Under the pieces are notes generated by a model. The model was not told where the DNA came from. It saw only the letters and a program-made list of their open reading frames with translations, and ran no database searches. A stretch of 64,000 nucleotides of DNA from Halichondria panicea (Eukaryota; Porifera; Demospongiae; Suberitida; Halichondriidae): the NCBI RefSeq assembly GCF_963675165.1, contig NC_087390.1, positions 2,556,001 to 2,620,000 on the forward strand, read 5' to 3'. Made by a program: the position numbers and the translations under genes. The stretch's first letter is position 1; each line of letters starts with the position of its first letter. This document shows, piece by piece, positions 1 through 64,000 of this stretch.

Positions 1-400
1 CGGCAGATACAAAACCAAACCATATGGAAGACACAACAATATATATTAGCTAACTGCTTGATGTAAAACAAACACAGCAATCCTCTTATAAGCCAAGACT
101 TCGAGTCACAAAGGTTGAAACACACATTTTACAGTAAAACATTTATAAACATAAAATAACATAAAGCTTTAATCAGCTGTAAAAGCACTAAGCGAGCTAA
201 TCATGGACAAAACTTACTTTAGATAGTTAGTTGCAGAGTCAGTCGTGTTTTAGTTGAATTTGCAGCTCTTTTCATACAGCTATAGCTCTTTTTTCAACTC
301 TGTCTAACTCATTGACAGCGTGGCAATGAGTGTCCCAGAAAATGTCCGCATACTAACCGTAAACTACGGTCGTTTCATATCCATGTAATTTATAGTATCT
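1..400. other. No gene seen, AT-rich flank
   Basis: No exon, repeat or recognisable element was found here. The stretch is AT-rich. The sequence from about 400 onward is related to 62.8-63.0 kb, so it marks the upstream edge of a duplicated segment. Confidence 0.4.
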
Positions 401-577
401 ATGAGTACTCTGTGGTTTATTGTGGCTTATAATTATGGGCAATGCGTGGCTGTACAAGTACTCTGTGGTTTATTGTGGCTGTGTAATGAGATTCATTTAT
501 GGGCAATGCACGTGATTATGGGGATTGCCCAGTGTTTTACAAGTAAAACTCTCACATTCAGCATGTTTTACAGTTGG

Positions 578-586
578 TATAAAAAG
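578..586 (+). promoter_or_regulatory. TATA box before nested ORF copy 1
   Basis: A TATAAAAAG word lies about 60 bases before the ATG at 641. The same word at the same spacing precedes the last copy (62957-62965). That it drives its own transcript is inference from position and conservation. Confidence 0.4.
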
Positions 587-640
587 TGTGATCAGTGTTT
601 AGCCCTTGCCTCATCCCCTGGCTGAGTTGTCTATCCTAAA

Positions 641-1006
641 ATGGACTTCAACCAAGACCAAGCATCAATGGAGCTTAGTTTGCAAAGCACTAGAGATGCC
701 AGTCTCTCCATAGAATGCAGTGAGGCACCAAGCAGTTGTTCTGAGCTGGTGATTGGACTGCAAAACACTACCAAAGTCTACACTTGCACTGTTGCTCCAA
801 GATTACAAGCTACTGTTAGCTTACCCATGCAAGTGCAAGCTACCCAGCTGATCACAAGAGCTGTTGATTATCGATCTAAGCTTGTCACTGGACTGGAAAA
901 CTGTATCAAGTTGGTTCGATGCACTAAAGTAGTGCAACAAGAGACTGACTGCACTGCAAGTGCAGCGATGACACTGGCTAAAAGAGACATTCTGATTCGC
1001 CGATAA
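641..1006 (+). CDS. SELVxG-repeat small protein, copy 1 (intact)
   Basis: This 121-residue ORF belongs to a family repeated nine times in the window. It starts MDFNQDQASMELS and ends with a basic tail (AKRDILIRR). Two internal repeats can be seen: one begins SELVIGLQN (about residue 35), the other KLVTGLENC (about residue 80). Each is followed by a Lys and a Cys-Thr pair. No signal peptide, membrane segment or known domain was recognised. Other copies sit in the intron between EFTUD2 exons s and t; here only a remnant of exon t follows (2192). A TATA box lies just upstream. Function is unknown. Persistence of the reading frame in four copies suggests either recent duplication or selection. 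Confidence 0.55.
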   Translation: MDFNQDQASMELSLQSTRDASLSIECSEAPSSCSELVIGLQNTTKVYTCTVAPRLQATVSLPMQVQATQLITRAVDYRSKLVTGLENCIKLVRCTKVVQQETDCTASAAMTLAKRDILIRR

Positions 1007-1197
1007 CTGTGCAAAAAAATATTTGTCGTTTTCCTTTATGTTTTACAGTACTCTTTTCTGCATCTGTGCTTTTTCATGACTGTCAGTGTATTAATATTGT
1101 TGTTATTGCCATTCCTGACCTCCGAGAACGTTATCGGTTGGCACTTGATATAAGACTCACCTTGACACTAGAAACCGTGGAAGGAACTATTATTATT

Positions 1198-1909
1198 ATG
1201 CCTCGAGGCGTAGCCGCACGAGGGATACGACTGTGTGTGTGTCTGTCTGTGTGTGTGTGTATTCCAGCTATAACTGCTCAACGGTTACAATGCGACGAAA
1301 ACTAACAGCTTCTATAGGCTTCTAGCCACGTTCTCTTGGATTTTGATTCGTGGATTAGCAAACTAAAGCTTCTTTCTCGAGTTATGGCTAGTTTGACTCA
1401 CATTGAAGGCTGTTGCAGTCTCTTCAGAATCTTTCATAGCATCATCTGTTCGCACAAACTTTCTATTCAACTTATGAGTTAGCCTTGCACTTAAGCGCTA
1501 GCTTTTTGTTAGCTACAAGAGTTAGAAAGAGCTGCTAAAGAAGCTAGCTATTTTAGTAGCCATTGTTGATTGAACTTGCAGACACACCCCTATTCCTGGA
1601 TGTAGATCTAATGCGCATGCGCGCTCAATACCACGTGTAAGAGAATCCATTTTGCAGAATCAGAATCAATTTTCTTCTTTGTTGAGGTCCAGGTAAGCCA
1701 CAAACCAACCTTTTCTACATTATTTTCAATTTGTATTATTGTTACTGTGTTTAATGTTCATTTAATTGCTAACACCTATTTTGTCAATTTGAAATCATAA
1801 TTATTGCAAATTATTGCAAATTATTAACCTTTCTATAACACTCTAATACTTTTGAGCGAAAGCAAAAACATGGCGAGAGGCATTAGCACAGCGCCAGCTT
1901 GAACACTAG
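1198..1909. mobile_element. Non-autonomous element, copy 1 (about 0.7 kb)
   Basis: The element begins ATGCCTCGAGGCGTAGCC and ends GCGCCAGCTTGAACACTAG. The duplicated segment at 63.55-63.65 kb runs straight through the same flank (TATTATTAT repeats) without it, so that site is empty. It contains a TG-rich stretch and a GCGCATGCGCGC motif. A longer copy is at 28384-29234. No coding capacity is seen. Confidence 0.6.
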
Positions 1910-2191
1910 TTATTATTATATATTGCTTAGCTATATTCGGGAGTCTTATATCAAGTGCCAATCCCATTATTAGTACAAAACTGATTCGTGATTAGAGCCC
2001 ACTGAATGGGAAAAAAATTGTTGAATGCAAAATTGTTAATGCAATTGTTGTATCCACTCTCTGAACCGGAGAGGTTGATTATTCACCATCGATGTCCTCA
2101 TCCCAGCACATTCATTATGGGTGGCCACTTTTGGTGCACTCACTGTTCATTCATCATTTAAATGTTTTCTACCCCTCCCCCTCCTCTATAG

Positions 2192-2273
2192 GAACAAACT
2201 GACGATGATATCAGAGCCTCTGGAGAAGGAACTGGCCGAGGACATTGAAGGGGAGGTGGTGCAGATAGCCTGA
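2192..2273 (+). pseudogene. EFTUD2: EFTUD2 exon t fragment
   Basis: After a TAG acceptor the sequence reads [20 protein letters not shown] and then EVVQIA, the start of exon t. It meets a stop at 2271-2273, where intact copies continue with Trp-Ser-Lys-Lys-Lys. The remaining two thirds of the exon are replaced by unrelated sequence. Confidence 0.85.
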
Positions 2274-2425
2274 GATCAAATCTAGAAAATGCTTTCCCTG
2301 TTTGGGATCCACACCAGAAACTAACAAACTGTGGACCTACCGTCCCTTTCCACAAGAAGATTGTACCTGAAACTATCATATACCTTTAGGTAATAAATGG
2401 AATTTCCTGATTCGGAAAGAAGAGT

Positions 2426-2617
2426 ATGCCCTCTCAATTAAGAAGCACAAATAATATAAATAAGACCAATTTGCAGGACAAATGCATTTGCGAACTCTTT
2501 TTCCCACATGCAATATCTATATGGAATGATCTACCACTCGAGCAGGAAAGCACATCGATTTTGTCATTTAAGAGAAATGTATACTCTGTCATTTGCATAT
2601 ATAGTCCTTATCTTTAA
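2426..2617 (+). mobile_element. LINE ORF2 3'-end fragment
   Basis: The 63-residue frame contains LFFPHAISIWNDLP followed by a serine/leucine-rich SILSFKRN stretch. This FFPxAIxxWNxLP...FK pattern is typical of the extreme C-terminus of reverse-transcriptase proteins of CR1/jockey-type non-LTR elements. Nothing of the polymerase domain remains, so it is a 5'-truncated insertion. Confidence 0.6.
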
Positions 2618-2814
2618 TTTGTACACGCTATCGTAAGTACCATACAGGGCCGTGACACATTAGTACGCTTGCAGTAACTATATAATGTGCATAAAATCAT
2701 TTATAATGGTGCATGCTATTTTTCTATATACTACTGTGCCAACCTACCAACCAACACACACAACAGTACATGTGCACCCTCTTTTACTATTTGATTGCTT
2801 CCTTGTTCCCTCAG

Positions 2815-2968
2815 ATTGCAATCTGTAATTGGTTGTTTGTGGATCTCTGAGGCCCGCTATCAGGTTGAGATCAGTCGAGTGCCGGCTGGTAACTGGTTGC
2901 TCATAGAGGGAGTGGACCAGACCATCACCAAGACAGCCACCATCACACAGATCAACGACTCAGAGGAT
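2815..2968 (+). pseudogene. EFTUD2: EFTUD2 exon p, decayed
   Basis: It encodes [20 protein letters not shown] and the following [17 protein letters not shown]. It is 154 bases against 141 in intact copies, with extra bases near the acceptor that shift the frame. The donor GTGAGT is kept. Confidence 0.85.
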
Positions 2969-3350
2969 GTGAGTGGGCGTATGGTATACTGTAAGACTAC
3001 TTAGCCCTTGTTTCGGTGTCTCCTAAGGCCGTTGATCTGAGCATGTACATGTACGTGTACCATGTGATAGGGTTCTATGGAATTTTTAGGAAATTGCAAT
3101 TGCATGTTTGTGTCAGTGATGTTTTGGGTCAAGTTATTTCTATGCATGCATATCCCAATAACTAACATGTACATATTGTACACAGTGCTTCTTTTGGTTT
3201 CATTTGGAGACTATAACTTTCTTTGATTCCAAGCATACCATTTCATTTCATTCATGGAGGATCCTTTTGAGAATAATGGTCAGTTAAACCATAGATAATA
3301 GAGACAGTGCCGTGATTTCCTGGGGTGTACACATGCAAAAGGTTTGCATT

Positions 3351-3552
3351 CCAATTTGCCTCAATGTATGTGCATGGCTTTAAGCTTCCACAACCATCAC
3401 TTTACTGTATACATTCCTGTCCATGCCATGTATGCAACCCCCCTATGCAACCAATTTGCCTCAATGTATGTGCATGGCTTCAAGCTTCCACAACCATCAC
3501 TTTACTGTATACATTCCTGTCCATGCCATGTATGCAACCCCCCTATGCAACC
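3351..3552. repeat. 100-bp direct tandem duplication
   Basis: Two nearly identical 100-base units, beginning CCAATTTGCC at 3351 and 3451, lie in the p-r intron just before exon r. The only clear difference noted is one base in the GGCTT(T/C)AAGC part. Confidence 0.85.
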
Positions 3553-3572
3553 CCTCCCTCCTAATCTTGTAG

Positions 3573-3671
3573 GTGGAGGAATCTGGGGAGCACGTGGTGT
3601 TTGGTACGGGAGAGCTCTACCTGGACTGTGTCATGCATGAGTTGACCTCAGGAAGATGTACTCAGAGATAG
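3573..3671 (+). pseudogene. EFTUD2: EFTUD2 exon r with 5-bp insertion
   Basis: It reads [20 protein letters not shown] and then MHE in place of [11 protein letters not shown]. The exon is 99 bases against 94 in intact copies, so five extra bases shift the frame. Both splice sites look normal. Confidence 0.85.
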
Positions 3672-3789
3672 GTGAGATTGTTGCTAGGTATACAGTGTGT
3701 AGTTAAGATGCCTGTACCGTGGCTCTTACATACATGTAGGTACAAACTATAATTACATGTGATTGTTTTGAATTCCCCTTCCCCTGCAG

Positions 3790-3858
3790 ACATCAAGGTG
3801 GCTGACCCAGTGGTGGCCTTCTGTGAGACAGTGGTAAAGTGCTTTGCTGAGACTGAGT
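3790..3858 (+). pseudogene. EFTUD2: EFTUD2 exon s with internal deletion
   Basis: After a CAG acceptor the frame reads [16 protein letters not shown], then jumps directly to KCFAET. About 11 bases (the GETSSL part) are missing, and no donor follows. Confidence 0.8.
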
Positions 3859-4031
3859 AGTATACAATTCACGTTGTTCACACGATCGTAGATTGATGTG
3901 AAGTTTTAAGGGTTTCCCTACAGCTGATTAGTGATTTGATTAGTGTGATTGAATTTGTTTCCTGGAGTGGTGCGAATGTGTGGATGTTGAGTTTATAAAG
4001 CTGTAAACAACAAAACTTAACATTGTTAGCT

Positions 4032-4417
4032 ATGCAACAAGCTAGTCTCAAGTATTTCTCCTACAACCCAGACCAAGCATAAATAAGGATTATAGTTTCC
4101 AAAGCACTGGATGCAGCAGTCTCTCCATAGAATGTACATGTAGTGAAGCATCAAACAGCTGTTTTGAGCTGGTGATTGGACTACAAAACACTACCAAAGT
4201 CTGCACTTGCACTGTTGCTGAACGATTACAAGCTATACTGTTAGCTCACCCATGCAAATGCAAGCTACCCAACTGATCACACGGAGAGCTATTAATTATC
4301 GATCTGAACTTATCACTGGACTGGAGAACTGTATCAAGTTGGTTCGATGCACTAAATTCATTCAACAAGAGACTGACTGCACTGCAAGTGGAGCGATGAC
4401 GCTGGCTATTCGCTGAT
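4032..4417 (+). pseudogene. SELVxG small-protein copy 2, broken
   Basis: It begins MQQASLKYF like the other s-t intron copies and lies after exon s. A stop near the start (CATAAATAAGG) and indels break the frame. The repeat cores and the terminal CGCTGATAAC remain visible. A TATAAAG word lies about 40 bases upstream. Confidence 0.7.
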
Positions 4418-4687
4418 AACTATGCAAACTATATATTCCTTTGTATATATACCTCTTTTGTTCATCATCTGTAGACATCTTGCTTCTTGCTGTTTTGTTG
4501 ACTGTCTTAATATTTTTATTGCCATTACTGACTTCTGATAAGTGCATGATTTATTAGGGATGGTGTGCTGTGAGATCCACTTTCGATGTGCACACTGCCC
4601 TCTTTTTTTGTAATGAAGTACCTCTGTGCATTGGGAACTCATATGGAACCAATGTGTGGCCAGTTCAGTTTCAATTTAGTATTTCAG

Positions 4688-4763
4688 GTCCGTGTGTCCC
4701 TTGTGCAGAGATCCAGTATGATTGTCGTGTGGGTGGTAAAGAAGACCTGTGGGCCTTAGGATG
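4688..4763 (+). pseudogene. AARS1: Alanyl-tRNA synthetase exon fragment (w-x intron)
   Basis: After a TTTCAG acceptor the frame reads GPCVPCAEIQYDCRVGGKED. This matches the GPCGPCTEIHYDRxGGR segment of the alanyl-tRNA synthetase catalytic domain. Decayed versions sit at the same place in the w-x introns near 19.69, 41.88 and 58.70 kb, so capture preceded the duplications. An independent, longer piece is at 22978-23118. It cannot be functional here. Confidence 0.6.
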
Positions 4764-4951
4764 TATGGTTAGGGTGTTATGTAAACCCTCTTTTGGGGAG
4801 TTTGTTTTCTCACTTGTTGACATGTGTTTATTTGCCCTTCGGTGGGCCTTCAGACAAACAAAACGTTCTAAAATTCCATCTGTTACTGGTGTACAATTAA
4901 ACAAACAGTATAATCTATTCTTTAGTGTACCTTGTCATCCCTCCCCTGTAG

Positions 4952-5071
<120 letters not shown>

Positions 5072-5163
5072 TAACAACCCCTTTATCTAAGTGTGCATGG
5101 GAATAGTAAACCAGCCAGCAGATGTGCATTGTCGGAAATCCTTCAATTCTAAAATTTACCGGG

Positions 5164-5370
<207 letters not shown>

Positions 5371-6150
5371 GTAGGGGTTTTATTACTACCTGTTCATCGA
5401 TCTTCTAGCATGTACATGACACTATGCATGATGATCTCGTGGTAGGCATACAGGAATATTTACAATGGTAACCACATGATACACAAATTTAGGGGAAGTT
5501 GCTAACAGATGGCTTTAATGGTTCTTGGTTAGGGGTTGAGGTATATAAGGTATGTTAGACATGCATGGGTTCGTGTTTCCCTAATGTTAGGATGGATGAA
5601 TTTTACAAGTAAGCCATGCAAGGGTTCGTGTTTCCCTAATGTTAGGATGGATGAATTTTACAAGTTTTGAATGCTGAAAGTGATAGCAAAACAACCACAA
5701 TTAGCATTTTTTAGGTGTATCATTATGCTTACTGTAACAGGAGGCTGATTTCTTTCTTATAAGTACTGGCGTTGGGTTATAATTATTGTAGCCTTTAATT
5801 TTGTTGTTCCAGAACAAAGCCAAGTAAACTGCAACAGCCAATGATATTATAACTGACAACTTAAATTGGTTGGGTTTTTGCTATGATGCCTTAACCTCTA
5901 CTGTATACACGTACTTGTATATGGGATATCACTGGAATGGTGTGTTGGTTTTGAGTCTTTTGAACTTAGAAATAAATACCTAGTGCATTGACCTTTACCG
6001 TAGATTAACTCTTCAATCTCTGCCTTTACCAAACCCCACCCCACACCTACACGATACATTGACTCCACTTGGTACTGTGTGGACCTTTACCAGAACCCCT
6101 ACCCACTGACTCCCCGCCCCCCCCCCCCCACACACACACTCTCTCTCTAG

Positions 6151-6270
6151 GGTCTGTCAGAGGATGTGTCAGAGGATGTGTCAGAGGATGTGTCCATTTC
6201 CAATTAAGTTCTTTGATGACCTAGAGCTAGCTAGACATGCAGGACGTCATGTTTAACTATCCAACTTTAT
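6151..6270 (+). pseudogene. EFTUD2: EFTUD2 terminal exon y, expanded and broken
   Basis: The exon starts GLSEDV and repeats the 12-base unit TCAGAGGATGTG three times, giving SEDV-SEDV-SEDV. It then meets a stop after SIS-N. The parts for FFDD, LELA and QDVMFNYP can still be traced out of frame. Confidence 0.8.
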
Positions 6271-6274
6271 TGTA

Positions 6275-6312
6275 GAAAAATTGTTAAGCCGACTTATACA
6301 GATTGATGAGGT
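6275..6312 (+). other. Conserved exon-like block after the EFTUD2 stop
   Basis: A TTGTAG acceptor, about 35 bases (frame KLLSRLIQIDE), and a GTAAGC donor follow the stop exon. The block recurs after every stop exon (20716-20754, 29745-29783, 43277-43315, 60116-60155). It could be a 3'UTR exon or an exon of a neighbouring gene. Confidence 0.4.
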
Positions 6313-6880
6313 AAGCAGTTGAAAGGTTTCAGAGTGTAGAACAGCCAGGGTGGAAAGTGGTTGTTTGATAAAAATTATTATTGTGTGGGTAGGGATATAT
6401 TTTTTAAATTATGACGGTACATGTATCTAGGAAATTCAATGTACTTCTTAGGAGTTGTTGTGTATTACGGGCTTTTGTACGGGTGGGGTAAACATATCTC
6501 TTGGTAGCAGCGAAGGCACGCTCCTTCCGATAGAGAGGCCGTGCACACTGGACCAGGGTGATTAGTAATTGCATGGCCCTAATCAAGTTGGTAGGTATGC
6601 ACTCCTCTCCCCGTGATGTAAGGCTTATACTGATGTCATTATATTGTACACTACAAGAAGGCAAGGCAGAGAAATTGGCTTAATAGGTGAGTTTACTGGG
6701 GGAAGGTGGCCTCAGCACTGAGTTGGTCCGTTTTGAGGTTGTTTAGTTAACGATCTTTACCCACTCTAGTTAACTATATTTATCATGTACGTACAGTATA
6801 AAGTGCAGAAGTGAGGATCAGAGCTGCTGATGAAGGATGAGGAGGACTCTAAAATAATGGTCTTTGCCACTCCCTCCCAG

Positions 6881-6958
6881 TGTACAGTGCTAGTGGTCAG
6901 CAGGTGTGTGTGCTGGGTGATGAGAACTACACACTGGAGGATGAGGAGGACTCTACAG
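6881..6958 (+). pseudogene. EFTUD2: EFTUD2 exon o remnant
   Basis: After CTCCCAG it reads like exon o ([11 protein letters not shown]), with base insertions in the GENY part and loss of the end. A second partial piece of the same exon (EDEEDSKI-like) lies just before, at about 6800-6860. Such o pieces follow every stop exon in the window. Confidence 0.7.
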
Positions 6959-7202
6959 GTCAGCGATTGCATACATGTGTCTTGTTAACTCTTGCAGTTT
7001 CTGCGTAATACCCAATATGAGATGATTTATATATGGATAGATCTACCTGTAACTAAAACATTGTGGGCAAGCGATCGCGAAGCGAGTACATTTCAAGTGA
7101 ACAACTTCATTAAAGAGCATTTTGTTTAATTCAACCGAGTGATGTATAATACTCACGTGTTTCGGTGTAACTCGGTAGTACGGGGCTCACTTTGCTCTCC
7201 CA

Positions 7203-7391
7203 ATGAATTATGACATGATAGACTTTCCCAACCCACCGGTTGAAAGAAGAGAGATTGTCTACAATAGCCGCTCAGTTAATGGTCTCTCCCTGGTACCAAT
7301 TAGATTTCGAACATCAAGGTACCAATACTCATTCTTCCCACACGCTGTAACTTTATGGAATAAACTTGTTAGTAAGTACAATAATTTATAG
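7203..7391 (+). mobile_element. LINE ORF2 3'-end fragment
   Basis: The frame ends FRTSRYQYSFFPHAVTLWNK, the usual C-terminal pattern of CR1/jockey-type reverse-transcriptase proteins. Only the last ~60 residues are present. Confidence 0.65.
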
Positions 7392-7523
7392 AAGACATTG
7401 TTACTGTCAGTGTGTTTAAATATTTTCTGTTTAGGGTGCACTTTACATCTATAGCTATACTAGCTGATTGTGTACATCCTATGCTATATGCTGAATTATT
7501 ATAAAATAAAAAATAAAAAAATG

Positions 7524-7661
7524 TACCGTACTTCTTCTAAAAGAGGCCCCCTGGAGATTTCTCTCATAAGATACCATAATTATTTCATTGGCTATTTCTT
7601 GTTTTGCATACTAGTCTCAAAATTATTAAAAAGCGGCGCCTTATTTAGAAGAAGTACGGTA
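7524..7661. mobile_element. MITE with TACCGTACTTCTTCTAAA ends
   Basis: Terminal inverted repeats of about 24 bases read TACCGTACTTCTTCTAAAA at the left and its complement at the right. The flanking bases are TA-rich. A decayed relative lies at 61.05-61.22 kb, also downstream of an o remnant, so it was carried along by the duplication. Confidence 0.7.
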
Positions 7662-7934
7662 TGTTGATATTCATGGCTTACCGTCTTTCTTCTATCTTCT
7701 AATTCAAAATAGAACGAGAAAAAAGAAGTTTGGCGCTTAGCGATAAAATGTAAAGGTATAATAGTAGTTGTTTCACAAGGCTTTTTGTATAACCTCGATT
7801 TCAGGCAGCGTTCTAATTTATTTCTGTGCCATCTTAGTACTAGCACTACTGATTTGTGTGGGTTAGAGCAGCCACACTAAGTAACCTCAGATGAGATAAG
7901 CAGTACTACCCCAAATTTAGTTCATAAAATGTAA

Positions 7935-8270
7935 ATGAAGGTAACTGTCAATGTTTATCGTGTTATATATACTGCTACTTCAAGTCCTTCAAGCACCATG
8001 ACTCCACTGGAGGAGGGGTTAGTTTCTTGCTCGGGAAATCCATCTTGTGCATCAATTAGTGCAGTATCTTGCAGTGTTGTAGCTGCAGTTTCTTGCACTA
8101 ATGTATTTGAACGAGCGATCATTTTGCAGTTTAGAGGCAGTTTCATTCCAATCACCATTTCTAAATCAGCTGTTAGCAACACAACATTTTGCACATTTCC
8201 ATGGTTAGTAGTCCATCCTGCAGTGAGCTCTCTTGCATTGGCCTAGAAGCAGTACGTCTTCTTTGCTGCA
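7935..8270 (-). pseudogene. Antisense small-protein family, copy 1, broken
   Basis: The minus strand encodes VQNVVL..LEMVIGMKLPLNC followed by a VQETAATTLQD tail, as in the intact copies at 12181-12498 and 34038-34367. An extra G near the start codon and indels break the frame. It precedes exon h of copy A. Confidence 0.65.
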
Positions 8271-8552
8271 AATTTTCTCTCACTATCCCATCTCTTGTGT
8301 GTAGTGATTTTTTGTTTTGTGCTGTTACTGTGTGGTGCACTTACTGTGTGGTGCACTCTAGCTAAGCTTGTGTTGACTTCTTTATGTATTTTACGCACTT
8401 TCAGATTTTTCCCGTTAGCCGTTGCCCATACATTGTATACGAAGATAGTTGTGTCATTTCCAACAGAAGCCTGCTATCAAAAGTAAGTATGTTGGGTAAA
8501 GGGTTGTTTGTTTTGAAAAGCATATATTTTTTTATAGTTGAGTATGTCTGTG

Positions 8553-8730
8553 GTGTGTGTACTACCCCCCACTAAGACTGAAGCGTTATACTCTCCCCCC
8601 CTCCACATTGTACAGGGTGTGTGTGTACTACCCCCCACCAAGACTGAAGCTACTGACGAGGGGGCGTGTGTATTACCCCCCCCCCTCCACCAAGACTGAA
8701 GCTGCTACTGACGAGGGGGCGTGTGTACTA
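8553..8730. repeat. Minisatellite fused to POLB-like exon
   Basis: Four imperfect repeats of about 45 bases contain GTGTGTACTACCCCCCAC, then AAGACTGAAGC. They lead directly into the acceptor of the DNA polymerase beta-like exon, and look like repeats of that exon's own upstream sequence. Confidence 0.6.
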
Positions 8731-8738
8731 TCCCACAG

Positions 8739-8837
8739 CTACGGATGAAGAGGTTAAGGAGAAACCAGTCCATTGGAGGATTGATATTCGACTTGTACAA
8801 ATAGACCAATATTTTATTGGTATCCTCTATTTCACAG
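8739..8837 (+). pseudogene. POLB: DNA polymerase beta-like exon, isolated
   Basis: Between a CACAG acceptor and a GTAAGT donor, the 99-base exon reads VHWRIDIRLVQIDQYFIGIL and then YFTG. This matches the DNA polymerase beta palm segment [22 protein letters not shown], including the catalytic Asp of RIDIRL. It is a family-X polymerase exon. No other exon of that gene was found nearby, so it is a captured or left-over fragment. TdT or polymerase mu/lambda are less similar alternatives. Confidence 0.65.
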
Positions 8838-10029
8838 GTAAGTATGTTCGGTAAAGGGTAGTTTATTTTGAAAGAAACGCATTTATAATTGAGTATGTCT
8901 GTGGTAAAGGGTCGTTTATTTTGAAAGTGTCTTATGATAGATGGAGTGTGTCTGGTAAAGGGTCATTAAATGTTGAAAGCCTTTTATGATGATATTGAGC
9001 ATGTTTGGTAAAGGGTCATTGTATTTGAAAGCTTTATATGATGTAGATTTCACAGGTGGGTATAGTTACAATACTTTGATACTCATATATGACATTCTGA
9101 TTGCAGTTTTGCTGTTTGGAAATTCTCTTCTGCACGTGCACGCTCCACTGTGTTCATAGCTACCATGTTGTTGTTATGTTATAAAGTCTCACGTTTTTAG
9201 GAGTGTGGTAGTTGAAAAATGACATCCTAGCTAGTCAGTTGCGTTCAATGTTCAGAGCTGCTCACTGCACACTGATAAGAGACAATAGTCGGGTTGGTCC
9301 TCTTCACTTACACTCTTAACTCACTGCTAACAAATTCTGTGCGTTGAGTAATGGATGCATAAGTTTGTGCATGCAAAGGTCATCAATTGCGAGTTACTCA
9401 CGTGTAATCGACAGGATGTCACCTTACTTTGTGCACAGTTTTTGTGTAGAGCTATCGGTATAGTTCGATACTCTTCTGGTAAAAATGTACTGTACTGTAC
9501 ATCTTGTGTGGTTTCAATAAGTTTGGAGTACCCCGGGCCCTTGAAGTTGTGGTCATTTGCGAGTCTAATGTACTGTATGGTTACTGTGTATGGTTAACTG
9601 TGTATTGTTGGTGAAGACTGACTATAAGACAACCAAGTTTCACTGTACTGTATACTGTATCTTGTGTGGTTTATACAGAGCAAAATCTACTCATCTTTAA
9701 TAGTAACCTTAATCAGGTACGTATATTAAGTGCACTATTACAGCTACATGGATATGATTATTTGGGAAGAGACTCCAGGCTTCTTTGCTGGCTACTGTGA
9801 GCCTACTCTGGTTCCACTGTATGTCATACTTTTAACACTCTAGGCCTGCTCTGCTGTGATCCAAATAACAGTACATGTTCACGTACGTACCATATCGCTT
9901 AATTGGTTGTGAGGCAGACATCCAAGGGTTAGCACTTCAGTACTCTATAGTTCCTGTTCTTTGATCATCTTGTATGATCCAATCGTATGCCTGTACTAAT
10001 CATTCCCCCCACCCCCTATATAATCACAG

Positions 10030-10104
10030 GTGATGATGAACACAGAAAGATTGTTAAAGCATGCAGTTCAAGAGAGACTGGCTGTTACACTCTGCATCAA
10101 CAAG
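10030..10104 (+). CDS. EFTUD2: EFTUD2 exon h (copy A), intact
   Basis: This 75-base phase-0 exon encodes [20 protein letters not shown] followed by LCINK. It is the GTPase G-domain segment that ends in the NK of the G4 (NKxD-type) motif. The D and the rest would come from exon i, which is missing from copy A. Acceptor CACAG and donor GTGAGC are good. It is the first EFTUD2 exon of copy A. Confidence 0.85.
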
Positions 10105-10904
10105 GTGAGCAGAAAATGAAGGAATTGCCTCTTGCAAAGAAAATAAAGTACGTAACAATCACATGACTTGTGTAATTAACTCAGGTAGTTTTGCACCAGC
10201 TCCAATCGAAAATAAGGTCTGGAAAACTTATACTCGCAAGCCACTCCTTTTCTCTGATTGGACGGGGGCTGGAGAAAAAGGGACTGCATGGTGACTCTGG
10301 GCTACAGCTTCTGTCTCTACCAGAATTTGGGTAGAGATTATTCATTGGCTCTTCTACGTGATCCAAACATTGCGTGAGGTAGTAGAATTGCGTAGCCTGC
10401 AACAACTGAAGGCATGCGGGCTTCTTAGCTACAGATTGAGTATGGATGCTAGTGCTAGAAAAGAGAAGACTGATTAAGTAATAACAACATCAGGCATTCA
10501 GCAGGATAGTCATCTAAGAGACCAGCAAAGATTAGCTGTGTTTCAGTTTTATATGATGAGAACTGGCAGCAGAAAGTCAGTGTGTTATTGGTTGTCCAAG
10601 GCTTTTGATATAAACCTGTACAATTAACTAATTTGTCTGCATGCAGGGTGAATCCGGGAAACTCAAATAATGGGTAATGATCGACCATGATTGTTGTTAA
10701 AAACGATCGATGCTAAAAGTTCAAGTCTAAAATTAATGGCTGCATGTCGGCAGAGCCTTGCAGCTCTCTTCTCACTCTTGCAGCTACCAATAGCTAGCGT
10801 TTTAGTACAGAGCTAACTGAGTAGCAACACTCGGTGAACAAGTTTTGCTTACATACTCTTCTGAAAAGGATGCAGTGGCATTCCAAGTAAGCAAAACTAG
10901 AGAA

Positions 10905-11010
10905 CGAAGAATTATTTTGCAAATCCACGAATTTAAATCCAAGAAAACATGACTGGAAGTCTATAAAAACTCTTACTTACACTTCATTGATCTTTGAGGA
11001 GCTGTAGCAG

Positions 11011-11062
<52 letters not shown>

Positions 11063-11181
11063 ATCGTATGCCTCGCTTGCACATGCGCATCGAGGTATGA
11101 TTATACCTATAATACTTTTAAAGTGAAGCAAACATGGCGAAAGGTATTAGTACAGCGCAGCTTGCAACACTCGTTGTCCCA
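10905..11181. mobile_element. Rearranged fragments of the 0.7 kb element
   Basis: The left part resembles the reverse complement of the element's beginning, with a CA tract at 11014-11056. The right part (AACATGGCGAAAGG...CTTGCAACACTCG) resembles its end. It looks like an old, internally deleted copy. Confidence 0.4.
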
Positions 11182-11266
11182 AGAGTATAGTGGGGCTTTG
11201 CATTGATAGGTGCATTACTACACAACCATTAGTAAGTTTATTTACGATATGTGTCATTTTCTGCAG

Positions 11267-11420
11267 AGGCCAGAAGAAGTTCATTTGTTCATCTTGTAAT
11301 GAAGAGAACATTGTGGCCAACTGTTTCCGAGACAAGGCAGTGGAGTACGAGCTTCGGAACACCACCCTCAAGTGCCTGAACCAATCCTGTCCCTGGGAGG
11401 GAGAGAGCAGGTTCTATCAG
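11267..11420 (+). pseudogene. TRAF-like zinc-finger exon, isolated
   Basis: Between CTGCAG and GTAATT the frame reads GQKKFICSSCNEENIVANCF and then RDKAVEYELRNTTLKCLNQSCPWEGESRFYQ-like sequence. A pair of cysteines spaced as at the end of a RING, then a CxxxxCxWxGE unit, is the arrangement where TRAF proteins pass from RING to their first TRAF-type zinc finger. It ends in phase 0. No neighbouring exon of such a gene was recognised, and it interrupts the h-j1 interval of EFTUD2 copy A. Confidence 0.5.
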
Positions 11421-11699
11421 GTAATTACAGATTACATGCCTTATTGATAATCGTATTCACAAAGTAGTGGGACTGAACCAGTCCCATTCGTCCCATTCAG
11501 TGTAATGTATGTACCAAGAAGCAATAAATAGAGCAACTTCCAGTGGAAAATTCTTGACAACTATTTGAACTTTCTTTTGAAGGGTATTACAAGAAGTGTC
11601 TAGTAGGAACATAGTTCACTGATCTGTTTTGCCTAGAATGTTGTTTGTGAACCTTGTTTAATGTCTCAGTGTCTGTGTTGGTGGTGAACTAGCATGCAG

Positions 11700-12138
11700 T
11701 AGCCATTTGTGAAATTGATCTCTTTGGACACACCCTTTAATTATTCCTGTGGATGTAATGCGCATGCGCGCTCATTCCCCATGTGTGAGAAAATAATATC
11801 CAAGATCCAGATCCTCCTGGCAGAATCATCTTTGTCTTGAGGGCCTGGTAAGCCACAAAACACTACCATATAACAATAATTATAGATAACAATATGCATG
11901 TACACAGGTCTTTTCTTCTTAGATATTATATACACTGAACTACAGATCCTGGAAGAATCAATTTTCTTCTTTCTTGAGGTCCTGGTAAGCCACATAATAG
12001 ATGCATGTAAATAAGCCTTTTCTTCTCAGTGACTTTATATAGATAAGCTAACTTTCATTATAGATAACACTCTAATACTTTTGAGCGAAAGCAAAAACAT
12101 GGCGAGAGGCATTAGCACAGCGCCAGCTTGAACACTAG
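11700..12138. mobile_element. 3' part of the 0.7 kb element
   Basis: This matches the second half of the element at 28384-29234, from AGCCATTTGTGAAATTGATC to the shared end TTGAACACTAG. It sits directly against the antisense ORF, where the sister locus (34.0 kb) has no element. Confidence 0.65.
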
Positions 12139-12180
12139 TACATTTAGTTTTTGGATGCAAATGAAGTTAACTGTCAATGT

Positions 12181-12498
12181 TTATCTTATTACTGCTATTT
12201 CAAGTCCTTCAAGCACCATGACTCCACTGGAGGGGTTAGTTTCTTGCTCGGGAGTGTGTCCATCTTGTGCATCGATTAGTGCAGCATCTTGCAGTGTTGT
12301 AGCTGCAGTTTCTTGTAGTGTTGTGTTTGGATGAGTGATCATTTTGCAGTTCAGAGGCAGTTTCATTCCAATCACCATTTCTGTTGCTTGCAACACAACA
12401 TTTTGCACATTGCCATGGTGATCATTGTCCTGCAGTGAGCTTTCTTGTAATGGTCTAGAAAGAGTCTTCTTTGCTGCAATATTTCTCTCACTATCCAT
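12181..12498 (-). CDS. Antisense small protein, copy 2 (intact, 105 aa)
   Basis: The ORF starts MDSERNIAAKK and ends LEGLEIAVIR. Its centre (TEMVIGMKLPLNCKM then LQETAATTLQD) resembles the SELVTGLENCIKLV...VQQET repeat of the sense-strand family, so the two may be related. It is acidic and Gln/Thr-rich, with no membrane segment or known domain. It lies antisense inside the EFTUD2 h-j1 interval of copy A. A sister ORF of 109 residues is at 34038-34367. Function unknown. Confidence 0.5.
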   Translation of the reverse strand: MDSERNIAAKKTLSRPLQESSLQDNDHHGNVQNVVLQATEMVIGMKLPLNCKMITHPNTTLQETAATTLQDAALIDAQDGHTPEQETNPSSGVMVLEGLEIAVIR

Positions 12499-12823
12499 CT
12501 CTTGTTTAGGTTACTTGCTTTGAATTTTGTTCAATGGTGAAGACAATAGTATCAGTTTGTGCTTTAGATTAATTCACTTCCTGTTGCCTGATTATGGTCA
12601 TCCCTAGCTGTTTATTTTGGTTAAAATAACTGTCCTTGTGATGTGGATTGTTTGAGATACTAGCCAGACTAACAGCAAAACCACTAGATATGAATCTCAT
12701 TACAAATAATAACCCTAAGCTTAGCTTGCACTTTTATTATTGAAACGTTACAGTTTTCATTGAAGATTGTATGTAGACTATTCTTACATTGAGACATCAT
12801 CAATTCCCCTTCCCCACATGCAG

Positions 12824-12889
12824 GTGGTGGTTTCTCACCTACCGAGTTTGCCAAGCGGCTTTGGAGGGACATTTACTTCAACAACACAT
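12824..12889 (+). pseudogene. EFTUD2: EFTUD2 exon j1 (copy A), donor lost
   Basis: It reads [20 protein letters not shown], like human EFAKRLWGDIYFN. At the end, where copy B has ACAAAGTAAG, this copy has ACATCGAAAC, so the GT donor is gone. A Gly-to-Arg change follows RLW. Confidence 0.85.
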
Positions 12890-12951
12890 CGAAACTATGC
12901 AAACATTACTCCTGTATGTGTCACTGACTTGTGTCCCCCCCCCCCGTACAG

Positions 12952-13075
12952 ACGTACGTTCACTCGTAAGCCCCCCAGTGTGGATGCGGCCCGCAGCTTT
13001 GTCGAGTTCCTGTTGGAGCCACTTTATAAGATATTCGCTCAGACAGTGGGAGATGTGGACACTACACTACCACAG
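12952..13075 (+). CDS. EFTUD2: EFTUD2 exon j2 (copy A), intact
   Basis: The 124-base exon encodes [20 protein letters not shown] and then [21 protein letters not shown], the segment following the G domain. A C-rich tract ends in TACAG before it, and GTGAAG follows. Confidence 0.85.
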
Positions 13076-13191
13076 GTGAAGGATCTGTCACGTGGAGGGT
13101 TGCAATTAAAACACTTACTTTGTTACCTTTCAAAACCGAATTTTGTCGACACTAGAGCGTTTATTATTCCAGCAGATGTTAATGCCCCAAT

Positions 13192-13460
13192 GCCACACTG
13201 TTACAGTATTCATTGTCCTACTTTTGACAATATGCCACACTGTTACAGTATTCATTGTCCCACTTTTGGCAATATGCCACACTGTTACAGTATTCATTGT
13301 CCCACTTTTGACTAATATGCCACACTTTTACAGTATTCATTGTTCCACTTTTGACAATATGCCACACTTTTACAGTATTCATTGTCCTACTTTTCTAGCA
13401 GGAGTTAATGCCCCAATGCCACACTGTTACAGTATTCATTGTCCTACTTTTGGCAATATT
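13192..13460. repeat. 42-bp minisatellite, about six units
   Basis: The unit is ATGCCACACTGTTACAGTAT followed by TCATTGTCCCACTTTTGGCAAT, 42 bases, in the j2-n intron. Because the period is divisible by three, it reads as a repeating peptide ([14 protein letters not shown]), but this is intronic. Copy B has a single unit at the same place (36465-36495). Confidence 0.9.
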
Positions 13461-13508
13461 TCCAGCATATGTTAATCTGCTACAGTATTCATTGTAATTC
13501 CTAATATA

Positions 13509-14069
13509 AGGCCACCATACACCAGGAAACTTTCAGGCAATGAATTACCTACAATGGTTGTAGGCATGCAATGAATTGCCTCGCATATGTTACAAATTGC
13601 CTACAATCTATTGTATTCACTTGTTGCCTGAAGTTGATCCATGGTCAACTTCAGGCAACAGATTGCCTGAAAGATCGAATAAAGATTTATCATTTAACCA
13701 CACTACCTGTTGTCATAATTACAATGTACCTGAACACATATCTAAGTGGCCATTTGTGAGTGGCAGAAGTTAGTGAACTGATCAATGTGTTTGAAGAGAG
13801 ACCCTGCTTTTACAATCCAATAATTAATTTTGTATCCATTTTCCGGTCCAATAAACTCTATTTCGATAATTTCCCCTCCTTTTCCTTAGTGTCGTAACCA
13901 GTAGAACAGAGCTAATATTATAGCAAACAACAAACTTTTAACCACCATTTTAAAGGTCAGGGTACAAATATTATATGCAACGAGTTGCTTGCGAGTTGCT
14001 TGCAAATTTTCAGGCAATTCGTTGCTCACAACCATTGTAGGCAATGAGTTGCCTGGTGTATGGTGCCCT
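13509..14069. mobile_element. About 560-bp element with TIRs
   Basis: The left end (GGCCACCATACACCAGGAAA) and the right end (complement: AGGGCACCATACACCAGGCA) form inverted repeats that extend through CCTACAATGGTTGT. A near-perfect palindrome lies inside (13624-13658, centre CCATGG). No ORF is seen. It stands where copy B has exons k, l and m. Confidence 0.7.
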
Positions 14070-14127
14070 TAAAAGGATATCTTTTCTTGATTATGTTTCG
14101 AGAGTTCTCATTGTCCTACTGTTTCAG

Positions 14128-14212
14128 GGTCCTCTGATGGTGCATGTGACCAAGCTCTACCTCAACTACGATGCTGCAGTGTTCCAGGCATTAGGGAGAG
14201 TGCTCAGTGCTA
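14128..14212 (+). pseudogene. EFTUD2: EFTUD2 exon n (copy A), donor lost
   Basis: It reads GPLMVHVTKLYLNYDAAVFQ then ALGRVLSA, part of the elongation-factor domain II region. The acceptor TTTCAG is good, but the donor (ATGTAAGC in copy B) is replaced by CTACACC. Confidence 0.85.
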
Positions 14213-14252
14213 CACCATATAATTATGATTATCTTTACCCACTCCCTCCCAG

Positions 14253-14320
14253 TACAATGGTCAGCTGTGCTGGGTGAGAACTACACACTGGAGGATGAGG
14301 AGGACTCTAAAATAGGATAG
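14253..14320 (+). pseudogene. EFTUD2: EFTUD2 exon o (copy A), deletion and stop
   Basis: About 10 bases are missing in the QQVRV part. The last codon, CAG in copy B, is TAG here. The segment GENYTLEDEEDSKIG remains readable. Confidence 0.85.
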
Positions 14321-14778
14321 GTCAGTGACTGTGTCTTGGTGAACTTTTTCTGGAAGTTTGTAGTTTTTGTTTGCTGGTACCCTCACATGTACATGCATGT
14401 ACATGTAATAAAATGTAGTCGCCCAGTGGGGCACATTTCAAATAGAAGCCATTAATTAGTGGCCACATAGGGTTTAAATGTCATGCTGGTGGTAAAAGAG
14501 CCTTTCTCATATACCTTAAAGCAGGAGCACAAATGTGCTCCTGACTTTAGTCATTCTTATATATGGCCATGTCTTGGTTAGCCAATGATTATAATTATGT
14601 CCAGTGATCAAGCATAATTATACAAACTGTACGGTATATTATGGTGAGGATATCATTAAGCCATTGTACTTTTATATTTTATAGTGGACATAGTACCTTG
14701 AATAATTCTACCAACACACCCACAACAGTACACATACACCCTCTTTTACTATTTGATTGCTTCCGCTTGTTCTCTCAG

Positions 14779-14919
14779 GTTAGTCGTCTGTGGATCTCTG
14801 AGGCCCGCTATCAGGTTGAGATCAGTCGAGTGCCAGCTGGTAACTGGGTGCTCATAGAAGGAGTGGACCAAACCATCACCAAGACAGCCACCATCACACA
14901 GATCAACAACTCAGAGGAC
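14779..14919 (+). CDS. EFTUD2: EFTUD2 exon p (copy A), intact
   Basis: This 141-base phase-0 exon encodes [20 protein letters not shown] then [27 protein letters not shown], a domain II segment close to human [30 protein letters not shown]. It is the only undamaged exon p in the window. The Trp codon that is a stop in copy B is TGG here. Confidence 0.9.
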
Positions 14920-15271
14920 GTGAGTGGGCGTGTGGTACTGTGAGACTGCTTAGTCCTTGGTTTGGTGTCTCCTGACACACTCTGCACATTGCTGTATTCA
15001 TAGCGTACGTGTGATTGTTTTAAACACCCACACAAATGAAAATTCCCGAAGCTTTAATTGTTGCATGCCGTAACGAGTCAGCTGGCTATTTTTAGACACG
15101 TGCATCATTTTTTGGCTATCAGTACTTGGCTTCCATGGTTGTCTTCAGTGGTTGTCTTGTACATGTAACATACGTAGCCTTTTGTGTGGTGCCCCTAGTG
15201 TGATCTGAGCATGTACGCCATGTGATAGCCTCAAGGGTTCTCGAAGAGCTCTGGAATGTTTAGACCATTAT

Positions 15272-15320
15272 GTCATTAGGTCAACAAGTCCTACCCTCTA
15301 CTGGTTACTGAGGTGATGCT
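15272..15320 (+). pseudogene. EFTUD2: EFTUD2 exon q 3' remnant (copy A)
   Basis: Only GGTCAACAAGTCCTACCCTC and TACTGGTTACTGAG with the GTGATG donor survive, matching the last ~13 codons ([11 protein letters not shown]) of exon q. The first two thirds are gone. Confidence 0.75.
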
Positions 15321-15515
15321 AATTACTGCTAGTGTGGCTGCATGTTGCTATCCTCTACATGTATATGTTAATTTATGGTTACTAAGGATGTGGGTGGCAA
15401 AACTAAACAGCTGATCTGCAAGACTTTTCTGGGGGATTTTTGTGGTGTAGACAGCTTAAGCATCCACAACCATGCACTAATGGTCACAATTATGTAGTGG
15501 TGAACTCCGTGTATG

Positions 15516-15681
15516 TACCGTATGCATGTAGGTAATCTTCGTGGGCTCGAACACGGTGATTTTCGTGAGTAAAATTTTCGTTTTACTTCATTGCATGCGT
15601 TCCGGTAAACCTCACCTACGTTTTCGTGGAGGTCAGCTTGCTCACAAAAATAACGACCCCACAATTACCCGCTATATGGTA
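15516..15681. mobile_element. MITE in p/q-r intron (copy A)
   Basis: The ends TACCGTAT...GGTAATCTTCGTGGG and AATTACCCGCTATATGGTA are inverted. Counterparts in the same intron at 38727-38919, about 50870-51039 and 55130-55343 show that it was present before the duplications. Confidence 0.6.
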
Positions 15682-15703
15682 TGCAATCCTCCCTGTCTTG
15701 TAG

Positions 15704-15797
15704 GTGGAGGAGTCTGGGGAGCACGTGGTGTTTGGTACGGGAGAGCTCTACCTGGACTGTGTCATGCATGACCTCAGGAAGATGTACTCAGAGATAG
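15704..15797 (+). CDS. EFTUD2: EFTUD2 exon r (copy A), intact
   Basis: The 94-base exon encodes [20 protein letters not shown] then [11 protein letters not shown], ending one base into the next codon. It is close to identical to the animal EFTUD2 sequence of domain III. TTGTAG acceptor and GTGAGA donor. Confidence 0.9.
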
Positions 15798-15855
15798 GTG
15801 AGATTGTTGCTAGCACAGTGTGTAGTTAAATTCCTGTACCGTGGCTCTTACGTAG

Positions 15856-16064
<209 letters not shown>

Positions 16065-16219
16065 GACATGTAATAATGTTTTGTTTACATGTAGAGCTTC
16101 CCTGCTTGTACATCAAAGGGAGTTTTAGCCTACAGCTGATTAGTGAATAATTTGATTAGTGGTTAGTACGTTTGTGTGGGAGTTGCTATATACACAGCAA
16201 GACTTCAACATTATTAGCT

Positions 16220-16610
16220 ATGCAACAAGCTAGTCTCAAGTATTTCTTCTGCAACCAAGACCAAGCATTAATGGAGCTTAGTTTGCAAAGCACTAGTACA
16301 TGTATCTCTATAGAATGCAGCTAGTGAGGCATCAAGCAGCTGTTTTGAGCTGGTGATTGGACTGTAAAACACTACCAAAGTCTGCACTTGCACTGTTGCT
16401 GAACGATTACAAGCTACTGTTAGCTCACCCATGCAAGTGCAAGCTACCCAGCTGATCACAAGAGCTGTTGATTATCGATCTGAGCTTGTTACTGGACAGC
16501 AGAACTGTATCAAGTTGGTTCGATGCACTAAAGTTGCACAACAAGAGACTGACTGCACTGCAAGTGGAGCGATGCCACTGGCTAATAGAGACATTCCGAT
16601 TAACCGATAA
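16220..16610 (+). pseudogene. SELVxG small-protein copy 3, broken
   Basis: It starts MQQASLKYFFCNQDQALMEL in the s-t intron of copy A. Insertions after the LQST part (ACATGTAT) and a TAA where others have CAA break the frame. The second repeat and the tail (DIPINR) are retained. Confidence 0.7.
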
Positions 16611-16856
16611 CTGTGCAATCTATTAGTCATTTTCCTTTGTGTTTTATAAGATTGCATTTGTAAAACCTGCATCTGTAGACGTCTTTCTTCTTGCTGTTTC
16701 TTGACTGTCTTAATACTGTTATTGCCATTACTGGCTTCTGATAAGTGGTACTCATATTATGGGTGGTGTTGTATAGTGAGACCAGGTGTGCACACTTCCC
16801 TCTTGAGTGGGCGGTACTTCATTCAATTTTCCCTCACTTTCTACCCCCATTCCCAG

Positions 16857-17070
16857 GAACAAACTGACAATGATATCAGAGCCTCTGGAGAAGGGACTGG
16901 CCGAGGACATTGAGGGGGAGGTGGTACAGATAGCCTGGAGCAAGAAGAAGATTGGAGAGTTCTTCCAGAGCAAGTACGACTGGGACTTGTTGGCAGCTCG
17001 CTCTATCTGGGCGTTTGGACCGGAGGCTACTGGACCCAACATTCTGGTGGATGACACTCTGCCTTCTGAG
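16857..17070 (+). CDS. EFTUD2: EFTUD2 exon t (copy A), intact
   Basis: The 214-base exon encodes [20 protein letters not shown], then [16 protein letters not shown], then [20 protein letters not shown], ending LVDDTLPSE. This is the domain III-IV segment, extremely conserved in Snu114. Acceptor CCCAG, donor GTGAGT. The frame continues in phase from exon s. Confidence 0.92.
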
Positions 17071-17254
17071 GTGAGTTGCTTTCATGAGTCTCTCTGATGG
17101 AACAGTTATCCTTTCAACAACCAAAATGCTGATGATATTTAGTAGGGATCGAATTTCCCTGTGAATGAAAATGCTAATCATAATTAGGGAATTACCCTTT
17201 GAGTGCAACAAAGTAGTGAAGTGAAGTACATGTACTATTCACCGCAAGTGTGGT

Positions 17255-17467
17255 TACCGTATTACTAGAATATTTTGCTGGTGAAAAACCTTTGCGAATG
17301 AGCCAAATCAGCAGAAAATTTGACCCTTTGCGATTTAACTATTGCGTTCTGGCAAGGATCGTGTGTATTTACTAGTAATAATTGCGAATTTTATTGTTGC
17401 AAATTGATCAACCCTCGCAAAGTTCGCAAATGTTTGATACTCGCAAAAACATTCTAGTAATACGGTA
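17255..17467. mobile_element. MITE with TA target duplication (t-u intron, copy A)
   Basis: The ends TACCGTATTACTAGAAT and ATTCTAGTAATACGGTA are perfect inverted repeats. Copies B and C lack it at this place; C keeps a single TA between GTGTAGTT and GCTTGCTC. This fits a Tc1/mariner-type non-autonomous element. Confidence 0.8.
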
Positions 17468-17596
17468 GCTTGCTTTCATCAATGTTAGCGCGAATATGGC
17501 GAACTTTGTTCCAGTGTGAATACGGCCGTATTTTAATCGGCCTGAATTCGAGGCTAGTAGCAGGTCAGGTCACCCACATTTTGTATGCTGGTGCAG

Positions 17597-17684
17597 GTTG
17601 ACAAGAGTCTTCTTGGTTCTATGCGTGAGTCCATCATCCAGGGGTTCCAGTGGGGTACCAGGGAAGGGCCGCTCTGTGACGAAC
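17597..17684 (+). CDS. EFTUD2: EFTUD2 exon u (copy A), intact
   Basis: The 88-base exon encodes [20 protein letters not shown] then TREGPLCDE, of domain IV. One Val-to-Met difference from copies B and C is seen. Donor GTGAGT. Confidence 0.9.
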
Positions 17685-17847
17685 GTGAGTTACACTTAAA
17701 CCCTTGGTTTGCAAGAGTTAGTAATCTGAACACTTGTCGAAGTTCACAGTTGGTTCTTGAGGGATATAACTGTACATTCTATAAGGAGCACATCAATTAT
17801 TTATCAGACACCCCCTCCCTACACACCCCCCCCACACACACGTACAG

Positions 17848-17968
17848 CTATCCGCAATGTCAAGTTCAAGACCCTCGATGCTGTGATCGCTGGTGAGCCC
17901 ATCCACAGCGGAGAGGGTGGTCAGATCATACCCACTGCCAGAAGGGTCGCCTACTCGCATTCCTCATG
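17848..17968 (+). pseudogene. EFTUD2: EFTUD2 exon v (copy A), frameshifted
   Basis: It reads [20 protein letters not shown], with one extra codon in the HRGGGQ part, and one base missing in YSAFLM (CTCGCAT against CTCAGCAT). The length is 121 against 119. The donor is GTGTAT. Confidence 0.85.
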
Positions 17969-19571
<1,603 letters not shown>

Positions 19572-20009
19572 TGAGTTGCATATAGAATATTGAGGGAGGG
19601 AGGGAGGGAGGAAGCATTTATAATATTGGGAACTCTTATGGGACCAATGTGTGGCCAGTTCAGTTTCAAGATACTGTTTAGTATTTCAGGTTCGTGTGTT
19701 CCTTGTACAGAGATCCAATATGTGCATGTGGGTGGTTAAGAAGACCCAGATAGATGTACATGTAGATGTATGTGATCTGGGCCTTATAGAATGTATGCCT
19801 AAGGTGTTACATGTATGTAAACTCTATTTTGTGGAGTTTGTTTGCTGCTGACATGTGTTTTGTTTGTTACAGGAACAAACAAAACGTTATAAGATTCCGT
19901 CTGTTCCTTGTACAGTACGTATGTATATTAATTTATACAAACAGTAATTCTTGCTTTTATATTAATAATTCTATGCTTCAGTGTTTCCCTTGTCATCCCT
20001 CTTCTGTAG

Positions 20010-20129
<120 letters not shown>

Positions 20130-20285
20130 TAACAACCCCTTTATCTAAGTGTGCATGGGAATAGTAAACCAGCTACCAGCAGATGTGCATTGTTCGAAAT
20201 CCTTCAATTCTAAAATTTATCGGGCCTTTATTTCCCGACTTACAGCTGTACATGTAGGTTGTAATAATTATGTAACACGCCACAT

Positions 20286-20286
<1 letters not shown>

Positions 20287-20326
<40 letters not shown>

Positions 20327-20358
20327 GCGTGTGCGTGTGCGTGTGCGTGCGCGTGTGT
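20287..20358. repeat. (TG)n with CG interruptions
   Basis: A TG tract followed by GTGCGT units lies in the x-y intron of copy A, homologous in position to the 200-bp tract at 5166. Confidence 0.9.
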
Positions 20359-20604
20359 ATATGTATGCTACTAACCTCTACTGTATATACACGTACTTGT
20401 ATGGAATATCAATCACTTGGGGAATGGAGTGTTGGTTTTGAGTCTTTTGAACTTAGACTTAGTGCATTGACCTTTACCGTAGATCAAGCTATGTCTTTAC
20501 GGAACCTTTACCAAACCCCACACCTACACGACACATTGACTCGACTTGGTACCAGAATCCCTACCCACTGACTCCACGTCCCCTCACACACACACTCTTT
20601 CTAG

Positions 20605-20700
<96 letters not shown>

Positions 20701-21199
20701 AACTCACTTTATTGTAGAAAATATTGTTAAGCCGACTTATACAGATTGATGAGGTAAGCAGTTGAAAGGTTTCAGAGTGTAGAACAGCCAGGGTGGAAAG
20801 TGGTTGTTTGATACAACTTTATTCCGGGCATAGGGTGCAACATTGTTTGTATCTGCGCACGTAATTCATGTCATGCTTTTTTATTTCACTTTATTACTTG
20901 TGTACCTTAACTTATGGTATGTACATGTACTTCTGTTAAGCCAGAGAGTTACTGTGCAACAGGTGGGGTATAAAGCTCTTGTTAGTAGCGAAGGCATGCC
21001 CTTTCCCATGGATGCTGTGCACTGAACCTAGGTGATTATTAGAATATTAATTGCAAGGCCCAATCAGGTTGGTGAGCATGCTTCTCTCCCTATGATGAGG
21101 ACAGTTAATAACTGTACACACAGAAGGCAAGGCAAGGAATGGTGTTTGCTAACCCTGTCAGTTTTCAGGTTGCTATATTAACGATCTTTACCTATTCCA

Positions 21200-21268
21200 G
21201 CCTAGTCCGTGTCCGTCCTGCTGGGTTGAGAACACACTGGAGGATGAGGAGGACTCTAAATAGGACAG
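21200..21268 (+). pseudogene. EFTUD2: EFTUD2 exon o remnant after copy A
   Basis: The end part (ENTLEDEEDSK, then AGGACAG and a GTCAGTG donor) is visible with several deletions. Confidence 0.65.
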
Positions 21269-22028
21269 GTCAGTGACTGCATGACTCTTGCAGTTTTTGC
21301 ATGGTCAAATTAATACTTTATAATTACCAATAAAAAAATAGAAGGCAAGCGTTAAGCGAAGCGAGTCAATGTGTACGTATTTCAATCGAGCGACTTCAAG
21401 TAAGTTTATTTGATTCAACCGAGCGACGTGTGATACAAACATGAAGCACATGTAAACAGAAAAATCATGTGTAAGTCGCTAGTGTGCACGTGGGGCCCAA
21501 TGAATTATGTATGGTCATTCATGCCGGCTTACTAATTACATGCAGTTCCACAAAATATAGAACAAGAAAAAAACCGTAATTCTAGTTTGGCGCTTAGCAA
21601 TAAAACATAAAGTAATAGTAGCTGTTCCACGAGGCTATAATAGATCAATTGCATGCCAGTTATTCATCTATTTCAGGCTGCGTTGCATTATGTTATAGTT
21701 AGAACATGGGCATGAGGTATACGTATCTATAAATTATAGTGTCCCAAAGCTCGAGTCAATCCTCCGCCTATGTTATAGTACTGTATATAGACTGCATGGA
21801 ATGTTTGTAACTCTGCTTTTATAGGGTGCTTTTAAATCATTATGATGATTTAAAAGCTAAGAGGGAACTCAATTCCGTGTATAGATCTGATGTCCTGAAT
21901 ATCTATACCAGGATCATACAGATTTATGTCAATATGGCTGCAGCTATAGGGTGTGTGGGCGTTTTAAGACAACATCCAACAGTCCTCTATCCTGACTTAG
22001 TGATTACCTGCTAACAGCATAACACTAA

Positions 22029-22230
<202 letters not shown>

Positions 22231-22492
22231 GGTTAGCAAACAACATTTAAGCTGTGCTAAGAACTGCCTCTTTGTGGTAATACACAGCATAGTTCCAATT
22301 GTGTTTATTGCCCACAATAGTCAACCACAATTTTTGACCTTTTAGTTCCATTACAGAATAAACTGTGTCTCCTCCTCTCTACATAGTGTGTGTTAGCAAT
22401 CACTTCCTTTTAGTTTTACTACTGCAATTATAATTATAGTGGTGAAGTTAAGACTATTTTTTCCTGCCCATGTGTGCAAAGATTTCTTGTAG

Positions 22493-22596
22493 ATGGAGGA
22501 GTCTGGGGAGCATGTGGTGTTTGGTACGGGAAAGCTCTACCTGGACTGTGTCATGCACGACCTCATGCAGGAAGATGTACTCAGAGATAGCTATAG
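22493..22596 (+). pseudogene. EFTUD2: EFTUD2 exon r, scrambled block
   Basis: It reads [20 protein letters not shown] then MHDL, followed by an inserted ATGCA and an extra CTATAG before the donor. Exon h follows directly, out of protein order. Confidence 0.85.
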
Positions 22597-22770
22597 GTGA
22601 GAGTGTTGCTATACGCACAGTGAATAACTAATTCCTGTTCAATTTAATCATCTTGTATATGCACGAACTTGCATTCTGGGAAACTCCTCACCTGCATTGC
22701 ATGTATGTATATACATTGTGTGTTACCCTCCAATCGTACGCCTGTACTGAACGAGCATACTATATAACAG

Positions 22771-22845
22771 GTGATGACTAACACGGAGAGATTGTTAAAG
22801 CATGCAGTTCAAGAGAGACTGGCTGTTACACTCTGCATCAACAAG
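22771..22845 (+). CDS. EFTUD2: EFTUD2 exon h, scrambled block
   Basis: A second, open copy of exon h ([20 protein letters not shown] then LCINK) with good splice sites. It lies after exon r rather than before exon i. Confidence 0.8.
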
Positions 22846-22977
22846 GTGAGCAAAAACAAATGAATGAAGTGCAATTGCAAATAAACTGAATAACGTACGA
22901 CATGACTTGTGCTATTATTAATACAAGAGCGTCTGTTACATTACATATGCTGCCCCTCCCCCTACAGGTTCGGTGGG

Positions 22978-23118
22978 TTCGTGTACGGAGATCCGTTACG
23001 ATCGTGTGGGTTATAAAGAATTGCCTGAGCTCGTCATGACTACCCTGACCACCCTGACGTGACCTGACCACCCTAACGTCCTCGAGATATGGAACCTCGT
23101 TTTCACACAGTTCAACAG
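22978..23118 (+). pseudogene. AARS1: Alanyl-tRNA synthetase exon, isolated
   Basis: Between CTACAG and GTGAGC it reads CTEIRYDRVGYKELPELVMT, then a TGA, then PDHPNVLEIWNLVFTQFNR. The PNVLEIWNLVFxQFNRE motif is diagnostic for the alanyl-tRNA synthetase catalytic core, and the first part is its GPCTEIHYDRVG segment. The in-frame stop and lack of further exons make it a pseudo-exon. It shares its first part with the fragments in the w-x introns. Confidence 0.75.
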
Positions 23119-23269
23119 GTGAGCACATTAATATGTTAGAGCACCCTTAGCATGGTCGAGTTCTTAGATTGGTTGAGTTGACCCCTTATCATCCGGACCC
23201 ATTGCCCCACCCATTGAATGTGTGGTGGTGTAACATGACAAGACAACCATCATTCAACTCAAGATGACA

Positions 23270-23402
23270 TCGTCTGTGGATCCCTGAGGCCCGCTATCAG
23301 GTTGAGATCAGTCGAGAGTGCCGGCTGATAACTGGGTGCTCATAGAGGGAGTGGACCATCACCAAGACAGCCACCATCACACAGATCAACGACTCAGAGG
23401 AT
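23270..23402 (+). pseudogene. EFTUD2: EFTUD2 exon p, scrambled block
   Basis: It lacks the acceptor and has small deletions (CAGACCATC reduced to CATC, and an extra GA in RVPAG). [13 protein letters not shown] and [14 protein letters not shown] are readable. Confidence 0.85.
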
Positions 23403-24130
23403 GTGAGTGGGCGTATGGTACTGTGAGACTGCTTAGCCCTTGGTTTGGTGTCTCCTAAGACCTTTGATCTGAGCACGTACAAGTACCATGTCATAGGGCT
23501 CTCTCTAAAAGCTACATGCAGCATTGTGTGGAATGTGTACAGAGAGGAAATCGTTTTGCATGTTTGCCCGTGGTGCTTTCATTATATACATGTACGTGTG
23601 TATCAGTAATGCATCTGTGCATGGTCACTAAAGGTGGGTATAGCAACAACCAATTTTAAAACAGCTGATTTAATGCAACGGGTGCTCTATTGTTGTGTGC
23701 ACAGTTTACATTCTAATTGCTACACTGGTGTGGCTTCAACCCACTGGTTAAAGTCTCTTGTTTCCTGCCAATGTGTACAAAATCACTAGTTATTGTGTGG
23801 CCTTTATTCGAGGTAGATCTACATATTTGTAGCTAAAGTGATTCCATACCAGGAACAATTATGGAAAAGGGTCACTAGAGTAGAAAGCTAAAATTGTGAC
23901 TGGTTTGTTGTCTCTTTTTTTTTATTTTTTATAATAATTCAGCATATAGCATAGGGTATACACAATTAGCTATTAGCTAGTGTAAAGTGCATCCTAAACA
24001 GAAAATATTTAAACACATTGACAGTAACAATATCTTCTATCTCGGAAGGCTTTACTGATGACTCTGGGTGGGTGTTTAGATAGTATAAAAGATTAGTATA
24101 AAAGCTGCTAGCTATTAGTTTCGTAACACT

Positions 24131-24484
24131 ATGCAACAAAGTATTTCTCTTGCAACCAAGATGGAGCATGTCAATCTCTCCATAGAATGCAGTGAAATAT
24201 CAAGCAACTGTTCTGAGCTGGTGATTGGACTGCAAAAAAACACTACCAAAGTCTACACTTGCACTTTTGATGAAAGATTGTAACAGGCTACTGTTAGCTC
24301 ACCCATGCAAATGCAAGCTACCCAGCTAACTACAAGAGCTGTTGATTATCGATCTGAGCTAGTCACTGGACTGGAGAACTGTATCAAGTTGGTTCAATGC
24401 ACTAAAGTCGTTCAACAAGAGACTGACTGCACTACAAGTGGAGCGATGACGCTGGCTAAAAGAGACATTGTGATTCACCGATAA
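24131..24484 (+). pseudogene. SELVxG small-protein copy 4, broken
   Basis: It begins MQQSISLATKMEHVNLSIEC. An A-tract insertion (CAAAAAAACAC) and a TAA break the frame. Two TATAAAAG words (24085-24104) lie 25-45 bases upstream. No exon t follows. Confidence 0.7.
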
Positions 24485-24693
24485 CTGTGCAAGAGAATAG
24501 TTTCCTCTTTGTATTGTGAAGTACATGTATAAATATATATATCATCTTTCTCTTTGTTTAACTTCTGTTGTATGGAAATGGACTGATTTCTTCTTGTATG
24601 TTACTTTTGACTCGTTGAGATTAAAATATACACCACACTTACGTCACCACTAATAGATCTCATTGGGTCAACAGCTGTATATTGAATCCTGGA

Positions 24694-24914
24694 TACCGTA
24701 CGGGTGGAAAATTTCGAGGGTGTACATTTTCGTGCAATTCAATATTCTGTCTTATTTGGAAAATTTCGCAGGTAGTAAATTTCGTGGAGTTAGGGTGTGG
24801 CACTATCTCGCATGCGTATACGAAGCCTTCCACGGGTTTTAATTTTCGTGTTCTGCATCCACCCACGAAAAACACGAAATTAAAAACACCTCGAAATTTT
24901 CTACCCGTACGGTA
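24694..24914. mobile_element. MITE with TACCGTACGGGT ends
   Basis: The ends TACCGTACGGGTGGAAAATT and its complement are inverted over about 28 bases, with the interior also partly self-complementary. A sister copy in the same position after an SELVxG ORF is at 52938-53158. Confidence 0.8.
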
Positions 24915-25897
24915 GGAGATGGTCTACAGCAGTTGGAGCAAGATGGTCACAGATTACAAATATTTGCTCAAAAGCAACCGCCCACGCAACGTCAAGCTGC
25001 CAGGAAGTGAGTGACATGCAGGGCATACACATATTTCAAGGTGTTTTTCGTTCAAGAAAGTAAGCGAACTGAAAGGAGCCATGCTTGGACTATGTACGAA
25101 ATAACTAAATATTGCTCAAACACGAATGTTTTGCCCCCCCCCCCCCGAAAATTATCCGCTATACGGAATACGACAGGCTCTTGTGCTACATAATTATATG
25201 CATGTACAACATCTCAATAAACTTCACCATAATATAGAGGCACTTTAGCAACTTACGGATTCTCAAGCAGCAATCTCTATAATGCTCATCAACAGTCTTA
25301 ATTGCTCACACATCTTAGACATAACAACACACTCTTGGATTCGTGTTCCTGGAGTTGCTTAATTGGAAGTACGTATCATGCAGAAATAAAGTATTAAATG
25401 GAAGCTTTGTTGGATTCAAGTGCATGCATGTATATAGCTAGCTTTGACTATTGAAACATTCAACTCAAATCAATTTGGTAGTCTTTGGTAATCTCTACGA
25501 TATAAAATCTAAACTATGTAAGTGGCATAGTGATACTGGTATGTATGCATGCACAATTATAGTATTCATATACAAATGAATAATAGATGAAAAAACCAGA
25601 GACTGCACAGACCTTAAATGTACAACTATAATTATCTCGTAACTGAAGGGTTTGGTCTAGGTCTATATAGTCACAGTTATTGGGGGGAACACACGACATT
25701 GAAAACCAAATGCCAAAAGCTTGGCTAATCACGAGATATGTGTTGTATACTTCTGCTGTATGTAATACATACTTTATAATTATGACCCCCCTTCCAGTAA
25801 CAAGTTGTCAATGTGTGGGGGCGTAGTTAGTACCTCCATAGCCTTATGTGAGTACCTGCTCACATCACCATCACATCCCCCACCCACACACGCACAG

Positions 25898-25972
25898 TCT
25901 CTCCGTCAGCTGTTGTCCAGCACCTCCAAGGGTCCCTCATTCAGCCAAGAGTGGAGAAGGCAGAACTTTGAG
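25898..25972 (+). pseudogene. Possible MINDY-type exon fragment
   Basis: After CGCACAG the frame reads SLRQLLSSTSKGPSFSQEWR then RQNFE. A LxxLLxGSS...FxxEWxxQxFxF pattern occurs just before the catalytic region of MINDY3/4 deubiquitinases. The match is short, and no further exon was found, so this is tentative. Confidence 0.25.
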
Positions 25973-26138
25973 TCAGTTAAAATAATTATGGTCTAGGTAT
26001 AATTCTGTTGACATTTAACTTACATAGGCATGAATCTGAATTTTTATGTTCTATCAGTATAATTATGATCCAGTAAGTGCGGCCTGTGATCGAGGCTAGG
26101 AAGTAGCTAGGTTTGATATAGAACTTGTACCTCTCCAG

Positions 26139-26205
26139 GCAACTTTGCATCCAGTCAGTACGGCTTTTGCTTCACACTGCAGTCGTTAGCCAGGATCTAC
26201 GCTAT
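26139..26205 (+). pseudogene. EFTUD2: EFTUD2 exon i, 3' fragment
   Basis: It reads [20 protein letters not shown], the last part of exon i, without donor. Confidence 0.75.
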
Positions 26206-26460
26206 AGCTGTTACTGTGCTTATATTTCCTGTGTGTAGTGAGTCTATAGCTTTAGTTTGAGTTAAATTGTTGATGCTTGTGGTGAAGGGGTGTGAAAACA
26301 ATGCAGTGTATACCAATATCACTGTATATACGCGTCCTGACTTGACGACTGATAAAGTTGTTTGTTGTTGAAGGTCGAAAATGGTCAGTTTATTTGTGTA
26401 TAGACCATTCTTATATTGAGGCAGCATCACCAGTCAATCTCTCCCTCCCCACACATGCAG

Positions 26461-26526
26461 GGGATTGTTTCTGACCTACCGAGTTTGCCAAGCGACTTTA
26501 GGGGGACATTTACTTCAACAACACAA
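26461..26526 (+). pseudogene. EFTUD2: EFTUD2 exon j1, scrambled block
   Basis: It reads (Y/L)TEFAKRL followed by a TAG where others have TGG, then GDIYFNNT. Splice sites CATGCAG and GTAAGT are kept. Confidence 0.8.
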
Positions 26527-26599
26527 GTAAGTTCTTTAAATACTTGTACAATTGTTGATAACAATAAATACTTGTACACTGTACCCCCTCCCCATCCAG

Positions 26600-26736
26600 A
26601 TGTACTGTATATACGTTCACTTGTAAGCCTCCCAGTGTGGATGTGGCCCGCAGCTTTAATTGTCGAGTTCTTGTTGGAGCCATTCCATAACATATTTGCT
26701 CGGACTGTGAGATATGTTGACACTACACTACCACAG
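26600..26736 (+). pseudogene. EFTUD2: EFTUD2 exon j2, scrambled block
   Basis: Extra bases near the start (TGTATATAC) and in the AARSF part (TTTAATTGTC) shift the frame. FLLEPFHNIFARTVRYVDTT is readable. Confidence 0.8.
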
Positions 26737-27184
26737 GTGACTTATCACTGACAATTGTTTTGTGGTTCAGTACAGCTGCACAGGCACAAACACGGCTTGG
26801 TGGTTAGGCCTTGTCTAATATGTATTCTGTAAGGGTTAGGCTAGCTCTGGGTTGTGTGGCTAGGCCAGCATATCTGTAAATTATACCAAGAGTATGTGGT
26901 GGTTACAGTTATTGGGTTTATTATCAATGGCTGTTGTATTACTTACGGTCTGGCCTATAACCACAACCCAGTGGCAGGATATGACAATCAGTACACAGTA
27001 CTACACACATGTACACATGACTGTGTGTTGATGTTAAATTGGGTACAGTATTATCATAGTCTATAGCTGCCAACACAGTAATTGCCTTTTCTCTATAATA
27101 TCGGACTCCCACAACAGTAGCTCTTGATTTCCGTTACTTATGTAAGTATACCCCCTGCCCCTTCCTTGTACATTATACTTACTG

Positions 27185-27371
27185 ATCTTGGAGCTGACGC
27201 TGCCTCCCACGGACGCCTACTTCAAGCGCATAAACATATTGTGCCCCAGATCAAACATCCATCTTGTATAGATAATTAAGTCAGACTTTCTCTGTTCTCT
27301 AGAGCATCTACTCCGATAAGGAGGAGGGGTCTATCGTCTTATACCTCTCCTAGGAAACTGATGCTTATGGT
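27185..27371 (+). pseudogene. EFTUD2: EFTUD2 exon i, heavily decayed
   Basis: [15 protein letters not shown] appears first, then about 40 unrelated bases, then [11 protein letters not shown] and the last codons with GTGAGA. The middle (LGNVCF to ARIY) is deleted. Confidence 0.75.
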
Positions 27372-27429
27372 GAGAGCTAGGCTATACAAACGTTTAGTAC
27401 TGATGTAACATTTCCTGTGTGTATATTCT

Positions 27430-27475
27430 CACCTACCGAATTTGCCAAGCGATTTTGGGGGGATATTTACACAAA
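27430..27475 (+). pseudogene. EFTUD2: EFTUD2 exon j1, shortened
   Basis: It reads [16 protein letters not shown]; the start and the FNN codons are missing. Confidence 0.8.
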
Positions 27476-27531
27476 GTAAGCTAATAAACTACCTCTGTAT
27501 GCACATTAATACTTTTATCCCCACCCTACAG

Positions 27532-27655
27532 GCATACGTTCACTCGTAAGCCCCCCAGTGTGGATGCGGCCCGGAGCTTTATCGAGTTCCTGTTGGAGCC
27601 ACTCTATAAGATATTCGCTCAGACAGTGGGAGATGTGGACACTACACTACCTCAG
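27532..27655 (+). CDS. EFTUD2: EFTUD2 exon j2, intact
   Basis: The 124-base exon encodes [20 protein letters not shown] then [21 protein letters not shown]. Splice sites are good, but the exons around it are broken. Confidence 0.8.
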
Positions 27656-27975
27656 GTGACTAAAAGGAACTGATTACTGACAAGTAATTTGGGCCTGGTG
27701 GTATACTGCAGATATCAAGATTGCAAAATAGCATACAATCTTTATATCTGTGGTTAGGCCTTAAACTTACCCCACAGTGCAACTATGACTGTATTTCTAC
27801 AATTGTATTTTGAAACCTCTGATACACTCTGAGTGCCCAATTTCCTAAAGTGTAGCTTTTTTAATGGTTATAGATGAACAATTTCAAATCTTCTGATTTT
27901 TCACAGGCATGTTTGTTCTGGAGGCTAACTTTGAATGCCCAAGTAATACCTTAAATTCTGCTCTTGGCAAAGTCA

Positions 27976-28162
27976 GCAATGGAGATAGTTTCCAAAGCAC
28001 TGGATGCAGTAGCCTCTCCATAGAATGTAGTGAAGCATCAAACAGCTGTTTTGAGCTGGTGATTGGACTACAAAACACTACCAAAGTCTACACTTGCACT
28101 GTTGCTCAAGCTACTGTTAGCTCACCTATGCAAATGCAAGCTACCCAGCTAACTACAAGCGT
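27976..28162 (+). pseudogene. SELVxG small-protein copy 5, truncated
   Basis: The first half (FQSTGCSSLSIECSEASNSC, then VIGLQNTTKVYTCTVAQATV) is present. It breaks off at 28162 against the MULE-like element, so the second repeat is lost. Confidence 0.75.
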
Positions 28163-29446
28163 CTGAGCACTTAGTTTGAACTTTTTTGGCCAGGTCGGAA
28201 TTCCGACCTCACCAATCAGATCAAGGATTTACTAAATTAAAGGAATGACAAGAAGCGTATGCATTAGGACGCATTTATAGCTAGCGCTAGTCAGCCTAAC
28301 TGTGGCTCCTGTTAGCCATGCAGTCAAGGAGCTATAGTAAGTTGAATTGACTGCACTATTGCTGTGCAACCTTCTTACTTGTTATGCCTCGAGGCGTAGC
28401 CGCACGAGGGATACGGTAAAGCTGACTGTGTGTGTGTGTGTCTGTCTGTCTGTGTGTGTGTGTATTCCAGCTATAACTGCTCAACGGTTACAATGCGACG
28501 AAAACTAACAGCTTCTATAGGCTTCTAGCCACGTTCTCTTGGATTTTGATTCGTGGATTAGCAAACTAAAGCTTCTTTCTCGAGTTATGGCTAGTTTGAC
28601 TCACATTGAAGGCTGTTGCAGTCTCTTCAGAATCTTTCATAGCATCATCTGTCCTCACAAACTTTCTATTCAACATATGAGTTAGCCTTGCACTAAAGCG
28701 CTAGCTTTTTGTTAGCTACAATACTCAGAAAATATCTGTTAAAACAGCTAGCTAGCAGTAGCCATTTGTGAAATTGATCTCTTTGGACACACCCTTTAAT
28801 TATTCCTATGGATGTAATGCGCATGCGCGCTCATTCCCCATGTGTGAGAAAATAATATCCAAGATCCAGATCCAGATCCTCCTGGCAGAATCATTTTTGT
28901 CTTGAGGGCCTGGTAAACCACAAAACACTACCATATAACAATATAGATAACAATATGCATGTACACAGGTCTTTTCTTCTTAGATATTATATACACTGAA
29001 CTACAGATCCTGGAAGAATCAATTTTCTTCTTTCTTGAGGTCCTGGTAAGCTACATAATACAATAAATAACAACAATAGATGCATGTAAATAAGTCATTT
29101 CTTCTCAGTGACTTTATATAGATAAGCTAACTTTAATATAAAATTCATTATAGAAACTAATAACACTCTAATACTTTAGAGCGAAAGCAAAAACATGGCG
29201 AGAGGCATTAGCACAGCGCCAGCTTGAACACTAGTTCTTTTAGCAACGTTCTTGGAGCAAACTAAACAAAAGTTCATAGCTAAGTCAAGCGTTCGCAGTT
29301 GACCTTTTACATGCGTTTCAAATAATCTTTTGGTTTTGACACTGACGTAATGTAATGGCAATTAACATTCCATTGTGCAATGACCTCTGGACTAAAGTGC
29401 TCAGACGGTCTTTCCCAAAAGAAAGGCGGCTGATTCATGAGACTAG
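28163..29446. mobile_element. MULE-like element, left end lost, with nested insertion
   Basis: Sequence from GCGTCTGAGCAC to the right terminal repeat (CGGCTGATTCATGAGACTA) matches the complete elements at 42541-42978 and 59352-59820. It is interrupted by the 851-bp element at 28384-29234. The left inverted repeat and flank were removed by the deletion that joins it to the SELVxG ORF. Confidence 0.75.
28384..29234. mobile_element. Non-autonomous element, copy 2 (851 bp)
   Basis: It starts ATGCCTCGAGGCGTAGCC and ends GCCAGCTTGAACACTAG. The two sister loci (42.78 and 59.61 kb) read CTTACTTGTTCTTTTAGC with nothing inserted, which fixes the borders to within about 3 bases. The target duplication is at most GTT. 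It carries a TG/CTGT tract near the left end. Confidence 0.8.
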
Positions 29447-29634
29447 GGGAACAGAGTGTTGGTTTTGAGTTTTTTGAACTTAGAAATAAACTTGGTATAT
29501 ATATATACCTTGTACCTTTACCAAACCCCACACCTTACATGACACATTGACTCCACTTGGTACTGTGTGGACCTTTACCAGAACCCCTACCTTACTGACA
29601 TCACGTCCCTCCCCCACACACACTCTCTCTCTAG

Positions 29635-29730
<96 letters not shown>

Positions 29731-30191
29731 AACTCACTCTATTGTAGAAAAATTGTTAAGCCGACTTATACAGATTGATGAGGTAAGCAGTTGAAAGGTT
29801 TCAGAGTGTAGAACACAGCCAGGGTGGATGGAAAGTGGTTGTTTGATACAATGATGAAAAAATATATATACAACTTACTGTGTGAGTAGTATAGGGATTA
29901 TGACTTTGTACATGCATCTAGGAATGTACTTCTTAGTTACAGGAGTTGTTTCCTTTTGTACGGGTGGGGTAAACATCCCTTGGTAGTCTAGCAGCGAAGG
30001 CACGCTCCTTCCGATAGAGAGGCCATGCACACTGGACCAAGGTGATTAGTAATTGCATGGTCCTAATCAAGTTGGTGAGGTTGTTTAGTTAACGATCTTT
30101 ACCCACGCCCTCCTTGAAGTGCAGAAGTGAGGATCAGAGCTAGCTGCTGATGGAGGATGAGGAGGACTCTAAAATAATAATCTTTCCCAGT

Positions 30192-30240
30192 GTACAGTGC
30201 TAGTGGTCAGCAGGTGTGTGTGCTGGGTGAGAACTTCAGT
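30192..30240 (+). pseudogene. EFTUD2: EFTUD2 exon o remnant
   Basis: YSASGQQVCVLGEN-like sequence followed by loss of the rest; a loose EDEEDSKI piece lies at about 30150. The same pattern follows copy B at 43871-43917. Confidence 0.65.
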
Positions 30241-30458
30241 GAGTCACATGACACTTGAAGATCAAGAGCCTTCTCTGCTTCATTGCTAGTTACGCCACTG
30301 TTTGTGCTTATACTGCTTTGTCTTTATATCTAGCTAAAGCCGTTATAATTATGTCCAGTAGTTTTTGTTGAAGGTCGGGAAGTGTCGGTTTTATTTGTGT
30401 AGCCGGGTTACATGTATTTTTACATTGAGACAGCATCAATCTCCTCCTCCCCACACAG

Positions 30459-30529
30459 TTGGTGGTTTTTCACCTACCGAGTTTGCCAAGCGACTTTGGG
30501 GGGACATTATTTACTACAACAACACAAAT
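30459..30529 (+). pseudogene. EFTUD2: EFTUD2 exon j1, tail block (first of two)
   Basis: It reads [20 protein letters not shown]; one extra in-frame codon lies in DIY. The donor is AATTAAG, so GT is lost. Confidence 0.8.
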
Positions 30530-30629
30530 TAAGTTCTTGAAACTATACGATTCTTGAAACTATACTGTACAAAAAGTACTCCAGTAAGTGTGTAGTAAAT
30601 ACTTTACCCCCCCCCCCCCCCCCGTACAG

Positions 30630-30748
30630 ACATTCACTCGTAAGCCTCCCGGTGGATGCTGCCCGCAGCTTTGTCGAGTTCCTGTTGGAGCCACTATAAA
30701 ATATTCGCTCATACAATGGGAGATGGGACACTACGCACACTACCACAG
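30630..30748 (+). pseudogene. EFTUD2: EFTUD2 exon j2, tail block (first of two)
   Basis: Short deletions (no S-V in PPSVD, PLYK reduced) shift the frame. A run of C bases ending GTACAG precedes it. Confidence 0.8.
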
Positions 30749-30819
30749 GTGACTGATTATACTGATAATAATTATTGTTGTTGTGGACAACCCACATGCA
30801 TGTACCGGTGTCATAGGCG

Positions 30820-30965
30820 CGAGTGACTCCCCCAAATAATGACTCCCGGTCACTCTTACCTAGTCACCAGTGACCCCCGGTCACTCATGCCTAGGAATAA
30901 ATGACTCCCCCGGTCACTGACTCCTAGTCACGAATGACTTCCCCCTGGAAAAAATGACTCCCCCA
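30820..30965. repeat. GTGACTCCC-rich short repeats
   Basis: Variants of AATGACTCCCCCGGTCACT repeat about eight times between the two j1-j2 pairs. Both orientations (GTGAC, GTCAC) occur. Confidence 0.75.
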
Positions 30966-30995
30966 GACAGCATCAATCTCCCCCTCCCCACACAG

Positions 30996-31064
30996 GTGGT
31001 GGTTTTTCACCTACCGAGTTTGCCAAGCAACTTTGGGGGACATTATTTACTACGACAACACAAA
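30996..31064 (+). pseudogene. EFTUD2: EFTUD2 exon j1, tail block (second)
   Basis: It reads [13 protein letters not shown] with one G missing, then IIYYDNTK; donor GTAAGC is kept. This pair (with j2 below) duplicates the preceding pair. Confidence 0.8.
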
Positions 31065-31164
31065 GTAAGCTCTTGAAACTTTACGATTCTTGAAACTATA
31101 CAGTACAAAAAGTACTCCAGTATATAAGTGTGTATTAGATACTTCCCCCCCCCCCCCCGTACAG

Positions 31165-31291
31165 ACATTCACTCGTAAGCCTCCCAGTACTAGTGGATGC
31201 TGCCCGCAGCTTTGTCGAGTTCCTGTTGGAGCCACTCTATAAGATATTCGCTCATACAGTCGGAGATGTGGACACTACGCACACTACCACC
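31165..31291 (+). pseudogene. EFTUD2: EFTUD2 exon j2, tail block (second)
   Basis: It reads TFTRKPPS, then extra bases, then [20 protein letters not shown]. Extra bases (ACGC) lie in the DTTLP part, and the last CAG is CCG. Confidence 0.8.
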
Positions 31292-32342
31292 GGTGACTGA
31301 TTATACTGACAATAATTATTGTTGTTGTGGACAACCCACATGCATGTACATGTGTACTGTATGCACTATTTTTGTATGGAATGACTGGTGTGAGTACCGA
31401 TTAAAGTGCCATGGGGATGTTATTCCACTATTGAGTGACCTGAAATCCGAGGAACTATTTTTGTATCACTCAAGGTTTCCATGGATACTGTATAGGCCTA
31501 ACCACAACCCTCACAGAAGCTGTATATAACCATAGATTGAAGAGTTAGAGGGATAGGAAACGGAGTGGTGCACGTGATGATTTTACATTGAATCTGCAGT
31601 GGAGCCTCGAAAATTATCCGCGTTACGAGGCTATTAAGTACATTTTTGCCGGGTAACTCCCAAAGCTGTGTTTCCTCGAGACATCATCTCTTTCAGCAAT
31701 TTATAACACGCCTAGTCCATGAGCCTCGTGTAGTACTTGCTAATTACTGACCACACCCAGTAAAAAGAGACTTTCCAATAAAGTTATATGTTCCCAAGGC
31801 TGTTTTAGAGCTATTGGAACATGTAACGTGTAAGCATGCTGGTTATGACTACTACAATAGGTATATAGACCTTGAAATATAAGTGACTAAGCACAGTTAC
31901 TTGTAGTTTATTATGCACTGAGTGTAGAAATAGATATTGTTGTGATGGCCTCGATTAAACCGCAGCGTAGCGCGGATGTTACTCGAGATACCAACCGTTT
32001 CCTATCCCTCTAACTCTTCAATCTATGATATAACTGACCAGTGGTTCAGTTACAGCTGCACACACACACACGGTTTGGTGGTTAGTTGTCTAATCTGCAC
32101 AGAAGCTGTATATGGCTGCACACACACACACATGGACTTGATGGTAGGCTACTTTATGGTTAGTTGTCTAATCTGCATTCTGTGAGGGTTGTGGTTAGGC
32201 CTATACAGTATCCATGGAAACCTTGAGTAATGCAACAATAGTGCATACTGCATGTAAGTATTGCCAACACATGCAGTAATTGCCTTTTCTCCATAACTAT
32301 CTGACTCCTAACATCCATAACTTTATGCCCCCTTTATTGTAG

Positions 32343-32554
32343 ATTTACCGGAGCTGAAGCTGCCTCCCACTGACGCCTACTTCAAGCTCAAACACATAGT
32401 GGACGAGGTCAACAGTCTACTGAGCATCTACTCCGATAAAGAGGTGGGGTCTATCGTCTCACTCTCCTAGGCAACGTCTGCTTTGCATCCAGTTCAGTAC
32501 GGCTTTTGCTTCACACTGCGGTTGTTTGCTAGGATCTACACTGATGCTTATATG
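32343..32554 (+). pseudogene. EFTUD2: EFTUD2 exon i, tail block
   Basis: It reads [20 protein letters not shown] then [19 protein letters not shown]. Indels after this (CACTCTCC, CAGTTCAG, TTATATGG) break the frame. Confidence 0.85.
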
Positions 32555-32742
32555 GTGAGAGCTAGGCTTTACAAACATTCAGTACTTACAATGTATGTGA
32601 CATTTCCCGTGTGGTTAATGGTTGTTGGTGATAGATGAGTGGGTGTAATTAAAAACAATGCTAGTGTAAGTCTGTGCTTCAACTGCCAATATATCAATGC
32701 TCTTTGCTTGCTAGACTTGAGGGTGCACATACGAAAAAACTG

Positions 32743-32912
32743 AGTCCCCTAGAATCTGGGGAACTGGTTTATTTTAAACCAGTTGCTTAGTTGTCTAGTA
32801 GTGTTTATTGTTTATTGTTCTAAGTTTTAGTTTCATAACATAGTCAGCAGCACCACTTGACGGATACTAAGTAATGCGACACCACAGAATCGTGGTGTGG
32901 TGTCGAATTACC
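32743..32912. repeat. Three short hairpins
   Basis: Inverted repeats lie at 32745-32762 (TCCCC..GGGGA), 32763-32786 (AACTGG..CCAGTT) and 32872-32912 (GTAAT-CGACACCAC arms). The last resembles a tiny MITE. Confidence 0.6.
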
Positions 32913-33012
32913 TACTGTTTTTTTCAGATAGGAACACACCTTATATATCATGTCTACTTATTCTCATTTGTTGTCAGAGGCAAATACTGTTACTGTACTA
33001 CTCCCCTCTCAG

Positions 33013-33078
33013 ACATGTTTTATGGACAGCATGCTTGAGCAGACCCATCCTGATATAACCACGAGAGAGGCTAAAGAT
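33013..33078 (+). CDS. EFTUD2: EFTUD2 exon e2 (copy B), intact
   Basis: The 66-base phase-0 exon encodes TCFMDSMLEQTHPDITTREA then KD. It begins with the Thr that completes the P-loop (GHxHxGK|T) of the G domain. Donor GTGAGT. No P-loop exon lies before it in copy B. Confidence 0.85.
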
Positions 33079-33136
33079 GTGAGTGAAACACATCCTAAAA
33101 GTGGCCTTCTAAAGAACTTGTTTTTCTTTGCTGCAG

Positions 33137-33172
33137 CTATGGTACACAGACACACTGCTCACAGAACAAGAG
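33137..33172 (+). CDS. EFTUD2: EFTUD2 exon e2b (copy B), intact
   Basis: The 36-base exon encodes LWYTDTLLTEQE, equivalent to human LCYTDILFTEQE of the G2 region. CTGCAG acceptor, GTACAA donor. The next G-domain exons are absent. Confidence 0.8.
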
Positions 33173-33771
33173 GTACAAGTGCATTTGTATTCTCTAAACC
33201 TCCAGCGCATGCTAACTGTCTCTAAGGAGTGCTGACCCTTTTTTTAGGCATTATGTAATGTTTTAATGCGCATGCTCACTGTTTCACAGAAGTTATGACA
33301 GGTAAAATGCAGAGTTTGTCCCGCTTGAGCCTTGCCATGCCATTGGAACCCCCCTGATAAGAATCCTAGACACGCCACTGAAAAGGCTGCTATTCCGCAA
33401 AATTAAATCGGAAAAAACTTTTTTAACGGTCATTCCACCAAAGTTTACTTGCTATACAGTATACTATCGTCTTAGAAATGCACTACAACAAGCCTAGCTT
33501 ACAGTAATTGCTCATCCAATTCCATGCATACTTCCCACACCAACTGAGCACATAATATTATTTTTTTGATGCATAGTTGATGTGGCTAGTGGATGAAAAA
33601 TGAAGGAGTTTTCCTTTATTTTTTGATAGGCAGGCAGTGAAGTAATCTACCAACCCCCAATCCCTGTTCACTTTGATCATCTTGTATGTACACAAACACA
33701 ATTTATTCTGCTTTCTGGAATAATCCAATCATATGGCCTGTCATAGTACTGATACCCCCCCCCCCCCCCCA

Positions 33772-33889
33772 TATCAGGAAACAGGTTCGACCTTCATAAA
33801 GTTGTATATCATTGTTAAAAAGTGCTTCTATCTATATTATGCTGTAGAGCTGGTAAGCTCCAACCAGCTAAAGTTAGCATTTTCCATGT
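33772..33889 (+). other. Site where copy B lost exon h
   Basis: The sequence before (AATCATATGGCCTGT, C-tract) and after (TGAGCAGAAAAT...ACATGACTTGTG) matches the introns around exon h of copy A. The 75-base exon itself is replaced by about 110 unrelated bases. Confidence 0.6.
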
Positions 33890-34037
33890 GAGCAGAAAAT
33901 TAATGAATTGCCACTTGCAAAGAAAATATAGTACGTAACATTCACATGACTTGTGTGCGATTTGCCGTAAACACAAAAAAGGATGATCTTCATTTTACGT
34001 TTAGCTTGTGGATGCAAATGAAGTTAATTGTCAATGT

Positions 34038-34367
34038 TTATCTTATTACTCGTATTTCAAGTCCTTCAAGCACCATGACTCCACTGGAGGAGGGGTTAGT
34101 TTCTTGCTCGGGAGTGTGTCCATCTTGCACATCAATTAGTGCAGTGTCTTGCAGTGTTGTAGCTGCAGTTTCTTGCACTAATGTGTTTGGATGAGCAATC
34201 AATTTACATAGAGGTAGTTTCACTCCAATCACCATTTCTGAATTAGCTGCTACATGTAGCAACACAACATTTTGCACATTTCCATGGTGAGCATTGTCCT
34301 GCAGTGAGCTCTCTTGCACTGGTTTAAAAACAGTCTTCTTTGCTGCAACGTTTCTCTTACTATCCAT
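34038..34367 (-). CDS. Antisense small protein, copy 3 (intact, 109 aa)
   Basis: It starts MDSERN-like (MDSKRNVAAKK) and ends LEGLEIRVIR. The core NSEMVIGVKLPLCKLIAHPN then TLVQETAATTLQD matches copy 2 at 12181-12498. It lies in the h-i interval of EFTUD2 copy B, antisense. A GTATAAATAC word on the minus strand (34485-34494) lies about 120 bases before the ATG. Function unknown; no domain recognised. Confidence 0.5.
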   Translation of the reverse strand: MDSKRNVAAKKTVFKPVQESSLQDNAHHGNVQNVVLLHVAANSEMVIGVKLPLCKLIAHPNTLVQETAATTLQDTALIDVQDGHTPEQETNPSSSGVMVLEGLEIRVIR

Positions 34368-34820
34368 CTCTTGTGTAGTAATTTCTTGTTTGGTGTTACT
34401 GTTGGTGCACTCTAGCTAACTACTGAGCTTGTATGTGTTAGCTCTTTATGTTACTTTCTGTGACTTCCAAGAAGTATATGAATGTGTATTTATACAAAAC
34501 TTGGAATAATCATGTTGTGCATGGCAACAGGAAGTACGGACCATAATTATGTAATAGCTCCGTTTGGAATGCTGCTGGACATTCCTCCACTGTAATGTGT
34601 GAATACATGTGCAATGGAATCCCTTTAGCCGTTACCCATACATGTATATACTGTGTAAGAAGTTTGTGCATACTCTGGTAACAGACTGAGTTTCATTTCC
34701 TAAACAAAAGGTTGCAACCAGACTCTGGTTGTGGACTTCTGTTTCTAGCCTTTAGGAAACGAAACTGCTGCGTAATGTGTAATAATTATATGCACATGTT
34801 AAGTACTCCCTCCCTTGTAG

Positions 34821-35040
34821 ATTGACCGGCTGATCTTGGAGCTGAAGCTGCCTCCCACTGACGCCTACTTTAAGCTCAAACACATAGTGGACGAGGTCAA
34901 CCGTCTACTGAGCATCTACTCCGATAAGGAGGAGGGGTCTATCGTCTCACCTCTCCTAGGCAACGTCTGCTTTGCATCCAGTCAGTATGGCTTTTGCTTC
35001 ACACTGGGGTCATTTGCTAGGATCTACACTGATGCTTACG
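34821..35040 (+). CDS. EFTUD2: EFTUD2 exon i (copy B), intact
   Basis: The 220-base exon encodes [20 protein letters not shown], then [20 protein letters not shown], then [20 protein letters not shown] and [10 protein letters not shown]. It starts with the I-D that completes the NKxD motif (INK|ID) of the G domain. This is the only undamaged exon i of four. Good splice sites. Confidence 0.92.
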
Positions 35041-35158
35041 GTGAGAGCTACAGTTACAAACAATACAGTGTAGATCTGTACCATTAGAGCTATCAAAACA
35101 CCACAAGTGTTCAATTAGGCAATTTCCTCTGGTAGGAAGCTCAGTAATTGCTGGCCCA

Positions 35159-35372
35159 GTGGTTGCTGGCCCAGTAGTTGCTGGCGGCTCAGTGGCAGCT
35201 GGCTCGGTTGTAGCTGGCTCGGTGGTATAGCTGGCTCGGTGGTCACATTAAGTGTCACATTAAATCCCTACATGTACATGTAGGGATTTAGCCAGCTACA
35301 GCCATACCACCAAGCTAGCTGCCACCAGGCCAGCTGCCACTGAGCCGCCAGCAACTACTGGGCCAGCAACCA
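35159..35372. repeat. Large nested inverted repeat
   Basis: Arms of about 43 bases (GTGGTTGCTGGCCCAGTAGT... at 35159-35202, complement at 35330-35372) flank imperfectly paired GGCTCGGT repeats. The centre is a 30-bp perfect palindrome (35261-35290, TACATGTACATGTA core). Confidence 0.9.
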
Positions 35373-35448
35373 CAACAAATAACGTACATTCCTGGTTGCC
35401 ATGGCCAATAAGTGTTTATATCAAACGTGTTTGGTCTCAAGCAAGTAG

Positions 35449-35505
35449 AACACACTCATGCACCAATGGACTCTGAGTCTTAGCATTGGTGAATATGAGT
35501 GTGTT
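35449..35505. repeat. Hairpin 1 with shared loop
   Basis: The stem (AACACACTCATGCACCAA and its near complement) encloses the loop TGGACTCTGAGTCTTAGCA at 35467-35485. Confidence 0.9.
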
Positions 35506-35514
35506 ATACATATT

Positions 35515-35637
35515 CATTGACGTACTTCCTAATATCCTTGAAACCTGCTACACCACATCAAACAATTGGACTCTGAGTCTTAGCATTTGTTTGATGTGGT
35601 GTAGCAGGTTTCAAGGATATTAGGAAGTACGTTAATG
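35515..35637. repeat. Hairpin 2 with the same loop
   Basis: A nearly perfect stem of about 52 bases (CATTGACGTACTTCCTAATA...) encloses the identical loop TGGACTCTGAGTCTTAGCA at 35567-35585, exactly 100 bases after the first. The stem has no similarity to that of hairpin 1. Confidence 0.92.
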
Positions 35638-35663
35638 TTTGTTGAATACATATTCAACAAACA
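35636..35663. repeat. 28-bp perfect palindrome
   Basis: TGTTTGTTGAATA, CA, TATTCAACAAACA. It overlaps the end of hairpin 2 and closes the hairpin cluster. Confidence 0.9.
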
Positions 35664-36148
35664 TATAATGTATTCATATACACACACGAATACAAACAAT
35701 GTCATACGTACAGTACAGGAAATGAAAAGTGTACATGTGCTTGTATTACTGCGTGTGCATTAAATACTCACTTATACACTTATGTAATTTCCCCTGTCTA
35801 TTGTGTAAGGAATACTGTGTTAAAGAGGCCAATTTCAACAAAATAATTATGTACCGTACAGCGGAATATTAGAGTATTAATGCATTAATGCTCAGTAGGT
35901 TCTACGTTACCATTCTGAGCTGTACACATTAATATTGAGTACGAAATATTAAACTTGGTGGTTCATATGAACATTTTCACCGCCGCTATACGGTACATGT
36001 ACAGTGTATGTGTTGATTTCATTCTTGTGCATTTGTTGCCAATATAGTTTTGTTGAAAGTTGAGAGTGTGTGACCATTCTCACATTGAGACATTCTTGCA
36101 GTACATTGAGACAGCATCACCAGTCAATCTCACCCTCCCTCCACACAG

Positions 36149-36215
36149 GTGGTGGTTTCTCACCTACCGAGTTTGCCAAGCGACTTTGGGGGGACATTTA
36201 CTTCAACAACACAAA
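36149..36215 (+). CDS. EFTUD2: EFTUD2 exon j1 (copy B), intact
   Basis: The 67-base exon encodes [20 protein letters not shown] then TK, in phase from exon i. CACAG acceptor, GTAAGT donor. Confidence 0.9.
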
Positions 36216-36289
36216 GTAAGTTCTCGAAACTTTGTAAACATTACTCTTGTATGTGTGTGTTAAATACTTGTACCCCCCCCTCTGTACAG

Positions 36290-36412
36290 ACGTACGTTCA
36301 CTCGGAAGCCCCCTAGTGTGGATGAGGCCCGCAGATTTATCGAGTTCTTATTGGAGCCACTCTATAAGATATTCGCTCAGACAGTGGGAGATGTGGACAC
36401 TCACTACCACAG
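36290..36412 (+). pseudogene. EFTUD2: EFTUD2 exon j2 (copy B), 1-bp deletion at end
   Basis: It reads [20 protein letters not shown] then [17 protein letters not shown]. Near the end ACACTCACTACC replaces ACACTACACTACC, so the exon is 123 against 124 bases and leaves the frame. Confidence 0.85.
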
Positions 36413-36526
36413 GTGAGTGTGAACTAGGAGCGTTATTTATTTCCAGCAGATGTTAATGCCCCAATTAATGCCACACTGTTACAGTATTCAATTTTAACCC
36501 CTCTCCCTGTATACTGTGTTGTGTAG

Positions 36527-36629
36527 GTGCTGGATGAGCTCGGTATTGCCATGACCAAGACTGAGATGAGGCTCAACATTAGACCACTCCTCAGACTCGT
36601 CTGTCAGAGATTCTTTGGAGAGCACACCA
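36527..36629 (+). CDS. EFTUD2: EFTUD2 exon k (copy B), only copy
   Basis: The 103-base exon encodes [20 protein letters not shown] then [14 protein letters not shown], equivalent to human [40 protein letters not shown] acceptor, GTAAGC donor. Confidence 0.9.
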
Positions 36630-36910
36630 GTAAGCAGTATAAACTAGTAGAAGTGTTGCTTAGCTACTATATACTTCCTTGCTTAATTTGTAGGTTTATA
36701 TGCCTTTGCCAGCGGTTATGCTTAAATTTGTGTACTTTGTGGATGTGCCATAAAATGTACAGTTAACATAATTTTTTCTCCCAAACTTTATGCCCCTCAC
36801 AAAAACATTCTTCCCCTTAGGGTTGCATTCTAGCTCATGGAAATCTTTTTTTTTCTTGTTCTATTAGCTTACTTCCTTGAACTAACAAAAATTGTTCCTC
36901 ACTTCCCCAG

Positions 36911-36967
36911 GTTTTGTTGAGGTGTGTGCAGCATATTCCGTCTCCAGTGGCTGCTGCCAAGACCAAG
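36911..36967 (+). pseudogene. EFTUD2: EFTUD2 exon l (copy B), TG-slip frameshift
   Basis: It starts SFVEVC, then should read VQHIPSP. One TG unit is missing from GAGGTGTGTG(TG)CAGCAT, so HIPSPVAAAKTK is in another frame. It is the only copy of this exon. A sequencing error in the TG run is an alternative. Confidence 0.85.
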
Positions 36968-37030
36968 GTCAGACTATAGCCTGAGGGCATTTCACACATG
37001 TGATTCATGTTTTGCTCCACCCACCACCAG

Positions 37031-37099
37031 ATAGAGCACACGTACACTGGCCCTGTGGACGATGAGTTAGGGGACTCTATGCTGGCCTGTGATCAGGAG
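37031..37099 (+). CDS. EFTUD2: EFTUD2 exon m (copy B), only copy
   Basis: The 69-base exon encodes IEHTYTGPVDDELGDSMLAC then DQE, matching human [21 protein letters not shown]. Good splice sites. Confidence 0.9.
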
Positions 37100-37266
37100 G
37101 TGGGTTTGGAAGAGGGGGGGGGGAGGGCATGCACACACTGTACATGTACTTAGAGCATCTAGTTTTGTTGGTAGTACACCAAAAATTGTAATGCCTAAGA
37201 TGAGCATAATTTTATATATCTTTTCTTGATAATGTTTCGAGAGTTCTCATTGTCTTACTGTTTCAT

Positions 37267-37354
37267 GGTCCTCTGATGGTGCACGTGACCAAACTCTACC
37301 TCAACCACGATGCTGCAGTGTTCCAGGCATTAGGGAGAGTGCTCAGTGGAACAT
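37267..37354 (+). pseudogene. EFTUD2: EFTUD2 exon n (copy B), acceptor lost
   Basis: It encodes GPLMVHVTKLYLNHDAAVFQ then ALGRVLSGT with a good ATGTAAGC donor. The acceptor TTTCAG of copy A is TTTCAT here. Confidence 0.85.
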
Positions 37355-37413
37355 GTAAGCACTAAGAATGTTGCTACACCATTGGTTGATGATCTTTACC
37401 CACTCCTTCCCAG

Positions 37414-37490
37414 TGTACAGTGGTCAGCAGGTGCGTGTGCTGGGTGAGAACTACACACTGGAGGATGAGGAGAATTCGAAAATAGGACAG
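37414..37490 (+). CDS. EFTUD2: EFTUD2 exon o (copy B), intact
   Basis: The 77-base exon encodes [20 protein letters not shown] then SKIGQ (human [20 protein letters not shown]). It is the only open copy among many o pieces. CCCAG acceptor, GTCAGT donor. Confidence 0.9.
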
Positions 37491-37910
37491 GTCAGTGATT
37501 GTGTCTTGGTGAACTTTTTTGAGCAGTTTGTAGTTTTTGTTTGCGGTACCCCTACATGTACATGTACATGTACATTTGTATAATGTAGTCGCCCAGTGGG
37601 GCACATTCCAAAGAGACGCCATTAATATTAGTGGCCACATAGGGTTTAAATGTTATACCTTAGCAGGAGCACATCTAAGCAGGAGCACATGACCTTAGTC
37701 ATTCTTATGGCCATGTCTTGGTTAGCCAGACATGATTATATGTCCAGTGTGATCAAGCATATACAAACTATATGGTATAATTATGGTGAGAATATCCATT
37801 GTACTCATAGTGGACATACATGTAGTACCTTGAATACCAAATTCTACCAACACACACACTGTTCCATGTACACCCTCTTTTACTATTTGATTGCTTCCTT
37901 GTTCCCTCAG

Positions 37911-38051
37911 GTTGGTCGTCTGTGGATCTCTGAGGCCCGCTATCAGGTTGAGATCAGTCGAGTGCCGGCTGGTAACTGAGTGCTCATAGAGGGAGTGGAC
38001 CAGACCATCACCAAGACAGCCACCATCACACAGATCAACGACTCAGAGGAC
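37911..38051 (+). pseudogene. EFTUD2: EFTUD2 exon p (copy B) with TGA stop
   Basis: The exon is the right length (141) and reads [20 protein letters not shown], then GN followed by TGA (37977-37979) where all animals have Trp, then [14 protein letters not shown]. All else is intact. Confidence 0.9.
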
Positions 38052-38940
38052 GTGAGTGGGCGTGTGGTACTGTAGCCTTTAGTGTGGTTCCCCTAAGTTG
38101 ATCTGAGCGTGTATCATGTGATAGGGTTCTCGAAGAGCTATGGAATGTAGGAAATTACAGACCTAGTTGCAGTCAGACATTGATACATTGAAGTTTACAG
38201 TTTGTGAAACCTGTTTCAGTGAAGTTTGGGGTCATAATAATTATGGATTTGGTGTTAACTATTTAAGCCCAAGCAAAGTCATTCCCAGTAGGGACATTTT
38301 ACAACCCAAAGGTGTCCTCAATCCCACACAGTAACTACAATTTTTTTCACAATGAAGTGGCCAGGCTGATATTAATTTTGCTATGCATATCCCCCATATG
38401 GATTATACTGCACAATGAAGCAGCCAGTGGCCCTGGGATTTCCCCCTGTTGCTCATATGATACAGCTGAAGTGGTCTATCCTGTGACTAATGGACAAGCA
38501 CTTGTAGGCCTTGCATTTTACCACAGATCGTATTGTACCCCCCCACACAGTACGGTCATTCTTCTGGTTGTTAAACTTCCCTTTAACCAAAAGCATACAT
38601 TCGTTCATAGAGAGTGACCATAGAGAGTGACCATACAATGTACATGGACTTTTAATTAAGTATTCTACATTTTGTACATGTATTAAACTCTTCCCTCCCC
38701 AGTGGTGAAGTTGTTTCCTGTCTATGTACCGTATAGCGGGTAATTGTGATAGAACACGGTAGAAAACAATTCCGTTTTCCTGCGCACTGCATTCGTTCCG
38801 GTAAACCACGCCTACGTATTCATGAGGAAATTTTTTGTGGAGGTCAGCTTGCCCACAAAAATACAAAAATATTTTACCTCACGATTTGACGAAAATTACC
38901 CGCTATATAATACGATATGCAACTCTCCCATGTCTTGTAG
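38052..38940 (+). other. p-r intron of copy B; exon q missing
   Basis: Sequence near 38540-38630 resembles the intron before exon q at 50460-50520. No part of exon q was found. The MITE at 38727-38919 follows. An unrelated, poorly supported open frame (38312-38617) is probably chance. Confidence 0.6.
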
Positions 38941-39034
38941 GTGGAGGAGTCTGGGGAGCACATGGTGTTTGGTACGGGAGAGCTCTACCTGGACTGTGTC
39001 ATGCATGACCTCAGGAAGATGTACTCAGAGATAG
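38941..39034 (+). CDS. EFTUD2: EFTUD2 exon r (copy B), intact
   Basis: It encodes [20 protein letters not shown] then [11 protein letters not shown]; one Val-to-Met difference. Good splice sites. Confidence 0.9.
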
Positions 39035-39146
39035 GTGAGATTGTTGCTAGGTACAGTGTGTAGTTAAGATGCCTGTATCGTGGCTCTTACGTAGGTCAAC
39101 TGACTATAATTACATGTGATTGTTTTGAATGCCCCTCACCCTGCAG

Positions 39147-39235
39147 ACATTAAGGTGGCTGACCCGGTGGTGGCCTTCTGTGAGACAGTGGTAGACATCC
39201 TCTCTAAAGTGCTTTGCTGAGACACCCAACAAGAA
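39147..39235 (+). pseudogene. EFTUD2: EFTUD2 exon s (copy B), 2-bp deletion
   Basis: It reads [16 protein letters not shown], then GTAGACATCC replaces GTAGAGACATCC, leading to DILSKVLC and a TGA. 89 against 91 bases. Confidence 0.88.
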
Positions 39236-39314
39236 GTGAGTGGTATATCTTGACACATGCCGCCTGCACATCAAAGGGAGTTTTAGGGGATTTTCTACAG
39301 CTGATTAGTGAATA

Positions 39315-39421
39315 TGATTAGTGTGATAATTTGGTCTGCTTATTGATTAGTGTGATAATTTGGTCTGCTTATTGATTAGTGTGATAATTTGGTCTGCTTA
39401 TTGATTAGTGTGATAATTTGG
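39315..39421. repeat. 29-bp tandem repeat, about 3.7 units
   Basis: Unit TGATTAGTGTGATAATTTGG then TCTGCTTAT in the s-t intron of copy B. Copies A and C have a single unit. Confidence 0.9.
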
Positions 39422-39502
39422 TTAAAGTATGTTATGTGTGGGGGTTGCTGTGATTTTATGTATATACACACCAAAACTTCGATTTATTAACATTATTTAG
39501 CT

Positions 39503-39874
39503 ATGCAACAAGCTAGTCTCAAGTATTTCTTCTTCAACCAAGACCAAGCATTAATGGAGTATAGTTTGCAAAGCACTAGAGATGTCAGTCTCTCCATAGA
39601 ATGCAGTGAAGCATCAAGAAGCTGTTCTGAGCTGGTGATTGGACTGCAAAACACTACCAAAGTCTGCACTTGCACTGTTGCTAAAGCTACTGTTAGCTCA
39701 CCCATGCAAATGCAAGCTACCCAGCTGATCACAAGAGCTGTTGATTATCGATCTGAACTTATCACTGGACTGGAGAACTGTAACAAGTTGGTGAAAGTTG
39801 TGCAGCAAGAGACTGACTGCACTGCAAGTGGAGCAATGACACTGGCTAAGAGAGACATTCCAATTCACCAATAA
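39503..39874 (+). CDS. SELVxG small-protein copy 6 (intact, 123 aa)
   Basis: It starts MQQASLKYFFFNQDQALMEY in the s-t intron of copy B, on the same strand as the host gene. The first repeat core is SELVIGLQNTTKVCTCTVA. The second, RSELITGLENCNKLV, lacks the usual RCTK. Six cysteines remain. It ends AKRDIPIHQ. It is longer at the N-terminus than copy 1. No domain recognised. Confidence 0.55.
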   Translation: MQQASLKYFFFNQDQALMEYSLQSTRDVSLSIECSEASRSCSELVIGLQNTTKVCTCTVAKATVSSPMQMQATQLITRAVDYRSELITGLENCNKLVKVVQQETDCTASGAMTLAKRDIPIHQ

Positions 39875-40120
39875 CTGTGCAACTACTATTAATTTTTTGT
39901 TTTTCCTTTGAACCTCTTTAAATAGTATTTTTTCATCATCTGTAGACGTCTTGCTTCTTGCTGTTTTGTTGACTGTTTTAATGTTGTTATTGCTATTACT
40001 GACTTCTGATTAATAGTGTGCAGTGATACCTATTTTCGGTGCACGCAATGACACTGCCCCCTTGAGCGTACAGCGCTGCTTCATTCAAATTTTTCATCAT
40101 TTTTACTACCCCCTTCCCAG

Positions 40121-40334
40121 AAACAAATTGACAATGATATCGGAGCCTCTGGAAAAGGGACTGGCCGAAGACATCGAGGGGGAGGTGGTACAGATAGCCT
40201 GGAGCAAGAAGAAGATTGGAGAGTTCTTCCAGAGCAAATACGACTGGGACTTGTTGGCAGCTCGCTCTATCTGGGCGTTTGGACCGGAGGCTACCGGACC
40301 CAACATTCTGGTGGATGACACTCTGCCTTCTGAG
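40121..40334 (+). CDS. EFTUD2: EFTUD2 exon t (copy B), intact
   Basis: 214 bases, [20 protein letters not shown] through [20 protein letters not shown] to LVDDTLPSE; the protein equals that of copy A. CCCAG acceptor, GTGAGG donor. Confidence 0.92.
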
Positions 40335-40390
40335 GTGAGGTGCTTTCATGAGTCTCTGATGGAACAGTTTTCCTTTCAACAACCCAAATG

Positions 40391-40493
40391 CTAATGATAT
40401 TAATATTATTTTTCATTCACAGGGAATTTCGATCCCTACTAAATAATTTAGTAGGGATCGAAATTTCCTGCGAATGAAAAATAATATCATTAG
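40391..40493. repeat. About 50-bp-arm palindrome in t-u intron
   Basis: Arms around the centre ACTAAATAATTTAGT pair over about 50 bases. Copy A has only one arm here (17128-17185), so the second arm is an inverted copy made in copy B. Confidence 0.85.
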
Positions 40494-40710
40494 GGAATAC
40501 AGTACAAACCTAATTAGGGAATTACCCTTTTTGAGTGCAAAAAAGTACAGAAGTAAAGTGCATGTACTATTCACCACAAGTGTGGTTGCTTTCACTAATG
40601 TTAGCGCGAATATCATTAACTTTGTTCCTGTGTGAATGCAGGCCGTATTTTAATCGGCCTGGATTCAAGCCTATAGTAGCTGACCACCCACATTTTGTAT
40701 GCTGGTGCAG

Positions 40711-40798
40711 GTTGACAAGAGTCTTCTTGGTTCTGTGCGTGAGTCCATCATCCAGGGGTTCCAGTGGGGCACCAGGGAGGGGCCACTCTGTGACGAAC
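40711..40798 (+). CDS. EFTUD2: EFTUD2 exon u (copy B), intact
   Basis: [20 protein letters not shown] then TREGPLCDE. Good splice sites, phase preserved. Confidence 0.9.
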
Positions 40799-40984
40799 GT
40801 GAGTTATACTTAACCCTTGGTTTGCAATAGTTAGTAATCTAACACTTGTTGATGTTTACAGTGGAAGTAATAAATTATGTGAACTTGAGGGATATACGAA
40901 TAATTATATGTACATTCGATAATTGTTGGAGCACATGGTTATCAGACACCTTCTCCCCCCCCCCCCACACACACACACGTACAG

Positions 40985-41103
40985 CTATCCGTAATGTCAA
41001 GTTCAAGATCCTCGATGCTGTGATCGCTGGTGAGCCCATCCACAGAGGGGGTGGTCAGATCATACCCACTGCTAGAAGGGTCGCTTACTCAGCATTCCTC
41101 ATG
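40985..41103 (+). CDS. EFTUD2: EFTUD2 exon v (copy B), intact
   Basis: 119 bases, [20 protein letters not shown] then [19 protein letters not shown]; domain IV. TACAG acceptor, GTATGT donor. Confidence 0.92.
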
Positions 41104-41280
41104 GTATGTACATACTTATGTTTTGGCTGTCAAGCCTGTAATTCACCCCCACAGTTGTTGTGCTTTGCTTTAATGGCTCAATTGTTGAAGTGATTAATGA
41201 GTCATAATCTTAATTGCATGCATGTACATGTACACTGTATATGGATTTTAGCTTGACTTCTATCCATTTACTACCATAAT

Positions 41281-41470
41281 TATAGCGGGTATATTTCGAG
41301 GGTATGAATGGTCGTAGTTTTCGTGCATTAGGCATGAATCGCGAACATTTATAACCACGAATTTAATATTGTATGCATGCATGCTGCATTAAGGCGCTAT
41401 TCCATGAAAATTAAATCCATGAAACCTTTCTATAGGCATTTTTGCTTACCCTCAAAATATACCCACTATT
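41281..41470. mobile_element. MITE in v-w intron (copy B)
   Basis: The ends TATAGCGGGTATATTTCGAG and the complement of TACCCTCAAAATATACCCAC form inverted repeats. It is absent from copies A and C at this place. Confidence 0.65.
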
Positions 41471-41511
41471 ATCATACGATATACCTACACTAACACACAC
41501 ACACACTATAG

Positions 41512-41847
<336 letters not shown>

Positions 41848-41878
41848 TGACCAGTTCAGTTTCAATTTAGTATTTCAG

Positions 41879-41940
41879 GTCCGTGTGTTCTTACAAGTAC
41901 AGAGATCCAATATGTGAATGTGGGTGGTTAAGAAGACGGT
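41879..41940 (+). pseudogene. AARS1: Alanyl-tRNA synthetase fragment, decayed (copy B)
   Basis: The sequence after ATTTCAG (GTCCGTGTGTTCTTACAAGT, ACAGAGATCCAATATG) is a decayed version of the GPCxPCxEIxYD fragment at 4688. The same decayed form is at 19689 and 58699. Confidence 0.5.
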
Positions 41941-42160
41941 AATCTGGGCCTTAGGATGTATGCTTAGGGTGTTATGTAAACTCTATTTTGGGGAGTTTGT
42001 TTGCCCACTTGTTGACATGTGTTTATTTTCCTAGGCCCTTCATGATCAATTGTTATAAAATATTCATATGTTACTGGACGTGATGTACGTATGTATAATA
42101 ATTCGTACAAACAGACAATCTTGCAATAATTCTATACTTTAGTGTTTCCCACCCCTGTAG

Positions 42161-42280
<120 letters not shown>

Positions 42281-42540
42281 TAACAACCTCTTTATCTAAG
42301 TGTGCATGGGAATAGTAAACCAACTACGTACCAGCAGATGTGCATTGTCGGAAATCCCTTTATTTCCAAATTTTACTGACTTTACATGTATGTTTTAATA
42401 ATAATTTATTATGTAACGTGCCACATTATGTATGTGAATGTGTATGTATGTGTGTGTGTGAATGTGTATGTATGCTACTAACCTCTACGTATACACGTTC
42501 TTGTATGGGGGTTATCACTAGGGGAACAGATAGTCTCATG

Positions 42541-42978
42541 AATCAGCCGCTCCCTAGAGCGTCTGAGCACTTTAGTTTGAACTTTTTCGGAATTCCGACC
42601 TGACCAATCAGATCAAGGATTTACTAAATTAAAGGAATGACAAGAAGCGTATGCAGTAGGACGCATTAATTTTATAGCAGCGCTAGTCAGCCTAACTGTG
42701 GCTACTGTTAGCCATGCAGTCAAGGAGCTATAGTAAGTTGAATTGACTGCACTATTGCTGTGCAACCTTCTTACTTGTTCTTTTAGCAACGTTCTTGGAG
42801 CAAACTAAACAAAAGTTCATAGCTAAGTCAAGCGTTCGCGGTTGACCTTTTACATGCTTTTCAAATAATCTTTTGGTTTTGACACTGACGTAATCTAACA
42901 TTCCATTGTGCAATGACCTCTGGACTAAAGTGCTCAGACAGTCTTTCCCAAAAGAAAGGCGGCTGATTCATGAGACTA
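42541..42978. mobile_element. MULE-like element, complete (438 bp), copy B
   Basis: Inverted ends TAGTCTCATGAATCAGCCG and CGGCTGATTCATGAGACTA are perfect for 19 bases and recognisable to about 50 (GTCTGAGCACTTTAG). GGGGAACAGA flanks both sides (42531-42540 and 42979-42988). Copy A has the uninserted site (GGGGAATGGAGTGTTGG). A 10-bp duplication fits Mutator-like elements. No ORF of note. Confidence 0.85.
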
Positions 42979-43167
42979 GGGGAACAGAGTGTTGGTTTTG
43001 AGTTTTTTGAACTTAGAAATAAATACTTGGTATATGTATACCTTGTACCTTTACCAAACCCCACACCTTACATGACACATTGACTTTACTTGGTACTGTG
43101 TGGACCTTTACCAGAACCCCTACCCACTGACTCCACCCCCCCCCCCACACACACACTCTCTCTCTAG

Positions 43168-43263
<96 letters not shown>

Positions 43264-43870
43264 AACTCACTTTATTGTAGAAAAATTGTTAAGCCGACTT
43301 ATACAGATTGATGAGGTAAGCAGTTGAAAGGTTTCAGAGTGTAGAACAGCCAGGGTGGAAACTGGTTGTTTGATACAATGATAAAAAAAAAAAATATACA
43401 ACTTACTGTGTGGGTAGTATAGGGATTATGACTTTGTACATGCATCTAGGAATGTACTTCTTAGTTACAGGAGTTGTTTCCTTTTGTACGGGTGGGGTAA
43501 ACATCCCTTGGTAGCAGCGAAGGCACACCCCTTCCGATAGAGAGGCCGTGCACACTGGACCAAGGTGATTAGTAATTGCATGGTCCCAATCATGTTGGTG
43601 GGTATGCACTCCTCTCCCCGTGATGTTAAGGCTTATACTGATGTCATTATACTGTACACTACAAGAAGGCAAGACAGAGAAATTGACTTAAAATTAATGG
43701 TGAGTTTTACAGGGGAAGGTGGCATTCATCGCTGAGTTGGTCCGTTTTGAGGTTGTTTAGTTAACGATCTTTACCCACGCCCTCGAAGTGCAGAAGTGAG
43801 GATCAGAGCTGCTGTGCTGATGGAGGATGAGGAGGACTCTAAAATAATGATCTTTCCCACTCCCTCCCAG

Positions 43871-43917
43871 TGTACAGTGCTAGTGGTCAGCAGGTGTGTG
43901 TGTTGGGTGAGAACTAC
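43871..43917 (+). pseudogene. EFTUD2: EFTUD2 exon o remnant after copy B
   Basis: YSASGQQVCVLGENY-like, then TCAGTGAGTC replaces the rest; same break as at 30192-30240, so the tail blocks share one origin. Confidence 0.7.
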
Positions 43918-44153
43918 AGTGAGTCACATGACACTTGAAGATCAATAAATCAGGAGGCAAGGGCCTTCTCTGCCTCATTGCTAGTTACGCCACTGTTTGT
44001 GCTTATACTGCTTTGTCTTTATATCTAGCTAAAGCCGTTATAATTATGTCCAGTAGTTTTTGTTGAAGGTCGGGAAGTGTCGGTTTTATTTGTGTAGCCG
44101 GGTTACATGTATTTTTAAATTGAGACAGTATCAATCTCCACCTCCCCACACAG

Positions 44154-44225
44154 GTGGTGGTTTTTTACCTACCGAGTTTGCCAAGCGATACTTTGGGGGG
44201 ACATTATTTACTACAACAACACAAA
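44154..44225 (+). pseudogene. EFTUD2: EFTUD2 exon j1, tail after copy B
   Basis: GGFLPTEFAKR followed by a frameshifting extra TA, then DIIYYNNTK. Donor GTAAGT. Confidence 0.8.
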
Positions 44226-44321
44226 GTAAGTTCTTGAAACAATACGATTCTTGAAACTGTACAGTACAAAAAGTACTCCAGATAAGTGTGTATTAAATAC
44301 TTCACCCCCCCCTCCGTACAG

Positions 44322-44451
44322 ACGTACGTTCACTCGTAAGCCCCCCAGTGGATGCTGCCCGCAGCTTTGTTGAGTTCCTGTTGGAGCCACTATAAAATAT
44401 TCGCTCATACAATTGGAGATGTGGACACTACGCACACTATACGTACTACAG
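44322..44451 (+). pseudogene. EFTUD2: EFTUD2 exon j2, tail after copy B
   Basis: RTFTRKPPS-like start; deletions in PPSVD and PLYK and an insertion (ATACGTACT) before the end. Confidence 0.8.
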
Positions 44452-44990
44452 GTGACTGATTATACTGACAATAATTATTGTTGTTGTGGACAACCCACAT
44501 GTGTAATGTATGCACTATTTTTGCATTACTCAAGGTTTCCATTCTCTGCTCCAAAAATTGCTGTGAGAGGTTTGTGATCGGTTATCAAATTGAATTTCCG
44601 GCCATACAAGTATTGGTGAAATTTCTTCACCCCAAATGTGAGCGAGAGTGTGTATAGGCCTAACCACAACCCTCACAGAAGCTGTATTATTATAACTGAC
44701 CAGTGGTTCAGTTACAGCTGCACACACACACACACGGCTTGGTGGTTAGTTGTCTAATCTGCACAGAAGCTGTATATGGCTGCACACACACACATGGACT
44801 TGATGGTAGGCTACTTGATGGTTAGTTGTCTAATCTGCATTCTGTGAGGGTTGTGGTTAGGCCTATACAGTATCCATGGAAACCTTAAGTATGCAATAAT
44901 ACTGCATGTAAGTATTGCCAACACATGCAGTAATTGCTCCATAACTATCTGACTCCTAACATCAATAACTTTATGCCCCCTTTATTGTAG

Positions 44991-45203
44991 ATTTACCGGA
45001 GCTGAAGCTGCCTCCCACTGACACCTACTTCAAGCTCAAACACATAGTGGACGAGGTCAACAGTCTATACTGAGCATTTACTTCGATAAGGAGGTATGGT
45101 CTATCGTCTCACCTCTCCTAGGCAACGTCTGCTTTGCATCCAGTTCAGTACGGCTTTTGCTTCACACTGCGGTCGTTTGCTAGGATCTACACTGATGCTT
45201 ATG
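44991..45203 (+). pseudogene. EFTUD2: EFTUD2 exon i, tail after copy B
   Basis: [20 protein letters not shown] then EVNSL and an inserted ATA; further indels match those at 32343-32554 (CAGTTCAG). The two tail blocks are sisters. Confidence 0.85.
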
Positions 45204-45498
45204 GTGAGAGCTAGGCTATACATGTACATTCAGTACTTATTATTACAATGTATGTGACATTTCCCGTGTGGTTAATGGTTGTTGGTGATGTTTATAGATG
45301 AGTGGGTGTAATTAAAAACAATGCTAGTTTAGGTCTGCTTCAAATACCAATATATCACTGTAAACAATGCTCTTTGCTTGCTAGACTTGAGGGTGCACAT
45401 ACGCAAACTGAGTCCCCCAGAATCTGGGGAACTCGTTATACGTTAGTAAACCTTTGTAAAATTATACCGTAAACTAGTTCGTTTACTAGTTTTTTCCG

Positions 45499-45852
45499 TA
45501 TTAATTTTACACATTGTCTCCTGTGAAGCTGTGGCTTGTGCCCTCTATTGCGTTGTCGAGAAGGCTTGCACACTAGTCTGAAGCCATAGGAGGCTCTCAT
45601 CTACCTCTACTGGTCGTATAGTCACAGTTGGAAGCACAAAATCAAAGACTTGCCATAGTCTGTACAGAAACCAGGTTCAAACATCCCGACCATACGACCA
45701 TTATAGAGGTAAATGAGAGCCTCTTCTGGCTTCAGACACTAGTGTGCAAGCCTTCTGGCAACACAATGAATAGAGGGCCACAGCTAGCTAAGCTTCACCA
45801 TAGGTGTAATTAATAATAGGCGTGGGGGCCACGCCCATTATTAATTACACAT
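45499..45852. mobile_element. Fold-back element (about 350 bp)
   Basis: Long imperfect arms (45530-45615 and 45690-45800, sharing GGCTTGCACACTAGTCTGAA-type sequence) pair with each other. A second palindrome (45805-45852, TAATTAATAATAGGCGTGG arms) follows. Confidence 0.6.
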
Positions 45853-46021
45853 GCCATAGATACCAGGCCGTATTTTAATCGGCCTGGATTCGAGGCTAAA
45901 TGCTCACTCTCATTTATATCACAACATATAGGGACAATCTATCTGATCTCCTTATAGCATGCTCACAATGAGCTCTGTCCTCCCACTCGTGACACACATT
46001 ACACACTGTACACACGTGCAG

Positions 46022-46131
46022 GTAGCAATGGACAGAGATTTGTACGATGAGTTTGGTATCTAGCAGACCTCATGCACAATGCTGAGTTCATCAGGAACGT
46101 GGCCTTTGCTGGTCATCTGCACTGTGGCAAG
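46022..46131 (+). pseudogene. EFTUD2: EFTUD2 start exon fused to P-loop exon (copy C)
   Basis: It begins MDRDLYDEFG, the EFTUD2 N-terminus (human MDTDLYDEFG), then a stop in that frame. In the +1 frame it continues YLADLMHNAEFIRNVAFAGH then LHCGK, the P-loop exon (human [25 protein letters not shown]). The acidic N-terminal ~100 residues that normally lie between are missing. The P-loop has Cys for the second His. Donor GTCAGA. This is the only start or P-loop sequence in the window. Confidence 0.85.
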
Positions 46132-46295
46132 GTCAGAGAAGGTGTAGTGAGTAGGAACTATTATTGTGCTATCAATGATAGTTAATGTCATAGTCAACAT
46201 GCATTCAGTACACCTACATGATTGAGACATACTTATACCTTTCCCATATTTGTCAGTTAGGCAGCCACTTAATTTTATTACTCTTCCCCTCTCAG

Positions 46296-46363
46296 ACATG
46301 TTTCATGGACAGCATGCTGAAGCACACCCATCCTGATATATAACTACAAGAGAGGCTAAAGAT
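46296..46363 (+). pseudogene. EFTUD2: EFTUD2 exon e2 (copy C), frameshifted
   Basis: TCFMDSMLKHTHPDI, then an extra TA gives a stop. 68 against 66 bases in copy B. Confidence 0.85.
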
Positions 46364-46424
46364 GTGAGTGAAACACATCCTAAAAAAAGTGGCCTTCTAA
46401 AGAACTTGTTTTTCTTTGCTGTAG

Positions 46425-46466
46425 CTACGGTACACAGACACACTGCTCACAGAACAAGAGGAACAA
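46425..46466 (+). CDS. EFTUD2: EFTUD2 exon e2b (copy C)
   Basis: LRYTDTLLTEQE with the copy-B donor mutated (GAACAA for GTACAA). A GTATGT six bases downstream could serve instead and would add two codons. Confidence 0.65.
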
Positions 46467-46556
46467 GTATGTTACAATGCGTGTGCGTATACCTAGTACT
46501 CTATATTGTGTGGTTTCAATCAGAGGAGGTCCGACATGTGTGCGCGAATCACTACT

Positions 46557-46899
46557 GTGTTTTGCAAGTTGCTTGTCATTGCACAGTAAATAGTAAATGG
46601 GCGTTGTCTATAGTACTACCAAGATACTGTAGTAAAGTGAATGTGTCTATTCAGCAAAAAAAATTAATTGGCTAACTAGCTAAGCTGTTATAGTGTATAT
46701 GCACATGCAGTACTCTGTTGACTTGCTATACTTCTGTTGATTTGAGCAGTTGTTTTAGTTATAGAAGTGCGCAGGTAGAAATTAGAGGACATAGAGAAAG
46801 TTATGAGTCAGCACATTCCTGATTAAATCTAGTAACCACAGTAGTAATATAGACAACGCCCATTTACTGTGCACAATGACAAGCAACTTGCAAAACACA
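46557..46899. repeat. Inverted repeat with about 55-bp arms
   Basis: Left arm 46557-46612 (GTTTTGCAAGTTGCTTGTCA...), right arm 46848-46899. AGAGGAGGTCCGACATGTGT at 46523 is also found inverted near 47235, extending the fold-back. Confidence 0.75.
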
Positions 46900-47457
46900 G
46901 TACATGTTCAGTGCATTGTGCATTGACGAATGAGAAGGTTTGAGAGAAGGGGGAGTGGTTAAGTTACTACTTGGATCTTCTAGCATGTACAAGTCACTAA
47001 ACATGATGATTTCATGGTAGATGGCAGGAATAAGGTGTACGTACACTTATCAGGGTGTCATACAGGATTTTAAGGTAGGGGGGAAATTCATCAGAACATT
47101 TTGCTAAAAAAGTCCGTTTAATACTTGCCGGCTATGGAAAGCTAGGGACATGGGACTTGCATTGTTATGGTTGCGATTACGTGATAAACGTTCAGACCAA
47201 TACACTAACACTTGCAGTGATTCATGCACACATGTCAGACCTCCTCTGGGTATCAATGAGTTTGGCCCAGAGGAGGTTGGTCACAATTAATTAATGGTCA
47301 CATGCCCCTATATGTTCTGCAGTAAAACTCCGGACCCATCCAACCTGCTAAGTCAGCACTTTTTAGTTTTAGTTTTAGCGAGTTTATCTCTCTTGTGTAT
47401 ACTTCCTGTTAGTTTTTTAGTTGTAGTAGTTTAAAAATATTATCCAATTTGCATCGC

Positions 47458-47532
47458 AAATTCTAGTTGCTGCTGTACTGTCTTCATAGCTAGTAAGCTA
47501 CATGAAGACAGTACAGCAGCAGCTAGAATTTT
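47458..47532. repeat. Hairpin with 30-bp arms
   Basis: AAATTCTAGTTGCTGCTGTA... and its complement, spaced by about 14 bases. Confidence 0.85.
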
Positions 47533-47829
47533 GTGGTTTCTGGATCATTGCTTCTAGTACGACTATGCTACTCACTTTTTTTGTGTCACTGAGCATTGTT
47601 AGCATCATTAAGTACTCGTATAGAGAGCTATAATCATATTCAGTCTTTTGGCGTAGCAGCAGGGTGTCATATAGGATTTTGAAGTAGAAGGGGAAATAGC
47701 AGAACATTTTGCTAAAAAAAGTCAACTGTTATTTCAATATCCTGTTAGTATGTAAAATTTCCAGCTATGGACGGACACTCAATCATACAAACAGAGTGTA
47801 TTTTCAGCCTGTATATTGCCTATAAAAAA

Positions 47830-48200
47830 AAATGTACTGTTTGGTTTCAATAGGTTTGGCCTGTAAAAATACTGTATCCTGTATCTTGTGGTTTCAGTAA
47901 AAATGTACTGTGTGGTTTTAATAAGTGTGGCCTGTGTAATGTGGTTTCAATAAGTTTGGCCTGTAAAAATACAAGATACAGTACAGTTCAATGTACTGTA
48001 CTGTATCTTGTACTGTATCTTGTGTGGTTTCAATTGCGGTTAGTGTAAAAATGTACTGGTTCCCCCTGGTCATTTGCGAGTCTAATACTGTATGGTTACT
48101 GTGTATGGTTAACTGTGTATTGTTGGTGAAGACTGACTAGAAGACACTTTATCTTGTGTGGTTTCAATAAGTTTGGCCTGTGTAAAAATTTTTACTATAC
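47830..48200. repeat. Degenerate TGTGGTTTCAATAAG repeats
   Basis: Repeated TGTGGTTTCAATAAGTTTGG and TACTGTATCTTGT words, some inverted. Related sequence is at 9480-9700. Confidence 0.6.
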
Positions 48201-48282
48201 TGTATCTTTGGTTTATACAGAGCTAAATCTAAAATTACTACTCGTCTTTAATAGTAACCTTAAGGTGGCCATGCAAACTCAA

Positions 48283-48760
48283 TCACACAAATGCACTGGG
48301 AACTAAGTATACGTACCTATATACATAGTTCCCAGTGCATTTGTGTGGGTTGAGAAATGCTCTTAATTGTGTTTACCTATATACATAGTTCCCAGTGCAT
48401 TTCTCAACCACACAAATGCACTGGGAACTATGTATATAGATGAAAACTTTACCCCAGTGCATTTGTGTGCATTTCTCAACCACACAAATGCACTGGGGTG
48501 AAGTGTTTCACCCCAGTGTATTTGTGTGGTTGAGACGGATTCACGACTCAAAGTATGCTCTGGGGTTTGAGGCCACACAAATGCACTGGGATGAAGTGTT
48601 TCACCCCAGTGTATTTGTGTGGTTGAGACGGATTCACGACTCAAAGTATGCTCTGGGGTTTGAGGCCACACAAATACACTGGGGTGAAGTGTTTCACCTC
48701 AGTGTATTTGTGTGGTTGAGACTAGTAATAGGGATTCACGACTCAAAGTATGCTCCATGG
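48283..48760. repeat. Tandem array of palindromes, 93-bp period
   Basis: Palindromes of about 50 bases (CCACACAAATGCACTGGGGT, GAAGTGTTTC, then the complement) begin at 48480, 48573 and 48666, exactly 93 bases apart. The spacers read TTGAGACGGATTCACGACTC then AAAGTATGCTCTGGGGTTTG. Variant palindromes at 48283-48350 and 48375-48437 use the same CAAATGCACTGGG arms around a different centre. Confidence 0.9.
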
Positions 48761-48779
48761 ATGGTCATCTAGCTGTGCA

Positions 48780-49380
48780 CCGGAAAACATGGAATTAATG
48801 ACGTGTGTTGATAATTAATACTTTCGATACACATACTTAATTAACTCTCTGAAAAACAAACATTAAATAGGGATTCCAAATTCTTGTCCACAAACATAAA
48901 GTGAAGTGAATGATGAGACAAAAACAGGGTGTGTGCGTCTAAGTACAGAGGCTAACAAAAGAATAGTAAGAATCACAAAAAGAGGCAATGCGGTAAGACT
49001 ACAAAGAGATGAATAAAGTAGTAGTGCATTGCGTGATTAAATTCTCTTGCGTATTACGTAACATGATACAATAACGGAAAACCGGTAAAGGTGACTAGAT
49101 CTACAGAAATCAATAGTGGTAAAGATCGTTAATACAATAAAGTAGTTAATAAAATAAAGTAAAGTGTTCATTACAAATCCTTAGATCCCATTTGAGTGTA
49201 TTTAGCAGGGAACTATGAGCTATAGTACCGGTACTATAGATTGCTCTGGGCTACAAACTACAACATTGTACATTGTATTGTGATTTACAAGAAGATACAC
49301 ATGTAATAACATAAAAATTATTGTAGCTAGATGCTTTGTCTAGTAATATAATAACAGAACTAGAATGAAAGAGAGAAGCT
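48780..49380. other. No gene seen, AT-rich
   Basis: Nothing recognisable; adenine-rich + strand, no exon of EFTUD2 or the ORF families. Confidence 0.4.
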
Positions 49381-49384
49381 CTAG

Positions 49385-49740
49385 TTTCTTTTTTTGGCTT
49401 TGTTCGAAAGTAGTAGGAGACGCTCGTTTTTTGGGCAGTGTGCTGTGCTTTTTTGCTGCAAGGCTGCATGGGGGAGGAGCTGGATGTATGGAAGTGCTGG
49501 GATTCTAGCTTTGGCTTCTTCCTAAAGTTCCTTTCGCTTTGTTCAAGAGTAGTATAGGAGCCTCTCGTTTGCTGGGCTTGTTTGCTGCAAATTATAGCTT
49601 ATAGGTGTCTTCCCTTTCGCTTTGTGAGAGTAGTATGAGCCGCTCGTTTCTTGGGAAGTGTGCTGGGCTTGTTTGCTGCAAAACTGGGGGAGGAGCTGGA
49701 TGTTTCCGTTTTGTGGGTGGAGCTAGGACTATAATTTTGT
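49385..49740 (-). repeat. Three direct repeats with minus-strand peptide repeat
   Basis: Units of about 110-130 bases share TTCGCTTTGTTCAAGAGTAG, CGCTCGTTT and TTGGG...GTTTGCTGCAAA. On the minus strand they encode serine/lysine-rich repeats (e.g. SFAANKPSTLPKKRAAHTTL). Might be a piece of a minus-strand gene; not identified. Confidence 0.5.
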
Positions 49741-49934
49741 CCATCAAACTGAGGTGGAGGAACAGGGTTGACTTGAGTAGAGACCACAGATTTAGTAGAG
49801 ACACAGAGATGCCAACTTCAGATATTAGTTTTCAAAAGAATAATGATGCAGTTGCTAGGTTGGCTGTTTATATAGGTTGACTGTTGCTAAGCTAGTGCAT
49901 TTCTAGTAGCCAATAGGTTTTGGGATCTAAATCA

Positions 49935-50047
49935 GTTAGAACATGTGCATTCGGTATCTATGGTTATAGTGTCCCTCATCCCTCGGGCTAAAGCCCTCGA
50001 GCTTTGGGACACTATAACACATAGATACCTCATGCCCATGTTCTAAC
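49935..50047. mobile_element. Fold-back MITE (113 bp)
   Basis: GTTAGAACATG... and ...CATGTTCTAAC pair over about 48 bases; the centre is GGGCTAAAGCCC. A half copy lies at 21690-21780. Confidence 0.8.
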
Positions 50048-50581
50048 CATAACATATGCTTTGGTTCTCTATGAGTTTCCATACCACCTTATATCATGTT
50101 ATATACCTGGTAACTTTCTATATAGGATCTAATTTTCAGATTGGCCATTTTTATGTGTAATTGTCATGCCAGCAAAATCAGCGAAAATAGTAGCCGTCGT
50201 TAGATACCCGCTATACGATAGTTTTAGAAGCCATGCATGCATCATTACTCAGGACTATAATTATACATGTTGTTTGCGTAGCAAAATTGTATGGTATTTT
50301 GTATTTTGGGTCAAGCTGTACACATCTCCTTGGTTTACATTCTCTGGGAAGTTTTTGGAGGAACTCTTTGAAGTGCAATTGCACCTACCAGGCTTCCTAG
50401 CTACTACTCAGCTAACTCACCAACCTATAGACACATAAATCAGCCGCTTACTGTGTATACCCCCTATTCTGGTTTTGTTTCGTAGACTTCCCTTTAATTC
50501 CAAAAAGTACTGTTTTATAGAGACCATGGCATACATCGTTTAACTCTCGTCCCCCTCTCCCTCCCTCACACACACACACAG

Positions 50582-50721
50582 GCTCTGATATCTGTCCTCT
50601 CAAGTTCAACACTCTGTCTGTGATAAAGATCGCCGTGGAGCCAGTGAATCCATCAGAGCTGCCCAAGACGTTGGATGGTCTCAGGAAGGTCAACAAGTTC
50701 TACCCTCTACTGGTCACTAAG
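50582..50721 (+). pseudogene. EFTUD2: EFTUD2 exon q, 1-bp deletion (copy C, first set)
   Basis: Read in one frame it gives [20 protein letters not shown] then [20 protein letters not shown]. Its first bases (GCTCTGATATCTGTCC) are one short of the intact exon at 54943, so the entry frame is wrong. 140 against 141 bases. Confidence 0.88.
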
Positions 50722-51062
50722 GTGATGCTAATTACTGCTAGTGTTGGCTGCATGTTGCTATCCTCTACATGTACTGCATACCTGCCAAGTATCCCGGTCT
50801 TACTTAGTAGTTGAACTAAGTGGTGTGTGGTGGCTTCAAGCATCCACAACCACTAATGTCTTTTAGGTCACAACTTTTCGTGGGGTAAAAAATTCGTTCA
50901 ACTCGAACACGGTGATTTTTGTGAGTAAAATTTTCATTTGACTTCATTACATGCGTTTCGGTAAACCACACTACATTTTCATGGGAAAATTTCGTGAAAA
51001 TAACGAGTATTTTACCCCACAATTACCCACTATACGGTATGCAACCCTCCCTTGTCTTGTAG

Positions 51063-51150
51063 GTGGAGGAGTCTCAAGGGAGCACGTTAGAGTTTTATCT
51101 GGACTGTGCCATACACGACCTCAGGAAGATGTACATGTACTCAGAGATAG
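51063..51150 (+). pseudogene. EFTUD2: EFTUD2 exon r, decayed (copy C, first set)
   Basis: VEES, then a gap, then FYLDCAIHDLRKMY and a duplicated MY (ACATGTAC). [10 protein letters not shown] is mostly lost. Confidence 0.82.
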
Positions 51151-51170
51151 GTGATATGCACGATGTGTAG

Positions 51171-51326
<156 letters not shown>

Positions 51327-51480
51327 TGAGTGGTATCCACAAAACAATAAGAAATATGACACACACATTCTGCAACAAAAAACTTGCACCCTGAACTTAA
51401 AAGCATACAGGCTCCATAATATGAATGATTTCTTCGCCTGAACAAAAGCTAAAACACAATCTGCAGCAAAAACTTGTATC

Positions 51481-51945
51481 CTGAGTGATCAAGAGGGTAT
51501 TTTAGGGTGTTTTAAGGATTCCCTATGTACAAGCAGTTGGTTTTAAGGATTCCCTATGTACAAGCAGCAAAAACTTGTATCCTGAGTGATCAAGAGGGTA
51601 TTTTAGGGTGTTTTAAGGATTCAAGCAGTTGGTTTTAAGATTCCCTAAAGCTATGTACAAGCAGTTGGTTTTAAGGATTCCCTATGTACAAGCAGCAAAA
51701 ACTTGTATCCTGAGAGTGATCAAGCCGGTATTTTAGGGTGTTTTAAGGATTCAAGCAGTTGGTTTTAAGGATTCCTATGTACAAGCAGTTGGTTCCCTAA
51801 AGCTATGTACAAGCAGTTGGTTCCCTAAAGTTATGTACAAGCAGTTGGTTTTAATGATTCCCTAAAGCTATGTACAAGCAGTTGGTTTTAAGGATTCCCT
51901 AAAGCTATGTACAAGCAGTTGGTTTTAAGGATTCCCTAGCAAAGA
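51481..51945. repeat. Complex tandem repeat, AAGCAGTTGGTTTTAAGGAT
   Basis: About a dozen variable units of 28-37 bases (AAGCAGTTGGTTTTAAGGAT, TCCCTAAAGCTATGTAC), plus two higher-order units with ACTTGTATCCTGAGTGATCA. They lie in the s-t intron. Confidence 0.85.
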
Positions 51946-52199
51946 TACAACTGATTATGAATTATAAATTGCGTTGTGTGTGGTTATAAAAAGCTACAGC
52001 AGCTGATTCGTCAATTTAAGGATTCCCTACAGCAGCTGATTCCCTAGCAAAGAATTTGCATTGTGTGTGGGTGTTGAGATAATACAAAAGCTATGATTTT
52101 ATTTGTTGTCTACACAGTAGCTAAAACTAGCATTATTGATGCTATTAGCTATGATAATCTAGTCTCAAGTATTTCTCCTGCAATCAATACCAAGCATCA

Positions 52200-52607
52200 A
52201 TGGAGCTTAGTTTGCAAAGTACTGGAGATGTCAGTATCTCTATAGAATGCAGTGAAGCATCAAACAGCTGTTCTGAGCTAGTGATTGAACTGCAAAACAC
52301 TACCAAAATCTCCACTTGCACTGTTGCTCCAAGATTACAAGCTACTGTTAGCTCACCCATGCAAATACAAGCTACCCAGCTGATCACAAGAGCTGATAAT
52401 CGATCTGAGCTTGTCATTGGATTTGAGAACTGTATCAAGTTGGTTCGATGCACTAAAGTCGTGCAACAAGAGACTGACTGCACTGCAAGTGGAGCGATGA
52501 TGCTGGCTAAAAGAGACATTCTGATTGAGTTGAAGGAACCGCACACAATACAGGGTACAGAGGTGGCATCGTCGCGAGTGGCAGCCACAGCACAGGACCC
52601 AAACTGA
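52200..52607 (+). CDS. SELVxG small-protein copy 7 (135 aa, extended)
   Basis: It starts MELSLQSTGDVSISIECSEA. Both repeats are intact (SELVIELQNTTKIS and SELVIGFENCIKLVRCTK). It diverges after AKRDILIE with a new C-terminus (LKEPHTIQGTEVASSRVAAT) because the usual stop is lost. The upstream MQQASLKYF start is destroyed. Lies after exon s, but with no exon t until 57066. Confidence 0.5.
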   Translation: MELSLQSTGDVSISIECSEASNSCSELVIELQNTTKISTCTVAPRLQATVSSPMQIQATQLITRADNRSELVIGFENCIKLVRCTKVVQQETDCTASGAMMLAKRDILIELKEPHTIQGTEVASSRVAATAQDPN

Positions 52608-52937
52608 AAGATGAAGAGAAACAGTTCGCCAATAGTTTGTCGCTTCTTTGTATTGTGTGATCTGTAAATATATTTTTCCTGTTTGGTTTGCCTGTTTATT
52701 GTGGAGTGGTTCCTTCTTGTGTTAATTCTGACTCGTTGTGAACAATAATTATATAGTTGACACTGAATAATTATTTTGTGTACACAATGTTTTCATTTGT
52801 GCATATTCTGTTGTCAATATACTTTGCTGGAAAGTCTGATAGGGTTTGGTTACAGTCAAGGGGTTTAACGACAAAAACAGTTGATCTAGATCAATACACT
52901 ATATATACACTACACCTATGACTATGACTTTGTCACA

Positions 52938-53158
52938 TACTGTACGGGTAGAAAATTTCAAGGGTGTAAATTTTCGTGCAATTCAATATTCTGTCTTATT
53001 TGGAAAATTTCGCGGGTAGTAAATTTCGTGGAGTTAGGGTGTGTCACTATCTCGCATGCGTAAACAAAGCCTTTCGTGGGTTTTAATTTTCGTGTTCTGC
53101 AGCCACCCACGAAAAACGCGAAATTAAAAACACCTCGAAATTTTCTACCCGTACGGTA
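52938..53158. mobile_element. MITE with TACCGTACGGGT-type ends
   Basis: Sister of 24694-24914 and in the same place after an SELVxG ORF. The left end has mutated to TACTGTACGGGT. Confidence 0.8.
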
Positions 53159-54540
53159 GTAAGTTTATTGTGTGAACACACTACATATATACATTGATTG
53201 AAAACCAATGTCAAAAGACACCTCTCTACAGCAATACATATTTTTATCCTAGCTTCTCCCTCAGGCCGAGTTGTCTCTAATAACGCTATATCACCAACTA
53301 GGCCCGGTAAATATTGCCTATGGGTGTGTCTATAGCAATAATAGTAATGAAGAGAGAAATGGCGAAGAAACATGATGCTATTTTGTATGGTACCAGCAGT
53401 TGCTGAAACTTTTGAGCTAAATGGTTTCCAAAGTTGCAGCAACTGCTGGTACCACACAACATTTCCCTAGCTTTCTTCCACACTGCATGTGGAGTTGACT
53501 GCTTGGACTTGATGATCATTGAGGGGAGCCTTAATCTCTTGTTTGAAAGCTACCTGAATCTATTTTAGCTAGCTAACTATAACTAGCTTAGGTTTTTTAA
53601 GAGATAAGTTGTAACACAGAGCTATTATTTTGATTACGGCAGCTTTTACGGAAAAATCTGAAACCACGCCTATTGCAATATTTACCAGGCCTAGTTGGCG
53701 ACCTAGCATTTTTTTGGCTAATTTTTATCCATGACCCATACCAAAAGGGTATTGAAGACAAACCCTGTTGGCTGTAACGTACGTGATGGTGTAAACGCAA
53801 GCTGGGCGCAAGACTGCCGGGAAGACATTCAAGCCTCCAAGTCTCGCTGAGCTCAATTCCACAATATAGACAAGCCATGCAAAGACCACGTGACTACCCA
53901 ACAAGACACCAGCTGTGAGCAGTGGAGTGAGTGGACACAGCACTCTGGAGAACACCTTGCATGTTTGGTGATGCTGGTAACGTTGCCAGTGGCATACATC
54001 ATCTATGATGTTTGGTATTATATTCTCCCCATAACTGAAACCTGACAGCAGTTTCTATAAAAATGCTCATACCATAATTATAGCTATATGCAGAATCTCT
54101 GCATTAAGTGATAATTATTATGACAGTAATAAAGACACTTGTGCATACATGTATTATGACTACTATTACTGTGGAAGCTGCTATAGCTGTTTTATCTCAA
54201 CTTTCTCTCCGATACAGTAGTCTTTAGCCTCGATTCCAGGCTGCACTATCATCAGGGAAAACAATTAATGTTTTGTGTCAGTCTAAGGTCCTTTAATTGC
54301 ATTAACAATTCATTCAGCCTGAAACCTTCACCGCTTTCCATCAGCGCGTTATGAAACCCCCAACAAATTCAAAAGGCGTATTTGATTATAGGTCGGTTGT
54401 TCATTATATCATCGTATAAGGTTGCTATAAGCCTACCTCATGTGCATGTGTATACAGTGACTTTAGAGTGGGCACATTGCTTTTAAGATGAGTATCTATA
54501 TCTGCTGAATCCCCAGCATAAAGCTAGTAGACCATTCTAC
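53159..54540. other. No gene recognised; fold-back repeats
   Basis: Holds a hairpin at 53388-53454 (TGGTACCAGCAGTTGCTGAA arms) and a wider inverted pair (ACTAGGCCCGGTAAATATTG near 53295, complement near 53680). Open frames on the minus strand at 53597-53955 have no recognisable domain and are probably chance. Confidence 0.5.
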
Positions 54541-54942
54541 ACTTCAAATCCATATGCTTTGGTTCTATGAGTTTCTATACCACCTTATATCATGTTATAC
54601 ACCTGGTAACTTTCTATATAGGATCTAATTTTCAGATTGGCCATTTTTATGTGTAATTATCATGCCAGCGAAATCAGCGAAAATATTAGCCGTCGTTAGA
54701 TACCCGCTATACGATAGTTTTAGAAGCCATGCATCATTACTCAGGACTATAATTATACATGTTGTTTGCGTAGCAAAATTGTATGTTGCATGGTTTTGTG
54801 GCCGTAATGCAGTTCAAGATTTTGTATTTTGTATTTTGCAAGGTCTATGCATGCAAGCTGTACACATCTCCTTTGGTCTCTGGAAGTTCTTGAAGGAACT
54901 CTTTGAAGTGCAATTGCACCTACCAAGCTTCCTAGCTACCAG

Positions 54943-55083
54943 GCTCAGATATTCCGTTCTCTCAAGTTCAACACTCAGTTTGTGATAAAGATCGCCGTGG
55001 AGCCAGTGAATCCATCGGAGCTGCCCAAGATGTTGGATGGTCTTAGAAAGGTCAACAAATCCTACCCTCTACTGGTCACTAAG
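54943..55083 (+). CDS. EFTUD2: EFTUD2 exon q (copy C, second set), intact
   Basis: The only intact exon q: 141 bases, [20 protein letters not shown] then [20 protein letters not shown] and YPLLVTK (human [21 protein letters not shown]). CTACCAG acceptor, GTGTGT donor. Domain II-III linker. Confidence 0.9.
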
Positions 55084-55129
55084 GTGTGTGGGTAGCAAAC
55101 AACGTTTTATAGCAGCTGGATTCATGATG

Positions 55130-55343
55130 TACCGTATAGCCGGTAATTTTCGGGGGGCAAAACATTCGTGGTTGAGCAATATTTAGTCACTTTGTGGATA
55201 ATAATAATTTCCGTGGTTGCTGCTTGCACTGCAGGTAAAGGTAGGCAAGGTCGCTTCATTCGTGTGTAAAATATTCGTGGTCTGAGGTTCAACCACAAAA
55301 ACCACACATATTTTGTCTCCCGGAAATTATCAACTATACGGTA
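55130..55343. mobile_element. MITE in q-r intron (copy C)
   Basis: TACCGTATAGCCGGTAATTT... and ...GAAATTATCAACTATACGGTA ends are inverted; interior CGTGGTTG/CAACCACAAA also pair. Confidence 0.7.
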
Positions 55344-55802
55344 GTGCAATGGCTAAGACTTTTCTGGCAATTTTTGCAATGTAAAATCACAGGGGACTCT
55401 TTGTATTATCAGGAGCACAGTATCTCACTCCGGATCCTGGTTAGTAATTCTCTTAGAGATCCTCTTAGTTTTCCTAGTGGTGTAACTACACCGTACAGTG
55501 TAAAACTGTTCATTCCTAGTGGTGTCTATACATCCTTTCAACAAAATAATGTCTCCCCAGTCATAATCATTTTGCCACCCACTATGGCAGTTGCCTTGGT
55601 TGCATTGTTGTCTAACATTATATGGTATCTGCCCTGTGCCCATTGTAAACAATAACACTGTCCATTGCTTAATTCCTGTACTGTGTGGCTTCAAGTTTCC
55701 ACAACCACCACTATTGTGATACATGTATTTCACAAATATATAGTGGTGAGGTTAGGGTTACTTGCACATTTCAATTCCCAACCCTCCTCCCTTGTCTTGT
55801 AG

Positions 55803-55897
55803 GGTGGAGGAGTCCGGGGAGCACGTGGTGTTTGGTACGGGAGAGCTCTACCTGGACTGTGTCATGCACGACCTCAAGAAGATGTACTCAGAGATAG
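55803..55897 (+). pseudogene. EFTUD2: EFTUD2 exon r (copy C), one extra G at acceptor
   Basis: TTGTAG is followed by GGTGGAGG instead of GTGGAGG, so the otherwise perfect exon ([20 protein letters not shown] then [10 protein letters not shown]) enters out of frame. An indel error in the G run is possible. Confidence 0.82.
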
Positions 55898-56116
55898 GTG
55901 AGATTGTTGCTAGGTACAGTGTGTAGTTAAGATGCCTCTACTGTGACTCTCACCAGGGGAGGTACGACAGGCAGGAGCAATTGGCTTGATTGAACACTTT
56001 AATTACATTCCGTTCCCGTGTAGGCTAGGTTTATTAATGCTGAGTCAGCTAATCATTAGAAAATCAGGCCTAATTGCTCCTAGCTGCATGTCGCACCCCT
56101 CTGGACTCTTACGTAG

Positions 56117-56254
<138 letters not shown>

Positions 56255-56469
56255 TGAGAAACCCATTCATGTTGTTCCATACGATCGTAGATTGATATGA
56301 TCAAAGGAAGTTTTAGGGGTTTCCCTACAGCTGATTAGTGATTTGATTAGTGTGATGATTCTTACAGAACAGAGGATGTCTGCCTAATGATTGGTGATTT
56401 GATTAGTGTGATTGATGGTCTTCCTGGTGTATGTGTGGGTGTTGAGTGTAAACAGCAAAATTGTTAGCT

Positions 56470-56840
56470 ATGCAACAAGCTAGTCTCAAGTATTTCTCAA
56501 CCCAGACCATGCAAGCATCAATGGAGTATAGTTTCCAAAGCACTGGATGCAGTAGTCTCTCCATAGAATGTAGTGAGGCATCAAACAGCTGTTCTGAGCT
56601 GGTGATTGGACTACAAAACACTACCAAAGTCTGCACTTGCACTGTTGCTCAAGCTACTGTTAGCTCATGCACCCATGCAAATGCAAGCTACCCAGCTAAC
56701 TACAAGAGCTGATTATTGATCTGAGCTAGTCACTGGACTGCAGAACTATATCAACGATGCACTAAAGTCGTGCAACTAGAGACTGACTGCACTACAAGTG
56801 GAGCGATGACACTGGCTAAAAGAGACATTCTGATTCACCG
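56470..56840 (+). pseudogene. SELVxG small-protein copy 8, broken
   Basis: MQQASLKYFSTQTMQASMEY start in the s-t intron of copy C. Deletions in the second half (NYKS, then stop) break the frame; the tail AKRDILIHR survives out of frame. Confidence 0.7.
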
Positions 56841-57065
56841 ATAACTGTGCAAACTATTAAGTCGTTTTCCTTTGAACCTCTTTAAATAGCATTTTTTTCT
56901 GCATCTGTAGACGTTTTTGCTGCCATTACTGACTTCTGATAAGTGGTACTGATAATTTATTATGGATGGTATGCAGTGACTACCCACTTTCGGTGTGCAC
57001 AATGAACTTGTCCCCTTGCTCTTCATTCAATTTTTTCTTTAATTACTTTCTACTCCCATTTCCAG

Positions 57066-57279
57066 GAACAAACTGACAATGATATCGGAGCCTCTGGAGA
57101 AGGGACTGGCCGAGGACATTGAGGGGGAGGTGGTGCAGATAGCCTGGAGCAAGAAGAAGATTGGAGAGTTCTTCCAGAGCAAGTACGACTGGGACCTGCT
57201 GGCAGCTCGCTCCATCTGGGCGTTTGGACCGGAGGCTACTGGACCCAACATTCTGGTGGATGACACTCTGCCTTCTGAG
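57066..57279 (+). CDS. EFTUD2: EFTUD2 exon t (copy C), intact
   Basis: Same protein as copies A and B ([20 protein letters not shown] ... LVDDTLPSE), 214 bases. CCAG acceptor, GTGAGT donor. Confidence 0.92.
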
Positions 57280-57724
57280 GTGAGTAGTAACTTGCTTTCA
57301 TGAGTCTCTGATGGAACAATTATCTAAATGCTAGTAGGGATCTGTGAATAAACATCAGTGTTACGGTACTTTGTATATACATGTAAGCTACCTGTGGCCA
57401 ATTAGGGATTATTCTAGCTGTGTTTGCAACAAAGCACTGAAGTGAATACAGTACTTCTGTTCCCCACAAGTGTAGTTTAGCTTGCTCTTCACCAATGTTA
57501 GCGCAAATATCATTAATGTTCTAACTACATGTACATGTACCCTATACGATCTAAATTAAACAGTTATTGAAATGTTTTAAAGAGTGGAAACAATGGCCCT
57601 GGTTCTTACCTACGCAAATATAGTCAGGCATCCAAGCTGTTTGGTGGCTTCCATAAGTGCTAGTACTAATAACTTCTTTCGTTCCAGTGTGAACTACATG
57701 TACACATTTTGTATGCTGGTGCAG

Positions 57725-57812
57725 GTTGACAAGAGTCTTCTTGGTTCTGTGCGTGAGTCTATCATCCAGGGGTTCCAGTGGGGCACCAGGGAGGGGCCAC
57801 TCTGTGACGAAC
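57725..57812 (+). CDS. EFTUD2: EFTUD2 exon u (copy C), intact
   Basis: [20 protein letters not shown] then TREGPLCDE; donor GTGCGT. Confidence 0.9.
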
Positions 57813-58023
57813 GTGCGTTACACTTAAACCCTTGGTTTGCAATAGTTAGTAATCTAACACTTGTCGAAGTTCACAGTAATTAAGTTGCTGTATTCGTAGT
57901 ATCTGTCGTAGTTCAGTAATAAATTATGTGAACTATGAGGGATATACGAATATAATTGTTGGAGCACATTGATATCAGACACCCCCTCCCCCCACACATA
58001 CACACCAACCCACACACGTACAG

Positions 58024-58142
58024 CTATCCGCAATGTCAAGTTCAAGATCCTCGATGCCGTGATCGCTGGTGAGCCCATCCACAGAGGGGGTGGTCAGATC
58101 ATACCCACTGCCAGAAGGGTAGCCTACTCAGCTTTCCTCATG
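58024..58142 (+). CDS. EFTUD2: EFTUD2 exon v (copy C), intact
   Basis: [20 protein letters not shown] then [24 protein letters not shown] acceptor, GTATGT donor. Confidence 0.92.
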
Positions 58143-58336
58143 GTATGTGCCTACTGTGCGTGTGTTGTGCCTGGCAATTGAAATTCACACAGGTGTCTCG
58201 CTGATTGCTTTAATGAAGTAATTAATGAGTCATAATCTTAATTGCAAACATGTACACACACTGTACATGTATATGGCTTTATCTTTAAGGCGGCATGATT
58301 TCTATCAGTTTACCAAATACCTCACACACACACTAG

Positions 58337-58741
<405 letters not shown>

Positions 58742-58983
58742 TAGGTGGTTAAGAAAACGTATGTAATCTGGGCCTTAGGCTGTATGGTTAGGGTGTTATG
58801 TAAACCCTATTTTGGAGAGTTTGTTTGCCCACTTATTGACATGTGTTTATTTTCCTAGGCCCTTCAATTGTTACAAAATATTCTTCTGTTACTGGACGTG
58901 GTGTACAGTATGTATGTATAATAATTTGTACAAACAGACAATCTTGCAATAATTCTATACTTCAGTGTTTCCCACCCCTGTAG

Positions 58984-59103
<120 letters not shown>

Positions 59104-59351
59104 TAACAACCCCTTTATCTAAGTGTGCATAGGAATAGTAAACCAACTACGTACCAGCAGATGTGCATTGTCAGAAATCCCTTTATTTCCAAATTTTACT
59201 GACTTTACCGTATGTTTTAATAATAATTTATTATGTAACGTGCCACATTATGTATGTGAATGTGTATGTGTTGTGTGTGTGAATGTGTGTGTATGCTACT
59301 AACCTCTATGTATACATGTTCTTGTATGGGGGTTATCACTAGGGGAACAGA

Positions 59352-59820
59352 TAGTCTCATGAATCAGCCGCTCCCTAGAGCGTCTGAGCACTTTAGTTTG
59401 AACTTTTTTGGCCACGTCGGAATTTTGACCTGACCAATCAGATCAAGGATTTACTAAATTAAAGGAATGACAAGAAGCGTATGCAGTAGGACGCATTTAT
59501 AGCTAGCGCTAGTCAGCCTAACTGTGGCTACTGTTAGCCATGCAGTCAAGGAGCTATAATTATAGTAAGTTGAATTGACTGCACTATTGCTGTGCAACCT
59601 TCTTACTTGTTCTTTTAGCAACGTTCTTGGAGCAAACTAAACAAAAGTTCATAGCTAAGTCAAGCGTTCGCGGTTGACCTTTTACATGCGTTTCAAATAA
59701 TCTTTTGGTTTTGACACTGACGTAATGTAATGGCAATTAACATTCCATTGTGCAATGACCTCTGGACTAAAGTGCTCAGACGGTCTTTCCCAAAAGAAAG
59801 GCGGCTGATTCATGAGACTA
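59352..59820. mobile_element. MULE-like element, complete (469 bp), copy C
   Basis: Same element and same site as in copy B: GGGGAACAGA at 59342-59351 and 59821-59830, ends TAGTCTCATGAATCAGCCG and complement. It was inserted before B and C separated and after copy A's lineage split. Confidence 0.85.
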
Positions 59821-60006
59821 GGGGAACAGAGTGTTGGTTTTGAGTTTTTTGAACTTAGAAATAAATACTTGGTATATATATACCTTGTACCTTTACCAAA
59901 CCCCACACCTTACATGACACATTGACTTCACTTGGTACTGTGTGGACCTTTACCAGAACCCCTACCCACTGACTCCACGCCCCCCCCCCCCACACACTCT
60001 CTCTAG

Positions 60007-60102
<96 letters not shown>

Positions 60103-60589
60103 AACTCACTTTATTGTAGAAAAATTGTTTAAGCCGACTTATACAGATTGATGAGGTAAGCAGTTGAAAGGTTTCAGAGTGTAGAACAGCCAGAGTGTGT
60201 GGAAAGTGGTTGTTTGATATATACAATTTTGTGGGTAGTATAGGGATTATGACTTTGTACATGTATCTAGGAATGTACTTCTTAGTTACATTGGGAGTTG
60301 TTGTGTATTACTGGCTTTTGTACGGGTAGGGTAAACATCTTTTGGTAGCAGCAAAGGCACACCCCTTCCGATAGAGAGGCCGTGCACACTGGACCAAGGT
60401 GATTAGTAATTGCATGGTCCCAATCAGGTTGATGGGTATGCACTCCTCTCCCCATGATGTTAAGGCTTATACTGATGTCATTATACTGTACACTACAAGA
60501 ACTTAAAGCAAGCAGAGAACTGTGGGTGGGCCTCATTCAACTTGGTCAGGTTTGAGGCTGTTTAGTTAACGGTCTTTACCCAGTACCGT

Positions 60590-60788
60590 GTAAAGTGCAG
60601 AAGTGGTGGATGCCGGTGAGAACAACTACACACTGCAGGATCAGAGCTGCTGATGATGGAGGATGATCGATCGAGGAGGACTCAAATCTTTACCCACTCC
60701 CTTCTAGTGTACAGTAGTCAGCAGGTGTGTGTGCTGGGTGAGAAGTACACACAGAGGATATAATGAGGAGGACTCTCACTGTCACAGG
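60590..60788 (+). pseudogene. EFTUD2: EFTUD2 exon o remnants after copy C
   Basis: Two overlapping, decayed pieces (GENNYTLQD-like at about 60615, QQVCVLGEKYT at about 60712) end near a CACAG-GTCAGTG donor. Confidence 0.6.
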
Positions 60789-61049
60789 TCAGTGATTGCA
60801 TACGTACGTGTGTCTTGTTAACTCTTGCAGTTTCTGCTTAATACCTATTAAATATGAGATGAGATGATTATATGGACAGATCTACCCGTAACTAAAACAC
60901 TCAGTGGGCAAGCGACCGCGAAGCGAGTAAATGTACACAACTTCATTAAAGAGCGTTTTGATTCAACCGAGTGATGTACGATACTAACATGTAAACAGAG
61001 AAAATCACGTGTTACGGTGTAACTCGCTAGTACGGGGCTCACTTCACTC

Positions 61050-61410
61050 TCCCAATGAAGTATCATACTTCTTCTAAAAGAGGTCCCCTTCTAATAAGGC
61101 GCCACCTGGAGATTTCTCCCATAAGGCACCATATGAATTCTTTGGCTATTTCTTGTTTTGCATACACTAGCCTCAAAAACATAATTATTAAAAAGCTTGC
61201 CTTATTTTAGAAGAAATACGTTAAAAAAGGAGCACTTTATAGTTTGCAAATCCACAGATCAAAATCCAAGAGACCGTGGCTATAGAAGTTGTTAGTTTTC
61301 GTCGCATTGCAACAGTTGAGCAGTTACAGCTGGAATACACACACATGCACACAGTCAGCTTTAATTACCGTATATTCCCCATTCCTCGTGTGGCTACGCC
61401 TCGAAGCATA
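61050..61410. mobile_element. MITE relic and inverted element fragment
   Basis: 61052-61222 is a decayed relative of the MITE at 7524. 61235-61407 is the reverse complement of the start of the 0.7 kb element (GGCTACGCCTCGAAGCAT at the right). Confidence 0.55.
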
Positions 61411-61509
61411 ATCATTTACAGTATACATGTTCATCAGTTGTCATCAAAGGTATAATAGTTCAATTAAAGCTGTTTTTCGTTCACAGTATACATTATATAG
61501 TGCATGTGC

Positions 61510-62345
61510 ATGAGCAGAGTTGTGTGGTGCTATTGATGACCTTAGCCTGTGTGGTGCTTTAGGTTGTCTAACTTGTCTTTATAGGTTGAGCAGTTGTGGT
61601 GCTATTGTTGACCACAGTCTTTAGGTATGTGAGCAGTTGTGTGGTGCTATTGTTGACCACATACAGCCTTAGGTTTATGTGAGCAGTTGTGTGGTGCTAT
61701 TGTTGACCAGTACAGCCTTAGGTTTATGTGAGCAGTTGTGTGGTGCTATTGTTGACCACAGTCTTTAGGTATGTGAGCAGTTGTGTGGTGCTATTGTTGA
61801 CCACAGTCTTTAGGTATGTGAGCAGTTGTGTGGTGCTATTGTTGACCACGTACAGCCTTAGGTTTATGTGAGCAGTTGTGTGGTGCTATTGTTGACCACG
61901 TACAGCCTTAGGTTTATGTGAGCAGTTGTGTGGTGCTATTGTTGACCATGCACGTACACCCTTAGGTTTATGTGGGCATGTGTGATGCTATTGTTGACCA
62001 CGTACAGCCTTAGGTTTATGTGAGCAGTTGTGTGATGCTATTGTTGACCACGTACAGCCTTAGGTTTATGTGAGCAGTTGTGTGATGCTATTGTTGACCA
62101 CGTACAGCCTTAGGTTTATGTGAGCATGTGTGGTGCTATTGTTGACCACGTACAGCCTTAGGTTTATGTGAGCAGTTGTGTGATGCTATTGTTGACCACG
62201 TACAGCCTTATAATTAGGTTTGTGTGAGCAGTTGTGTTGTGCTATTGTTGACCAGTACAACCTTAGGTTTATGTGAGCATGTGTGGTGCTATTGTTGACC
62301 ACAGTCTTTGGTTGAGCAGTTGTGTGATGCTATTGTTGTGCTATA
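61510..62345. repeat. Minisatellite, about 50-bp unit, 15-17 copies
   Basis: Unit: TTATGTGAGCAGTTGTGTGG, TGCTATTGTTGACCACGTAC, AGCCTTAGGT. Variants replace CGTACAGCC by CAGTCTTTAGG. No gene. Confidence 0.92.
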
Positions 62346-62950
62346 ATTATGGTTTCCTTAGGAGAGCGAATTTGAGCTAAACATGCTTTATTGACGTCAT
62401 GCGTAATGTTGATACTAATAGGTGCAGTGGAGCATTGAGCATTATGCCAGCCTAATAGACAATAAGTATTAGCCTATTAGACAATTTTTACCAAATTTTG
62501 GTAGAAAGTATTTATAGAAGCTCAATAGCGTGAATATAATGCTAATAGTTAACCTTTACACGTACTTCTGAGCACATGGTCCACGTCGTGGCTAGACTGA
62601 GTATATACGTATGGAAAGTGCTAGTAGTACTGTTGACTTTTTTCTAAGCTTTTTCACCAATAATACTTCTTTAGAAGATTATATAGAAGCGTCTGTGATG
62701 TTGCAGTATAATTCTCGTTGATGATCTTGAGACTAATGGGTAAGAATTAAAGACTAATAGGTACAATGCATGAGACTTGGAGACTAGGCAAAATTTTTAG
62801 CATAATCTGTACAAGTACTCGTGGTTATTGTGGCTGTGTAATGATAGTCATGGGCAATCACGATTATGAGGGATTTCCCAGTACAAGTACATTTCTTGGG
62901 GTTGTTTCCCTATGCATATCAATAAAACTCTCACATTCAGCATGTTTTAC
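62346..62950. other. No gene seen
   Basis: No exon. From about 62.8 kb the sequence matches that before copy 1 of the small ORF (from about 0.41 kb). Confidence 0.4.
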
Positions 62951-62956
62951 AGTTGG

Positions 62957-62965
62957 TATAAAAAG
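62957..62965 (+). promoter_or_regulatory. TATA box before nested ORF copy 9
   Basis: TATAAAAAG, about 60 bases before the ATG, as for copy 1. Confidence 0.4.
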
Positions 62966-63020
62966 TGTGATCAGTAGTTTAGCCCTTGCCTCATCCCCTG
63001 GCTGAGTTGTCTATCCTAAA

Positions 63021-63383
63021 ATGGACTTCAACCAAGACCAAGCATCAATGGAGCTTAGTTTGCAAAGCACTAGATATGCCAGTCTCTCCATAGAATGCAG
63101 TGAGGCATCAAGCAGTTGTTCTGAGCTGGTGATTGGACTGCAAAACACTACCAAAGTCTACACTTGCACTGTTGCTCCAAGATTACAAGCTACTGTTAGC
63201 TTACCCATGCAAGTGCAAGCTACCCAGCTGATCACGAGAGCTGATTATCGATCTGAGCTTGTCACTGGACTGCAGAACTATATCAAGTTGGTTCGATGCA
63301 CTAAAGTAGTGCAACAAGAGACTGGCTGCACTGTAAGTGCAGCGATGACACTGGCTAAAAGAGACATTCTGATTCGCCGATAA
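63021..63383 (+). CDS. SELVxG small-protein copy 9 (intact, 120 aa)
   Basis: Nearly identical to copy 1 (MDFNQDQASMELSLQSTR start, AKRDILIRR end), with a few substitutions and one codon fewer (RADYRS for RAVDYRS). The flanking match extends from about 62.8 to 63.7 kb, interrupted only by the element present in copy 1. It is therefore the most recently duplicated pair. Confidence 0.55.
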   Translation: MDFNQDQASMELSLQSTRYASLSIECSEASSSCSELVIGLQNTTKVYTCTVAPRLQATVSLPMQVQATQLITRADYRSELVTGLQNYIKLVRCTKVVQQETGCTVSAAMTLAKRDILIRR

Positions 63384-63904
63384 CTGTGCAAAAAAAAATT
63401 TGTCGTTTTCCTTTATGTTTTACACAGTACTCTTTTCTGCATCTGTGCTTTTTCATGACTGTCAGTGTATTAATATTGTTGTTATTGCAATTCCTGACCT
63501 CCGAGAACGTTATCGGTTGGTACTTGATATAAGACTCACGAATATAGGAACACTAGAAGCCATGGATTTAACGCTAGCAACTATTATTATTATAATTATA
63601 TATTGCTTGTTATTTTAGCTATATTCGGGAGTCTTATATCAAGTGCCAATCCCATTATTAGTACAAAACTGATTCGTGATTAGAGCCCACTGAATGGGAA
63701 AAAAATTGTTGAATAAAAAATTGTTAATGCAATTGTTGAATGCTTCTGAGCAAAATTGGAGAAAATAAAATATGACCCCCTCTGAAGAATAACGTTTTAA
63801 ACTGACAGACACTAAAAACTAGGCTTAAAGTAGTCTGCAAGAGAAGTGTGGATAAATCCAATTAGTGACCTTAATTAGCTAAGGTCAAGTGGTTTCAGCC
63901 TCCT

Positions 63905-64000
63905 CTGGTCTTCTTTACTGCAATATTTCTCTCACTATCATCTCTTCTGTAGTGATCTTGTTTGGTGTTGTTACTGTGTTGTGCACTCTAGCTAACTACT
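63905..64000 (-). pseudogene. Antisense small-protein family, start of copy 4
   Basis: The sequence up to TCATCTCTTC...GTGCACTCTAGCTAACTACT matches the start and upstream region of the ORF at 34038-34367. The body is missing to the left; the window ends here. Confidence 0.45.

Follow-up and report, generated by a model that had tools for sequence, protein, structure and literature searches.

A probable lineage-restricted family of small-protein genes nested in EFTUD2 and multiplied by segmental duplication in the sponge Halichondria panicea

The stretch of Halichondria panicea DNA analysed here, 64,000 nucleotides in full and called the window below, carries repeated copies of a short open reading frame. 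Based on sequence comparison, we consider it probable, at roughly two chances in three, that these copies make up a single-exon, apparently lineage-restricted family of protein-coding genes that was nested in EFTUD2 and has spread by segmental duplication. The frame appears to be kept by selection; it is thus probably a genuine gene, as opposed to debris of an intron. A first-pass annotation of the same DNA had raised this very choice, between an independent nested gene and intron debris; an omega (dN/dS) of 0.53 and open frames outside the locus favour the gene, but nesting turned out not to be family-wide.

Searches with blastn and tblastn placed nine copies in the window, near positions 641, 4032, 16220, 24110, 27978, 39503, 52158, 56470 and 63026, which confirms the first-pass count of nine with four open (641, 39503, 52200 and 63021; Table 1). 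The whole genome (131 Mb, 39 contigs) holds 15 family copies and two short fragments, C14:2714093-2714174 and a piece on contig C9, which are left out of the count of 15. The genome searches gave 19 and 17 rows, more than the number of copies because broken copies were split and fragments counted, and the copy counts are lower bounds. All 15 copies lie on the + strand; ten are open from a conserved ATG and five are broken. Thirteen are clustered within 192 kb (C14:2546822-2738956), and the two outlying copies are found at C14:229383, on the same contig as the window and 2.3 Mb away, and at C3:4130596, on another contig. At both of these sites the frame is open, so that a similar frame does occur outside the locus; its absence there is what the first-pass annotation had named as a point against its reading. 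A search with the protein of the C3 copy up to E 10 found no further family member. The window also contains a pair of similar small ORFs on the - strand (12181-12498 and 34038-34367; 105 and 109 aa), which by eye are unrelated to the family.

Table 1. Family copies in the window and landmarks around the focal copy (window positions)
Feature	Position	Strand	Remarks
Open copy	641..1006	+	conserved ATG at 668; TATAAAAAG at -90 of 668
Broken copy	4036..4426	+	1-base insertion; start lost
Broken copy in EFTUD2 s-t intron	16220..16607	+	4-base insertion, stops
Broken copy	24110..24484	+	stops, start region lost; TATAAAAGC and GTGGGTGTTTAGAT upstream
Copy with 5' half only	27974..28160	+	
EFTUD2 exon s piece (with first intron bases)	39147..39239	+	frameshift: two bases fewer than five other copies have
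Degenerate TATA word TATATACAC	39461..39469	+	-93 from conserved ATG; three mismatches to TATAAAAGC
Focal open copy	39503..39874	+	123 codons/aa from upstream ATG; 106 codons from conserved ATG at 39554
EFTUD2 exon t, 3' of focal ORF	40122..40334	+	
Open copy	52200..52607	+	135 codons; final ~25 residues unlike others; GTGGGTGTTGAGAT and TACAAAAGC upstream
Broken copy in EFTUD2 s-t intron	56470..56844	+	two frameshifts
Open copy	63021..63383	+	conserved ATG at 63048; TATAAAAAG at -91 of 63048

The host gene is EFTUD2/SNU114, as the peptide of the exon after the focal ORF matches human hSnu114, the U5 116-kDa protein, at E 2e-38. The focal copy sits entirely within the intron that separates EFTUD2 exons s and t. 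Nesting in this s-t intron, which the first-pass annotation had ascribed to the family, holds for the copies at 16220, 39503 and 56470 but not for the family as a whole: by the seven EFTUD2 exon pieces searched, on which these context calls rest, the window copies at 4036 and 52158 have exon s only, the copy at 641 has a piece of t only, and three have neither. The region C14:2543-2631 kb is a partial EFTUD2 tandem array that includes 14.8-19.6, 37.9-41.8 and 55.8-58.6 kb of the window; one copy of the array is without stops in the seven pieces, and others have stops, frameshifts or missing exons. The EFTUD2 copy at 2543-2549 kb has all seven pieces present without stops and hosts the family copy at C14:2546822, and in the EFTUD2 copy at 2627-2630 kb exon t is interrupted by a stop. 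The focal ORF is open within a broken EFTUD2 copy, since exon r of that copy contains a stop and exon s lacks two bases that are present in five other copies. The family copies at C14:229k and 2717k lie 5' of decayed EFTUD2 t exons, and none of the seven exon pieces was found in 30 kb around the C3 copy. Open copies are thus present where EFTUD2 is broken (in the window and at C14:2628k), decayed (C14:229k and 2717k) or not found (C3).

The best-surviving alternative, which we nevertheless regard as unlikely, is that a chance or once-coding frame was carried along by EFTUD2 duplications and is functionless now. The five broken copies among 15 are consistent with such a passenger, as are the several copies that clearly moved together with EFTUD2 pieces. 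The pattern of codon change argues against it. Under a maximum-likelihood codon model, the ten open copies gave an omega of 0.53 (LRT 11.9, p 0.00056 against 1) over the 108 codon columns in which eight or more of the ten copies had a residue, with the five broken copies and the N-terminal extensions of two copies left out; nine open copies gave 0.55 (p 0.0014). The dN/dS comparison between copies that the first-pass annotation had suggested therefore yields a value below 1, pointing to moderate constraint, and the frame controls agree. When all six frames of the same alignment were scored, frame 0 had zero stop cells and the lowest omega of the six, and the other five had 26-110 stop cells. 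Omega was 1.43 and 1.19 in the +1 and +2 sense frames, so that among the sense frames it is below 1 in frame 0 only, and 1.13, 0.66 (p 0.028) and 1.39 in the antisense frames, of which the one with 0.66 is taken to share its wobble positions with frame 0. An antisense frame is also stop-free in the open copy at 52200 alone, and the pooled alignment has stops in all frames other than 0. By parsimony, 40, 41 and 64 changes fell at codon positions 1, 2 and 3 (p 0.022).

The distribution of gaps likewise speaks against a functionless frame. Within the frame, 18 of 23 gap runs (14 copies) are multiples of three, compared with 4 of 19 and 6 of 19 in the flanks (five local EFTUD2-linked copies); the runs partly overlap and are not all independent, and one of the five runs that are not multiples of three stands at the alignment end. 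In-frame gaps are favoured in the codon-model copies and in the gap count alike because copies were chosen as open (ten of the 14 in the gap count, from which the half copy A2583985 was left out), and the four broken copies in that count carry in-frame gaps and frameshifts alike. Pairwise NG86 ratios, which include the differing tails and extensions of four copies, ranged from 0.22 to 1.12 in the 36 pairs of nine open copies and from 0.32 to 0.73 in the 21 pairs with the 2717k, 229k or C3 copy; the pair A2556644/A2619024 has 1.12 on nine changes. In a simulation of substitutions alone, 14-34% of frames were still open once 8-15% of the C3 sequence had changed, against which the ten open copies also weigh in favour of a maintained frame.

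Identity of frame, intron and exon bears on the same alternative from both sides. Five local copies were compared with one another and with C229383 (C) and B2717802 (B), the two EFTUD2-linked copies that have decayed furthest, the frame block including about 50 bases 5' of the ATG. Frame block identity was 81-95% over all pairs and 81-89% in pairs with C or B. The 3' intron was 63-98% identical among the local copies and 44-55% identical where at least one partner was C or B; 40 pairs of unrelated sequence gave a baseline of 39-50% (median 43%). Retention of the frame where the intron is at or near this baseline is not what a passenger would be expected to show. Exon t of EFTUD2 was 94-98% identical among the five local copies; when these were paired with C or B the values fell to 87-92%, and C and B themselves matched at 79%. 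When a local copy is paired with C or B, exon t is conserved as well as the frame block or better, and the frame is ahead only between C and B (frame block 86% with four of four gaps in threes, decayed exon t 79%, intron 44%). The frame therefore clearly outlasts the intron, and it outlasts the exon only where the exon has decayed on both sides. The youngest EFTUD2-linked pair (A2546822 and A2595503) shows no extra protection of the frame (intron 98%, frame block 95%, exon 97%), and a frame that has diverged no less than its intron is a point for the passenger.

A decaying gene, functional for much of the family history and represented today mostly by recent pseudogenes, is a rather improbable account of the same data. 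It would be in line with the five broken copies, with the degraded TATA word of some open copies and with an omega of 0.44 on internal against 0.59 on terminal branches. However, a two-ratio model improves on a single ratio by only 0.26 log units, and ten copies are still open.

On the preferred reading, that of a protein-coding family under selection, the start of translation would be the ATG common to all ten open copies, which is seen as ATGGAG or ATGGAT at one alignment position. In the focal copy this shared start is the ATG at 39554, not that at 39503; frames upstream of it vary among copies, with a stop there in the copy at 52158. The predicted family protein, of which SELVIGLQNTTK is a stretch, has a computed mass of 12 kDa, a pI of 4.5-8.9 and a mean hydropathy of -0.11 to 0.13. 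Its two internal repeats, as described in the first-pass annotation, proved real in a shuffle test on the nine open copies: when the protein halves were aligned with each other, 0 of 1000 shuffles reached the score in seven copies and 6 of 1000 in the remaining two, the focal copy among them, which supports the internal duplication. In three copies examined at the DNA level, the unit alignment score was attained by 3, 0 and 678 of 1000 shuffles, a signal in two of the three.

A function by homology was sought and set aside, as no library gave a match above threshold: the best scores were 16 bits in Pfam against a cut-off of 27.5 and 19 bits in NCBIfam against a cut-off of 35, the best PHROGs match had E 0.062, and the PDB gave none by profile at E 10 and at best E 0.69 by sequence. 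Scans of IMG/VR (43 pattern matches) and of GTDB contigs (110 pattern matches) gave no relatives in viral and prokaryote contigs, respectively. Judged by titles and the opening of abstracts, none of the papers listed in the literature search deals with this small-protein family.

A TATA promoter word is common to some copies and weak in others, including the focal one. The first-pass annotation had put such a word 25-60 bases before the ATG; measured from the conserved ATG it stands at about -90 in several copies, which in the copy at C14:2628529 corresponds to -40 from the upstream ATG. In A2628529, GTGGGTGTTGAGAT and TATAAAAGC are found 105 and 91 bases before the conserved ATG, and in C229383 GTGGGTGTTGAGAT (with one mismatch) and TATAAAAGC are found at 105 and 90 bases. 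Related forms of the two words occur upstream of 2608155, 2580110 and 2560036. Upstream of the copies at 641 and 63021 the sequence is different, yet both carry TATAAAAAG at the positions given in Table 1. The word is degraded in several copies, and nothing better than a weak word precedes the focal and C3 copies, TATATACAC of the focal copy being weak because of its three mismatches to TATAAAAGC. The exact combined pattern of GTGGGTGTTGAGAT and TATAAAAGC has two occurrences in the genome, both at the family, and none on the reverse strand or in a reversed control. The stretch 5' of the ATG is by eye about as conserved as the frame, a conservation for which coding constraint alone does not account.

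That the copies are a mobile element or another inserted unit of about 400-550 bp, and not a host gene, seems very unlikely. Such a unit would account for a copy on another contig, for the 87-bp piece between histone genes and for the C3 homology to other copies, which ends near the ends of the unit (BLAST matches of the C3 copy to other copies span the unit only, and its other flank matches are repeats elsewhere). However, dispersal in both orientations was not seen: the copies lie on one strand throughout, 13 of them in a single 192-kb cluster with EFTUD2 pieces. The C3 copy, the only one whose termini were checked, is without an inverted repeat, and its one direct repeat of at least 14 bases (14 bases, of doubtful meaning) has a 3' arm that resembles sequence at C14:229k. 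By eye, part of the promoter-side word is also common to the C3 copy and C14:229k, although a processed retrocopy should not carry it, and Pfam, PHROGs and IMG/VR contain no match above threshold. A non-coding RNA gene or regulatory DNA with an incidental open frame, to which the conserved stretch before the ATG and the TATA core promoter word of some copies could point, is scarcely credible given the gaps in threes and the omega pattern, and an RNA gene is set aside on account of the fold of two copies, no more stable than shuffles (z +1.34 and +0.51), and of the lack of an Rfam match in the window.

The order of events under the preferred reading of a nested gene family may have been as follows. 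An ancestral gene would have stood in sense orientation in an EFTUD2 intron with its own promoter, its transcript probably starting about 30 bases after the TATA box and its product being a 12-kDa soluble protein in which a unit some 40 residues long occurs twice. Tandem and segmental duplication could then have multiplied the small gene along with EFTUD2 pieces, and later these pieces would have fallen into decay, whereas purifying selection would have kept many copies of the small gene open. The copies themselves, the constraint on their frame, the two units and the promoter word common to some copies are observed; transcription and translation of the copies, and the fold, cell location and biochemical role of the product, are presumed parts of this account. 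It is possible, and we offer it tentatively, that the copies represent a new family of animal proteins, built of two units some 40 residues long, whose home is an intron of a core splicing gene and which escaped its host via segmental duplication, with about ten open copies kept. Selection in much of the array may then retain the small gene rather than EFTUD2.

Lineage-restricted (orphan) small protein families typically have a short single-exon frame, moderate omega and no match in general libraries. The present family resembles them in all three respects and adds internal duplication, many paralogues and frame-keeping gap lengths. Short single-exon frames within introns are easily missed by genome annotation. 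Protein-coding genes nested in introns are also known from the LRRTM genes inside alpha-catenin genes (PMC3933685). The likeness is that a whole gene lies in the intron of an unrelated host and that guest and host can separate over time, whereas the EFTUD2 guest is short, sense-oriented, without a family in the libraries searched and multiplied with host fragments. With copies in intact, broken and absent host contexts, selection on the guest can be separated from that on the host, and the locus may offer a compact system for how small orphan genes settle in, and then escape from, an intron.

The fragment on contig C9 (C9:6417457-6417543) covers 87 bp of the second unit, over which it shares 93% identity with the window copy at 52158. 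It lies antisense in the spacer between H2A and H2B, divergent genes named by eye from their translations, and ends 75 bases before the H2B ATG. Outside this piece the 391-base spacer matched only itself in a search that skips very common words, and there is therefore no empty site for comparison. Repeats in the window include a tandem array of a 50-base unit (61587-62302, 14.6 copies), whose end lies some 0.7 kb short of the open copy at 63021, and a (GT) repeat of 102 units at 5166-5368.
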